Part shown: positions 1 to 64,000 of the stretch, piece after piece
How positions within the stretch are numbered: the stretch's first letter is position 1
Layout: each line of letters opens with the position of its first letter
Assembly (NCBI GenBank): GCA_038373865.1
Contig: JAXGGA010003911.1
Span: 31,571 to 95,570 of the forward strand
Length of the DNA: 64,000 nt
Origin: Uloborus plumipes
Lineage: Eukaryota; Arthropoda; Arachnida; Araneae; Uloboridae
Direction: 5' to 3'
Made by a program: the position numbers and the translations under genes
The notes under the pieces: generated by a model
Told to the model about the DNA's origin: nothing
The model's database searches: none
What the model saw: the letters and a program-made list of their open reading frames with translations, nothing else

Positions 1-898
1 CTCTTTTTTTGCTCTTTATTTTGTGTTTTTTTACTGCTGCTAATTCTAATAAGAAAAATATTTTAAAACCGTATTTATTCAAAAAAAAAAAGAAAAAAAA
101 AACGAATTGTTCACTCAGGTCACCTAACGATCTACCATACAAATAGAATTAAAGAAAATCACAGGGGTACGCACTTACAACAAAGCTATTGGACGCACAT
201 ATCTCATCTTACATTTAAGAAGGGGTAAGTGCGAACCCTGGCTTAAACACAGACAGATTAATGTATTTAACCAAAATAAACTATGTTGTCTTTGAGTGAT
301 TATTACTAAATAAAAACAACTTACATTTGCTCACTTGGTCTTATTTAAAGGACAGAGGAAGAATCACAGACACAACTCTCTCAATCTTCAAATCATAGTT
401 GTTCCCAAGACGCGTAGAATATTACTGATTGCGTTTCATCCATGCAAGCAAGTGCGGATCTCTAGTATTAGGAATTATCCCAAGGCAACTACCTAACATA
501 TTTAATATGTGCCAGAAGTTTTTTCCTGCTCATATTCAAATAATTTAAGGTGGACGCACTTGCCCCGCTAGGTAGGGAAAGTGCGTACCTTAGAGTAGAT
601 GTCATAAACCAGGTCACAAAACCTATGCTTATGGTTTATTTTACATATTATATGCTTGAAAATCTTAGTAAAGGATCTGGAAAGAAAACTAAAAAAAAAT
701 TGTGAGTGTACAAGCTTTTTCAGCAGAGCAGCATCCCTGAGAACATGAACTTTGCAAAAAAGGGTACGCACTTACCAGAACTCACCCTATAAAGTTTTTA
801 CACAAAAGAAAAGAGAGGGAGGGAAAAACGTTGGAAGCTATTAATAAGACAATAATAATATAATCAGATTTTTTTCCAGAATTTAAATGTTTTCTCTG
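1..898. other. AT-rich spacer, no gene seen
   Basis: No exon, RNA gene or intact transposon is recognisable here. Short motifs of the type GGTACGCACTTA recur in both orientations near 168, 230, 552, 580 and 765, so this may be the eroded edge of a repeat. ORFs in this stretch are low-complexity and look like chance. Confidence 0.5.
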
Positions 899-901
899 TT
901 A

Positions 902-3036
902 GGGCCATGCTCCACATCGACGTAAAGCAGAAACAAGAAGTTCTGTCAAGAACTAAACGAGCCTACTTTCCCGTACATCGACATCGGCATTCTAGCATCT
1001 GATCATTATTCTCTTGATCATCTGAGACTAAACATTATGTCAAACATACCTTTTTAGCACTTAAAGCTGATTTCTAAAAGCAAAATATACCCCTCTCATC
1101 AGATGAAATAGAGACATAAAAAGTAAATAAATGAATAAATGAAGTTTTGTTGCACCTTTTAAAGAATGTAACTGTTACAGTTCTTCCGTAGAAAAATTCC
1201 TCAATCGTTTTCAAAAAAAAAAAAAAATTAAAAGTACAAAGTACATCAAAACACATTTTATCAAAGAAAGGAAAAAAAACTCGTCCGTCGATAAAATGTC
1301 TCGATTTTCACTTTTAAACCGTTGCCAGTTGTTAAATATAAATAAAGAATAAAACGCCCTCGTGAATGAAACACTTTTGTTACAAAAAAAAAATCGTCTG
1401 CCAAAAAAAAATAATAGTAATAAATAAAATAACACAAATGAATAAATAAACAAAAAATCGTCTGCACAGTCAGTCATTTTTTTCTGAGCCTGCATTTCCG
1501 CCATGTTTGTGGAGTCGGAGTCGGAATCAGAGTCCTCACAGAAGATTATTCAGAAAAGTACTTTACAAACATTATTTATCAAAACCATTTTTTTACAAAG
1601 TTAGTTTGAAGGAAATCCGACTTTAAGTTCCAGGATCAACATTCAACTTAAATTCCCCGTAGGCGCTAATGTTAAATTTTTTTCTGAACGGTTCAATATT
1701 GAGCGAAAAATGGTTCAAACCAAAAAGCGAAATAAGGGAATGAACCTCTCCGAGATCTTTCAAACAAAAAAAAGTTTATTCCATTCGGATGGTTCACTCA
1801 GAAGTTATTAGGTGGGGAAAGGTTGCTTGAACGGTTCAAAGTTGAACGAAAAAATGTTCAAATTGAAAATTTAAATACTGTAATGAAGTATCCTTGCTGA
1901 GATCCTTCGAACAAAAAAAAAAGTTTATTTAAATCGGACTGTTCACTCAAAAATTATTAGGGGTGACAGCTTGCTTGAGCGGTTCAATGTTGAACGAAAA
2001 ATTGTTCAAATCGGAAATGTAAATACGGGAATGAAGTATCCTTGATAAGATCTTTCGAACAAAAAAAAGTTTGTTAAAATCGGACTGTTCACTCAAAAGT
2101 TAGCATCGCGGGACAGGTTGTTTGAACGGTTCAAAGTTGAACCAAAAATTGTTCAAATCAAAAAACCAAATATGGGAATGAGCTGTACTCGCCGAGATCT
2201 TTCCAACAAAAAAAAGTTTGTCCAAATCGGAATGTTCATTCAAAAGTTATTAGGGGGGGAAAGGTTGCTTGAACGGTTCAATGTTGAACCAAAATTGTTC
2301 AAATCGAAAAATCAAGTATGGGAATGAGTTGTAATCGCCGAGATCTATCCAACAAAAAAAAGTTTGTTCAAATCGGAATGTTCATTCAAAAGTTATTAGG
2401 GGGGAAAGGTTGCTTGAACGGTTAAATGTTGAACGAAAAATTGTTCAAATCGAAAATGTAGATACAGGAATGAAGTATCCTTGAAAAGATCTTTCGAACA
2501 AAAAAAAGTTTGTTCAAATCGGACTGTTAACTAAAAAGTTAGCATCGCGGGACAGGTTGTTTGAACGGCTCAAAGTTGAACCAAAAATTGTTCAAATCGA
2601 AAAATCAAATATGGGAATGAGCTGTACTCGCCGAGATCTTTCCAACAAAAAAAAGTTTGTCCAAATCGGAATATTCATTCAAAAGTTATTAGGGGGGGAC
2701 AGACAGACCGACCGACAGACCGACACACAAATTCCCCATCTCAATATCCTACTTTCAAATTTTTAATTTTTCGATATTCATTTTACCTTTTTATTTTTTT
2801 AACTTGGCGATATTTTTTGGACTTGGCGATATTTTTTTAACTTGGCGATATTTTTTGGACTTGGCGATATTTTTTAGATGCATTAAGCCAATTTTAATAC
2901 TTTTTTCGTCTTTCTTTTATTTTTAACGGGAAAGTAGGCTAAAAATAGGCAAATGGTGTTCTTATGGAAAGTACCCGGATTTTCGGTTTCTGCCTTCAGT
3001 TTCGATCGCGTTTTACGCTGATGTGGAGCATGGCCC
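902..3036. mobile_element. DNA transposon with TTA target duplication (PIF/Harbinger-like ends)
   Basis: The ends are inverted repeats beginning GGGCCATGCTCCACATC (left at 902, right ending at 3036). They are flanked by the trinucleotide TTA at 899-901 and 3037-3039. A TTA duplication with G-rich termini is typical of PIF/Harbinger elements; that class assignment is inference because no transposase is recognisable inside. The interior holds a tandem array (1686-2705) and several copies of a TTGGCGATATTTTTT motif at 2795-2875. It lies just upstream of the first exon of protease gene 1. Confidence 0.75.
1686..2705. repeat. Seven-copy tandem array of a ~147-bp unit
   Basis: A unit containing GAACGGTTCAA, then TTGTTCAAATC, GATCTTTC and AACAAAAAAAAGTTT starts at about 1686, 1829, 1977, 2124, 2271, 2416 and 2563, giving a spacing of 143-148 bp. 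Units 4 and 7 share a variant (GTTAGCATCGCGGGACAGG), and units 3 and 6 are also close, so there is a three-unit higher-order period of about 439 bp. The 69-codon ORFs inside it are repeat shadows. It lies wholly within the 902-3036 element. Confidence 0.85.
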
Positions 3037-3367
3037 TTACTTTTGATTTTAATTTTTTTAATTAATTCATTTTTGAACTATCAGTTTATTGAAAGCTAAA
3101 CAAAATTGGAAGGTTGAAGCATCTTTTAACGTTCTTTTCTTAAATCTCGGCTACTAATTATTCAAATATGTACTTAGAAAGCACATTGCTTTCAAAAATG
3201 TCAATAAAGTTCTCTATCTTAATTGATACATGTCATTATGCTAAAACTGGCAAAAAAGAAAGAAAATTTATGTTTTCACCTGTAATACTTTAACAGCTGG
3301 GTTTAATTAACCTTAGTGGATAGAAAACAGTTTCCAGACACCACATTTTTTAGAAATATTTCTTTAA

Positions 3368-6300
3368 ATGATGTTACTTGCTATTGCATTCGTCTTCTTT
3401 TTGATGTTATCGCTGTGTAAAATACAGGTAAAAAGTTTATGAAATACAGTCCATACTTGGGGCAGTTTAAAACTTTTAGTAGCATAGTAATCATATGGCT
3501 TACTCCTTTCACCAACGTCATACCTCAAATAACGTGTTTTTTTGGAAAACTTCAAGTTAAAGGTTTAAAAGTAAGGTAACATGATATAAAACTAAATGTA
3601 AAGCAACTGAATAAGCACTTTTAAAAAGTAGCGTTTCGTTTATGACGTTCTTCCATTAAATTTCAAAGATAATATCTCAAAATGTGTTCGCTGTTCTCAC
3701 TAATTGTTCCTCTTATAACACCGACATAAAAGCAAATAGTGCGTTCTTGGTTATAAAAGTAAGAATGAAACATTCTCGTTTTATTTCTTTTTTTCCAAGT
3801 AAAGAAAGCATTGCAATCGCGAAAAAAATTTCATCGAAATTTGGGTTTAAATATCTATTCTGTTCATCCCAGAATGATAGTTAAGTAAATTTTTCGAACC
3901 GTCAGCCCGTGTACATGTACCTATGAATATATAAACAGCCGAAACATCCATTCTGATTATCCTCGAATTACTTCTCGGGAGTTTTTTCCTAACGTCTGAA
4001 CGTACTTATGTATGAACGTGGGCATGTGCGTATGAATGTATGTTGTATGTGCTACAAGGCAAAACCTTATAGCATCTCCTTGCTGCTAAACAGCCACCAC
4101 TGTTGGGTTAAGTCTTTTAGATGATTGAAAGTTCTAGTTTACAGTTCACTTTTATGCTATCATCTTCACCATTTGAAGACTATTTTGAAGCCACGTTGAC
4201 ACACTAATTTGGAGGCAATGTAGCTGTACGAAGATATCTGAGACTTCCACTTCAGAAATTCATACTTATTGTATATATGTACCAACTACATACGCACACA
4301 GGATAAAACACAAATTTTTCACAATTGGATGTTATTTCTTGAGTAATAATAAAAGTGAAACATCTTCTTCAAGCCATTACGTTGAGTTATAATTTCAAAA
4401 ATGCTGAAAAAACTGAGGGCTGGGGAGCCCCCAGCCCCCAGCCCCCAGCAAACGTTAAAATCCAACTGGGATGCTCAAACAGCAAACCCCAGCGCAAAAG
4501 GCCCGCGACCCATAAATCACAAAAACATGAACCTAAACTAAACTGTCATTCCCTGATTGGATACAGGAATTTGCCAAACCAGAAAGGAAGAATTCCTACG
4601 GTACTGTTGCAGTTAGCCCTTTCAAGGCTCCAGTAAACAAAGAGTTGTGTTCGAATAGGAAAACCGCTCGCCTCCAGTACCCAACAGTGGTGGCTGTTTA
4701 GCAGCAAGGAGATGCTATAAGGTTTTGCCTTGTAGCAGTATGTATATATGTCTCGCGAAACTCAAAAACGGTAAGCTGTAGAAAATGGAAATTTTGTAAG
4801 TATGCTCCGAGTCCCACCATTTTTGGTTGTATTCAAAAATTCCAAAAGGGATTTTTGCTTCTTTTGGGAATAAATCTGTTAATTTCAATGTAGACTTAAA
4901 TGATAGTACTATGATTTCGCGATCTCCTGGCTATATATCGCCAAACGTTTAGTCAAAGTTTTTGTCACAGCTTGGCGACACATCGTCAAATTGCAAGAAA
5001 AGGCCTTTCTGAGTTCGGGTTCAGCTCGACGCTATTGCCACTACTTTGTGAAAAAGCCACTGATTGATATGAAATCGCCGTTGTTTAGAAGATGAACCAT
5101 CGTAAAAAAAAAAAAAAAATGCATAGAACCACGACATGTTGGGGTGCAAATGATGGACTTGCTTTCTTGCTCACTCTAAGGCACTATTGTATAGTAGTTT
5201 TGTTCCCTATATACATTCCATGCAGTTTTAAGCAATTTTATATCACAGATGTTAATAGAAACATCACTTTTCTTTGTATTTTCAAATAAATTTTCAGCAC
5301 GTTTGCCATAATTTCAGATGTGTAGGATAACATCTAAAATTCTATTAATTTGAGAAGTGTTGCTGCTTAAGCTCGTGTATTAGCTCATGAAACCATCCTT
5401 TAGAGCTGTAAAAAACATCGATTATTTTATACACGTAAAAGGAAGTAGAATAAGGAACACGAAAGATTTTTTGATTAATAAACTTATGCATTAGTCTGTC
5501 AAAGAAAATTTTTTTTACATGAAATCAATTACTTGTCCATAGTAATATATACGTAGAATTGTTAACTTAAGAAAAAAAAAACTTTTAACATACACATAGT
5601 TAAAATTCATGATCTTTCTACAATGATTACGCAGAAATTTATACTTTTCAACTATATTTATAGTACTGCCGTTAAGCATATGTATCAAAATGTTTTGCAT
5701 ATTTCATTAATTATGTATTTTATTTACCTCACTCGATTTTATATTGCTCCGAAAGAAAATAGTTATATTTTTATTACATATTTTTAGATTGCACAAGAGG
5801 CATATTCACTTCCGAAAGAATGCAGTAAGTAAATTTTGTAAATACATGTATCCTACATATTAAGAAAAATCACTACTTAGCATATGTATAACTTTTTTAA
5901 TGTCACAACACTGTTATTGCAAAGTAAAACACTACATAATACACACACACATGCATACACACATTTTTTTATGTGTTGAAAAATTTCAATTCGAAGCATT
6001 TTACAAAATGTTTACTTCAAAATATTAACTCTCGTGGGTCCCTCCCATTTCAGCTACACTCAAGACCCTTGGGGTCATAAACGACCCCAATGCTTCCTTT
6101 AATTAATTAATGTGATTATTGAATGTTACATGCATTATTTAAGTTCACACACTTTTTAATGCTAAAAAATAAAAATAAAAAGACGCAATCAAAGTAAAAT
6201 TTAGTTTATGCATTAAAAATTAAAATTTTAGAGCAAAACTTAAAATAACTGTAGATTTATTTACAACTGTTACAGACTTGAAAAAACATGATTTTTGCAA

Positions 6301-9300
6301 GTGAATTTCAAACACTTGTGACATTTTTCGATGCATTTTCTGTCCAGTTCTCTTGGACAAAAGTTGCAACGTCCTCTTTTTTTGACATTCTGGGGAAGTG
6401 ACCCCAAGGGTCTTGTGTGCAAAAAATGCAATTCGGGAAAAATAAAACACAATAATAGCATTATTTTGAATAGAAAACTAGAAGAATAAAAGCCACAAAA
6501 GGTCATTAAAAACAAATGGTTGATTAACAAGAAATATTAAACAGAAATTGCATTGGGGTCACATATGACTCCAAGGAACCCACGAGGGTTAAACCGATAA
6601 TGGTATTTATATCATAAAAAATACTTATATTTTTCTACTTAATATTCTCTTAATTTTAATAATTTTAATTCAAAACCAATCTTCTGAGGTTAAAAAACAA
6701 AACGTCGCTACTGATATTTGACTTGGCTATTGTAGACGAATAATTAGAACAAAGCTGCCAAAGCACAGTTGCTGCAGACTATTTTAAGAAAGTTTTTATC
6801 TACAACATATCTGTTAATAATATACATAATTTTCTGTACAAAATAACTATTGTTTATTCGTAGTGATCGACGACCACTTTTTAAACTCGTAAATATCTAT
6901 AAACCACTCAAGAATAACTTCAGAAAGATATTCTTTATACCTTGTAATTTCATTATTTTTACTTTAGTATTTTTTCTCTAGCTAAACTTATTTCTAAACT
7001 GCTAAACTTCGTTACACGTTTGAATTAATTTTCATGAAAAAGAAGTAAAATCATTTTATTATTAGTTAACTGTCGTTGAATTGTAAATACATGTATAGGG
7101 ATTCCATTTTTTCAATTTTGTCTTTATTCAGAATGTGGTAAACCAGTAGGAGGTAGAGTTATTGGCGGACAGAAAGCAAAGGTGCAAGATTATCCATGGC
7201 TGGTAAGTAGAACTACACTATAAAAAATTGATGTTATTTATACAGTAGAATACAGCTAATTTTATAGAAATTTTACGCTAATAAACAGTAAAATTGCTAA
7301 TACTGCAGTAGTAAACTAAAATTGCTAGTATTCAGCAATTACCTGTAAAATTGCTAGTTTCAGTTCACATTTTACCGTTTTAAAGTGCAACCTCTGCTGC
7401 CAATATTATACTGTTGATATTACGGCATAATACAGCTAATGTTATTGTAATATTGCTACTTTTGCATTAATAAACTGTGAAATGGCTAGTTTTACAGTGA
7501 AAAACTGTAAAATAGCTAGTTTACAGGTTATTGCTGTGCTTTTACAGTTTTAAACTGGTACCTCTGCTGCCAGTAATATACTGTAAAAACAACAACTTTC
7601 TTTTGCAGTGTAACGTTGAAAGAAAAATAAAGAACAGAAGAATTAAATTAAATCGATGACCTTTATATTTTGTATTTAAATAACAACAGCAATGAAAAAA
7701 AAATTGTTGTTTATACCGTATAATACAGCCAATTTTACAGCTATATAGCAGTAATAAACCGTAAAATAGCTAATTTTGCAGTAATAAACTGTTAAATTGC
7801 TAGTTTTACAGTATCAACTTGTAAAATTTCTTTTTCTTGCATTTATTTAAAAGAATTGTTTGGAAAATAACTTATTTTCTGAAGCAAATGCACCCACAGC
7901 TCGATCGTAGCATCTTAAGACTGCAGTTTCGTCCTTATTGTGGACTCCTCAGTTAGGAATAGCCAATGATCAAGCTGGAGGCAAAGATCTACCATTCGCA
8001 TCAGTTCGGGTGCATTTGCTTCAGTTCTGCTATAGCCCTGGCTTATGGGCGGTAACTCATTGCATATTACCCAGCTTTTGCCTTCAAATTTCGAGTTGAG
8101 CCGCACCATGATTTGCAGACGCTCGCTGGTATGATAAAATCACTTTATCTACCAGTTTGTTGGCAATCTTAGCTACAATAAGAGGATCTTTGCCTCCAGC
8201 TCGATCATTGGCTATTCTTAACTGAGGAGTCCACAATAAAGACGAAACTGCAGTCTTTGGATGCTATGATCGAGCTATGAGTGCATTTGCTTCAGTTCTG
8301 CCTTAGCCCTGGCTTATGGGCGGTAGCTCATTGCATATTACCCAGCTTTTGCCTTCAAATTTCGAGTTGAACCGCACCATGTTTTGCGGACGCTCGCTGG
8401 TAAGATAAATTCACTTTATCTACCAGTTTGTTGGCAATCTTAGCTACAATAAGAGGATCTTTGCCTCCAGCTCGATCATTGGCTATTTCTAACTGAGGAG
8501 TCCACAATAAGGACGAAACTGCAGTCTTAGGATGCTATGATCGAGCTGTGGGTGCATTTGCTTCAGTTCTGCCTTAGCCCTGGCTTATGGGCAGTAACTC
8601 ATTGCAACTTATTTTCTGTTTCTCTGTATGGTTTAATAATCTTATTACAGCGAAATATAGTGCCAAAAGTTAAATTTTGAAATCCATTCCAACATCTAAC
8701 TATGAAATTTGCTTTTATTTTAGGTGGCCATACATGTTCAAAGTGATGGAAAAACAAAGTCCCGCTTTAATTGCGCTGCAACCCTTATTCATCCAGAGTG
8801 GGCTATCACTGCTGCCCATTGTATCCAAAAGTAAGCTTCAGTTTGAACTTCCGCCAATGTTTAAAATAATGGAAACTTTACAGCTACTATATTTTACAAC
8901 TATTTACAACAATAAATCAATTCTATGTAGAGTATGAATGAATGAAGTGAAAAGGGGGTGCCCCTAAGGCAGCGCAAGCACTGCGACCACAGGTCTATTG
9001 TACTATCCCCGTTAGAACCCTAAAAGAGCCCAATAGCTGAAATGAACTTAAGCAGATGTCTAACAGGAACGCTGGAGAGTTCAAAGGGATCTAAACAATG
9101 GTACCTCAAGTGTTCAAATCTGTAGGCAGATGTCGAGTATCTATAATAAGAGTAATGCAAGTTAAAGCATTTTCCATTTAAATTACCATGGGTTCCAGTA
9201 CGTTCTTTAGTTCTAAAACGTTAAAAAGTGTAACTAAAGTGAGCTAAAATGTTTTATGCAATGAGAAGATAAAACATTGTTGCTGAACTGTGCTGCTGTT

Positions 9301-11331
9301 GAGATGAAAATGTTAGTGACGTGACTAATTTGGACCCGAACTGGACCAGCTGGCAGACTTTTCCGTTAGGGTCAAATTTTCTTATTTCATAATGATCCAG
9401 TCATGTACAGTGCGTTGCAAAGCTTTAAGCACAATAAAAAATTGAATAAAAAGAAAACTATTCAACTGAACGCTTTCAACAATCTTCTGTAGGTAGACAA
9501 TATGATCCCAAATAAGTGTCTGGAGTTTTGAAACATATAACTGAAACGAAAATCGGAAATTACAAAATATATTTTTTGTGTTGTCGCAAAAGTTTACACA
9601 CAAGTTAGATTTTATGCATATTTCTTTGGCTATGGTGTGTAGAGATTGCTTAATAAATAATCAACCCCCTCAAAACCTCTGCAGTTCTCTCCTAAAGAAG
9701 ATGCAAAAGTTTAGAAGCTGAAATTTGGCAATGTGTCCACTTTCCTAATTTTTCGTCTTTGAAATCGCTAATAGTATGACAGTGCATAGTGTTTTATTTC
9801 GTGAAGAGCAAAATCAGACGTACGTACCGTTCAAATTCAAAAAGGAAAAGATAAAATATACAGGGTGTCCACTCCAATCGTGGACCAATAGCTAATTTCT
9901 AAACCGTTAGAGATAATCGTATAGTTTATTTAGGAAAAAATCTCCAAATTACGAAAGGAATTATGGGTCTATTCAATGTTTTTCAAAAAATCAAATTTTG
10001 AAAGAGTTACGAAATTTAAATTTTTATACAGTCCCCCAGTCCTATCAATCATATTTAGAAAAACATTCTTGACACTGTAACGTTTAAAACTAAAAAAAAT
10101 CACTCTTCTACCACAAAAATTGACCGAGTTATGACGTTTTGAAAAATCAAGATTTTGATGGATTTCATGACGTCATCCAGAGATCGCTTAAGGGACCGTA
10201 TGCGAAATCCATCAAAATCTTGATTTTTCAAAACGTCATAACTCGGTCAATTTTTGTGGTAGAAGAGTGATTTTTTTTAGTTTTAAACGTTACAGTGTCA
10301 AGAATATTTTTCTGAATATGATTGATAGGACTGGGGGGCTGTATGAAAATTTAAATTTCGCAACTCTTTCAAAATTTGATTTTTTGAAAAACATTGAATA
10401 GACCCAAAATTCCTTTCGTAATTTGGAGATTTTTTCCTAAATAAACTATATGCTTATCTCTAACGGTTTAGAAATTAGCTATTGGTCCACGATTGGAGTG
10501 GACACCCTGTATTTCTAAAGGATGTAATCTATTGAAAAATGGCTCCAACTGACACTTTGTTCCTTACTCCTACAAAACTTTTTCTTAAATCAAAAACAGC
10601 ACGTGGGGGCCTTGGTGGCCTAGAGATAGAGTATTCTCCTCGTAAGCAAGAGGTCGTGGGTTCGAGTCCCGCCTTGCCCGTTGATGTTATTTCAACCTCT
10701 CTGTGTCGCAAAATCTATCCTGTGCTTGCCATTGCAGCACAAGGACAAGGCGCATTGTACGCAGTCCTCATGTATGTCGAAGCTGATGGCTTCTGCATTA
10801 AAAAAAAAAAAAAAAACAGCACGTGACAGCATAAATAGATGAACAACTGAATCGAGATTCAAGAAGAAAACAAAAAATGTTGTTTAGCCTTTACAGAAAC
10901 AGTGCCCCTAAAAGCCACATTTTAATGAGAAAAGCAGCAATATTACGCAACTAAGTAGAAGTACACAGTTCAGTGGCGAAATCTTCTGTCTAGTAATATG
11001 GCAGGGGACTTGTCTTCTGTCATAATTTATCAGATAAACACAAATTTCAACTGACCATCTTTTGAACTAAAGTAATAGATTCTTTTCCTGTATTATAATT
11101 ATACGGACATGTCAAAAAAATATGGCCGGACAGCTTTTGTATATGAAATTACGAGTTTGCAGAGCATGGCTTTCCTACATATTATAGTCCTTTTCATGTT
11201 AATTCTTTTCATCCATGCCATCATTCCCTCAGTTATATACTAAGGAACAAGACCTACTTTTTACTATATATCTAAGTTTTCGGATGTTGATCACATATGT
11301 TTCGGAATTATTATTAAATGAGTATTTTTAC

Positions 11332-11413
<82 letters not shown>

Positions 11414-13759
11414 TCTATTATTAGTTGCTTTCTTAATGACTCAGTCTTGTAGTTCCTTGCCAAATACCATAAAGATCCAGCGAAAATTGCAAAACTGCGC
11501 AGAGAATAAGCAAATCCACCCTCTGTTTGATTTGAGTTATGTTTTATAAACTATCACTTTGTAGCAAAATGGTCTTTTGAAATTCTTATATGTATTATTG
11601 CAGCGTTCCGGAGCATGGATTCGTCAATAAAGGGAAATGCTATAATGAGAATTTCAAACAAGTGTCATGTTTTTATCACGCCAACGAAGTTACCCTCGCC
11701 CTCTCGAGAAGTCAAGGCGAATCTCCAGAAATAGGTGTCGCTCGAGTCGTTCCATATCCCAAGTATCATCCTAAAGGTGTACAGAACGATATAGCTCTTA
11801 TAAAGCTGAAAAAAGCTGTAAAGTGCACCGAATATATAAACATTGTTTGTGTCACTGAAGGCGAACAAATGGATTATCCCAAGAAATATGTTACTATGGC
11901 TGGATGGGGCCAAACTGATAGTGATAAAGGTAGGTAAAGTTTAACCCTTTCATTCCGGTCTTGTGTTCTTGAATAACATCATGTGCAGTTGAGTTTGGAT
12001 AACTCGAAGTCTTTTAATTTGAATGTACTTTTGTCTTGTTGTTGTTTTATTGGGTCCCAAAGTGTGAAAAGGCTCTGAGAACTTCATACAACTCGTATTA
12101 CCACACAGCAAACAAAAAGCTGTTGTTTTCACAGTATAATAGTGGCAGCAGAGGTTCCAGTTTAAAACTGTAACAGCACAGTAATAAACAGTAAACCTAG
12201 TTATTTTATAGTTTATTATTATAAAATTAGCAATTATACAGTAAAATAAGCTGTATAATACTGTAAAAACAATAGTATATAATAGTGGCAGCAGAGGTTC
12301 CAATTTAAAACTAAAATGCTCTGTAATAAACTGTGAAACTAGTAGTTTTAGTTTCTTACTGTTTACTAGCTAATTTATAGTTTACTACTGTAAAATTATT
12401 TATTTTACAGTTTAGTTACAGTAAAATTAGCTGTATTATACCGTAAAAGCAACATATATTTTTTTCAGTGTAATAATTCGAAGCTTGTAGCCAGTTCCTT
12501 GGGAATACGAGTTATCGAGACAAACAGAAACAGCTAACTTTAATGTGGGACTGAAAGCAATAATGCCACACAAAAATACGTATTATTATATCTTTGTAGA
12601 CTCTATTTATTTATTTATAATTTTAATTCGTACTTTTTTTTAAAGTATTATCAAAAAGAATTTGCTAATTGTTTTAAAATCAATTTGTGCAGCCATAAGT
12701 TTAAAGCGCAGGCGTACAATTTCTAATAAGCAGTTCCATACATATACAGGAGACTGGGAAAAATATCATTCCAAGGAGCTAGATCTAAAATGATTTTTAT
12801 TAAACCAAATATGTCCTAGACAAACTACGGCGTACTATAGTAAAAGAAAAAAATATTTATTGACGCCAGTCATGTAACTTTCAGTTTATATATTTCAGTT
12901 CATTTTCTTTTGTTTATTTTAGCTGAGAAATCTAATCAATTAAAAGAAACAAAGCTAAGGGTCACGCCTCGTGAAGAATGCAAGAAAAGTACAGACATTG
13001 ATGGTGTCTTGTGTACTACTGGAGAAGATTTTAGCAGTACCCCGTGCAAAGTAAGTTGAATTTTGGTTAATCAAATTTTTTAATAGTAAAAACAAGGATA
13101 AATTAAGTTTTTATAAGATTAATGTTGACTTGGGGCATTTATAAGCTATTTGGGGCCTACAGATGCTTACGTATTTGATTTAAAAATACGTTTTATTTGA
13201 CTGAAAAATTAGATATAAGTATGATGCATACGATTATGAGTAAGACCTATTGCTAAGAGAGTTCACCAAGTTGACAAAGTGATTCTAAAGGCGTATGTAC
13301 AATTTAAAATCACTAAAATATATCTTAATATCAATATTTTTTTACTGCCTCAAAATAATCTATAATCTGTTAGCATGGAAACACCTAAGTTAATGGCAAC
13401 ATGTTTCCTAATATTTGTACTGCCATTTAATCGGTTTCATCTCTACATTTTAGGTTAGAATTGTAGTGCAGTAAGATGTAATTTTCGATCATCAACATGC
13501 TTTCTTTAATATGCTTAAAGAAACAACTCACTAAAAAAGCTTGTTGCTTTTTCAGGGGGATTCTGGAGGACCACTACTGTATGACGATAAGAAACTTTAC
13601 TACATAACTGGAGTGGTTTCTCACGGAACTGCAACTTGTCAAATTACTGGCAAAGTAATGTTTACGAAGGTCTCTCATTACTTAGATTGGGTTAAAAAAT
13701 ATGTATCGTATCTGGACATTCCAAAAGCTGATGAAAAAGAACATAAAGTGCAAGTGTGA
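3368..13759 (+). CDS. Secreted S1 serine protease, gene 1 (7 coding exons)
   Basis: Joined exons: 3368-3427, 5788-5824, 7132-7202, 8724-8830, 11604-11929, 12923-13050, 13556-13759; all introns are GT-AG and the frame stays open for 310 aa. Residues 1-20 (MMLLAIAFVFFLMLSLCKIQ) form a hydrophobic signal peptide. A short propeptide with a C-x-C pair follows, then activation site R41|VIGG. The triad is His88 (TAAHC), Asp154 (NDIAL) and Ser246 (GDSGGP). Paired cysteines fit C42-C58, C168-C182, C191-C220 and a propeptide-catalytic disulfide. The S1 pocket is not trypsin-like: chymotrypsin positions 189 and 226 are Thr and Val. Exon 1 is the least certain exon, since it does not resemble those of genes 2-4; its signal-peptide content, phase-0 donor and fit to exon 2 support it. 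Unlike genes 2 and 3, no 3'UTR intron is evident. It probably acts outside the cell after proteolytic activation; the substrate is unknown. Confidence 0.85.
3760..5090. repeat. Dispersed repeat (TTGGCGA family), interrupted by a MITE
   Basis: The segment (GCGAAAAAAATT..., AACAGCCGAAA..., TCTCGC..AACT, then several TTGGCGA motifs) aligns by eye with 28530-29100 in gene 2 intron 6. The copy here is split by the 4051-4738 inverted-repeat element, which the other copy lacks. It lies in intron 1 of gene 1. No coding capacity is seen. Confidence 0.6.
4051..4738. mobile_element. MITE-like element with ~60-bp inverted termini
   Basis: The left end (GCTACAAGGCAAAACCTTAT at 4051) is repeated in inverse at 4678-4738, and the match extends inward through GCCACCACTGTTGGGT. 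A C-rich stretch repeating GCCCCCA lies inside, near 4421-4450. The target duplication is unclear (perhaps GTATGT). Comparison with the uninterrupted repeat copy near 28760 shows this piece is inserted. The 93-codon ORF inside has no recognisable domain. Confidence 0.7.
6029..6588. mobile_element. Internally deleted piggyBac-like element, TTAA duplication
   Basis: Inverted ends CTCTCGTGGGTCC / GGAACCCACGAGGG are flanked by TTAA at 6025-6028 and 6589-6592, the hallmark of piggyBac insertion. The 560-bp element keeps only the 3' end of a transposase gene on the minus strand. It lies in intron 2 of protease gene 1. Confidence 0.82.
6270..6530 (-). pseudogene. piggyBac-like transposase C-terminal cysteine-rich fragment
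   Basis: The minus-strand frame carries CNFCPRELDRKC, then CHKC, then CKNH: a C-x2-C ... C-x3-C-x2-C ... C-x2-H pattern like the zinc-binding tail of piggyBac transposases. The DDE catalytic domain is missing, so this is a remnant. Its position inside TTAA-flanked inverted ends agrees with the call. Confidence 0.68.
7220..7830. repeat. ACTGTAAAA palindromic repeat, copy in gene 1 intron 3
   Basis: The run is built from TTTTACAGTAATAAACTGTAAAA-like palindromes, AAAATTGCTAGTTTTACAGT and the block ACCTCTGCTGCCAGTA. Related copies lie at about 12110, 27600, 35185, 39360, 42180, 50060, 57060, 59880, 61490 and 62650. Several copies end in TTTTGCAGTG or its complement, which suggests a non-autonomous DNA element. 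No ORF. Confidence 0.8.
7896..8610. repeat. Array of direct and inverted ~290-bp units in gene 1 intron 3
   Basis: The block TGCTTCAGTTCTGCCTTAGC followed by CCTGGCTTATGGGCGGTA occurs near 8020, 8290 and 8560. A GATCTTTGCCTCCAGCTCGA block occurs in direct copies near 8190 and 8457 and inverted near 7970. Related sequence recurs in gene 2 introns near 22300 and 26480-26790. The 64-codon ORF here is a repeat shadow. Confidence 0.75.
9861..10509. mobile_element. Fold-back (near-perfect palindrome) element, TA target
   Basis: A 649-bp element starts CAGGGTGTCCACTCCAATCG and ends in its exact complement, flanked by TA at 9859-9860 and 10510-10511. The arms are about 310 bp and meet near 10180 around GACGTCATCCAGAGATCG, so a transcript would form one long hairpin. 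TA and CAGGG ends suggest a Tc1/mariner-mobilised non-autonomous element. It sits in intron 4 of gene 1. Confidence 0.85.
10606..10811 (+). mobile_element. tRNA-derived SINE with poly(A) tail
   Basis: The head has a tRNA-like A box (TGGCCTAGAGATAG) and a consensus B box (GGTTCGAGTCC). The apparent anticodon loop CTCGTAA would read CGT, hinting at a tRNA-Thr ancestor. A body of about 130 bp and an A-run follow. AAAAACAGCACGTG flanks it at 10592-10605 and 10812-10825, a direct target duplication showing LINE-mediated insertion. It is not a functional tRNA gene because the acceptor ends do not pair. It lies in intron 4 of gene 1. Confidence 0.88.
11332..11414. repeat. (ATT)n microsatellite
   Basis: A nearly uninterrupted run of ATT triplets, about 27 copies, in intron 4 of gene 1, roughly 190 bp before exon 5. 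The poly-Tyr ORF over it is an artefact. Confidence 0.95.
12110..12475. repeat. ACTGTAAAA repeat in gene 1 intron 5
   Basis: It contains GGCAGCAGAGGTTCCAGTTT twice (near 12147 and 12287) and several CAGTTTA..TAAAATTAGC palindromes, ending TTTTTTCAGTG. It is the inverse orientation of the 7220 copy. Confidence 0.78.
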
Positions 13760-13810
13760 ATTGTTTTTGAGATCAACGTCTACGATTGAATGCATTGTGT
13801 AACCAAATGG

Positions 13811-13816
13811 AATAAA
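13811..13816 (+). terminator. Polyadenylation signal of protease gene 1
   Basis: AATAAA lies 52 bases after the stop codon of gene 1, in an AT-rich 3' UTR. Cleavage is expected about 15-30 bases downstream. Confidence 0.7.
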
Positions 13817-13998
13817 TTTAAATTTTCAGAAAATCGAACAGATATGTACTTATTTAATTTTAAGTTTTTTGTTCAAGCATCTGATTTAGTTGTAAACATT
13901 AAAAGTAAAATTCATTGAAAGCAATATGATGGCATTTTATAAAATGAAATCGGAAAATAATGCAATAAAGATCTAAGTTTTGTTTCAAATAGGTTGTA

Positions 13999-14499
13999 CA
14001 GGGTTTGTATTTTAAGTAATGAGAATGAGTCCAAAAAAATAATTTATTAGAGATATCGCTACAAAACTTTAGTACTCTTCAAAATATGCGCCTTGAGCAT
14101 CTTTACACTTCTACAGGCGACGTTTCCACGCTTCGTGCGCTCCTTTGAAGTCACCAACCGAAACATCCTTCAGAGCATGCGTGCAAGCTGAGCATGCTTT
14201 TTATAAGAGGTTGACACACATAAGGATCATAGTTCAACAATTGTAAAAAAGGTCTCCAGAAAAACTCTGTGCTTTATGGATCCGGGAAAGTCTGCTATGG
14301 AATTTTATTATTTCTGAAGTGGCTATTTTATGAGTGCAGTTCTGTCAGGAAACCTGGAGTTGCCTTTAGTGTGTCTCTAGGGCCCGGGAAAGTATATTTT
14401 GTAGCGATAACTACTAACTAACTACTAAAGTTTTGTGGCGATAATCTCTAATAAATTGTTTTTGTGGACCTTTACTCATTACTTAAAATACACGCTACG
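13999..14499 (-). mobile_element. mariner-like remnant, internally deleted
   Basis: Long imperfect inverted ends (TTTTAAGTAATGAG and TTATTAGAGATATCGC at left, their complements at right) run inward about 75 bp from TA dinucleotides near 13997 and 14500. On the minus strand a frame reads GAHEAWKRR, a stop, then KCKDAQGAYFEEY, resembling the last exposed segment of mariner transposases. A stop and deletion make it dead. It lies just downstream of gene 1. Confidence 0.6.
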
Positions 14500-14519
14500 T
14501 ATGACAAAAACTGAATTCA

Positions 14520-14710
14520 GTGCTGCCGTCAGGCCTATCATTTAGAGGGGAGGGGGGATCAATTGTCCCCCCTACCCCCTCAGGCTTTGAGAAATCAATG
14601 TATTTGCATAGAAGTGGGCGTGGTTTTTGGTGTTTTCCGATGAAATTGCATTGTGTTTTTTTGCCTCCGCCCCCCCCCCCCCTGGAAAAACTTGAAATGG
14701 CGGGCCTAGT
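14520..14710. repeat. C/G-tract dispersed repeat, copy 1
   Basis: The order CAGGCC..CATTTAG, GGGG tract, CCCCCC, GAAATCAATGTAT, GTGGGCGTGGTTTTTG, CATTGTGT, C-tract, CTGGAAAA is shared with 41029-41215 in gene 3 intron 2. It is probably a non-autonomous element; no coding content. Confidence 0.65.
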
Positions 14711-14769
14711 TGCCGTCGTTTATACCTGCCAAAACCTTTTTTGACTTGAAGAGGGAAGCACATATTATA

Positions 14770-15465
14770 ACTACGAGGGTTGTTTTCTTTTCAACCTCCG
14801 ATAGACTATAAAAAATAGCGAATAAAAATACAAAAAATATTTTTTTATTAAAAGTAATGTGCAATTTATTTTTCTTCTCTACATAATCACCTTGACGATT
14901 GAAGCTTTGCTATACCTGTGAAGAAGCTTTACAATACCCTCCTCGTAAAATGTTGCCGCCAATGATTGAAAGCGAGTTAGGACGGTATTTTTGAGTTCCA
15001 TGCCACTTTAGAAGCACGAGGGCTTTCTAGATCCCCAAGCAGGGTCTTTAAGCCCCTTCCTCAGTTCAGGAAACATATGAAAGTCACTTGGCGCGCCGTC
15101 GGGACTTAATTGGGGGGGGGGGGGTATTCAAAAATGTCCCATTGAAATTGTTGAATGAGCCATTAAGTTACACATGTGCTATAAGGACGGGGATTGCCAT
15201 GAATCAGAACAATTCCATAAGTCACAACACTTCTTTGTTTTGAATAGCTCTCTGCAAGCGTCGCAAAATTTCACAATAAGAATCTGCAGTAATTCGCAAA
15301 ACACTTCGCAATTCACACTTGGCAGGAGAATCAATAGTGACAGCTATGTTTATGTCACAGTAGCTCAACCGGAAATGGCGTGATGAAATTGCCAGTGACA
15401 TATTGTGTAGAGAGGAAGATGCATATTCAACTACTATGCACACTGGCCACCCGCCGCATGACTTG
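14770..15465 (-). pseudogene. mariner-family transposase pseudogene
   Basis: Minus-strand fragments in shifted frames include ADSYCEILRRLQRAIQNK (near 15260), then APSDFHMFPELRKGLKD and FYEEGIVKLLHRYSKA toward 14900. These match the order seen in SETMAR/mariner-type transposases: linker before the second Asp, the SPD..PSDFH region, then the C terminus. Stops and frame changes separate them. An outer end with ACGAGGGTTGTTTTC lies at about 14773. The right end is cut by the SINE at 15466. Confidence 0.7.
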
Positions 15466-15790
15466 TAGGGCCGTGGTAGCCCGATCGATAAGGAGTCGGA
15501 CTCGTGTCCGGAGGGACCCAGGTTGATCAAAGATCCACCATCTTGATTAATGATGGCTGGGGGACGTTAAAAATGTCGTGGTCACAAAGTCCTCCAAGTG
15601 AAACGATACCTCTGGGGGTTCTGGGCCAAGGGTTTGCTCTAACCTTGGTTCTGGTTCAATAAGAACAGAGCGCTCTTCAGGGCCCTATCCCAGTTAAACC
15701 ACGAGTTGTGGTAGCTACGGGGGACCCTGGAATGTGTGATGCCGCATATTTCATACTTTGCGATAGGAAGTTGAAAGAAAAAACCCTCAT
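15466..15790 (+). mobile_element. tRNA-derived SINE (second family)
   Basis: The tRNA-like head has an A-box-like TGGTAGCCCGATCGATAAGG, an anticodon-arm-like CGGACTCGTGTCCG and a decayed B box (GGTTGATCAAA). The body includes GTCGTGGTCACAAAG. A related, more decayed copy sits near 20186. There is no clear poly(A) tail or target duplication. Confidence 0.6.
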
Positions 15791-15884
15791 AAAAACATAC
15801 AGAAAAAACAAACAAGCAAATTTAATTTGAATTTTGACACCTGAAATTCAAATTATGTTTTTCACAATAGCGAATTGCGACAGG

Positions 15885-15910
15885 CGTGTGTGTGTGTGTG
15901 TCTGCATCGC

Positions 15911-15953
<43 letters not shown>
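15885..15953. repeat. (GT)n microsatellite
   Basis: Two blocks of GT dinucleotides are separated by CTGCATCGCCAT. ORFs rich in Cys-Val or Thr-His across it are artefacts. Confidence 0.95.
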
Positions 15954-16235
15954 ACTACAGCCACCATGTCCTGCACGGTAGAGAGGGACTGTTGCAGACT
16001 CCATCTTTCTGCGCCATTATGTATTGCATGGTGAAGAGGCAGGGGCCGGTGAATCGGTTCGAGTAGATAAAGCACCAGAACGCGAGATGTTGGCAGGTGG
16101 CCAATCTGGAGAAGGAGCTAAAGAGAAAGATAAGGAAGATTGTGGGTCCAAAGAGAAAGATATAGAAATTTGTCATTGTTTAATAAGATTAAAACAATAT
16201 AAACTTCGCAAACACTTGTACACACCGGGTACATC

Positions 16236-16651
16236 CAACGCCTCCTAAATACTAAATGCCTATAACATTTGCTTCGCTACCGTAGAGATGGGTTCAACAT
16301 TAAACGCCACCTTGCGGCAATCCGATGATGTCGTTGTTATTTTTCGATTGGTTAATGTTTAAATTAGAAATCAGAAATGAACCAATCGTTAATTTTTTGA
16401 AGAACTCCGGTAGATGGCAGTGTATCGTGAACCAAGGGAATTTTTCAGCTATTGGCGATGGATCCAAACAATATTCGAGTTAAATTTTTTGATTGGTTGA
16501 TTTTTAAATTTAAATTTAGAAATGAACCAATCATTAATTTCTCTTTCTCGAAGAACTCTGGTAGATGGCAGTGTATCGTGAACCTGGAATGAAATCTTGC
16601 TCTGTGCTAAAAACCGGGAAGTTTCAGGCATTTAGTATTTAGGAGGCGTTG
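16236..16651. mobile_element. 416-bp MITE with 26-bp perfect inverted termini
   Basis: The ends start CAACGCCTCCTAAATACTAA and match exactly in inverse at 16626-16651. Flanks GTACATC at 16229-16235 and 16652-16658 give a 7-bp target duplication (8 bp if the shared G is counted). The interior has a direct repeat, GGTAGATGGCAGTGTATCGT, near 16410 and 16560. No ORF with a domain. Confidence 0.85.
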
Positions 16652-17267
16652 GTACATCACCCTAAATTATTTTCATTGAAAACTAAAATCCTTGTGCTTG
16701 TGACACGCTTCTCAATCTAATATCTTGATACATAGCTCTGTTATTCAAATTAAAAAATGAGCTTCTTGTAACTTCGAAACATTTATCTGCATTTACTTTT
16801 ACAATCTTTTTGTTTTTTTTACTTCTTCTCAAATGGCTGTATATAATCCTTTCATATCACTATCATCATCAGCCCGTGCCTCACACGGGAATGTGAAAAT
16901 TTTCCGGTAACTGTCGCTTGTGTTACACACGGGCAAGTGCGTTATAAGGGCTGTCTTATGTCGCGCTTTTTGTTTTACTTCAGTCATCGCCGCCTTTATC
17001 ACAAGGTGTCACACCTCTTTTTGAACATCCCACTCGCTTTGTTACACGTCATGCTATTTTCATTACCATATTCTCAGTAAAAAAAAAGGAAACAATGTCA
17101 CTCCGAAAATGCCGACCAAGGAGGTTAAAAGGGAGGAGCTAAATATTTTGCTATAAAAAAGAAAGGTAATATGAAAATAGTTCTAATAATTACAATAGTC
17201 TACTAAATATATTTAACAAATAGCAAAATTAAGTATTGACACAATTAACTTTTTGCTACATGTTTAA

Positions 17268-18172
17268 GGTAGTAGTCTGGTAACTTGGGTTCAGAAAATC
17301 GATTTTTTTTTTTTTTTTTGCTTAACTTGAAAGTACAATGTCGTGAGAATATACTGTGAAAATTTCGGACAGAAATTCGAAATATTTCGGGAGTTAGAAC
17401 GAGTGTCCTAGCGCGCCTCAGCGTCTAACATTTAAAATAGTAATCTGGTAACTTGGATTCAAAAAATCGATTTTTTTTTTTTTTTTTTGCTTAATTTGAA
17501 AGTACAATGTCTTAAGAATATACTGTAAAAAATTTCAGACAGAAATTCGAAATATTTCGGGAGTTATAATGAGTTTCCTAGAGCGCCTCGGAGTTTGTTT
17601 TTAAACTTTAAACGCGTTTTTCTCAAAACAGTTTTTCTGGTCGGCCCGGGTCCTAACTTTTTTTCTACTAAACCGATTGCTTTCAAATTTTAACAGGCTG
17701 TTCTACACACTCATAGTTCTCGTCGGAACTAACGAGAATTTTTTTCAACCCTAACTTTTTATTTTACAACCCTTTCTTTGCTAAAATAAAAGGACTTGTT
17801 TTTTCAAAGTCCGCCATTTTATTATTTACCCTTGAAATTTAACTTCAGTAGTTCCGACCAGAATGACATATCTATAGATTAAGAATAATCAAGAATATTT
17901 GATTTCAGATAACATCAAGAGCCAAAATCACCCGGGCCACCCACGCGCATTTTTTTTTTTTTTTTTTTTTTGAGGTTCCAACTTCGAGGGGCAATAATAA
18001 TAGTAAAAAACTATTACATTTTTTCAAATAAATAATTTTTTTAATCTTCAATATGTAAATAAAAACACTTTTAATATCAAGAATCTTTCAAGAAGATTCA
18101 TTTTTATTTTCCTATAAAAAACCACCCTCCAAAAAAGCCGTGAAAATAGGCATAAGTTACCAGACTACTACC
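17268..18172. mobile_element. 905-bp non-autonomous element, TTAA duplication
   Basis: Inverted ends GGTAGTAGTCTGGTAACTT are flanked by TTAA at 17264-17267 and 18173-18176. The first ~175 bp are repeated in tandem at 17440 (AGTAATCTGGTAACTTGG, then a T-tract). TTAA targets suggest piggyBac or Kolobok mobilisation. The insertion lies between genes 1 and 2. Confidence 0.8.
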
Positions 18173-19660
18173 TTAATCTATCAATAATTTGGAGAACTGC
18201 TTCTTAGTAAAAATAACATCGTACAATGCAAAATGTGTCGCATTATGTCAGATTTGGCAAGTTGTTAAATGCAATCAACTAAACATTTTTTTTTTTTAAA
18301 TACGGCAAACATTTCGGTGAGGTCAAAATCACATTTAGTTCATAATGCTAATCGATGGTTTACACCGAATTCCAGCTGAAAAAAAAAATATTTTTGCCAA
18401 TAACAGTCTCTAAAATATGAGATTTTGCCGAATTTTTTAAGTTGGTAAGCGCATTTGATTAAACTTATTCCTCAAAGAATACGTTTCCGTGGGATGAAAA
18501 TAATATTTAATTCATAATGTTAATCGAATATTTGCACCAAATCCAATTAAAAAAAATATTTTCCTTCGCATAGCAGCATTTAATAAGATGACTGATTCAG
18601 TATCATTCACATTGATTTCTTTATGAAGCAGGGAGTCATTGACGAAGAGCGTCCTCTAGTGGCGGTGAGAATTCGTTGCCACGTTCTAACTAGCGAACCC
18701 GTAGGACATTTGTCTCCTTTTTTCTACTCCGTGATACAGACTGAAATGAAAACTGGAACAATTACGTGTGTATTTTTTGAGTTGTCAGTGGCTTTTTTGG
18801 TATCTTGAAAAATGCCAACACGCATGTGCACCTATATACGTAAATACACTATATATGTACGTACTTATATGCAGAGGTGTCAGTAACGGTAACAAGGTAG
18901 CGAGTTCAATTTTTTGTCTCTTCTCAAGAAATGCCCAACGGGCCTAAAGAAATTTCCACTTAGAAAAAAAAAAGTCTTAACGTCACACTTGTTGTTATCC
19001 CCTCCCCACTCATAAACTATGAAAAGTTCACAACTCCCCCATTTCCTTAGAAACGGGACATAATTTTTTACGTTCACTAAGTCGCTAACATTAATTTTTG
19101 TGACAATCAACGTAACAATCCTAATAAATTGCTATTATCGCCTAGGTATTAAAAAAAATAGTCGAATAATGGTGTTAGAGCACAAGCCAGCATTTAGAAT
19201 GCTAGGTTTCTAATATCAACAGCACATTTCTAAAGAAGTAAGTAATTAATGAACAAACTTATGATTCAACGTAGTATTTCACATTATGAGACAAATATTA
19301 GTCAACATTAGTCTACATTTATCATTAGTCATTGTGATTCATCATTAATTATTATGATTCATCATTAGTCATTTTCAAAAAATATTAATTCATTAAAAAA
19401 CATTAAAATTCCTTAAAAACAAAAAACAAAAAAATCTTTCCTTCATCATATTTCTTCAGTTTACAACTATAATACAGGTTTCTTTTACATCACCCATACT
19501 AATTAAATGTTTTTCAGGTACGTCAAAAAAAAAAAAAAAAAAAAAAAAAAAAACACCGCCTATTTTCTTATTCTTTGCAGATTATATTTTCTATGGGAAA
19601 GAACAGAACTTTAAGAAAACAAACTCAAACTATATTTCAACACATAATTCTTTCATCAGT
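18173..19660. other. Spacer upstream of gene 2; right half shared with gene 3 upstream DNA
   Basis: From about 19170 the sequence (TTAGAGCACAAGCC, TTATGATTCAACG, ACATTTATCATTAGTCATTG, TTCAAAAAATATTA) aligns with 38650-38870 upstream of gene 3, so the duplicated unit includes about 0.5 kb of upstream DNA. It has a TCATTAGTCATT mini-repeat. No gene seen. Confidence 0.6.
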
Positions 19661-19669
19661 GCATAAAAG
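19661..19669 (+). promoter_or_regulatory. TATA-like box of protease gene 2
   Basis: GCATAAAAG lies about 84 bp before the predicted start codon. It occupies the same place as TATATAAAG in gene 3 and TATATAA in gene 4, after a conserved ATTTCAACACA motif and before the conserved leader motif TGCGA.ATTGTTGAAA. Confidence 0.6.
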
Positions 19670-19745
19670 TCGCAATATCACTCATACTTATCATTTTTGA
19701 TCTCAAGTGCGATATTGTTGAAATTCTTTCTCCATAACTAATGCA

Positions 19746-22700
19746 ATGAATTGCAAAATCGTGTATTGTGACAAATACGTTGGGATTTTATTCTTTTTGA
19801 TACAGGTAGAGTATTTTTTTTTTTTTTAGTTTTTTTAAATATTTTAATCTATTTTTTCCCTCCATTTAATCGCATTGATTTCAATATTATTTGATGTGAC
19901 TAAAATTGTCTGATACTGCCTCCTTCCCAAATTGGTGCATTTGAATAATTTAGCACTGTTTATTAATGCTAATGATTTTTTTTGTTTGAACATTTTTTAA
20001 TAGATTTCAGGGTAATATGCTCTCAATTAACAACGTCCACCTGCTGAGCTTTCCCTCTTTAAATCAATACTCGAATTCAACTCTCAGCCAATATTCTTTA
20101 GTGCAAAAATCAATTTATTCCACTTCTTAAAATTTCATTGAAATGACAAGAAATATTCAGGGATTGCGCTATTTTCACAAAACAAGACCGTGGTAGTCTG
20201 ATCGGTAAAACGGTGAACTCGTAACTGGAGTGTTAGGGGTCCTCTGTCAGAAAAACTATGTCGTGGTCGGAAAGACCGATTCTAATTCATTACCATTCCG
20301 GGGACTGAACTAGGAGTTGTTCGATTTCTAGTTCGGATCAGAATTATCGAAATGTTGATAGATAGTGGTGGCACCTATTGTGTAATGTCTGAACAAAAGC
20401 GGCAGCAACAATAGAAAGCAGGTTTTCTGCCAACAGTTATCTTTTTTTTGAACCTTGGATGTGATTCAAACCGCTCTGCATACTCATGGTATCCACTAAA
20501 TAAAGAAGTATTAAATTAGGAAACAAAACATGTTTTGAATGTTCCTGGTAAGAGTTGGTTTTGATATATCGCTGCTTGAAATGAACAACGGCATATCTGC
20601 AAAAATCGATTTTTTTTTTTATTACAAAAAATTCAGTTTTTTTTTTACTCTTTCTTGTGGTAATATCGGCATATCTCTAGTTTCAAAATATCACGCAGCA
20701 ATCGTTAGTGTCGTTGTGCATAGTTATTATTTTGGCGCGCTTTTGCTAGTAAAAAACGACACTGCCGCCATTTCGTCAGTTCTGAATAAGGGCTTGGAGG
20801 AGGAACATCTAATGTCTCTGTAAGTTGATTCGGCATAAGTACCCTTAATACCATTTTACTTCAAAATACCCTTTTGCTGCTAAAACTTTAAAACGCTCTC
20901 CGGAAAAATGGCGTTTTGCAGATATGCCTTTGTTCATTTCAAGCAGCGATATATGCTCATGTGTCAAAGTTACAATGAAAATAATTTTATACGCTTGAAG
21001 ACAGAACCGTTTATTTTAAGAACCAGTTACCGACAAAGGCTAAGAGATTGAAAAAGCAATCTCATAAGCATTTTTTTAAAAAATCGGTAAAGATTGCAAA
21101 ATTTAAAACTGAGATGTATATAAATTTAGATCTATAATTCTTTAAGTAACAGTGTTGTAATTGTGATTTAATTATTTAATATGGTAATATAAATTTTCTT
21201 GAAATAAGAAATTTTATCGTATGACTGTTTTTATTATTGTTATTATTATTATTATTATTTTTTTTTTTTTTTTTTGAAATAAAAAATTCAATTTGAGAAC
21301 TATAGTTTACTTATTACACTTGAACTCTGAAGATTATTTTTCTTTTCTTTTACAGAAATAACCATTTAGTATATTTTCATTTGCTTAATTAACTATCTTT
21401 TATGTAGGTTATACAAAGCGCATACTCTGCAGAATGCAGTAAGTATATTTGTAATCAAATTTTCATTGATAAATAAAAAAAATGCTGTTGTGAAATCCCG
21501 TTAAAAACGTAATGCTTAAGTTTATACCGTGTTATTGTCAAACGTTACAAAATGAAGAACGTGTTTTATTACCAACAACATTTTACTTTTACGTGACAAA
21601 TAAAAATTAAAATTTTATTCAAGTTCAGGCATATGTATGTCTTTATTTTTCGTACTTCATAAACATACACTGTTTATCTGATGAAGGAAAAAACATTAAA
21701 AGTAAAAATTAGAAACTATATTTTGTTTTTCGTTTTTATAATGCAATGACGTACTTCGTGCGATAACTTAGGTTTCAAGTAATCACTCAAGATAAAACTA
21801 GAAGACACTGCTGACTATTCCACACATGCTCTTTCATATTGTTACAAATCCTGTAAACAGGGGCTACTTTAAAACTGTTTTATTCCATTTGCTGTTAATT
21901 CCGTTGCTCTTTGCTTAAAATTATCGTTGTTTAATTGTAACTTTACCTTTAAGATGTTTCTCTTGTTTTGTGCCACATTTGGCGAGAAATCGCTAGGAGT
22001 CACCGGGCATGGCGATATTTGGCGTCATTCGGAGCGCGAGTAAAAATTATAACTGGTATTGAAGAATAACCCCCTTTGTAGTATTTGCAATTTGTATGTC
22101 TTTCCCTCAATGCAACAACCGTGAATGAAATGCTGGAGGAGTATTCGGAATTCTTCTCGTATTCACTAGAAGCTTCTTGAATGATCTCTAAAGTTGTGGA
22201 AATGTCTATGAGAGTGCAATACACCGCCAACTCGACCATTTCGATCCATGGACAGCTGTTTCGAGCCATGGATCGAAATGGTCGAGTTGGCGGTGTATTG
22301 CGTGTTTCTGCCTTAGCCCAGGCTTAGAGGCGGTTACTCACTGCTTTGTGTCCATGAGAGTATTTAAAGGTTTTCGAAGATGGATTTTGGAGAGAGAGAA
22401 AGCTTCGTCTTGTCTCGTCTAAAAGCGGTTCTGCTGTTCGGAATGTACTTTTAGCTCAGAATTTGAGCTAGTCTGTTGCAGCATTTCTTTTGGGAAGCCT
22501 TGGTACTTGATTATTCGCTTTGCAAATGTGCTTTTAGCTCTGTGAATTTGAGCTAGTCTGTGATCAGCGTATCTGTTGTGAAGCCATTTTGCTTAAACAT
22601 TCGCTTTGAGAATGAGCTTTTAGCTCTGATTTTGAGCTAGTCTGATTGTGCTAGTTATCAGCATTTCTGCTGGAAAGAATTTGCGCTTGATTATTCGCTT

Positions 22701-25700
22701 TAGAATGTGTTTGTGCTACTACTGCTTCACGTATGTTGATTTTAATGACGTGGTTTACAGTTGAGTAAACTGTGAGTTTTGAGATGTGCCCAACTGCTGG
22801 ATGTTAAGCAATTGTTACCTGATCTACTATAAATGTGTAAGTATTTGTAAATAAATTTATTGTGTTTTTATCAAGATTTCAGTCGTCATTTAAGATAGTT
22901 TAAAGGTGTGACGTACTCGTAACAATATATTTCTTCACACAGAGTGTGGTAAAGCAGTAGGTGGAAAAGTAATTGCTGGAGTGCTAGCGGACGTACAAAG
23001 TTATCCTTGGTTGGTAAGTACAGCTGGTTATATATTTAGACACACACGCAGACATGCACAAGAACTTTTAAAAACGCAGTATTACGTTTTAAGCTAAAGC
23101 CAGATGGAAGACGTCTTAAGAAGTTATTCTAAAATCTACACAAAAACAAGTTGAGTTGTTTCATCTCGAGTTAAAACTTTTGCAATTATTTTACAGCTCT
23201 TTCACGCTGCTTCCGAAATCCCCCCCCCCCACCTCCCAAAAAAAAAGATAAATCGTTTATCATTGTAAGCTTCTTCTTACGTTCATTCCAAACACTTGCA
23301 AATGAGAATTTAATATTTGTCTGTCTAATATTTAAGGTATCATTTTAATCCATAGTACGACTACAATCTTCTTGTAGATTGGTTTCTCGCAGAAAAAAAA
23401 GAAAATAGGAAGTAAATAAACACTTTTTAACATTACAAGAATTGTACTAGAAATAAAGATGCAATTTAACAGAAATAATTCATACAGATGGTAATTATTA
23501 TTAAACTCTGGGGCTTTTAATTTTAAAGGAAGATCTGCAAAAATCTTGCTGCAACAAACCATCAAACCAGGACAAAGTGACGTAGTAAAAAATTTTTGAA
23601 AGCCGGGGGGAGGGGGAGGCGGGAGTGGATAAATTAACAACTACACGTATACTACCATAATACTTCCTAGAAAGTATTGGAAAAACAAAAAGTCTTCTTC
23701 TTTTTATTCTACTGCTTCCAGTAGTAGTACTTTCGCCGTTTCATCCCACCTCTTAGTATATAACTTCAGGCTGCAGGAGAAATCGGTTCCAGAATGCAAA
23801 AGGCAGCAACCTCCTCACGTGTTATTACTGTGATAAAATGTAAGTATATTCCGCATATTTTTTGCATAAAATGTAAAACTGGACGCTGAAAGAAAAAATT
23901 TCGGAACTTGTAAAAAGAGAAAAAAAAAAAAAATTAAAGATAAAAGTCAAATTATGGTTAATTGCACTAAACTGTACAGTATACTTGCAATTTTGAAGCC
24001 TTAAAAGAATGCAAATGTTTCTAATAGGCATAAAACAAGTTTTTAGGAAAAGCATTGTTAAAAAGAATGTTTAAATTCTGTTTAACTTTCACCTTTAATA
24101 AACGAGCTATTAAAAGCCGAATATGCAAAAATTATCCATTTTTCACCCTTCCAAATCATTAGAGAGAAAGAGAGAGAGACTCATTTTTTTTAACTAAACA
24201 AATCAAACATAATTTCTCATATTCTGTTCTCAAAACTCGAAACAAAAAGTAACCATTACACTGTTCGACAAAAAAAAACCTTGAAAATGCTTCTGGTATT
24301 TTGAAGGCTGATTCTTATGTAAAATGACCCCCTGAATCCGAATATGACCCCCGTTTTCCCCCATCACGTCCCAATTTTTTTTAAAACGCCCCCCTTTTTT
24401 TTTCCTTTTTCCTTAGTTTCAGGGCTATAATATTTTTTTTGGAGGGGAAAGGAGCCTTATATTCACCAATAAATTTTTTTGAAGGTCAAGAGAGACTCAA
24501 AGTTTAAAATCATGAGCACCGAGAAAAAATCGGGGAACTTGGGGGGGCGTGGCCCCCCAAAATATTTGAAAAATCACCAAAAACGATCTTTTTATTCTAG
24601 TTTCTTTAAAAAGACCTTTAAAACATTTTTTTCGGTGCAGAACCAGAGTATAGGATCCGCTCCTATGGCTCCTGGGTCAGAAAAAATTTTCACGCTGTAA
24701 AATTTTTTTAAAAATATAAAATAATGCTTTAAAAATCTCACTTTGCACTCGAGTTTTAAAGCAGGTCTTCAGCCAAAAAAAAAAAAAAAAACAAAATTGT
24801 GGCTGATTCTTATGTCAAATGACTCCCTATTTCCAAATATGACCTCAGTTTCCCCCCTCCACCCCCTCTTTCCAGAGAGTTCCCCCCCCTCCAATTCAGA
24901 GTCATTTTACTAATTCGGAGGGGAAAAGTACATTACGTAACCCGTTAACATAATTCTAAAAGGCAACAGAGGTTCAAAGTTCAAAATCATGTACATGTGT
25001 ACCAAAAATATAAACTATGGCGGTGTACCCCCCCCCCAAAAAAAAAAAAAATCTTCTTTTCTTGTTTTTCTGAGAGACGTTTTAAACCCTTTTTTTTTTT
25101 TTTTTTTGTGAAAAATCAGAGTATAGAATTTTCTTTTCTTTTTTTTTGGGGGGGGGGAGGGGGGAGGTATACCGCCCTAGTTTATATTTTTGGTACACAT
25201 GTACATGATTTTGAACTTTGAACCTCTGTTGCCTTTTAGAATTATGTTAACGGGTTACGTAATGTACTTTTCCCCTCCGAATTAGTAAAATGACTCTGAA
25301 TTGGGGGGGGGGGGACTCTCTGGAAAGAGGGGGTGGAGGAGGGAAACTGAGGTCATATTTGGAAATAGGGGGTCATTTGACATAAGAATCAGCCACAATT
25401 TTGTTTTTTTTTTGGCTGAAGACCTGCTTTAAAACTCGAGTGCAAAGTGCGATTTTTAAAGCATTATTTTATTTTTTTAAAAAAATTTTACAGCGTGAAA
25501 ATTTTTTCTGACCCAGGAGCCATAGGAGCGGATCTTATACTCTGGTTCTGCACCGAAAAAAATGTTTTAAAGGTCTTTTTAAAGAAACTAGAATAAAAAG
25601 ATCGTTTTTGGTGATTTTTCAAATATTTTGGGGGGCCACGCCCCCCCCCCCCAAGTTCCCCGATTTTTTCTTGGTGCTCATGATTTTAAACTTTGAGTCT

Positions 25701-28700
25701 CTCTTGACCTTCAAAAAAATTTATTGGTGAATATAAGGCTCCTTTCCCCTCCAAAAAAAATATTATAGCCCTGAAACTAAGGAAAAAGGAAAAAAAAGGG
25801 GGGGCGTTTTAAAAAAAATTGGGACGTGATGGGGGAAAACGGGGGTCATATTCGGATTCAGGGGGTCATTTTACATAAGAATCAGCCTTCAAAATACCAG
25901 AAGCATTTTCAAGGTTTTTTTTTGTCGAACCGTGTTATCACTCGTTTTGGTATAATAATAGCATTAACACTGTGTAATATCCATTTGAAAATCTAATTTT
26001 CCTTAATTGCAGTTAGGTTTACACAAGCAAAATCCAGAAACAGGGAAGTGGAGGTTTATCTGTGCTGCATCCCTCATCCATCCAGAATGGGCTATAACTG
26101 CAGCCCATTGCGTAAAAAAGTAATGTTGGATTTACAATTGACTCTTTTTTAATAAGTGTGGTTATACCTTTATATTTTAATGTGTGGAAAATGTGCATAC
26201 ATACCTAAAGAATAGATTTACACAGTTCTAACATTTACATGTGTGATTTGAAGAAAAATTGAAACAATCAAAGGATCTAAAGAAGTAATCGTGGTAATAA
26301 AACAAAATTGATTTCCGTTAAAACCGATTACGACAAATTTTGCTTTTTGTTCGTTTAAGTGACGATGTTCGTTAAGCACATTCGCCAGATGATTCAGCCC
26401 TTAGTCAGATAGCCAAACCGGCAGTCTAAACGTTTTTCCAGTAAACAGAAGATTTCTATCTGCAGTTTTGTGCCAAACCAAGAGTAGAATTTTGCAATAC
26501 ACCACCAGCTCGCTTATTCCATCCATGAACTGAAGTTTCGTGCTTATTATGCACTCATCAGCATGGAATAGAAATTAAACTAGCTGGAGGCAGAAATCCT
26601 CTTATAGAGCAAAGTGAGCCAACAAAAACTGGTAGCTAATTTGAAATTAGAACACCAGCAATCGGTACAGTACCACTTGAAAACTTTGAGGCAAAGTTTG
26701 GGTATAAAGCAGTAAGTAACCACCCTACGCATGTTTCTGCCTTAGCCCTGGTTTATGGGTGGTTACTTACTGCTTTATACAAGAGTAGAATTATATGGTG
26801 AATAAACACGTTACATGACCGATTGCCTTGCTTCTTTCTTTTCATTTTTCCAATCACTGTGTTACTTTAAATCCCCTTATTAACCTTAATATGCTTACTC
26901 TAGCCTCCCAGGCAATGGAACTATCACCAGAGGAAAATGTTATGATGAGACAGGAAAGCAAATCCGATGTTTTCATCCTCCAAACCAACTGCAGCTCGCT
27001 CTCGCGAAAACTCAAGGCAAAAAGCGAGAGCTTGAAATTGCCGAAGTCATTCCGTATCCCAAGTACAATCCTTCAAAATTTCCGCACGACATGGCTCTCT
27101 TAAAGCTGAAGACAAGAGCAACATGCTCGAGATCTCTTATGCTTATATGTGTCACTGAAGGCGAACACATGGACTACCCTAAAAGTCCTGTTGTTATGGC
27201 TGGATGGGGTACGACTGATGCTGACAAACGTAAGTCTCATTCAATTTTTCTCGGAAAATGTGTTTCAAGTGCTATGGGTGTCACGGATGAGAGCTGGGCA
27301 ATGATAATTTTTGCAAAATATGGGTAATTTGAAAGAAAAATTCGATTCGGCTGGGTTTAAAACATTCTTCGATTTGGTAACAACTATAGGCAACTCCTAG
27401 ATTCTGCTTAGAGTTTTCATTACTCGATAAATTTCTCATAAGGAAAAAAAAATCTTTTGTGATTAGGCATGTTGGCATATCTAGTTAATCACCACAACAC
27501 AATTTAAAAGTTGGAGCAAAATTCATTTCAAGTCACACATAATCCGAAATTCGAAAAAGTAAAAATGATTTAAGTAAGTCTTAGTGTAGCTGAAGTTTTT
27601 TACACTAAAAAATAAGTTTTATTCTTACAGTATAAAACAGCTAATTTTATAGTAAAAAACCGTACAAATTGCTGATTTTTACAGTAATAAACTGTAAAAA
27701 ATCTAATTTTACAGTAGTTTTTTTCATCAAGTAAATTACTAAGCATATACCAAATCGGTTTACGTCATGCAGAACCTGAATTTTGCAGGGTATAACCGTC
27801 ATTTCCTACTACGAACCTAAATGAAATACCTCGTTCCAAGAGTTATTCAGGTGATAGCAAAGAATACTATAATAAAAATAGCAGAACCTTAAGCCACTGT
27901 GAAGAATACAAATAATTCAGATTTCAAGAGAAGATTCTAAAAAATAAATAAAATAAGAAATAACGATGCAGGAGGTATTTAATTGCCTAATTCTGCTCGT
28001 ATGGAAGAAACGGCATTAGCCCTCACAAATGCTGCAGCGTCTTCCTGAACATATAGACGACGCACCGCACTGGAGGCTATTAGGCAACAGTTATTTAAAA
28101 ATATTACTTATTTTTGTATACCGATTTTCTCTCAGTAGACATTTTACATGATAACCATTAAATAAGCATGATTATTTTATCTTTGTGCACAGTACGATTT
28201 TTTACAGAGCTGCAAAAAAAAAGGGGGATTTTCCCTATCGCTTAGTAAGTTAAACACGTATTGCGCTATAAAAATAGCAAATTTACTTAAAATCATTTAT
28301 TTTAGCTGGAAGAAGTGATAAGTTAAAGCAAACGAAGTTAAAAGTTGAGCCAAAGGAGGAATGCTCGATATCTTCAGACTATGATGGTTTTCTGTGTGCA
28401 ACCGGAAAGGAATTTGGTGGTACACCATGCAAGGTAAGCTTCATTGGGACGTTCGGTATCAAAACCAGTTAATTTGATTTTAAAAACTGTACGGAAGAGA
28501 GAGAAAAACATTTCATGCTCTGGCCACTTTTTTACTTCCTTTTACGTAGTAAAGGAAGAATTGTGATCGCGAAAAAAATGCACTCAAATTTGGGTCTAAA
28601 TTTTGATTTTGCTAACCCCCGGAAGAATGTTCAGTAGTTTTTTTGACCTCTCAGCACGTGCATCTGTACCTACCAACATATAAACAGCCGAAAAATCCTT

Positions 28701-31175
28701 TTCAACTACCCCTGAGTTAATTACGACGAATTTTCTCGTGACGTCTGTATATACGTATGTGCGTATGTGTCTCGCATAACTAAAAAACTATATGTCGTAG
28801 AAGCTTCTAGCTTGGTGTATAATCTCTGAGGCTGATCTCGTTGTGCACCTTCCCTGGTGGTTGCATTCGAAGGTTCCCAAGGGGGTGTTTTACCCCTTTT
28901 TTTGGGGCAAATCAGTGTTAATTTTAATGCAGATTCAAGTGATATGAATTGGCACGACCACTTGGCGATATGTCGCCAAGCTTTTGGTTGCCAAGTGTTT
29001 GACGCCAACTTGGCGAAAAAATTATTTTTTGAATTTGGGTTCAACTTGGCGCTATTGGCGATATTTTGCGAAACATTCACTGAATGATGTTAAAATCGGC
29101 AAAAAAAAAATGTTTAGAAAATTAACCATTGTTAAACATTTTTATGCACTGTTTCGTGGCAAATTACGGGTGTAAATATTTGAGTTGTTACCTTGCTCAC
29201 TCCAAGCACTTTTTTTAACACTTAAGGGAACTACTAAGAAATTTGCACGTAAAAAGAAGTAGTGTGGAGCTCATACCAGATTTTGTTTATTTCAAAATAC
29301 CGTCGAACCTAGTTAAAATAAATTTCAGCAAATAAAACTTCGTTTGTTGTTGTGCACACAACAACAAACGAACAGTAGATTATTCGCAAAATTTCTCCTA
29401 TATTGCCAAACTGAACCCAAATTCGCAAAATAATTTTTTTCTTCAAATTTTTCATCAAGTTGACAGCAAAAACTTGGTGACCGAAAGTTTTACAACGTAA
29501 AAGGGAGTAAAAAAAAGTTTCCTTCATCTCGAGCAAATATTTCGCTTACTTCTATTAAAAACACCATAGCTCAAAAATGAGCTATTTGGAGTTTTTGATC
29601 CAGTGTTTTAAACTGCGATGAAAGAGTAGCGTATCTCTGCACGCGCGACCTGCATTTCTATAGCTCACTATTTCGCCATTAGGGAACAAAGTTTTCGTTT
29701 TCGCATTTTTTAACAAATGAGGAGTGTTTTTTTAAGTGTGTCACATCTTAGTAGTGCTTGAGAGGTTAAGCTGGAAAAATTGGAGGCGTCGTTTAAAGAA
29801 AGTAGGTATTATTTACTCTTAAAACAGTTTTGCTTGCAAGAAAGGGCGTTTTTCGTTTTTATTTAAATAATCAAGAATGCACTATTTGCTTTTATGCCAG
29901 TGTAATAAGGAAAATAATTAGTTACAATAACGACACATTTTAAAATATTTCAAACATTATCTCTTAAACGTAATGCAAGAACGTCACGAATAAAGCGCAA
30001 CATTTTAAAGCATACAGTACCGGCCAGAGTGGATGACTCACCTCAAAAAATTGTGATGTTTATGAATTCACAAGAATAATTGCACTTAACCAAGTCCACG
30101 TCAAATATTGAACCTTTTCTCAACTATGTATATATACTGTGCTTATATAACAAAAAAAATAATAATTCCCACATATTAAATACTATTATTATTCTTTTGC
30201 ATTGATAAACATCGCAGTTTTTTGTGGTCAGTCATCCATTCTGGCCAGTACTGTACACATTTTACTATTGCTCTTGAAACAAAAAAAAATCTTCAGAATA
30301 TCTTTAATAAATATTTGAATAAAGAGTTCGTTCAGTAGCGTTACATATGGTTATATTACATGAAATTTTACCTTTAAACTTTGAAATTGATCTCTTGAAA
30401 AATCAGGGTTTATGAGCGATGACATTATTGAATGTAGTAAGAGTATCAAATTGAAAGTAGTATCAAATTGAAACCCATACGGTTTTTTTTTTTAACAAAC
30501 GTTTTATATCATACCCCATACCTATATTATGTGTAACGAGAACTGGCGTGCGAAATTGATTTCCCATTCTCCTCACTTTTTCTCTTATAGTTGTCATAGT
30601 TACGGTGCTATGGACTTTTTTTTCACTTAGCTTTTGCAGCAATGGTTAAATGCAAACGATTAAAATTGCTTTGTGCGTAAACTATTATTCAATTGAAAAA
30701 TCAACCCCAATAAAACACAACTTTTCTAAGAAATGTATGCTCTATTTTTATGCCTAGATTTATTCGAAAACGTTTAGAACTGAAATATGAGGATATAAAT
30801 AAAAGAGTAAACGCAATTCGATAAACATAAAATAAATGAAATACCTCAACAGCAGTGCATCAAAAAATAGTGGAGCTGCTTTGTTTCGTACGGTTTCCAA
30901 GGAGACAAAGCATTAATTTCTAAACTTGATACGCCTATTTTAAACTAACTGAATATAAAATAGTCCGTTTTCAGGGTGATTCTGGAGGACCACTGATGTA
31001 CGTCCGGGAACAAATTCATTACATAACTGGATTGACCGCGCACAGAAATGCAGATTGCAAAATAACAGGAGAAGTTAAGTTTACTAAGATGTCCCATTAC
31101 TTGCGATGGGTACGCCGATACGTGAAATTAGATGAAATTAAGAAGTTTTCACCGGATGAAGATGGAGCGATTTAG
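19746..31175 (+). CDS. Secreted S1 serine protease, gene 2 (7 coding exons; altered S1-site)
   Basis: Joined exons: 19746-19805, 21408-21438, 22943-23013, 26013-26119, 26904-27229, 28306-28433, 30975-31175; the frame is open for 307 aa. Signal peptide spans exons 1-2 (core GILFFLIQ), then a C-x-C propeptide and activation site K39|VIAG; the usual second-Gly pair is changed to Ala-Gly. The triad is His86, Asp152 (HDMAL) and Ser244 (GDSGGP). Position 189 is Thr and 226 is Val as in its paralogs. The segment that is VSHGT in genes 1 and 3 reads TAHRN here, so Ser214 is Ala263 and Gly216 is Arg265. An Arg there would occupy the substrate-binding cleft, so activity may be changed or lost although the triad is intact. 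It has one N-x-T sequon (NGT) at the start of exon 5. The transcript continues through a 3'UTR intron to about 32690. Confidence 0.9.
20186..20500 (+). mobile_element. Decayed tRNA-derived SINE in gene 2 intron 1
   Basis: GACCGTGGTAGTCTGATCGG resembles the head of the 15466 SINE, and TGTCGTGGTCGGAAAG matches its body. The B box is not clear. Limits are approximate. Confidence 0.45.
20563..20955. mobile_element. MITE with ~40-bp inverted termini in gene 2 intron 1
   Basis: GATATATCGCTGCTTGAAAT followed by GAACAACGGCATATCTGC at left is mirrored by TTTTGCAGATATGCCTTTG and TTCATTTCAAGCAGCGATAT at right. TATA-like flanks make the target duplication ambiguous. The 94-codon ORF inside has no recognisable domain. 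Confidence 0.7.
22216..22301. repeat. Perfect 36-bp-arm hairpin in gene 2 intron 2
   Basis: GCAATACACCGCCAACTCGA continuing to CCATGG at 22251 is exactly complementary to 22266-22301, with a 14-base loop. The right arm leads straight into TTTCTGCCTTAGCCCAGGCT, the motif of the 7896-8610 repeat family. Confidence 0.85.
22430..22730. repeat. Tandem ~75-bp repeats (TTTTAGCTC..TTTGAGCTAGTCTG)
   Basis: Four to five copies of a unit with GCTTTTAGCTC, TTGAGCTAGTCTG, CAGCATTTCT and TTATTCGCTT run from about 22430 to 22730 in gene 2 intron 2. No coding signal. Confidence 0.7.
24261..25932. mobile_element. 1.67-kb fold-back element with ~780-bp arms in gene 2 intron 3
   Basis: The left arm from GTTCGACAAAAAAAAACC at 24263 is repeated in inverse up to 25930, with the axis in the poly-C/poly-T zone near 25050-25150. 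Matching landmarks are GGCTGATTCTTATGT at 24307 and 25880, and ACATGTACATGATTTTGAAC near 24985 and 25205. The arms are nearly identical, with scattered substitutions and homopolymer length changes. No clear target duplication. ORFs inside are low complexity. Confidence 0.85.
26480..26790. repeat. Copy of the GCCTTAGCCCTGG repeat family in gene 2 intron 4
   Basis: CACCAGCTCGCTTATTCCAT, CTAGCTGGAGGCAGAAATCC and TTTCTGCCTTAGCCCTGG resemble the array at 7896-8610. TAAAGCAGTAAGTAACCACC near 26705 and GGTGGTTACTTACTGCTTTA near 26756 form a local inverted repeat. Confidence 0.6.
27600..27722. repeat. ACTGTAAAA repeat fragment in gene 2 intron 5
   Basis: A short copy with TTACAGTATAAAACAGCTAA and ACAGTAATAAACTGTAAAAA. 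The remainder of this intron (27723-28305) shows nothing recognisable. Confidence 0.7.
28525..29520. repeat. TTGGCGA-family repeat with inverted ends in gene 2 intron 6
   Basis: The left end ACTTCCTTTTACGTAGTAAA is partly mirrored at 29495-29515 (ACGTAAAAGGGAGT). An internal block, AATTTGGGTTCAACTTGGCG near 29032, is mirrored near 29403. It aligns with 3760-5090 and represents that family without the inserted MITE. The ORFs are repeat shadows. Confidence 0.55.
30015..30253. mobile_element. 239-bp Tc1-type MITE in gene 2 intron 6
   Basis: Ends CAGTACCGGCCAGAGTGGAT and, inverted, CAGTACTGGCCAGAATGGAT are flanked by TA at 30013-30014 and 30254-30255. CAGTRCYGGCCAG ends with TA targets are characteristic of Tc1-like elements. 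No transposase inside. Confidence 0.85.
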
Positions 31176-31178
31176 CCG

Positions 31179-32514
31179 GTAAGTAGTCTCATTCATTTTC
31201 GTTTCTATTGCAAATTGTAAGAGTCGTGAGAATATCTGAATCCCTCCCCCAAATAAATCAGAGAATGATTAACGCACGGTCCTACATGTCGTGGACCTGC
31301 GCACCGCAGTTTTTGGGGCACCAAAATGGGGTAAATTTCTTTTTTTCTTTTCTTTTTTAGAAACTATTACTTTGAAAATGAACAAATTTTCTTGTGAGAG
31401 GTTCACCAAAGTTTATTAGGACCAGGGCACCATCTTGACTTGATCGGGCTCTGAAAGGGAATATATGTATATCTATCTGTATACAAGTACAAGATGTCTA
31501 TAACAAGACAGTGCAGTGCATGCCCCAACCATTATACGCGACGTAGGTGCGTGCAAATGGAATATAGTTGGCATGCATACTTTGCGCGATGTTGACAAGT
31601 TATTCCATCCCTCTTTATATCTGAGTTTTTTTTCCTATTCTTCTTTAAATGTGACGTTCTTATGTTGAAGTGCTGCGATCATGTTAAACTTAAAAATCGA
31701 GCGGCGAGTAAATTTGCAATTCCTATTGAAATTTTTACAAACTCCACCTGAGTGCTTTAAATTTTAAAAAGAGGTGTTTCATATGTCACCTAGCCAAATG
31801 TTTGAAACGCATAAACGGTCTTTGGAAGGTACAGAATCTTTTGAAGATGATGAACAAGCCAGTCGACTTTTGACAAGAACTGATGAAAATATTTAGAAAA
31901 AAAAAGAAATCATGCTCAAAGACCAACATTTGAGTGTTTAGATGTCGTCAAACAATACAAGATCAGAGAGAGACACAATAGGAAAACTTTTGACTCTAAA
32001 TTTGCATGGGACAAAATCTTGCACAAATTTGTTTACAAAAAAGTGACATCCACAGCTCTGAATGCACTCTATGAAACAGTCTTTGATGGACAAATGCAGT
32101 AATGCTTTTAATCACACCTTTCGACATCTACCTGTTTTCAAAAGTGACATTTAAGAACGCAAATTCAAGGTTTATACTACAGATGCAATTGAAAACGAAG
32201 GACTTATTGGAGAAGGTACCACCAAATGGCCTGAAGAGTAGTGACAACTAAAAAAGTAAGCGGCAAAATAAACTCCACATCCGATATCTCCTACTGTATA
32301 CCAGGGTTTGAAATTCTAATTTGTAATGCAGATCATTTCCCTGAAAGCGTGTGTGATTACTAAAACTCCCGTGCGAATATTTATTTCGGATTTTTCGATC
32401 ATTTGTTTTATTGCAAAAACAGAGGTCGTATATTTGTGAGCGTGATTGTTTGTGTGTGAGTTTTTTCGTTATGCATGTGCATAGAAATGGATATATGCTC
32501 TTCTTACGTTTCAG
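31179..32514 (+). other. 3'UTR intron of protease gene 2
   Basis: The donor CCG|GTAAGT lies three bases after the stop, and the acceptor TTACGTTTCAG ends at 32514. The same arrangement and matching exon sequence occur in gene 3 (53570-56807), which argues for a real conserved UTR intron. The stop is only three bases from the junction, so nonsense-mediated decay is not expected. It holds a mariner fragment and, at 32469-32476, a single TTATGCAT where gene 3 carries a transposon. Confidence 0.75.
31680..31970 (+). pseudogene. mariner transposase N-terminal pseudogene fragment
   Basis: The plus-strand frame reads LKIERRVNLQFLLKF and PPECF, then after a frame break QMFETHKRSLEGTESFEDDE and LLTRTDENI, followed by a stop. 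This matches the N-terminal helix-turn-helix region and linker of SETMAR-type mariner transposases (compare their FEWHKRF..G and DENI motifs). The catalytic domain is absent. It is embedded in the 3'UTR intron of gene 2. Confidence 0.7.
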
Positions 32515-32690
32515 GTACCTGGTTGTGGTTTGCTGACGGTCTCTTCTCAGCTCTGTACACTGGAGGTGCTGTCACAATTACAGAATGTTTCAGTCCAGTT
32601 GACGTTCTGCTATGTGTACAATTATCTATTGTGAAAGCAGGACTATGCGTTTGAATTAAAATTTCAATAAACAATATAAAGTTTTGAATA
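32515..32690 (+). other. Terminal 3'UTR exon and poly(A) signal of gene 2
   Basis: The sequence from 32515 to AATAAA at 32666-32671 aligns with 56808-56976 of gene 3: TGGTTGTGGTTTGCTGA, GGAGGTGCTGT, AATTACAGAATGTT, ACGTTCTGCTA, then AATAAA. The end is placed about 20 bases after the signal. Confidence 0.7.
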
Positions 32691-33493
32691 CTTGACTAAT
32701 TTTACTTTGGGTCATAGAATTCGAAAATATCAAATGTGGTCAATTCAATTTACTATCACTTAGTCACCAAGTTTAAAGCAAAAATATTTGGGTTATTTAT
32801 CAGTCTATTACTTATTTATTAGTTATTTATTTGGGTTAAAAACAATTACACACACACACGCAAGCACATGCACGTTTATGACTTTAAATAATTTAAGTCA
32901 TACATAAATTTCTCAAGCAATTCCAAATAAAAACTAAAAAATTTTCTTTTTCCATACACGCAAGCTTTATCGCTCATACAATCCATAACAAATTTTCAAA
33001 ATTCAAAAATTTTCAGATTTTACTTTAATTTATGACAATGGAACCTGATTTGTTTTAATTTTAAGTCGGTTACATAACTTAAGTTCAGAGCACAGGTAAG
33101 TAATACAGTAACTTACATCAGAAAGGATTCTTTAAAAGATTGTGTTGAAATCAGTGTAGAGTATTTCTCGTGAACAATACAATAAATTTACTTTTGACTC
33201 AAATTTAAAAATTTCTAAAAATTTCATAAGAAAGTAATAATTTCTTTGTTCATTTTCCTACTTTTAAACAATCTTTAACAGAAAAAAACAGATGCAGTTA
33301 GTATATACTTGATTTTTTAGAAAATAAATTGAAAAAAAAAGGTTTCCGGAAGTAGGCAGAAGCTTTAAAGTAAATCTTAGCGTAAACGTTTTGTTAAGTG
33401 ATTGATATACGAACGAAAGATAAAAGTCTATTTTACAGCTGCGTCAAAGGTTTTAATTGGACGAAAGAAGAAAACTCAATAAATGTTAAACAT
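32691..33493. other. Spacer between gene 2 and the orphan exon
   Basis: The first ~50 bases (CTTGACTAATTTTACTTTGG) still align with sequence after gene 3, showing the duplication extends past the poly(A) site. Beyond that it is AT-rich with nothing recognisable. Confidence 0.5.
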
Positions 33494-33503
33494 GCATAAA
33501 TAG
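33494..33503 (+). promoter_or_regulatory. Possible TATA-like box before orphan exon
   Basis: GCATAAATAG lies 88-89 bp before the ATG at 33584, the same spacing seen for the boxes of genes 2-4 (84-95 bp). The rest of the leader shows little similarity to the protease genes, so this is tentative. Confidence 0.35.
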
Positions 33504-33583
33504 AAATGCAAACAGATGGTAAGGTTACTTGTAATTCCTTTTTTGACTTGGTGTACAGACAAAGGCATCAACTATTGCAAAGT

Positions 33584-33640
33584 ATGGCATTTTTCACAGT
33601 TATTTTTTTCCTAAGCCTCTGCATTTTTTCCAATGCCCAA
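33584..33640 (+). CDS. Orphan signal-peptide exon with phase-0 splice donor
   Basis: ATG followed by 18 codons, giving MAFFTVIFFLSLCIFSNAQ, then CAA|GTAAGT. This is a textbook signal peptide ending at a strong donor in phase 0, the same phase as exon 1 of all four protease genes. No second exon of a protease or another gene was found by eye before 38600. It may be an alternative first exon for gene 3 (exon 2 at 40188 would be in frame), the relic of a lost protease copy, or exon 1 of an unrelated gene with short exons. The surrounding 79-codon ORF starts upstream and reads past the donor. Confidence 0.5.
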
Positions 33641-35184
33641 GTAAGTGTAAAATGTAGAAAAATGTTGTATACATCTTATTTTCACTGTTCATTTAAATTA
33701 TTTTCTTGTTTCAGTTTATTAATCCGTCAGCATACATTTTTTTAGTATTAATTATAGTTAATTTTAATGCCTACTGTGTGTTGAAGCAAAAGTTCCAACA
33801 GATGAATTTTTCAAATTTAAATGCACAAGTAAACATTTCAAAATAAATACTGCCTTATTCGATAGAATATTTTTAGCAATTACATTGAAAGATAATCAAA
33901 TGTATGTTTTAAGAAAATAAATTTTGATGAGAGGGATTATGACAACACATAATTTTCAACCGACTTTTAAAAGGAGGAGGTTATCTATTCAAAATATATG
34001 CAGGGTTTTTTTAGCTCATAGCGTCTGACCTAATGAACCGATTTGGGCAATTCTTTGTTTAATGGATAGGGGAAGGCTTAACTTAGATTCTATACCATAT
34101 ATTGACCATATTTGTTCATTAGAAAAAATATTTTGGGCAAAGAACAGTTAATTTCAAGCAATTGCCCTAGATTAAATGATTATATGTAAACCCACTGTTA
34201 AGGAAATTGATTGCCATAACACAGTTACATTACTATTCATCATAATGACAATTCTGAACGAAACTTTCTCTAAGGCGAACATGAAATTCATTACTATCAT
34301 TGCCTCAATGGTATTTTTATCTTCATCTAACGTTAATGAGAGATAACAGGGCCGCATGTGCACACGTACTATTTTTATCAGGAGTAACTTGTATCGTTTG
34401 GAAGTAGAATTTAGCTGAGAAGCTGTATTAAGTATTTAATAGCGCTTGTAAGAGAAGTATTTAAATAGTATTTATTGCATAAGTATACATATTAATCCCA
34501 GAAAAGAACAATGATTAGCTTTTAGCATCAATCGTTTGCAATGTTTGACCTGTTGATTTTTTTTTTAATTTATTTCATAGAGCATTTACTTGCAAAAAAG
34601 ATAAAGTTTTGCAATTTAAGCGTAACCCTATCGTTAAAGTACATTTACACTAAAAAGAATGAAAATATTTTTAAAAAACAACAACTTCAGTTAGAAATTG
34701 ATCAAAAAAGTTTTTTTTAATGTTATTCTTCGAACACCATCGACATTACTTTCAAAGAAAAGTTTTAAAGTAACGATAGGTAAAATTATGCTTAACCATA
34801 TTTTGCCCCCTTTTTTTGGTAAATCCATTAAAAATTAATAACAGAGCATGATTACCGTCACACTAATATGTGGTGATCAATTTGATGTATGCGAAGAGTA
34901 TGGATTCATTAAAATGTACATTTCCAAATAAATTCCAGTAGCGTATGATTCCATCTATTATTTCTACGCCGACTTCAAAACTTTGACAGTAGTGCCAATG
35001 GTGTTCAAATAATAAAATTTGTTTTTTACTTTTTATTACAATTTCTAATTGAAGTCGGTTCTATTTTTTTAAAAAACATTTTATGAGATAAATGTATTAT
35101 TTCTCTGAAGTTTAGGTGAAAAAGAAAAATAATATCAATGATTTAAGTGCCGAGCCGGGTTAAAGTAGTAATCGTCATCAGTAT

Positions 35185-35650
35185 ACTGTAAAACATGAAT
35201 GTTGTTTTTGCAGTATAATACAGTTAATTTTATTATAATAAACTGCAAAAATTGCTAATTTTACAATAATAGACTAAAATTGCTACTTTTACATACTGTA
35301 AATTACTAATTTTACAGTACTATACTGTAAAATTACTAATTTTACAGTAATAAAGTGTAAAATTGCCATAATGCATTCACATTTTTCTTCGAATAGTAAA
35401 TAATCACCGAAAAAAACGTGTAAAACTCCAGCGATTAATCCGGAGTTTACTCTATAATAATAAAGGTTAAGACACATTTCACAGAAGACTAAAAAATAGA
35501 TTGTGTTTTTACAGTATAATGCAGTTAATTTTACAGTAATAAACTAAAATTGCTAGTTTCACAATTTATTACCTTGCATTTTACAGTTTTAAACTGCAAC
35601 CTCTGCTGCCAGTGCTAGAGTTTGAAAACAACATGTTCATTTTTTGCAAT
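35185..35650. repeat. ACTGTAAAA repeat, intergenic copy
   Basis: Two blocks (35185-35370 and 35510-35650) of the family are separated by about 140 bp of unrelated sequence. It ends with AACCTCTGCTGCCAGTGC and TTTTTTGCAATGTGG. Confidence 0.7.
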
Positions 35651-36189
35651 GTGGCGGATTCACCAAGTCGCAATTGCAAGGGCACCCCATCAATTTCAAT
35701 AGAAACCTTAAATATTATACGTGAGATACGACGGATATAAAAAAAAAATTGACGACACTTCTGTAAAACAGAAAGAAGTCTTTAATTTCATTCAAGGAGA
35801 CATCTACTAGATTATCTGTTAGACACGAAATAACAGCGTTAAAAAGAAAGCTGAATTTTTGCGACTACTGCCTAGTAACAGAAAACAGCGTTGAAAATTT
35901 TATTCTCTTAGAGATTTTTTCTGTTGTGTCCCATCTTCACAACAATTAGTGGGAAAACTTTATCTACATCTCCTCCGGAAGGGTGCATACGCATACAAAT
36001 TTTATCGAGAATTCTTGTTTTAAATACAGTAGTTATGCTAAAAGCAGAAATAATACGATTTGGACATCCTTTGAAGATATTGGTGCACAAACTATCACCA
36101 GTTCACGTAGAGACGCACATGTGCATTTCGGGAAGATTTTGAGGACGGAGAGTCCCAGCTGTTTTCCTAATAGTCGTCAAATTTATAAA

Positions 36190-37770
36190 CTCCAAGAGCT
36201 CAGACACACCGTATGCTGCTTAGAACATAGGAAAGGATATAATAAAGAGCCTGACGTCTTAAAATTGTTGGTTTTTCGACGCCGCTAGATCCTAGACTAA
36301 TGGCTAGCCTAGTCCAAGCTAAGTCCCATTTCCAAGTCCAAGAGCTAATGTATTTCGGTCTTTCTTATAGTGACAGAAGCAGACGGATATTGCGTAGCAT
36401 TGGCTATAATGCCAAGCTCCCAGTTACTTTAAGTCTCGAAATTACTTATAAATGGAAACCAGTGCACCGTAAGGCAGGAAAACAAAGGGAGTCTTGTAAT
36501 TGTATTTGCTTTTCCATGAAGTGTCTAAATAAGAACACAAACTTTTTTTCATTTATCATTACAAAAAACAATGATATAACAGCAAAACATAAATGTGTAG
36601 AAAATTTTTTAACTGTCCTTGGTATCGGACTAAAAACTTGGCAAGTTGCTTAGAATTGGAGAAGTTACTTTTTTTTAACATAATTCATTGGTTATTGAAA
36701 CTAACTGCAAGGTTAAAATTCAACATCAAAGAAAGTACAAATTTTTCTTCAACATGAAGTGAAAAACATTGGACAATACGACACCCAAGACGAACTGTTA
36801 CGAAACTTGATTCCCTTTAGACCTGCATTCGTTTTTTGGGTGACAACAACTACCCAAAGCTCATTTCGACCGAACTTGGTCTGATTTTTACAATATTTGC
36901 CATATGTTATCTTTCATAACGCACTGATTGCCAACTCGCATGCATGTGAACTGCGTTGTGAACATGCATGTGAGTTCTGTTGCGCGTTATTTGAAGTGGT
37001 CGCATTAAATACCAGCAGCCAAACTGTGTTGATCAGAGAATTAAATTAGTTCAACTAAGCCTAGGATCTAGCAGCGTCGAAAAAGCAACTATTTTAAGAC
37101 GTCTGAATCTTTATTGTATCCTTTCCTATGTTCTTCTAAGCAGCATGCGGTGTGTCTGGCGGTCAAGAGTGGTTGCGTTTTTTATTGCTCATCACACTTT
37201 TACTGGTAAAAACAGTGGTTTCTCAAATCATTTTAGGACAATTCCACACATCAAATCAATCATGGAAAAAAAAGTTTTTGTCCTCACCATTTTCGATTTT
37301 AACAAAATTTTGTGTGAAGGACCCACATGCCAAGATAAGCAATACTGCCAATTTTTAGATTTATACTTTAAGAATTGTACGAAATACAGAGATGCTAAAA
37401 AACTTAAAAAGTGCGAAAAAAAAACAAAACTTTTTGCCTGCAAATAACTGTAACTTCTTTTCTAATTATAGTAGAATGAAAATTAAAAACCCATTGTAAA
37501 AGAAAAAAGATAGCTTTTCATTGATATATTACATGACTTTCTTATGACATGTTTAAGCTTCTAATTGACCCAAAATTGTTTAAAAATCACTATTTTTACC
37601 AGCAAAAATGTGATGTGCCGTAAAAAACGCAACCACTCTCGGCCGCCAGACACGCTACATGTTACTTAGAAGAGCATAGCAAAAAATGTGTTAAAAAGCA
37701 AGACGTTTTAAAATAACGTCTCGAAAACGTTTGCTAGCTCATAGACTATATCACATAGCTATGGGAGACA
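36190..37770. repeat. Three-armed inverted-repeat complex between genes 2 and 3
   Basis: Arm A (about 36190-36300) is inverted at arm B (about 37050-37215), sharing AACATAGGAAAGGATA, GACGTCTTAAAAT and GCTAGATCCTAG. Arm B is inverted again, more diverged, at arm C (about 37590-37770), sharing AACGCAACCACTCT and GCCGCCAGACAC. This suggests a fold-back element inserted into or recombined with another copy. ORFs of about 100 codons inside it have no recognised domain. Confidence 0.7.
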
Positions 37771-37959
37771 TATGCTATGCTAAAGTTAAAGGCTCGTCAA
37801 ACCACATTATATGCCAACAAGACGGTTTTAATAACATTAAACCCATAAACTACGATTTTTTTTATTTTTTTTTGAGAAACTGCTTTTAAAAAATGGCAAA
37901 TTTTTCTTTTTCTTGGATAACATTTTTTTTTTTTTTTTTTTTGCAATTTTTGAAACCAA

Positions 37960-38330
37960 GAAGAACTGAAGTCCCGAATCACTTCCAAGGAAATGGAAAA
38001 TTTTGGACAAATCCAACATACCTGAATGGCCCCGCTTTGGAGGAGGTTGCTTTGTTTAGACTGTCTTTACAACATGAATGCCTAGCTGGACATCTTCGTA
38101 AAATTTGTTTCTATGCCTATCCTTACACCCTTTGCGGCGATCACATTTTCATGAATCCCCACCGTATTTAATACTACAGAGCACTCCGCGGGACTTTAAT
38201 GACCTAGCGTTATTGTGCAGCAAGAAGTTGACTGAGAAAATGACTCTTTCTTTCTGTGTGTACTTCGTTCTTAATTATTTTTGTTGTTCTTATCTTTGTC
38301 AAGTTCTCTCTCATTTGAAATAGAAAAATA
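37960..38330 (+). pseudogene. Possible LINE-type retrotransposon C-terminal remnant
   Basis: The frame reads EEVALFRLSLQHECLAGHLR and then AYPYTLCGDHIFMN, resembling the zinc-knuckle tail (H-x..C-x2-C, M..HLL) that follows RNase H in some arthropod non-LTR elements. Later frame shifts keep traces of the pattern, and it ends near AAAAATAAATAAACAAAC. There is no reverse transcriptase domain. The call is tentative. Confidence 0.4.
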
Positions 38331-38548
38331 AATAAACAAACTTTTAAAAAAAAGAACCACTGGATGTCACATTTCTTGTCACCCACTTGCTTGCCAAACT
38401 GTAAGAAGTGTACAACTCCTTCTCCCCTTCAAAGCGTAACATCATTTATAAACCTCCTCTATGAGTTTAATATTGATTATTAGGATTATCAGCTAAATAA
38501 TTGTAATAAATATTCTAAGACATCGAAAAACTGGCTAAAAGACGACGT

Positions 38549-38658
38549 TCCCAGGTAGCACAAAAAACGTTTAAACGTTTTATAAACGTTTTTAATCCGT
38601 TGTCACAACGTTAATAACCATTTTACAACCTTTAAGAAACGAAGTGTGCTACTTGGGT
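38549..38658. mobile_element. ~110-bp MITE (CCCAGGTAGCACA ends)
   Basis: CCCAGGTAGCACA at the left is mirrored by TGTGCTACTTGGG at the right. The core repeats AAACGTTT palindromes. No clear target duplication is visible. It directly borders the segment shared with gene 2 upstream DNA. Confidence 0.6.
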
Positions 38659-39098
38659 TAGAGCACGATGCTAGGTATTTAAAGTTAACAATTCATTGCT
38701 AAAGAAATAAATAAGTTATGACTAATGAAACTTATGATTCAACCAAGAATTTCACGTTATGAGATAAACATTAGTCAATATTACTCTACATTTATCATTA
38801 GCCATTGTCCTCAGCATTAGTCAGTTCCGAAAAATATTAGTTCATTTAAAACATTAAAACACATCGAAAATAATGGTTCTTCTTTCCTTATACACAATTC
38901 TTCGTTTTACAAACAATTCAGCATTCTATTACATCACCCGAACTAATTAAGTAGTGTCTCATATAAGTCAAGGACTGTTTTTTCCACACAACTACATTTT
39001 TCTAGTTGTTGCAGATTTTTCCTATAGAAAATAATAAGTCATTAAGATTTTAGGAAATTAAGATCAAATTATTTCAACACAAATTTATTTCTCGCCAG

Positions 39099-39107
39099 TA
39101 TATAAAG
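39099..39107 (+). promoter_or_regulatory. TATA box of protease gene 3
   Basis: TATATAAAG lies 89 bp before the start codon. The region TATTTCAACACAAATTTATTTC, then the box, then TTCTATTC and CATCAATTTG, and GCGAAATTGTTGAAA is conserved before gene 4 (59260-59383) and partly before gene 2. That conservation identifies a shared core promoter and leader. Confidence 0.75.
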
Positions 39108-39187
39108 ACGAAACTTTCTATTCTCATAGTCATCAATTTGGATCCCAGGTGCGAAATTGTTGAAAGTATTTCTTCACAACTAATGCG

Positions 39188-42100
39188 ATGAATTGTAAAA
39201 TTGGCTGGTACATTGGTATTTTATTCTTTCTGCTACAGGTAGAGCATTTTTTTAATTTTTAAAAAGGAAGGAAACAATGTTTTTTTCCTAAATTTTATTA
39301 CATCGCTTGAGATATTATTTTTCGCAGATTTTTACTGAAAATGTTTCTTCTGCACTGCAAAAAAAAAAACTTGCTTTTACAGTATACTGCCGTGCTAAGC
39401 GCAAAATTCGTATATGCAGACGACTTCAAAAGGAGAAATTGCCGTTTAAAGTCTTGCTTCTCCATGTATTTAATTCAGATGAAACTTTTTCAAATAATTT
39501 TTTTAAATATTTCCCATGGACAAATGACCAAAAAAATTGATATTTAGGTGAAATATGGGACAAAGAATCACGTGGTGACCGTAACTCAATTTTGACAAAA
39601 AGTGCAGATACGACTTTTGCGCTTAGCACGGCAGTATAGTACTGGCAGCAGAGATTTCAATTTAAAACAGTAAAAGCACACTAATAAACAGTAAAACTAG
39701 CTATTTTACAGTTTATTTACTGTAAAACTAGCAATTTTACCGTTTATTACTGTAAAATTAGCCATTCTGCCACAAAATTAGCGGTATTATACTGTAGAAA
39801 CAACAGTGTAATACTGGCAGCAGAGGTTCCAGTTTAAAACTGTAAAATTCACTGTAAAGGGAAAAGTTCTTTTGTCCATATGTTTGAAATTTTTCGATAA
39901 GGATTAAAAATTTTTAACATTAGTTGCATGAATATTTAGATAAATGTTTCCTTCAGTAAAATGGGTTGATTTAATAATTTAATCTGGAAAAAAAAATGTT
40001 TTCTTAAAATTAGAAATTTTGTTTTCTGATTATTTATTTATTTATTTGAAATAAACGATTGAATTCGTAAAATATACTTGAAAAATTGTACATAAAAACA
40101 AAATCTGCTTTTTTTTTCATTACTTTACTGAAAAAAAACGACCATTTATTGGAATTTTCATTTTTAAATTAAATATCTTTTATGCAGGTTATACCAAAGG
40201 CGAACTCCGCAGAATGCAGTAAGTATATTTGCAATCAGATTTTAATTTTTAAAATAAGAAATTGCTGCCTTAAAATATCATTGTTAACAACATAAGTGTT
40301 AAAGATATGACATGCTATTGTCATTTTAAGTTTTTAAAACGCTACAAAATGAAGAGCTATGTTTTATTTCCTGTAGCACTTAACTTTTACGGGACAAAGC
40401 AAAATGCAATTTTTTATTCAAATTAAGACATATGTACGTTTTTCTTTTTCGTGTTTCAATGAACATAAACTATTTACGCAATGATGTAAAAACATTTAAA
40501 ATAAAAATTAGAAGCTATATTTTGCTGTTCGTTTTTAAAATGCTATGACTTATTTTATACAATACTTATGTTTCAAATGTGGCAATATGTCCAAGATAAA
40601 CCTTGGACATATTGCTCACTATTCCATACACTAATTTAAAAATCAAAATAATACCCTTTTTTGACAGTTGAAATTGTGGATTTTATTTAGATTTCAAAGA
40701 ACTAGCGTTTTGTGTACTTGACAGTTAAGGAGACACTATGCTACGCCAGAATCTTCTAGAAGGATTTTTAACTCAGAATCAATATACTGCTTTATAAGCA
40801 ATACAACCATTATTTGTTACTCATTAGCTATTTTTTGTTACCATGAATATTTTCAAGTTATGAAACAGTCATCTTATTTTTGCCGCTTGGAGTTGTTCAA
40901 TGCAAACTAACCTTTCTGGAGGATTCCAATTTTGAAGTATAATTAATTGTCCTCACTGACCAGGAAATCACACGAGAGTGACAGATATATTTTAAAAAGC
41001 TGCAGCAAACAGAACATTGTTATCAGGCCCGACATTTAGGGGAGGCAGGGCGTGTCAATTGCCCCCCCCCCTGACTTTGGGAAATCAATGTATTGGCGTA
41101 TGAGTGGGCGTGGTTTTTGCCACTTTTTGGTAAATTTTACATTGTGTACACACCCTTTGCCCCCCCCCCCCCTGGAAAATTTCAAAATGACGTCGCTGAG
41201 TGTTATGCATGCTTCTGGACTCACAAACTCTTTGTCTTGTGCACTTGCCCCCGCTATCAAAATATAAGGTCTAGAAGTTTGCTGAAATATTAAAAACGTC
41301 GCCAAGTTTATCGAGTGTGAGTGAGTTATGGAAGACAGCTTTTACACGATTTGTGGGTGGATGCCAACGGTAAAATTGAGCGATCAATTTCTCGCCGTGT
41401 CTAAATTTGGCACTTTTTTAAAAAATGTATAATAGTTTAAAACTTTATAAATCGATAACGGTAGGACAAGGGCAAATTATTTTTGCATCAAAAATCTGTC
41501 TCAAGATGCTCTTCCGATTACTCCTGTTTAATTTTTTTGCTCGTGTGATTCCCTGGAAAGTAACAAGCATAAATTTGATTGCTTAAAAAAAAGTGAACAG
41601 CGCTCTTTGAGGATGAAGTTTAATTATATTGCTAAATATTCCTGTCAGGAATGCACATATTCTTTTACATCTTTCTTCATTTTAGCGTGTGGTAAAGCAG
41701 TCGGTGGACGAGTAGTTGGGGGAGCACTAGCGGACGTTCAAAGTTATCCTTGGTTGGTAAGTGAAGCTCGTTATCGTGATTAATAGATACACTATTTAAA
41801 TTTTAAAAACAGCTTTTATTTCATTTCAAGCACATGTTCAAATGTACATGTAACTAAGTTATATAAAAAAGTGTTAAAGAAAAGTTTTTTAATATTATTA
41901 GAACAATTTTTAAATATTTATTATTATTATTATTATCATCATTATTATTTTTACTTCATTTGACATCTAAAGAGCTATTTTAAGTCAACTTTGGAAGTTG
42001 TAAATTTTTCCTTCAACTCTAATTATTGAAGGGCTTGGAGGATGAAGAGGGTTTGTTACATTTTTAAAAATGAGCACTCTGGACAATGGTAATCAAGGAA

Positions 42101-45100
42101 TACAAGTAAGCAAATAAAACTTGGTACATCAAAAGGTAGATGTCATTAGACTAATTTCATATGTACACCAACGACAAGCATAGTTTTAGCCAGCTTAAAA
42201 CTAAAAAACACAGTAATAAACTGTAATATTAACAATTTGCAGTTTATTACTTTAAAATTAGCAGTTTTGCGGTTTTTTACTGTAAAATTAGAAGTATTGC
42301 AGTTTATTACTATAAAATTAGCTTTGTTTAGCTGTAAAAACGACTTTTTTTTTTTTGCTGTGTGAACGCTATTTTTTGTTTTGTTATGGAACAGCATTAA
42401 CATGGTGTGAGATCCAATTGAAGATATAATTTTCTTTAATTGCAGTTAGCCTTACATAAGCAAGATAAAGAATCAGAACAATGGTCGTTTTCTTGTGCTG
42501 CATCCTTGATCCATCCAGAATACGCTATAACTGCAGCCCATTGCGTAAAAAAGTAATGTTGGATTTACAATTGAGTTTTTATTAATAACTATGGTTATAC
42601 CTTTATATTTTAATGCATGGAAAATGTTGATGTAAACATTAAGAATAATTTTTCAGTTCTAACATTTATATGAGGTATTCAAACATTTCTGGGTTGTATT
42701 CTGCTGAAGACGAATGCTTTCTTCAAACGCGACAATTAATACATTTCAATAAAAATAATAATTTATAAAGATAATTAGCAAGAGAAAACAAAATCCGCAA
42801 CTATGCGTGTGATTTCTTAATAAAAAAATTGATTACCTTTTAAAACTGTACCTTATTAATCTTTACCTTATTAACCTTTTGAAAATAAGAACTAACTTAA
42901 ATCTGATGAAATATTAAAACATATTCCAGCAAAGCCTTCGAACAACATAAAACATGCAATTGAATGTAAAGTAAATCCTGACGTCGCACAGTGGTCGATT
43001 TTGCCAATCTAGCTGGACAAAAATACTTTGGTTCGTCAAATCGAGTAGCAAGTATTATTATTGTTGGTATATCAATAATAAACATAAAACAACATTAAAA
43101 GAAGTGTCTGTGACTAAGATCTGCACTAGAACTACTGTCTGAAGGATTGCAGTCTATGTTATAGTTGTTTTTCCATTGCAACTCAGTTTCTTCAGATCAT
43201 CTAGTCCCGTATGTCTTAGGTCTTAGAATTATTTTGGTGCTTTATAGTTACAGGGGTACTTTGTCATCACTCGAATAATAGCATGTATTAAGTTCGTTCT
43301 ATATTTTTTAACCCAGAAAATGGTTTTTATGAACTGTTTTCGAATGTTTCAAAATATTTTATTTGTAAGTGATCAAAGCTTTATGTTAGAAAAAAACATT
43401 TGTGATACTGATTATCCTTGAATTGCATTTAACTTAGTTTCTATTATTTTACTATAGCATAGATATTTTTCTCTATGAAAAAACTTTTAAATTTCAGTAG
43501 TAGCTTTTCGAGAACGTACTTAGCAATTTCTGCATCATCTCGTTTTCCAGCGAAACGAAGACTATTTAGAGAGTCTTTTTTTTTTTTTTTTTGAGTTAGT
43601 GCCTTGAGTTACAGACGTAGCTTTTCGGTTTATAGTTTCGTGTTGATGTCTGATTCTTTGAAAAAAAAGTTGGTCAACCGCGATCTATGGACTTTTGTTG
43701 TATTGCCAAAGAACCTGGGAGTCTTATGCATCGAATAACTGTTGAGTAAAATATGATAAATCTTTGTAAAAAAATGGAATTTGTTTATTAAGTATATGCG
43801 CATATACTTTTTTTTTCTTTTAGTAGAAAAAGAAGAGTGCTTTCACCGCGTTTCGTTAAATCGTACACACAACCTGTTACTATAGTATTTCTAATGCTTA
43901 ACCCATTAATGCCTGACATTTTTTTTTTCAACGATACTTTGTATACTGGTTAGAAATAGTGTTTAATGGACAGGAAAAATAGTTAAAAAATTATCATGTA
44001 AAAAATAAATTTTTTATTTAAGAAAGAAAAATCGTCCCTTAAAAGGGACGCTAGGCACCAGAGGGTACATACTTTTTTACCAAAAATTTTTTTCTGCCAA
44101 CGATGTAATATTGAAAATGACAATTTATAAGAAGAAATAAAAGCGGTAATTTACATAAACTGGGAAGTAGATTCAGAGAACAAGGAAATATTGGTGTTGT
44201 TGAGTATGAAAGTCAGCAAAACATTTGTTCTGCAAACCTACGTATTGCATTTGCTGGGGCAATCAACTTCAATGGGCACATCTTACCTGAGTCTTATTTA
44301 AAGCAATAGAACTACTAGCCCCATAATACCTAACTCAATCCGGTACTCTTGAGCTCAATGCATTTTGTACAGCAACTTTTAAAATAAAAATGAAGAGCGG
44401 CTACCACCATTTTTTAGAGTGAATCAAAAACTGGTAGTTCCCGATATTTGATGCATGGGATCTTTTTCCCTGTGCAACGATTGTACCGAGCAAACCATAT
44501 ATATATGGTTCATCAATTTCAATTACTTTCTTTTCGCTGTTGAACAATCGCTTAGCCTTTACAATAGGATGAACTCCATGAAGATTCAATGCAATAGTTA
44601 TGACATTGCTATTATTCCACCGAACCAACGTAATATTATTTAACCTGTCATCGACATTTATTCAAAACTTCCTCTCTTCTCTTTTTTGAACAACGTAACT
44701 TTAGTTCATGAGCATATTTTAATCCGATTCTTGCACAAAACCTTTCTGAGACAAATAATCACGTAGGAGCGCAAGAGAAGTAAATAAATTGTCACAGTAG
44801 AGATCGAAATTGGCATTCTCAGGGAATTCTGAAATTAAATCTGCAACCCCCCCTCCCCTTTTCCAAACAACAGACACACATGCAATCCTTGAATTCTTCA
44901 TCAAGGTGAAATGCTAAGCTTCTGAAACAGCTTAGGGCTTCTTCACCAGTCAGACTAAACAATAATAAACACCTAAATACATAATGGAAAAGTAATTAAA
45001 TACAACGAATAATTAGTGTTTTAAAGAACTACATTTTTGAAATAGCTTTCTTTCAAAACTTACCTTGAGTATTTTTTGTAATTAAAAAAAAAAAGAAGAG

Positions 45101-48100
45101 AAAATATTTAAGAACGTTGTATGATTAAGTTTGTATATTAATTAATTTAGATTAATAAGATTTTTAAAATAAAATAAGTTTTAAAAATGACAATTATTAT
45201 CTGTTTTTCAGTCTAGAAACATTTACTAACTTTTTTTACATAAATTATAGATTCTAAGCAAGAAATCAGCAACGGTTAAACAATGCAGCCGTTGGTGCCT
45301 AGCGTCCCTTTTTAGGGACGTTCTTAAATTGCTATGAAATCCTAAAAAAATTTAAAATTTACAAAATTGCAAAAAAAGGTAAACTAAAACATCGATCAAA
45401 GTAGCACATATATTAAACGCAAATAGATTTACTTGTTAATAACTTTAAAAACTTAGCTTTTTGTTCTTGAGACTGTGAACGATGTAATTTTTGATAAAGA
45501 TCATAATCAAATGGCTACAGATCACACTTTACAGCGGTTATGTGCAGAAATCTGTTAATACAGAATTGAAGCAATACCAAAGTAATAATTGAACACAATT
45601 ATTTGGCTAAAATGTTCATTTTTGGAAAATTCAGACTCACTTTTTGGACCGTCCCTAAAAAGGGACGCTAGGCATTAATGGGTTAATCTCATACTATCCT
45701 TAAGGGCATTTAAATTGCAAAATTTTCTACACTATTTTTGCCCTTATCCATACTCCAAGTATTAAAATGTGTTGTATCTTTGATAATACAATGTATTTAA
45801 CGTAGCACTCAAACACAATTATTGTAGACAAATATTTTTTCGCTCAGTTATGTGGAGACGTAAATGCTGTTATTACAATCTAAACTACGTTCTAAAACGT
45901 TCGAGAGCTAATATTTTTTAACAGTAATACAAGGCTGACAAACAAGGTTTACAAATAAATTTAACAACAGGCGGTGGTTAAAAAGTACCCCCCCCCCCTA
46001 CACACACACACACTCCCGAAATAAAATTTTCTCTGATTTTAAATTCATCGTTTCAGACGAAAAGTCTACAGTTCCAAGAAACATTACTCATATTGCCGGC
46101 AAGATCAAGGTATAATCTTTTTTGTCAACATATCTGGTACATAAAAATATAACTTAGAGGGCGGAGACTTGTGGAGCATTTTTTTGCTGCCCTAATAACT
46201 TTTAGTGTTATGGTGTAAAATTCATTAATTTTTCATGTAGTTAAAAATATATTTAAAATTCGTACTAAATGTACGGCCCTTTAAGAGAATAAACTGCTTG
46301 GATGACAAAATGACAGTATATAACCACAAATTTTTTAAAACAACAGAGACAACAAGTAGCCAAAGTCCTTTATCTCCCTTCTAAAGCATCATAAAATTTA
46401 CTATTACAATCCGTGTTCTTCAATCTTTTATAGGAAAAATTTCAAGAACTAACTATTTAAATTAGACATGGTTTCTTGCTTTGTAGATATTTCAGTTGTC
46501 AAAAAAAAATATTTTGCCAAAAAATAACGATGCTGAATTTTTGATTTTTGTCCAGCTAGATTTAAAAAATCGACCACTGTGCGTCGCACGCTTACAATCC
46601 TCAAGGTTGAATTTAAAGCTGTCAGATATATCTTTTAATTCCATTTGGAAAGCCGTCAATCTACAACCCATTTCAATCTGTCAATCCGAAAAGAACCGCT
46701 TACAGTTCCAATGGGCTGGCGAGGGACAACTGCAGAAGCAGTAGCCCCTTAATAATGTCATAATAACGTATGTAATCGCAGACGCTCATTTGGCTAGAAA
46801 TAATACAATTTAGCACTTTTCTCCGGAAATCAACTGAAAGCTTCCACCATCCAACCAGCACGTTCAATGGAATCTTATCCACAGTTGCAACATTATTTTA
46901 ATTGAGTTCAGCCACGTTATGAGGACGTGTACTAAAGGAAAAGATGCATACAGCTGTGGAGGAGATCCCACTGAGCGTGATAGTGGAGTAGTGGAAGCTT
47001 TCATTTGACGTCTCTTATCGGGATAACGACCATCATTATGGTGTCATATTCAAAACCAACAAATAGCATGTATAGTATGGTAAATGGCATGATTTTTTTT
47101 CAATGTTTGTTAACAATATAATATTCAATGTTTTCGAAGATCTGTCTCTTATGTCTAATATTCATTACGACCCTACATAAATATACAAACTGTTCATTTT
47201 CGCCTGTATTCACCACATTACACAACCCTAGATCTGACAGAAAACCAGCGGTATAACTCTTTTTCCACTCATCAGAAGATTTATATCTACTCTGCAGTTA
47301 AGTGTCAGACTGAGAGTCGAATAGTATAATGAAAAAGAACGTTACATGTCTGACTGCCTTGCTTCTTTTTATTTTTGTCTTTATTTTTAAATTATTGATT
47401 TACAAGGCGTATTTTTAAAGTAATTACCGTTTTAGTATAAATTAAAAAACGGCAAAGATATTTTTATAATATTTTTTACATGAAAGACCATACCTTAAAC
47501 TAATTTTCTACATAATTGCCACCAATGGAAAGCCATTTATCATATCGTACAATCAGCTTTTGAAGTCCCTCTTCAAAGAAATATGCACCTACGTTGTCAG
47601 CCACTGCATTACGATCATCCCGACATCATTGTTACGGCACTAGCCGACAAGGTGGTGCTTCAGAGGCAAAAACATGTAGTCACTGGAAGTTCGATCTGGG
47701 CTTATTTTGCACAAAATCTTCATTAATGACCGAATTTCGACCACTCCATTACTCGTCGCGCGCATTAGAGTGGCCGTCTTTGAACGCTCGGACCCAAATC
47801 CTAAATACCCCATCGCTCATAATGGTTTCACCATGTACTGGAGAAATCTTGTGATGAATATAGACAGCTTTTTTAGAGTTAAAACACAAATTATCGCACG
47901 TACCTCTCAGTCGGCGGCACTCTCAATCATTGGACGCATTTGAAGCTGATTGTACGTGATAGGTGACTTACATTTAATGGCAATTATGTAGAAAAGTAGG
48001 TTAAGGCATGGGCTTTCACGTAAAAATACAATTGTAAGGATATTTCTTCCTGTTTTTCATTTATATCAAAACGGTACTTACTTACAAAATATGTCTCGTA

Positions 48101-51100
48101 TTTTGAGATCTAACTAGCTACTTGGCCCGGCTCTGCACAGGACCTAATTTGAGGGAAAATGTGATGTCAAGTGACGCGTGTGTTTAAAAGTCGCGATTAA
48201 ATTAAAGTCAATAGTTTGCTAGAACACAGTACGAAAAATTAATCAATCGCTAAAAAAATTTTAAATGCTTCCGTTACAGGAAAATCCTAAAGCAAAAGCA
48301 AAAATTTATTTGAGAAAGTTCAAGAAAAAAATGGCAAAACCTTTTTCTCATTAATAATTTATTTCACCATATTTAATTTCTTTCACGCTCGTGCAGACGA
48401 TTTTTATAAATTCAATTTAAAATGCATATTTCCAAATTTTCAAATGCCCATATCTTTCTTCAGGGTGGAGATATCGATTAGTGGTTTGAAAACTTTCGAA
48501 AGGAAACTTTCCTAACAGGTATTTTTTGCGTTCTTTCGAATGAGACCAAAATCGAGAGGATCCGATAAGTATTTCGCCAGATAGAGCAATTTTGAAGTAC
48601 TTTATTCGAAATTCGAACGGATCGGTACTTTTCTCGCTCAAAAACCACCCTAAGATCCTTCCCGGGTGCCCAAGTATCTCCCTGCCAAATTTCGTCCAGA
48701 TCCGACGTAAACTGTGGATTTGTATAAGGAACACACAAAAACACATATATTCTTTGTTTTATTTATGTGGATATACTTACTCTAGCGTTCCAAAAGACGG
48801 GTTTGTTGCCAGAGGAAAATGTTATGATGAGACAGGCAAGCGAGTCCGATGTTTTCATCCTCCAAACAAACTGCAGCTAGCTCTGGCCAGAACTCAAGGT
48901 AAAACGCCCGAGCTTCAAATCGCCAAAGTCATCCCGCATCCCAAGTATAATCCTACAGAGGTATATCACGATATCGCTCTTTTAAAGCTGAAGAAAAGAA
49001 TAACGTGCTCGAGATCTCTCATGCTCGTATGTGTGAGTGAAGGCAGATACATGGATTACCCGAAAAGTCATGTTATTATGGCTGGATGGGGTCAGACTAA
49101 AGGTAGTGGAGGTAAGTTTCTTTTAGGAATTAATATTACTTTATTCATTAAATGTGTACCTCAGAACCAGACAAACGTAAGTCCATTTTCGTCATTTTGC
49201 AGTAGAAGGCGAAAACGATTGCCGGATACATGCAAAGGATGGGACTCGCGCTCTTTTCACGCTGCTAAATAATTGTGAAAGAATTTGTTTTATAGAATAC
49301 TGTTTTAATGGGTCGAAGTGGAATAAGATTCTACATACAATGAAGCAAAAAAGTGAAAATCGTGATTTTTGGACTTACGTCGTTCTGGTTCTGAGGTACA
49401 GAAATAAGGATTACAAAATTTTAAAATTAGATATTTAAAAACTTGGATAAATGTTTCTTTTAGTGAAAAATGTTGTAGAATGATATTTAATAAAAATCCC
49501 TATCGTTTAAATAATGCAAAACTAATACGTATTGTTCAATTAAAGTAGCATTTTTTTATTTATGTTTATATAATTCAGGCGGAAGAAGTTCGGAGTTGAA
49601 GCAAACAAAGTTAAAAGTCAAGTCACAGGAGGAATGCTCGAAGTCCACAGAGGTTGATGGTGTTCTGTGTACAACTGGAGAGGACTTTCGTGGTACACCA
49701 TGCAAGGTAAGCTTGATGCAGGCATTCGGTTTCAAAACTGGTACACCGTGCAAGGTAAGCTTGATGCAGGCATTCGGTTTCAAAACTGGTACACCGTGCA
49801 AGGTAAGCTTGATGCAGGCATTCGGTTTCAAAACTGGTACACCGTGCAAGGTAAGCTTGATGCAATCATTCGGTTTCAAAACTGGTACACCGTGCAAGGT
49901 AAGCTTGATGCAGGTATTCGGTTTCAAAACTGGTACACCGTGCAAGGTAAGCTTGATGCAGGCATTCGGTTTCAAAACTAGTTGAATAGATTTTCAAAGA
50001 TTAACAGGAGAAAAAAAAAACACGCTCTGTCGAATTCATTTTAGCCAAAATGCAGTCGAAACTTTACTGCAAAAAAATAAACTGTTGATTTCACAGAATA
50101 ATACTGGAAACAGAGGTTTCAGTTTAAAACTGTTAAATGCACAGTAATAAACTGTAAAATTGGCAATTTAACAGTTCTAATTCTTTATACTTTTACGGCT
50201 GTCTTTCTCTATTTCTTATACTTAGTGGTCGTTTTGTATTGGTAATCGTTTCTATTGACTCAACTAATTGGAACAATGTCAGCAAGTTCAGATGAAGAAC
50301 CTGTACAAAAAAGGAGGTGTATTGTTTTGAATGTCACACACAAATTTGTAAACTTTTCAGAAATGTTCTTCCCAAGAACACACATCTTAGTTGTGCTTGA
50401 GCCGTTGGGCAAAAACCATTGGCGCCGTTTAGTGAAAGATGGTTTCATTTATTCCAAAAACAGCATTGCACACAAAAAAGAACGTTTTTCCTTTTAGTTT
50501 TTTAAATATTTTTTTAATCAAAAATTTATACTTGTTTTTATAGGAGAACAATTAGTAATAATAAAGACAATTTTTGAGGCTTTTCAAATATCTTTTAAAG
50601 GTAATGGTGCATTTCACGGTATTTGTGACATAGGGGTGTCCATAACAAAACTTTTTAAAAGTTTAAAATTTTATATATATATTGAAAAAGTACATTCTAA
50701 AGTATATGAACATCATATTGTTTTCATAGTTCACTTTATATTATGTTTGTAATTGTACTCAGAACGTTGAAAATGCAATTTTCACTGTTACGAACTATAC
50801 ATTGAATTTTTCTTTAAATCTGGCTTACACCGATTTTTAAGCCAAAACTGGTACTTGAGACAGATAAAGTAAAGACTCACCTCTAATATAGCTAACAATT
50901 TTTATCAAAAAGTGCGCTCTATAAAAAATTATGGATTGTGAAAATGATGACTGTAGAGTCCGTAACAATAGTTGGAATAAAAGTTTAGTTTTTAAAGAAA
51001 AATTCAATGTAGAGTCCGTAACAATGAAAATTGCATTTTCAATGTTTTGAATGCAATTACAAACAAACATAATATAAAGTGAACTATGAAAACAATATGA

Positions 51101-53566
51101 TGTTTATATACTTTAGAATGTACTTTTTCAATATATATAAAAATTTTAAACTTTTAAACAGCTTTGTTACGGACACCCCTATGTCACAAATACCGTGAAA
51201 TGCCCCTAATGCAAAAACGTCAAAAAACAACGTAACTTACATACACAAAACACACTTTTTACACTTGTTCTTGAGACAGAGAAAAAACATTAGAATTTGT
51301 TGAATAGAAAATTACAAATGCCAATCAATGGCTTTACACATAATTTTAGTATATAAAATCTTACTTTTAAACTTTAAAATCGATATCTTGAAAAATAGCA
51401 TTTTTTTTTCAAAGATGGCGTTGTTGAAAAGAGTGTATGCAATAAATTCATACCCTAAACCAGTGGTGGCCAACCCGCGGCACGCGTGCCACAATGTGGC
51501 ACGGCAGAGCAGTAACAGTGGCACGCGAAGACTTTTTGAAAAAATTCTCAAATTGAGGGGAAAATGTTAAAATGTCAATCTCAAAAATATTGATAAGAGC
51601 TAAAACCCTTGAACTTATAAATACAATGATATTATGACGATTAAGTGTCAGGAGGCTGGTTTACAAATTGTTTTAACTACAATATTGCAAAGTACTTAGC
51701 GTTAGCTTCGGATATCCAACGAAAGCTGTGACGCTACAGACAATGCTTTGTAAAGCATATTTGTGCTTGACACGAATGAAACTTTCGATGCTGCAGAATC
51801 TATTCTTGATCTGCAATAATTTCAGCTACGGATGAAGAAATTTTTGAAAAAGTTAACTTAGCATGTAAAATTAAGAAACCAGATTGGACAAAATTCGGTA
51901 TGGTTGCACAAATGAAGATCCTTAAATTGTTTTGTTACATTACTTGAAAATAATTTGGGGAAAAAAAAACTTCAAAAGTATCATCGAATTATTTATCGCA
52001 AACTCCTTGCCAAAGATTGAGACTTTTTCTCTGCTGGTGACCCTGTAGAGTTCACTATTAACAAACTACGAATTAGAGCTCTGAATGTTTTGTGAACTTT
52101 TACCAGGAGAAAGAGACTAGAACGGCGAGTTACTCCTTCATTGAAATGTGCAATAGCTATCCAAAGGAAAAATAGCCATACGATTTTAGAATTTTTGGGG
52201 AGTGTGTTTTTTAAATGTCTGGAAGAAAAGCAATGAGGACTTGCTACTTAGGAATGAGGAATAGCAAATGAATTCAGCTCTGCATCTCTTATTATCCGGC
52301 GTTTCAGTAATATAAATTTAAGATAGTACAAAAAAAAAGTTTCCTAAACCAGTATAGGCTATCTACATTCTTTTATGATGAAACTTCAGTTTCTTTTTCT
52401 CTACTTTGGAGAAAAAAGAATAAAACATTAAATTCAATACTGAAAGTATCAACCGAAATTTAATAATTTTTCAATAATATATGGAGAAAATTTTACACCT
52501 ATTTTGAGTATACATTCAGTGTTAGGTTTGATGATTTTCAGGATTATATATGTAAAAAAAAATGCTGATATTTTCAAATTCTTTATCTATTTCTCTGTAA
52601 GACACTAGGTGTTACCCTTCTGAAATCCACATCAGAATTACTGATTTTGCATTGGTAATCAAAGAAAGAGCTTTCTTCAACAAAAAAGTCATCCACGTTA
52701 TATAGAAATTTGTAAATTTGTACCAACAATTTTTTTTTTACATTTACACATTTTAGCTGTCTGATGCTATTGTAGATTTGGTTCAAAATACGCTTCTAAA
52801 CAAATATTTTTTGTTCTGAATGTAGAAAAATCTAAATAACGTTGAATATTAATTGATAGCACTTAAAACACTTAAACTTCTTGGGATTCTCAAGAACTAA
52901 TCCTAAATTAAAAACTTGATAAAACAGATACAGACTCATAAACCACATTAAGTACAGACTGTTTAATTTTTAGAATAGAGTGTTTATGTTATTTGTTTCT
53001 CTTTTAAGCATTAGCCAACTGAGAACTTATAAAAGTGTTTATTAACGATAACTTTTAAGTTTGGACAAGTTTTATTTTTATTATCATGGATTTCAATTGC
53101 TCACTGCTCAGATGTACGAGAAAAAATGTTTCATTTGAGTAAGAATTACTACATAATCAGCCAACCTAAAATCTATTTTTAACCTTAAAAAAAGTTTCAG
53201 ATTGTTGGAAAAATACAATGTGGCACGCTGAGCTTTTTCTCTCCAGATAGTGGCACTCTCCCTAAAAAGGTTGGCCACCCCTGCCCTAAACGGTGCACCT
53301 TTTAAATAAATGCATTATGTCTACCCCATATATATCTATATAAAACAGTTCATTCCTTTTTTCAGGGGGATTCAGGTGGACCATTGATGTACGTCCAGCA
53401 AGGAATTAATTACATAACTGGAGTAGTTTCGCACGGAACTGTAGATTGCCAAATTAGTGGCGAAGTGAAGTTTACTAAGGTTTCCGATCATCTAAGATGG
53501 ATACGCCGATACGTATCATTAGATGAAGTTAAGAAATTTACAGAAGATAATGATTATGCTATTTAG
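39188..53566 (+). CDS. Secreted S1 serine protease, gene 3 (7 coding exons; repeated splice donor)
   Basis: Joined exons: 39188-39238, 40188-40218, 41686-41756, 42446-42552, 48786-49111, 49579-49706, 53366-53566; the frame is open for 304 aa. The signal peptide (core IGILFFLLQ) spans exons 1-2. A C-x-C propeptide is followed by activation site R36|VVGG. The triad is His83, Asp149 (HDIAL) and Ser241 (GDSGGP). The pocket has Thr189, Gly216 and Val226, with Ser214 kept, so the core should be competent. The C terminus is acidic-basic (DEVKKFTEDNDYAI), like gene 2. Exon 6 ends in a 48-bp tandem array whose every unit copies the donor AAG|GTAAGC in phase 0; the first donor (49706) gives a product colinear with its paralogs, later donors would add 16-aa modules. 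Intron 4 (6.2 kb) and intron 6 (3.7 kb) contain several transposons. The chance ORF 48592-49272 reads through exon 5. The substrate is unknown. Confidence 0.92.
39355..39860. repeat. ACTGTAAAA repeat in gene 3 intron 1, split by a MITE
   Basis: The family sequence starts CACTGCAAAAAAAAAAAC at 39354, continues TTTTACAGTATA, and resumes after 39636 with GGCAGCAGAGATTTCAATTT and several palindromes. The break is exactly the 39387-39634 insertion. Confidence 0.78.
39387..39634. mobile_element. 248-bp TA-target MITE nested in the ACTGTAAAA repeat
   Basis: CTGCCGTGCTAAGCGCAAAA at the left is perfectly mirrored at the right, with weaker pairing inward (TCGTATATGC / GCAGATACGA). TA flanks at 39385-39386 and 39635-39636. 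Removing it rejoins the host repeat as ACAGTA..TAGTACTGGCAGCAG. The ORFs across it are chance. Confidence 0.85.
41029..41215. repeat. C/G-tract dispersed repeat, copy 2, in gene 3 intron 2
   Basis: CAGGCCCGACATTTAGGGGA, GGGAAATCAATGTATTGG, GAGTGGGCGTGGTTTTTG and a C-tract before CTGGAAAATTT match 14520-14710. ORFs rich in Pro here are artefacts. Confidence 0.65.
42180..42362. repeat. ACTGTAAAA repeat in gene 3 intron 3
   Basis: It includes AACACAGTAATAAACTGTAA, GTTTATTACTTTAAAATTAG and an end TTTTTTTTTGCTGTG. It lies about 85 bp before exon 4. Confidence 0.7.
43902..45682. mobile_element. piggyBac-like transposon, 1781 bp, TTAA duplication
   Basis: Perfect 13-bp ends CCCATTAATGCCT are flanked by TTAA at 43898-43901 and 45683-45686. 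A palindromic subterminal motif, CGTCCCTTAAAAGGGACGCT, lies at 44033, is inverted at 45294-45320, and a third copy abuts the right end at 45651-45671. Inside, minus-strand fragments of a piggyBac-type transposase remain. It is internally deleted and probably immobile without a helper. Confidence 0.9.
44401..44904 (-). pseudogene. piggyBac-like transposase fragments
   Basis: Fragment one (44719-44904) carries FDLYCDNLFTSLALLRDYLS, the conserved block around the second catalytic Asp of DDE_Tnp_1_7 transposases. Fragment two (44401-44628) carries MVRWNNSNVITIALN and ends in IHSKKWW, matching the third-Asp and KKWW regions. A stop after QESD and missing sequence between the pieces show it is defective. 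The zinc-binding tail is not seen. Confidence 0.8.
46587..48780. other. Right part of gene 3 intron 4; includes sequence shared with gene 2 intron 4
   Basis: ACGTTACATGTCTGACTGCC and TTGCTTCTTTTTATTTTTG near 47340 match gene 2 at 26807-26850, so the intron predates the duplication. 48390-48770 reads like a repeat end (CCCTGCCAAATTTCGTCC, then AACACACAAAAACACATAT) directly before exon 5; its family is not recognised. Confidence 0.5.
47480..48015. pseudogene. mariner remnant with two inverted C-terminal ends
   Basis: The minus strand near 47490-47600 reads AYFFEEGLQKLIVRYDKWLS and GGNYVEN. The plus strand near 47945-48000 reads KLIVRDR, a stop and NGNYVEK. Both match the C terminus of mariner transposases (YDKCL..GNYVEK), so two ends of the same element face each other. 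The piece between has no recognised catalytic motif. Confidence 0.62.
49692..49979 (+). repeat. Six 48-bp repeats that duplicate the exon 6 splice donor of gene 3
   Basis: Units start at 49692, 49740, 49788, 49836, 49884 and 49932. Each comprises the last 15 exon bases (GGTACACCRTGCAAG), then GTAAGCTTGATGCAGGCATT and CGGTTTCAAAACT. Potential donors follow 49706, 49754, 49802, 49850, 49898 and 49946. The frame stays open across all units as GTPCKVSLMQAFGFKT and stops at TGA (49982) after the last one. Unit 1 has A (CCATGC) as in gene 2, while units 2-6 have G; units 4 and 5 carry private changes. Gene 2 has just one unit at this place. Confidence 0.95.
50060..50180. repeat. ACTGTAAAA repeat fragment in gene 3 intron 6
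   Basis: TTTACTGCAAAAAAATAAAC, ATACTGGAAACAGAGGTTTC and CAGTAATAAACTGTAAAATT identify it. Confidence 0.7.
50603..51210. mobile_element. Fold-back element with ~200-bp arms in gene 3 intron 6
   Basis: GCATTTCACGGTATTTGTGA with ACATAGGGGTGTCC at the left is mirrored at 51150-51207. The arms continue through CATCATATTGTTTTCATAGT and AACGTTGAAAATGCAATTTT (imperfect). The centre is near 50900. No coding content; the target duplication is not resolved. Confidence 0.7.
51461..53283. mobile_element. hAT-family transposon remnant, 8-bp target duplication
   Basis: The left end CAGTGGTGGCCAACCCGCGG and right end GGTTGGCCACCCCTG are short imperfect inverted repeats of hAT type. CCCTAAAC flanks both sides exactly (51453-51460 and 53284-53291). 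The subterminal GTGGCACG motif recurs near both ends. The 1.8-kb interior has only decayed coding traces (for example DEEIFEKVNLACKI near 51830). It sits in gene 3 intron 6, ending 74 bp before the exon with the catalytic Ser. Confidence 0.88.
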
Positions 53567-54652
53567 CCGGTAAATAGTCTCATCATTTCATTTTTACTTC
53601 AAATTATGGAGAGTTGTGGGTACTTTTGCTTCCTTCCCCCCAGTATATACAAAAGGCATTCCGTAAAAACTGAGAGCTATTTTTTACGCAGTGGGAACAG
53701 CGAGAAACTAAAAAATAAAAATGCAGACGGTTTTCCAAACTGTTAACTGCACGTTTATACAAATTCTAAACGATTCTATTTTTCTAGATCCATACTTGTT
53801 TAAAGAACTGTTTTATTTGCTGCGCAAAAATGGAGATAAGTGATTCAGAGTTAAAAAACAAAATGCGTTGTGCCATACAATTTTGATACCGTTTGGGTAG
53901 CTCCAGAAACAGTTGGGTTAATCAAAGAAGCGTACAAAGGCAAAACATTTGTCTTTGTAAGCGCTGCTCAAACGATAACAAAATTATATGGCAGAACGCA
54001 GTTTGTTTTTTAACTCTGAATCGCTCATCTCCATTTCTGTAGGACAAAAAAAAAGTTTTTACAAGCACTTAACTAGGAAAATAAAATCGTCTGCTTCGTT
54101 TAGAAATTTGTATAAACGTGCAGTTAACCGTTGAGAAAATCGCATGCACTTCTATTTTTTATTATCGCGCTACTCCCACTTCGTAAAAAAATAACTCTCA
54201 GTTTTTATGAAATGCCTTTTCTATATAAATATAAATTATATATATATATAATATATCCAGTGAGTCAGTCACCAGTGGATGTCGGAATTGGTGACACATA
54301 TATAAATGAGCTGCTACGAAAAATTAAATTCTTTATTAGATTCGTTTAGATCACTAGTGAAAACTAAAAAAATGAAAGACAAAATTAACTGTACAGCCGA
54401 TACCTCCTTTTATGCATTCTTTATTAGACGCTGAAATTCACAAGTCTAGTATTTCCTTGAATTTGTTCGTAAAGGTTTCGAATTTTTAGCTAATTTTATT
54501 TTTAATGTAGATAAATTGTGTGTAATTTCATAGGCCCTCGCGTATGGATATTTATTTCGTATTTTTCGATTTTTTTTTTTTTTTTGCTGTAAAAATGGAG
54601 GTGGTATATTTGTGCGCGTGCGTGTTTCTGTGTGTGTTTGTCTGTTATGCAT

Positions 54653-56758
54653 TAGGGTGGGTCGAAAAAAGCTTTTTTTTTCTGATCAATTTCTAATAGC
54701 ACGGAAAACTTGCCCATGGGCATCCTAATAACGGGGAAAATAATAAAAAAAATAATTAATTAGTTTTGTAATCGCGCAAGAGCTCTAAAGTTTAGAAAAA
54801 AAAAGAGAAAAATCTGTCATTTTTAAAGATGAATATTTTTTTCAAAAAACACTTTTTTAAATTTCTAATTGTGCGGAAAACTTGCGCATGGGCATCCTAA
54901 TAACGGGGAAAATAATTTAAAAAATAAGTAATTACTTTTGTAATCACGCAAAAGCTCTAAAGTTTAGAAAAAAAGAGGAAAATCTGTCATTTTTAAAGAT
55001 GAATAATTTTTTTTAAATACTTTTTTAAATTTCTAATAGTGCGGAAAACTTGCTTATGGGCATCCTAATAACGGGAAAAACGTTGGATAGAAAGGATACA
55101 GTTAAACTGGCTAAAAGAGAAGAAAAAAGAGAAAAACTTTCTATGCATGAATGTATTACCATCACAATAAATAAAACTGACCTCAGTAAAGATTAGAAAT
55201 ATCTTTTAGACATTGTTCAAGCAGTCAGCACAGGAAGCTGTGATCAAGAATTAGCAGCTAAAAATCCTGGACCCCTCAGCCATTCCAGATGGTTAACTTG
55301 TGCAAACCGGGTGTTAAGACATTATGTTTCCCAAATAAGTCCGACAAGCGAAATGAAGACCCTTGCAAATTACATTGTAAAGACCTACGCTCCTGTTTGG
55401 TTCAATATTAAAGTGCACAACACTGTGAAAGATGGTTCGAAGCACGTATTAAAGATCATTCAAATAACCAGGCATTTTCCGGACAACATAAAAAAAAAAA
55501 AAATCGATCCAGTCATTCAGAGAAACTCTTTCTTCTGCCATCTAGAGATTCTCATGCTGGCGATGATAATGGATAACAGATAGCACATTAGAGAGTTAGG
55601 CTACAGGAAGATACTGAAAGCCAGAAATGAGCCGTCAGTAGTGGGCCACATTAGAGCTTTCAAGCTTTCTTCAATTAACTTTGAAGCCACTGACTATCCC
55701 GAACTAATTGATTGGACAAATTGTCAGCTGACACCTCCACCCCTTCTGTCAAATATGTCTACAGAAAATATTTCAACCCTATTGAAAGAAAAAACCCTTC
55801 CAGAATTTGATTACTTGAAATTTCCCTGCCACACTAGACAGTGGAAAGGTGTGTAAAACTAGTTAGAGAGGCTGCTGCTAAAGTTTGCGGGAATGCAAAC
55901 CGAGAGGGTTTTATTAAGACAACCTTAAAATCAAGATCTTTAATGCAAAAATTTGATTAAAAGTCAGAATTCAAAGGGTGTAAGTAAGCACACCCAAAAT
56001 GGTTGGTTGATTGGGTAGGATGTGGGTGGGACTTGATTTAGTATTATTTCAGAATCTGTAAAAAAATATGTTAAAATGTGCAATAAGCTGCGATATGTGA
56101 TTTTTTCCAAAAAAAAAAAGGATTTTTAGGGTTTTTGTGCAAATTCAAACGAACGGCAATGTACCCCAAGTTTTTTTAAACCAATTTCTATAACTGCAAA
56201 AGTAGTTTTTATACTATTAAATATAAAAAAATATTTTTTAAAATTATATATTTTTAAAAATTACAGATTTCTCTCTTTTTTTTTTTCAAAATTTTAGACC
56301 TTCTGCGTGGTTTCAAAAATAATTAATTATTTTTAAAATTATTTTTGCTGTTATAAGGAAGCCCTGGCACAAGTTTTCCGCACTATTAGAAATAAAAAAA
56401 ATATATTTTGAAAAAAAAAATCATCTCTAAAAATTACAGATTTTTCTAATTTTTAGAGCTCTTGCGCTTTTACAAAAGTAACTAAATATTATTTTCATTA
56501 TTTTTCCCGTTATTATAATACCCATTCGCAAGTTTTCCGCACTATTAGAAATTAAAAAAAATATTTTTTGAAAAAAATATTCATTTTTAAAAATGACAGA
56601 AATTTCTCTTTTTTTCGAAACTTTAGAGCTCTTGCGCGATTACAAAAGTAATTAATTATTTTTTTTATTATTTTTCCCTTTATTAGGATGCCCATGGGCA
56701 AGTTTTCCGTGCTATTAGAAATTGATCAGGAAAAAAAAGCTTTTTTCGACCCACCCTA
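54653..56758 (+). mobile_element. 2.1-kb hAT-like transposon in the 3'UTR intron of gene 3
   Basis: Inverted ends TAGGGTGGGTCGAAAAAAGC are flanked by TTATGCAT at 54645-54652 and 56759-56766. The subterminal arms are tandem copies of a ~165-bp unit with TTTCTAATAGTGCGGAAAAC, TTGC, ATGGGCATCCTAATAACGGG: three at the left and about three or four inverted at the right. Gene 2 has one TTATGCAT at the same intron place (32469-32476), an empty site. A TAGGG start and an 8-bp duplication fit hAT; the family is not firmly identified. Confidence 0.88.
55190..55935 (+). pseudogene. Transposon-encoded protein remnant (unclassified)
   Basis: One frame runs from about 55195 and includes DIVQAVSTGSCDQELAAKNP, LSHSRWLTCANRVLRHYVSQ and KTYAPVWFNIKVHNTVKDGS. 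It has a stop at 55581-55583, then continues with HIRELGYRKILKARNE to 55856. A shifted frame then gives ERCVKLVREAAAKVCGNANR. It looks like the C-terminal half of a protein carried by this transposon, with one stop and one frame break. The HSRWLTxANRxLRxY pattern is familiar from unnamed arthropod transposon proteins. I cannot assign a catalytic domain. Confidence 0.55.
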
Positions 56759-56807
56759 TTATGCATGTGTAAGACATTGATATATATATGCTTTTCTTTC
56801 GTTTCAG

Positions 56808-56990
56808 ATGTATGGTTGTAGATTGCTGAATACCTCTTCCAACGTATTCTCTAAACAATGCAGGTGCTGTTAAAATTACAGAATGTTACAGTCTAATTAA
56901 CGTTCTGCTACGCGAAATTTTCTCTATTGCGAAGACATACTTGTATGCTTGAACTTAAATTTATCTAAACAATAAAAGGTATTGAACAAT
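56808..56990 (+). other. Terminal 3'UTR exon and poly(A) signal of gene 3
   Basis: It aligns with the terminal exon of gene 2 (TGGTTGTAGATTGCTGA, GCAGGTGCTGTTAAAATTAC, ACGTTCTGCTACG). AATAAA is at 56971-56976. The similarity continues past the cleavage site (TGACTAATTTTACTTCGGGT). Confidence 0.72.
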
Positions 56991-57059
56991 TGTCTGACTA
57001 ATTTTACTTCGGGTCACCCCTAGCGAAAATACCAAAATGTGGTCATTTAGATTTACTGC

Positions 57060-57875
57060 ACTACAAAAAAAATAAATTGTTGTTTTTACATTATAATACT
57101 GAAAGCTGAGGTTTCAGTTTTAAACTGTAAAAGCGCAGTAGTAAACTGTAAAACTAGCCATTTTACAGCTTGTTACCGTAAATTTATCAATTTTATTTAC
57201 AGTGAACTCTCACTTATGCGCCGGCCCAAGGGACCAACAGAAAAAGGCGCATAAGTGAGAGAGACGTATAAGTGAACAAGCCTATTTAAAGGACTAAAAC
57301 GCAACATAGGTTCTAATGAGAGAATAAATGAGAATGTTTCGATAGAAAAGGGACATATTACTATGGTTTGGCAATTACTGTAGCGTAACTACAATGATAA
57401 AGAGAAAACAAAAGTTATAGCATACCTAATTACAAACTGGTCCATTTAAAACGATGCATAATAGATAATTGCCCCTCTCCTAACTCTAGTTCTCGCGGAA
57501 AAAATGCCTTCCATGAGCAATAAAGGAGAAAGATTAAAGAGGAAAGTGAAGGAAAATGCCTACTTTTTAAAGAAAATAAGTTGATTTTTTTTTTTTTACA
57601 TTTTAAGGAAAATTCGGCGCATAAGTGAAATGTTTATCTTTAGAGCGACGCATAAACGAACGATACTATCATTATTTTCCTACGGAATGTGCTGGGACCA
57701 TTTAAAATCGTCGTATAAGTGAAAAGGCGCATAAATGAGGTGGCGTACAAGTGAGAGTTCACTGTATATCAGTTTTATAGTACCTTGAAATTAGCTGTAT
57801 TATACTGTTAAAACAACAGGGTAATGCTGGCAGCAGAGGTTCCAGTTTAAAACTGTGAAATACACAATAATAAAT
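57060..57875. repeat. ACTGTAAAA repeat after gene 3, split by a pogo-like MITE
   Basis: The left part 57060-57199 starts CACTACAAAAAAAATAAATT. The right part 57765-57875 contains GGCAGCAGAGGTTCCAGTTT. The gap is the 57200-57764 insertion. Confidence 0.75.
57200..57764. mobile_element. 565-bp pogo/Tigger-like MITE, TA target
   Basis: CAGTGAACTCTCACTTATGC at the left is mirrored by AAGTGAGAGTTCACTG at the right, with TA at 57198-57199 and 57765-57766. GGCGCATAAGTGA motifs recur internally. CAGTGAA..TCTC..TATGCG ends resemble pogo-type termini. No transposase; it is nested inside the ACTGTAAAA repeat. Confidence 0.8.
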
Positions 57876-57884
57876 TGCCCATTA

Positions 57885-58992
57885 CTGTCAAACCTGTTTA
57901 TCTCGAATTTCACGGGACAGATGGAAAATTCGAGATACGGAGGTTTCGAGATAAAGAGGTTGTGATAAAAATAAGCAATTGCAACAAAGTAAAACACTTA
58001 ATAGACTGTTTTGCTGTGATATTCTTGAATGTTTACAGTATGGCATGTTGTGAGTACACGTTTTTCTAATTTCCACGGTTACATCGATAGCAAGTTTATG
58101 CATACTGTAACGAGTCCGTAGCACCTTCAACTTTCTTAAATAAGCATTCCAATCTTGAGGCAGTAACTATAAATTTATTTGCAAACACTTTTTTAATAGG
58201 AGCAGGAAACAATTGATAAACATCCAGCAATTAGGTTGCAAACAGTACACTGTACTCTCAACAGTAAATCAGAACCACGTATCTAACTTGAACAGTAATT
58301 AAGAAAATTACAAAAGCAAAACAACCATTCGCCCGAGCGAATAAAACGAGTCTTCCAGACATCAAATCTGAAAAGAACTAACTGTTCAAGGCTGTTGGAC
58401 AGCTATTTATACTCGGAAGGAAATTTCTACAACATTCTAGCAAAATCTGGAGTGTTCTGTTCATTCACAAATGTAAATAATCCATTCAAGACAATTCTAG
58501 TGATAAGAAGAAAAACCCACGATATTACAACTCCGAGCGAAAATGTTTACATGCTTATTAAAGTTAGGATAAGTGCAAAAACTACAAAATGTTACAGGGT
58601 CAATATACAAATGGTAGAAGTGATATCTTCAGATACTTTTGCAACATGTCGCCAGAAAAAACCAAAACTAGTGAAAATGATGCAAGGCAGGAAAAACAAC
58701 AACTATTTACAAGATTTGTAACAATACCTTTAAGTGCGAACATAGTCTTTGAATGTTTGGTCACAACAGATTTTTGTCTTCAAGTTATACCATTGATAAA
58801 GGTAGTTGGAGATGAAATTCAAAAATGGGAGTCTTCGAAATTCGAGATATAAAGGTTTTCGGTAAAATTAATTCGAGATAAACATGGGAGAAACATTATA
58901 TTAAATGTATGCTGTAAAAGCAGAGATTTTGAAACATTTCGACATAGAGAGGTTTTTGGGATATGCAGGCTCGAGATAAACAGGTTCGACTG
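57885..58992. mobile_element. 1.1-kb pogo/Tigger-like non-autonomous element, TA target
   Basis: CTGTCAAACCTGTTTATCTC at the left and, inverted, CAGTCGAACCTGTTTATCTC at the right are flanked by TA at 57883-57884 and 58993-58994. TTCGAGATA motifs are repeated near both ends. The ORFs at 58395-58852 have no transposase motif. The right boundary falls at the start of the gene 4 upstream region. Confidence 0.8.
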
Positions 58993-59288
58993 TATTAGTC
59001 ATTCTTTAAGATTGCTTAGTTAACTTATTTGAGAAAACTCCATTAAAACTGCGCAACAACGAATATTACATTTCTTTCTTCGATATATAAAGATTTCAGC
59101 TTAATATTACATCACTCCCCCTAATTAAATTGTGTCTCAGGTACGTGAAACGTTTTTCCCCACACAACTGCATTTTTCTGTTTCCTTGCAATCCCTGAAA
59201 AACCAAAATTTCCTTTGGGAAAAGAATAGGCTATTAAAACCTAAGAAAAATAAATTTGAAATATTTCAACACATATTTATTTCGCTGG

Positions 59289-59295
59289 TATATAA
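59289..59295 (+). promoter_or_regulatory. TATA box of protease gene 4
   Basis: TATATAA lies 95 bp before the ATG of gene 4, after the conserved ATTTCAACACATATTTATTT and before ATGCGAAATTGTTGAAATTT. The block is collinear with the gene 3 promoter. Confidence 0.75.
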
Positions 59296-59383
59296 TCGAC
59301 GCAGTTTTCTATTCATCCCACATACTCATCAATTTGAATCTGAGATGCGAAATTGTTGAAATTTTCTCCTCACAACTAATACA

Positions 59384-62300
59384 ATGAATTACAAAATCGG
59401 CAAGTACTTTAGGATTATATTCTTTTTGCTACAGGTATTGTATATATTTTTTATTTTTTAAAATATCTTAAGTTATTTTTTCTTAAATATAATTACATTC
59501 ATTTTGATATTATTTGCTGTTTTTTGAGCTAAAATTACATGATATTGCCTCCTTCTCAAGTTAGTACATTTGAATACTATGGCACTATTTATTAATATTA
59601 AAAATTTCATGTCGTCTCTTAAACAATTTCTATATATTTCGAAGTGTCATACTTTTAATAACATCCGCTTACTAAGTTTGCCATCTTTAAATAAATATTC
59701 AATTCAATCAATACATAGATATCCATCATACGCATTCTTAAGCTGGGGAATATATTTTACTAGGATTCTTTCATTAGTTTATTGAAAGATCAGTTTTTAC
59801 TATCTAATGAACTCATGATTTATCAACTTAAAGATAGTTTTATGCAATCATTTGTGCCAGAGTACTTGAAAATGCCCTGTTAGAAAATAAATGTTGGTTT
59901 TACAGTCTAATTCAACTAATTTTACAGTAGTTTTTACAGTAATAAAAAATGAGAAATTGCTAATTTTGCATTAGTAGACTGTAAAATTTGCTAGTTTACA
60001 GTAATAAACTGTAGAATTGCTAGTTTTCACAGTTTATTACTGTGCACTTTACAATTTTAATTTGGTACCTCTGCTGCCAGTATTATACTGTTGTTTTAAC
60101 AGTATAAAACAGCTAATATAATGGTAATATTGCTAATTCTAGAGTAACAAACTGTAAAACGACTAGTTTTACAGTGATAAACTGTAAAATAGCTAGTTTG
60201 AGCCGGAACCTCTGCTGTCAGTTTTGTACTGTAAACAGTTCAGTATGAGACATAGCTTAAGAGAGCGAATAATGGATTTTTTTAAACTGGTTCTATACCT
60301 ACTGGCTTAAGAAAAAATGAAAGAAATGCATCAATAAATGTTGTTAATTGACAGCATAGTACCCTAAAATTTCTAAAAAATGTTTCCATCAAATCATAAA
60401 ATCGTCAATTTCAACATCTGTACCTCAGAGACTGACTAATATAAGCCCCATTATCCCCACTTACTACTTAGCAGGAGAAGGTATGCAAGCTTGTCTGATG
60501 CATGACAAGTTTAAGACTCGCGCTCTAACAGCATATGTAAGTAATTATACAGGACTTTTCTTTTAGGAATTACGTTGTTATGGCGCAATGTGGAATTGCA
60601 ACATTTTCGAGCTAAATGTAGCGACTAATTTGGGACAAAAGAAGTATATTTTTTAGCATTTTTCTTTTGATAAATAAAACTTTAAATGGTTTTGGATAAA
60701 AAAAATGCATCAAATTAATTGTATGTGTTTTATGTTACGATCATTTTATAAATTTCTGCATAAACAAAACTTTTATTTCTAATTCTTCATGCTTTAAACA
60801 AAGTAAGGGCAAAAAAGATAAATAAATAGTTAATGCAAAAATTTAATTTTGTCTTAAATTTATAAAAACAAATAATAAAAATATGTAATTATATCATCAC
60901 AAAAAAACTTTGTGGGTTCATATTTTATTTAAAAAACATTCGTACGAGACGTTTAATCTGTACGTTATACATTTTATTCCGAAAAGAAGTACCTACACGT
61001 GAACTGTTGATAAAATAGCATTGATGATATCTTTATGTTCACCTCCAACATTAGAAAAACTAGAACTTCTAGAGAAAAGTAAAACTCGAGCAAATATTTT
61101 TTTAAACATAAATAAAATTTTACAATAGTAAAATTAAGATGAATTTTCAGTTGGCTTAATGAATAGGTGAATTCAAGTTACTAAAATTGTTTAAAATAGG
61201 AACCACAAACTGCATAAAAGTAAAGTAAACGACTAAAATTTAATAATAACTTTTTTTAAAAAAGTGCAGTAAAATTGGAAATACTTCAAAACTAATAGTT
61301 CGTAAAAAGTAAAATCTTTAAAAGTGCAAAAATTGCTTAACAAAATATAAAATATTATATAACACAAAGGGCATATATCCAAATATTTTTGAAAAATAAG
61401 AAATGAAGAAAATAACAAAAACGATAGCTAAAAGAAATAAAATTTATTCTTCAAGCGCTGACATTATGATCTATATTCTTAGGTGTCACCCTAAAAATTG
61501 AAGTTGTTTTTACCGTATAATACAGATAACTTCATAGTAACAAACTAAAAAAAATGCTAATTTTACAGTGATTATGCGTAGAATAGGGTGGCACGGTAAT
61601 CGCGGATAAGCAAATACCGCGGATAATCGGAAAAATAGGTAAAAGCGATACTATACCCTGTGTAACAAGAAGAGGCGGCCGGAAGCAAATTAATTTAACT
61701 TTTCTCTGATGGTTGTCATAGTTACGGCACTATGGACTTAATTTCCCCACTTACAAAGTTTTTTTCAACAATGGTTAAATGCAAACGATTAAAATTGCTT
61801 TGTGTGCAAACTATTATTCAATCAACGTTAATAAATTACTTTTTGAAGTATTTTTTAACGCTTACTTATAATGGTAGATCTTGCTAAAACAAACTATTTA
61901 GGACTAGATTTGTTCGAAAACAATTAGAAATAACTGAGATATGGTGATATACATAAAAGCGTAAGCCTAATTCGATAAAAATAAAATGCCTCAACAGCAG
62001 TGTATAAAAAAAAAGAGTTTAACAGATTTACAGTTTTTTAAAGGATGGTCATTTTGAGCATTTCCAGCCGTTCTAGGTATAACGATATTCCGACCGACTT
62101 AGTGCAAAACCTTATGTTTTCTTTTTTACCACTATTTGTATTTGCTTATATCTTGTTATTATTTTATTCATTTTTATTACTTAGTTATGTTTCACTCAAA
62201 ACAATAAAAAAACCGATGTATTGGAACACTTGAATTGTCCACAAAAATACATTAATGTTTTAAGTCAAGTATATATGTTCTTAAGGAGTGCAAATAATTC

Positions 62301-62532
62301 AAACAGATGCTATAAATGTTTTTTTTCTATTTATTTTCTTTTTAACTAGAAATTTTATCATCTGAATGGTTTATGAGAAAAAAAAACAATTCAATTGCAA
62401 AATAAAGTTAATTTATCCTACTTGAAAACAAACTTTTTTTATTACTTTAAAGAAATTTCACTCATTCTACATTAATTTTCTTACGAAATATCTTTTTATA
62501 GGTTATACGAGAGGCGTATTCAGGAGAATGCA
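59384..62532 (+). CDS. S1 serine protease gene 4, first two exons only (continues past window)
   Basis: Exon 1 is 59384-59434 (MNYKIGKYFRIIFFLLQ) and exon 2 is 62502-62532 (VIREAYSGEC plus the first base of the next codon). Lengths (51 and 31 nt), phases, donor GTAAGTAT and sequence match gene 3 exons 1-2, and the upstream promoter block is shared. No exon 3 (expected TGTGGTAAA...PWL) is seen by 64000, so the activation site and catalytic domain must lie to the right if the gene is intact. Intron 1 (3.1 kb) carries ACTGTAAAA repeats. Confidence 0.82.
59880..60245. repeat. ACTGTAAAA repeat in gene 4 intron 1
   Basis: A long copy with GGTACCTCTGCTGCCAGTAT (60065), repeated ACAGTAATAAACTGT palindromes and a second GGAACCTCTGCTGTCAGTTT (60209). 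Confidence 0.78.
60246..61480. other. Gene 4 intron 1, unannotated AT-rich part
   Basis: No exon, repeat family or element end was recognised in this very AT-rich stretch. Confidence 0.5.
61490..61690. repeat. ACTGTAAAA fragment and pogo-like terminus remnant
   Basis: 61490-61570 is a short family copy (TTTTTACCGTATAATACAGA). It runs into AGGGTGGCACGGTAATCGCG, then GATAAGC and CCGCGGATAATCGG, which resemble pogo/Tigger-type ends; no partner end was found. Confidence 0.45.
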
Positions 62533-62644
62533 GTAAGTATATTTTGTACGCACCTATCGATTTTTTTCAAGTTGCTATTATGAAATATTGTCAACAGCAT
62601 AAATGTTTTAATGTTTAATATCTTATTATTTCATTTAAACATTT

Positions 62645-62890
62645 TTTAAACGAAACACTAAAAAATAGACGTTGTTTTTGAAGTATAATACAGCTAATTT
62701 TACAGTAATATACTGTAAAATTTATAATTTCACAGTAGTAAACTGTAAAAATGCTAGTTTACAATAATAAACTCTAAAATTGCTAGTTTTAGTTTATTTT
62801 TGTACTTTTACAGTTTTAATTTGAAACCTCTGTTTTTTGAACAAAACTATAAAATCAACAGTGTATTTTTTGAATTAAAGCCAGACTTTC
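62645..62890. repeat. ACTGTAAAA repeat in gene 4 intron 2
   Basis: CACTAAAAAATAGACGTTGT, TACAGTAATATACTGTAAAA and an end CAGTGTGATTTTAAG identify a copy of about 245 bp, 113 bp after exon 2. Confidence 0.72.
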
Positions 62891-63041
62891 AGTGTGATTT
62901 TAAGTTTTTTTACAAATACATTCAGGCAAATTGAAAATAGCGACCCAAGAAGAAAGCATCGGATTAAAATAAAATTTAATACACATAATGATATAGATGA
63001 GAGATTCATTTGATCTCAAAATCAAGACAATTGAACGAATA

Positions 63042-64000
63042 CAGGGTGTGCAAGGACACAAATACAGAGCAACTTCAATAGCGCGTTGGACCACCTCTAG
63101 CTGCAATACATGCCGCCACACGGTCCGGCATTGAGTTGATTAGACGCCTGATGTTGTCCTGAGGCAGATGGGCCCACAAATTTGTAACAGCCAACTCCAA
63201 ATCACGCACAGAGTGACACGATGGCATCTGACGTTTTAGCTGATCCCACACATGCTCTATAGGGGATAAGTCGGGGGAGCGGGCCGGCCATGGAAGAGTC
63301 TGAAAATGACGTAGGAAGTCTTGAGCAACTCTTGCTGTATGCGGACGAGCATTATCTTGCTGGAAAATTGCCCCTGGGAGACCATTTAGGAAAGGTCCTA
63401 CATGGGGTCGAAGAATATCATCAACGTAACGTTGGCCGGTTAAGTTTCCACGCATCACAATTAGATTGGACCGGCTATCATAGGATATGGCCCCCAGACC
63501 ATTACACCAGCTGTGCGGGCAGTGTGACGTAGAACAGTGTGGGAGGAATTGTACCGCTCACCTGGGCGCCTCCACACCCGTACACGGTTATCATCAGTCC
63601 CTAAAACAAACCGAGACTCATCACTAAACACAACTTTTTGCCAATCTGTGACATTCCACATTGATCTGGCTTGGCACCACTGTAGACGCAGTCGCTGATC
63701 AATCCGACGATTTCTTCTTGGGTCGCTATTTTCAATGTGCCTGAGTGTATATACTTTATGCTTATCAGGAATCCTCACGGAAGTGTAATACTGAAAAAAT
63801 TTAAAAAAGGCTGCAATCAAAAGAACATTGTACAGCATGTAAAGCGGTATGCACAAATTGTTTGCACAATCGTTTTCGAAACATGATATCTTAAAGTTTG
63901 TCGAAGTGTTTAGTCTGCCGAAAGCAGACGTCGCTTATAAGTTAAAACAGGTGTGAGCGAGTAATAAATGACATTCTTTTTCACAATTTGTTACAAGAAT
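63042..64000 (-). mobile_element. Tc1-like transposon, left end in window, runs off the right edge
   Basis: The end CAGGGTGTGCAAGGACAC follows TA at 63040-63041, the usual Tc1/mariner target. The minus-strand transposase reads inward from the right. The other terminus was not found by 64000. It lies in intron 2 of protease gene 4. Confidence 0.85.
63075..63856 (-). pseudogene. Tc1-like transposase, frameshifted and N-terminally incomplete
   Basis: The catalytic domain (DDE_3 type) shows VVFSDESRF (first Asp), IFQQDNARPHTA (second Asp) and WPARSPDLSPIEHVWD (Glu), ending at 63075. The two halves, 63461-63856 and 63075-63458, lie in different frames; the break maps to the five-C run at 63491-63495, where WG should continue directly into the downstream half. 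The N-terminal DNA-binding helices are not seen; residues before ENSDPRRNRRIDQRLRLQW look unrelated and hydrophobic. By eye, 32 residues separate the second Asp from the Glu. Confidence 0.88.

Follow-up and report, generated by a model that had tools for sequence, protein, structure and literature searches.

The DNA considered here, a stretch of 64,000 nucleotides of Uloborus plumipes that we call the window, is taken from a contig of 95,570 bases, of which it makes up positions 31571-95570; the whole assembly comprises 25,906 contigs and 1.42 Gb. The window contains three S1 protease genes in head-to-tail order, with GDSGGP encoded at about 13,556, 30,975 and 53,366. Two more family genes (A and B) are located upstream on the same contig, a close relative (C) lies on contig C3579, and a further relative on contig C23247. 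The third gene of the window is the subject of this analysis. Its exons, read in the spliced frame of the forward strand, encode the activation site (GGR/VVGG; 41686..41756), the catalytic His (TAAHC; 42446..42552), the catalytic Asp within DIALL together with GWG (48786..49111), a 128-nt segment (49579..49706) and a last coding portion that starts with the GDSGGP of the catalytic Ser (53366..53566). The exon set starts at 41686; exons before this position were not located. Introns of 467 and 3659 nt flank the 128-nt exon.

The five located exons of gene 3 join into one open frame with AG/GT at all inner borders, and the S1 motifs R/VVGG, AAHC, DIALL and GDSGGP are all present in that frame. 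The product matches the Pfam Trypsin profile (PF00089) over positions 1-220 of 220 with an E value of 2.1e-39. Among the matches listed, its closest database protein is P0001, chymotrypsin B-like and from another spider, Uloborus diversus, to which it is 73% identical across 214 residues. P0001 falls in one clade with gene 3, gene 2 and gene C in our tree. The end branch leading to gene 3 is the shortest of seven (0.09 vs 0.24-0.41), and dN/dS is 0.40 relative to gene 2 and 0.34 relative to gene C. On these grounds gene 3 looks like a constrained, working gene. We considered a pseudogene and ruled it out given the open spliced frame, the motifs, the two dN/dS values and the short branch.

The unusual feature of gene 3 lies at the end of the 128-nt exon, where Tandem Repeats Finder (TRF) reports an array on the forward strand at 49691..49979 with 6.0 copies of period 48, 97% matches, 0% indels and a score of 550. 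In the TRF phase each unit takes in the last 16 bases of the exon and the first 32 of the intron, so that the exon's own donor lies inside a tandem unit contiguous with the exon, the arrangement of the donor-spanning VNTRs of CBS and ABCA7. The six units that the earlier note described, each with the donor GTAAGC, are borne out by both the TRF result and the donors themselves, which recur every 48 bases: donor 1, at the ancestral exon end, at 49707..49712, and donors 2 to 6 at 49755..49760, 49803..49808, 49851..49856, 49899..49904 and 49947..49952. Unit starts are likewise spaced 48 apart, five times in succession. From -6 to +14 there is no difference among the six donors. The intronic part of the unit finds six matches in the window at up to three mismatches, where shuffled sequence gives an expectation of 0.00. 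Units 2, 3 and 6 are identical, while unit 4 carries two changes of its own and unit 5 one. The third base of a Pro codon is A in unit 1 and G in units 2-6, the very difference that the note had picked out as shared by the later units and missing from the first.

Comparison with the paralogues places this array in time. Gene 2 contains a single matching unit in the same place (28418..28465, forward strand), with one donor at the position of donor 1, in agreement with the note. Any two units of the array differ at no more than 3 of 48 bases, whereas each differs from the gene 2 unit at 7-9 of 48, with 7-8 of these differences in the 32 intron bases. Beyond unit 6 the intron of gene 3 aligns once more with that of gene 2. 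Gene 2, B and C all have A at this third codon position of Pro. The ancestral base was therefore probably A, and it was a copy with G that was amplified; this upholds the suggestion of a recent spread from a variant copy. We read the corresponding exon ends of genes 1, 2, A, B and C and of the C23247 relative, setting other distant relatives aside, and at 6/6 there is one donor and no array. An assembly-wide search, which skips very common words, returned the array as one match only. Since all six paralogous ends have a single donor and the array occurs once in the assembly, the expansion is younger than the gene copies. Taken as a comparison of sequences, these results show a 48-bp segment across the exon-intron border that was recently duplicated and amplified to six, copying the donor along with it. 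A dispersed copy of the array elsewhere was also considered and is rejected on the single match of the same search, within its exclusion of very common words.

The same observations bear on whether the array is an assembly artefact, its unit number being wrong or the array being absent from the animal. There is only a single assembly to draw on and the contig is short (95,570 bases), which would favour such an error. Against it, units 1, 4 and 5 can be told apart by private substitutions, gene 2 bears out the ancestral unit, the intron aligns again past unit 6, and the sequence of the window is without any N. We accordingly give an artefact very little probability.

Any of the six donors can be joined to the exon at 53366 with the frame kept, inserting from zero to five modules just before GDSGGP. 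Counting from the exon that starts at 41686, the products predicted for donors 1 to 6 are 276, 292, 308, 324, 340 and 356 residues long. The note had proposed that every donor preserves the frame, that no unit contains an in-frame stop, that the modules enter immediately before the catalytic GDSGGP and that each contributes one extra Cys, and all of this is seen in the spliced translations: the six joins are open, and the modules precede GDSGGP in every join of donors 2-6. Where the note gave a single module sequence, modules 1-3 read VSLMQAFGFKTGTPCK, and the fourth (VSLMQSFGFKTGTPCK) and the fifth (VSLMQVFGFKTGTPCK) are forms in which S and V replace A. If the intron were retained instead, the frame would stay open across all six units and end just beyond unit 6 at a stop at 49983..49985 (forward strand), after 97 open residues counted from 49692.

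The preserved frame is nonetheless weak evidence of function, because the chance that a unit keeps the frame without a stop is about 0.51 x 1/3 = 0.17, and we reject it as proof of function for the same reason. Nor does the start of the intron before the expansion give any sign of coding constraint when gene 2 and gene 3 are compared, with 5/12 residues differing in what is a tiny sample.

Every module closes with TGTPCK, and an insert therefore adds its residues ahead of the Cys in C-x-GDSGGP. We take this Cys, with the Lys and Gly that follow, to be Cys191, Lys192 and Gly193 in chymotrypsin numbering, and the loop at the insertion site is presumably the S1 pocket loop. Among 120 homologues listed of 5549 matches, the gap from Cys to GDSGG is one residue in 120/120, the alignments show the same C-x-GDSGGP register, and the distance from the previous conserved Cys to Cys191 is 7-12 residues, again in 120/120. 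The module-free form of gene 3 has 10 residues here and falls within this range, whereas one module makes 26 and takes the long forms outside the usual S1 loop length. The product with one module still matches PF00089 (E 2.9e-36). In longer proteins C-x-GDSGGP would remain, preceded by a greatly extended loop, and there would be additional cysteines; such proteins are probably inactive or altered.

These loop lengths speak to a reading that builds on the note's inference of later-donor use, in which several donors are substantially used and proteins with 1-5 modules differ in specificity or regulation. Its appeal is that six donors are equal and six products open, and the variation of 7-12 residues before Cys191 among the 120 listed homologues indicates that the loop tolerates some change. 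On the other hand, the 26 residues produced by even one module exceed what any of those 120 homologues has. A database search with two modules found no module-bearing protein: among 36 candidates it left only P0001, which is insert-free. P0001 has the same GTPCKGDSGGP as gene 3 but no module before it, and its N-terminal portion shows no match to the beginning of S1. Published donor competition in two human studies favours the first donor (PMC9225289, PMC5954066). We regard substantial use of several donors as unlikely.

How a spliceosome would choose among the six donors can be considered from their sequence, their setting and precedent. In a simple duplex calculation the U1 match is equal for all of them, at -9.5 kcal/mol compared with -14.0 for the full consensus. 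Because the donors are identical, position should decide among them, and an exon between introns of 467 and 3659 nt presents an exon-definition setting. Carranza et al. 2022 (PMC9225289) give about 60% for choice of the downstream donor across human competing-donor events overall; where the two donors are nearly equal, it is the upstream one that wins in 60%, and it is preferred if both introns are long. The same study describes five exon-defined human minigenes in which the donors were strong and identical and the introns 365 nt long; every one spliced exclusively at the upstream donor. In larger constructs, weakening both donors caused the exon to be skipped (PMC9225289). For the ABCA7 donor repeat, retention of one unit is 2 +/- 1%, a figure lowered by nonsense-mediated decay, since cycloheximide raised the frameshifted transcripts (PMC5954066). 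Such decay would not act on the in-frame forms of gene 3.

The overall downstream preference of about 60% (PMC9225289), together with a frame open as far as donor 6, could suggest that this intron-proximal donor is the main site, in which case most of the array would be exonised and gene 3 would make mainly a five-module protein. Under exon definition, however, near-equal donors show the opposite preference (PMC9225289), and the other family exon ends that we read stop at the donor-1 position. Predicted RNA accessibility is highest at donor 1 (0.0059, vs 0.0008-0.0026 for donors 2-6, with 0.017 in gene 2 and 0.19 in gene 1), although the values for all six are low and carry little weight. Main use of donor 6 seems to us quite unlikely.

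Two further roles for the array can be set against the same data. Placed as they are at the head of a long intron, the six identical U1 matches might act as a U1-binding cluster that raises splicing efficiency or shields the 3.7-kb intron from early polyadenylation; yet the six paralogues read manage with one donor and none of the analyses run speaks for this role, which we find highly improbable. The AAG/GT in each unit recalls intron gain by AGGT duplication, in which one unit provides a donor as well as an acceptor and splicing removes introns within the array, as in the model and the fission-yeast genes with repeated 24-bp AGGT segments presented in PMC4974935. The 18 nt upstream of the AGs within the units, however, have a pyrimidine fraction of 0.39-0.44, a crude measure of acceptor quality, and intron removal inside the array is hardly credible.

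We therefore favour the interpretation that gene 3 contains a young donor-spanning minisatellite, in which splicing probably falls on donor 1 for the most part and only rarely produces longer in-frame forms. This interpretation is supported by the identical donors, the single-donor paralogues, the young units, the intact-looking gene, the minigenes that used only the upstream donor, the 2% in ABCA7 and the chance of about 0.17 of keeping the frame; counted against it are the roughly 60% downstream choice overall, the upstream choice of only 60% for near-equal donors, the decay of ABCA7 transcripts and the human origin of the precedents. From the published rules of donor competition and the ABCA7 repeat, all human, donor 1 would be expected in most mRNA, giving an ordinary protease. 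Occasional use of donors 2-6 would yield in-frame proteins with 1-5 modules rather than frameshifts. Since the unit has no stop and its length divides by three, the array may be tolerated and free to drift in length. A bolder version, in which animals differ in donor number and each makes graded proteases with 0-5 sixteen-residue modules, we consider very unlikely. Were it true, a change in repeat number would translate directly into protease diversity, with no frameshift, in a loop beside the S1 pocket.

Repeats that copy a donor are already known; what sets gene 3 apart is that the frame is kept and that the insertion falls in the active-site region of a protease. A literature search, with subscription papers mostly outside its coverage, found no frame-preserving donor array in a protease gene. 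The original report of the repeat in human CBS is Lievers 2001, which reportedly treats its splicing. According to PMC2630376, the 31-bp CBS VNTR, c.1444_1467+7(16_21), has 24 coding and 7 intron bases per unit, each unit copying the exon-intron border in the layout found in gene 3, and its 16-21 units show single-base differences. In contrast to gene 3, it belongs to a human enzyme gene, its length of 31 is not a multiple of three and its unit number varies between people (PMC2630376). In intron 18 of ABCA7 the normal donor opens the first 25-bp unit and recurs in the others. Those units are purely intronic, however, and because 25 does not divide by three their use is out of frame; their number varies between people from about 12 to 427 (PMC5954066). 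Tandem duplication that spans a border or repeats AGGT likewise copies splice signals, as in the intron gain of potato RdRp, where a new intron was made (PMC4974935); the gene 3 units, by the crude pyrimidine measure, seem to be without a good acceptor.

Identical and evenly spaced donors in a natural exon offer a clean test of how an animal spliceosome chooses among equals, and since every donor choice keeps the frame, nonsense-mediated decay should not hide the outcome. The gene 3 locus also tests whether a protein gains new segments from a donor repeat that preserves the frame. If donor 1 alone is used, the array is an ordinary minisatellite.

Several other repeats are present in the window. 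A partly palindromic 21-base motif, ACAGTAATAAACTGTAAAATT, occurs at 19 places between 7275 and 62781 with up to three mismatches (0.00 expected), frequently as short tandem arrays of about 30 bp, one of them at 50141 within the intron that follows the donor array; it is a dispersed satellite-like element. The same intron holds a 600-bp element (50606-51206) composed of nested inverted repeats, whose arms of 67-103 nt are 90-94% complementary and give it the appearance of a foldback or MITE-like element. At 47473-48026, inverted-repeat arms of 70 nt that are 81% complementary and 414 nt apart possibly mark a decayed DNA transposon. TRF also reports longer tandem arrays at 1685-2702, with units of about 147 or 439 bp, and at 8010-8606, with a unit of 271 bp.
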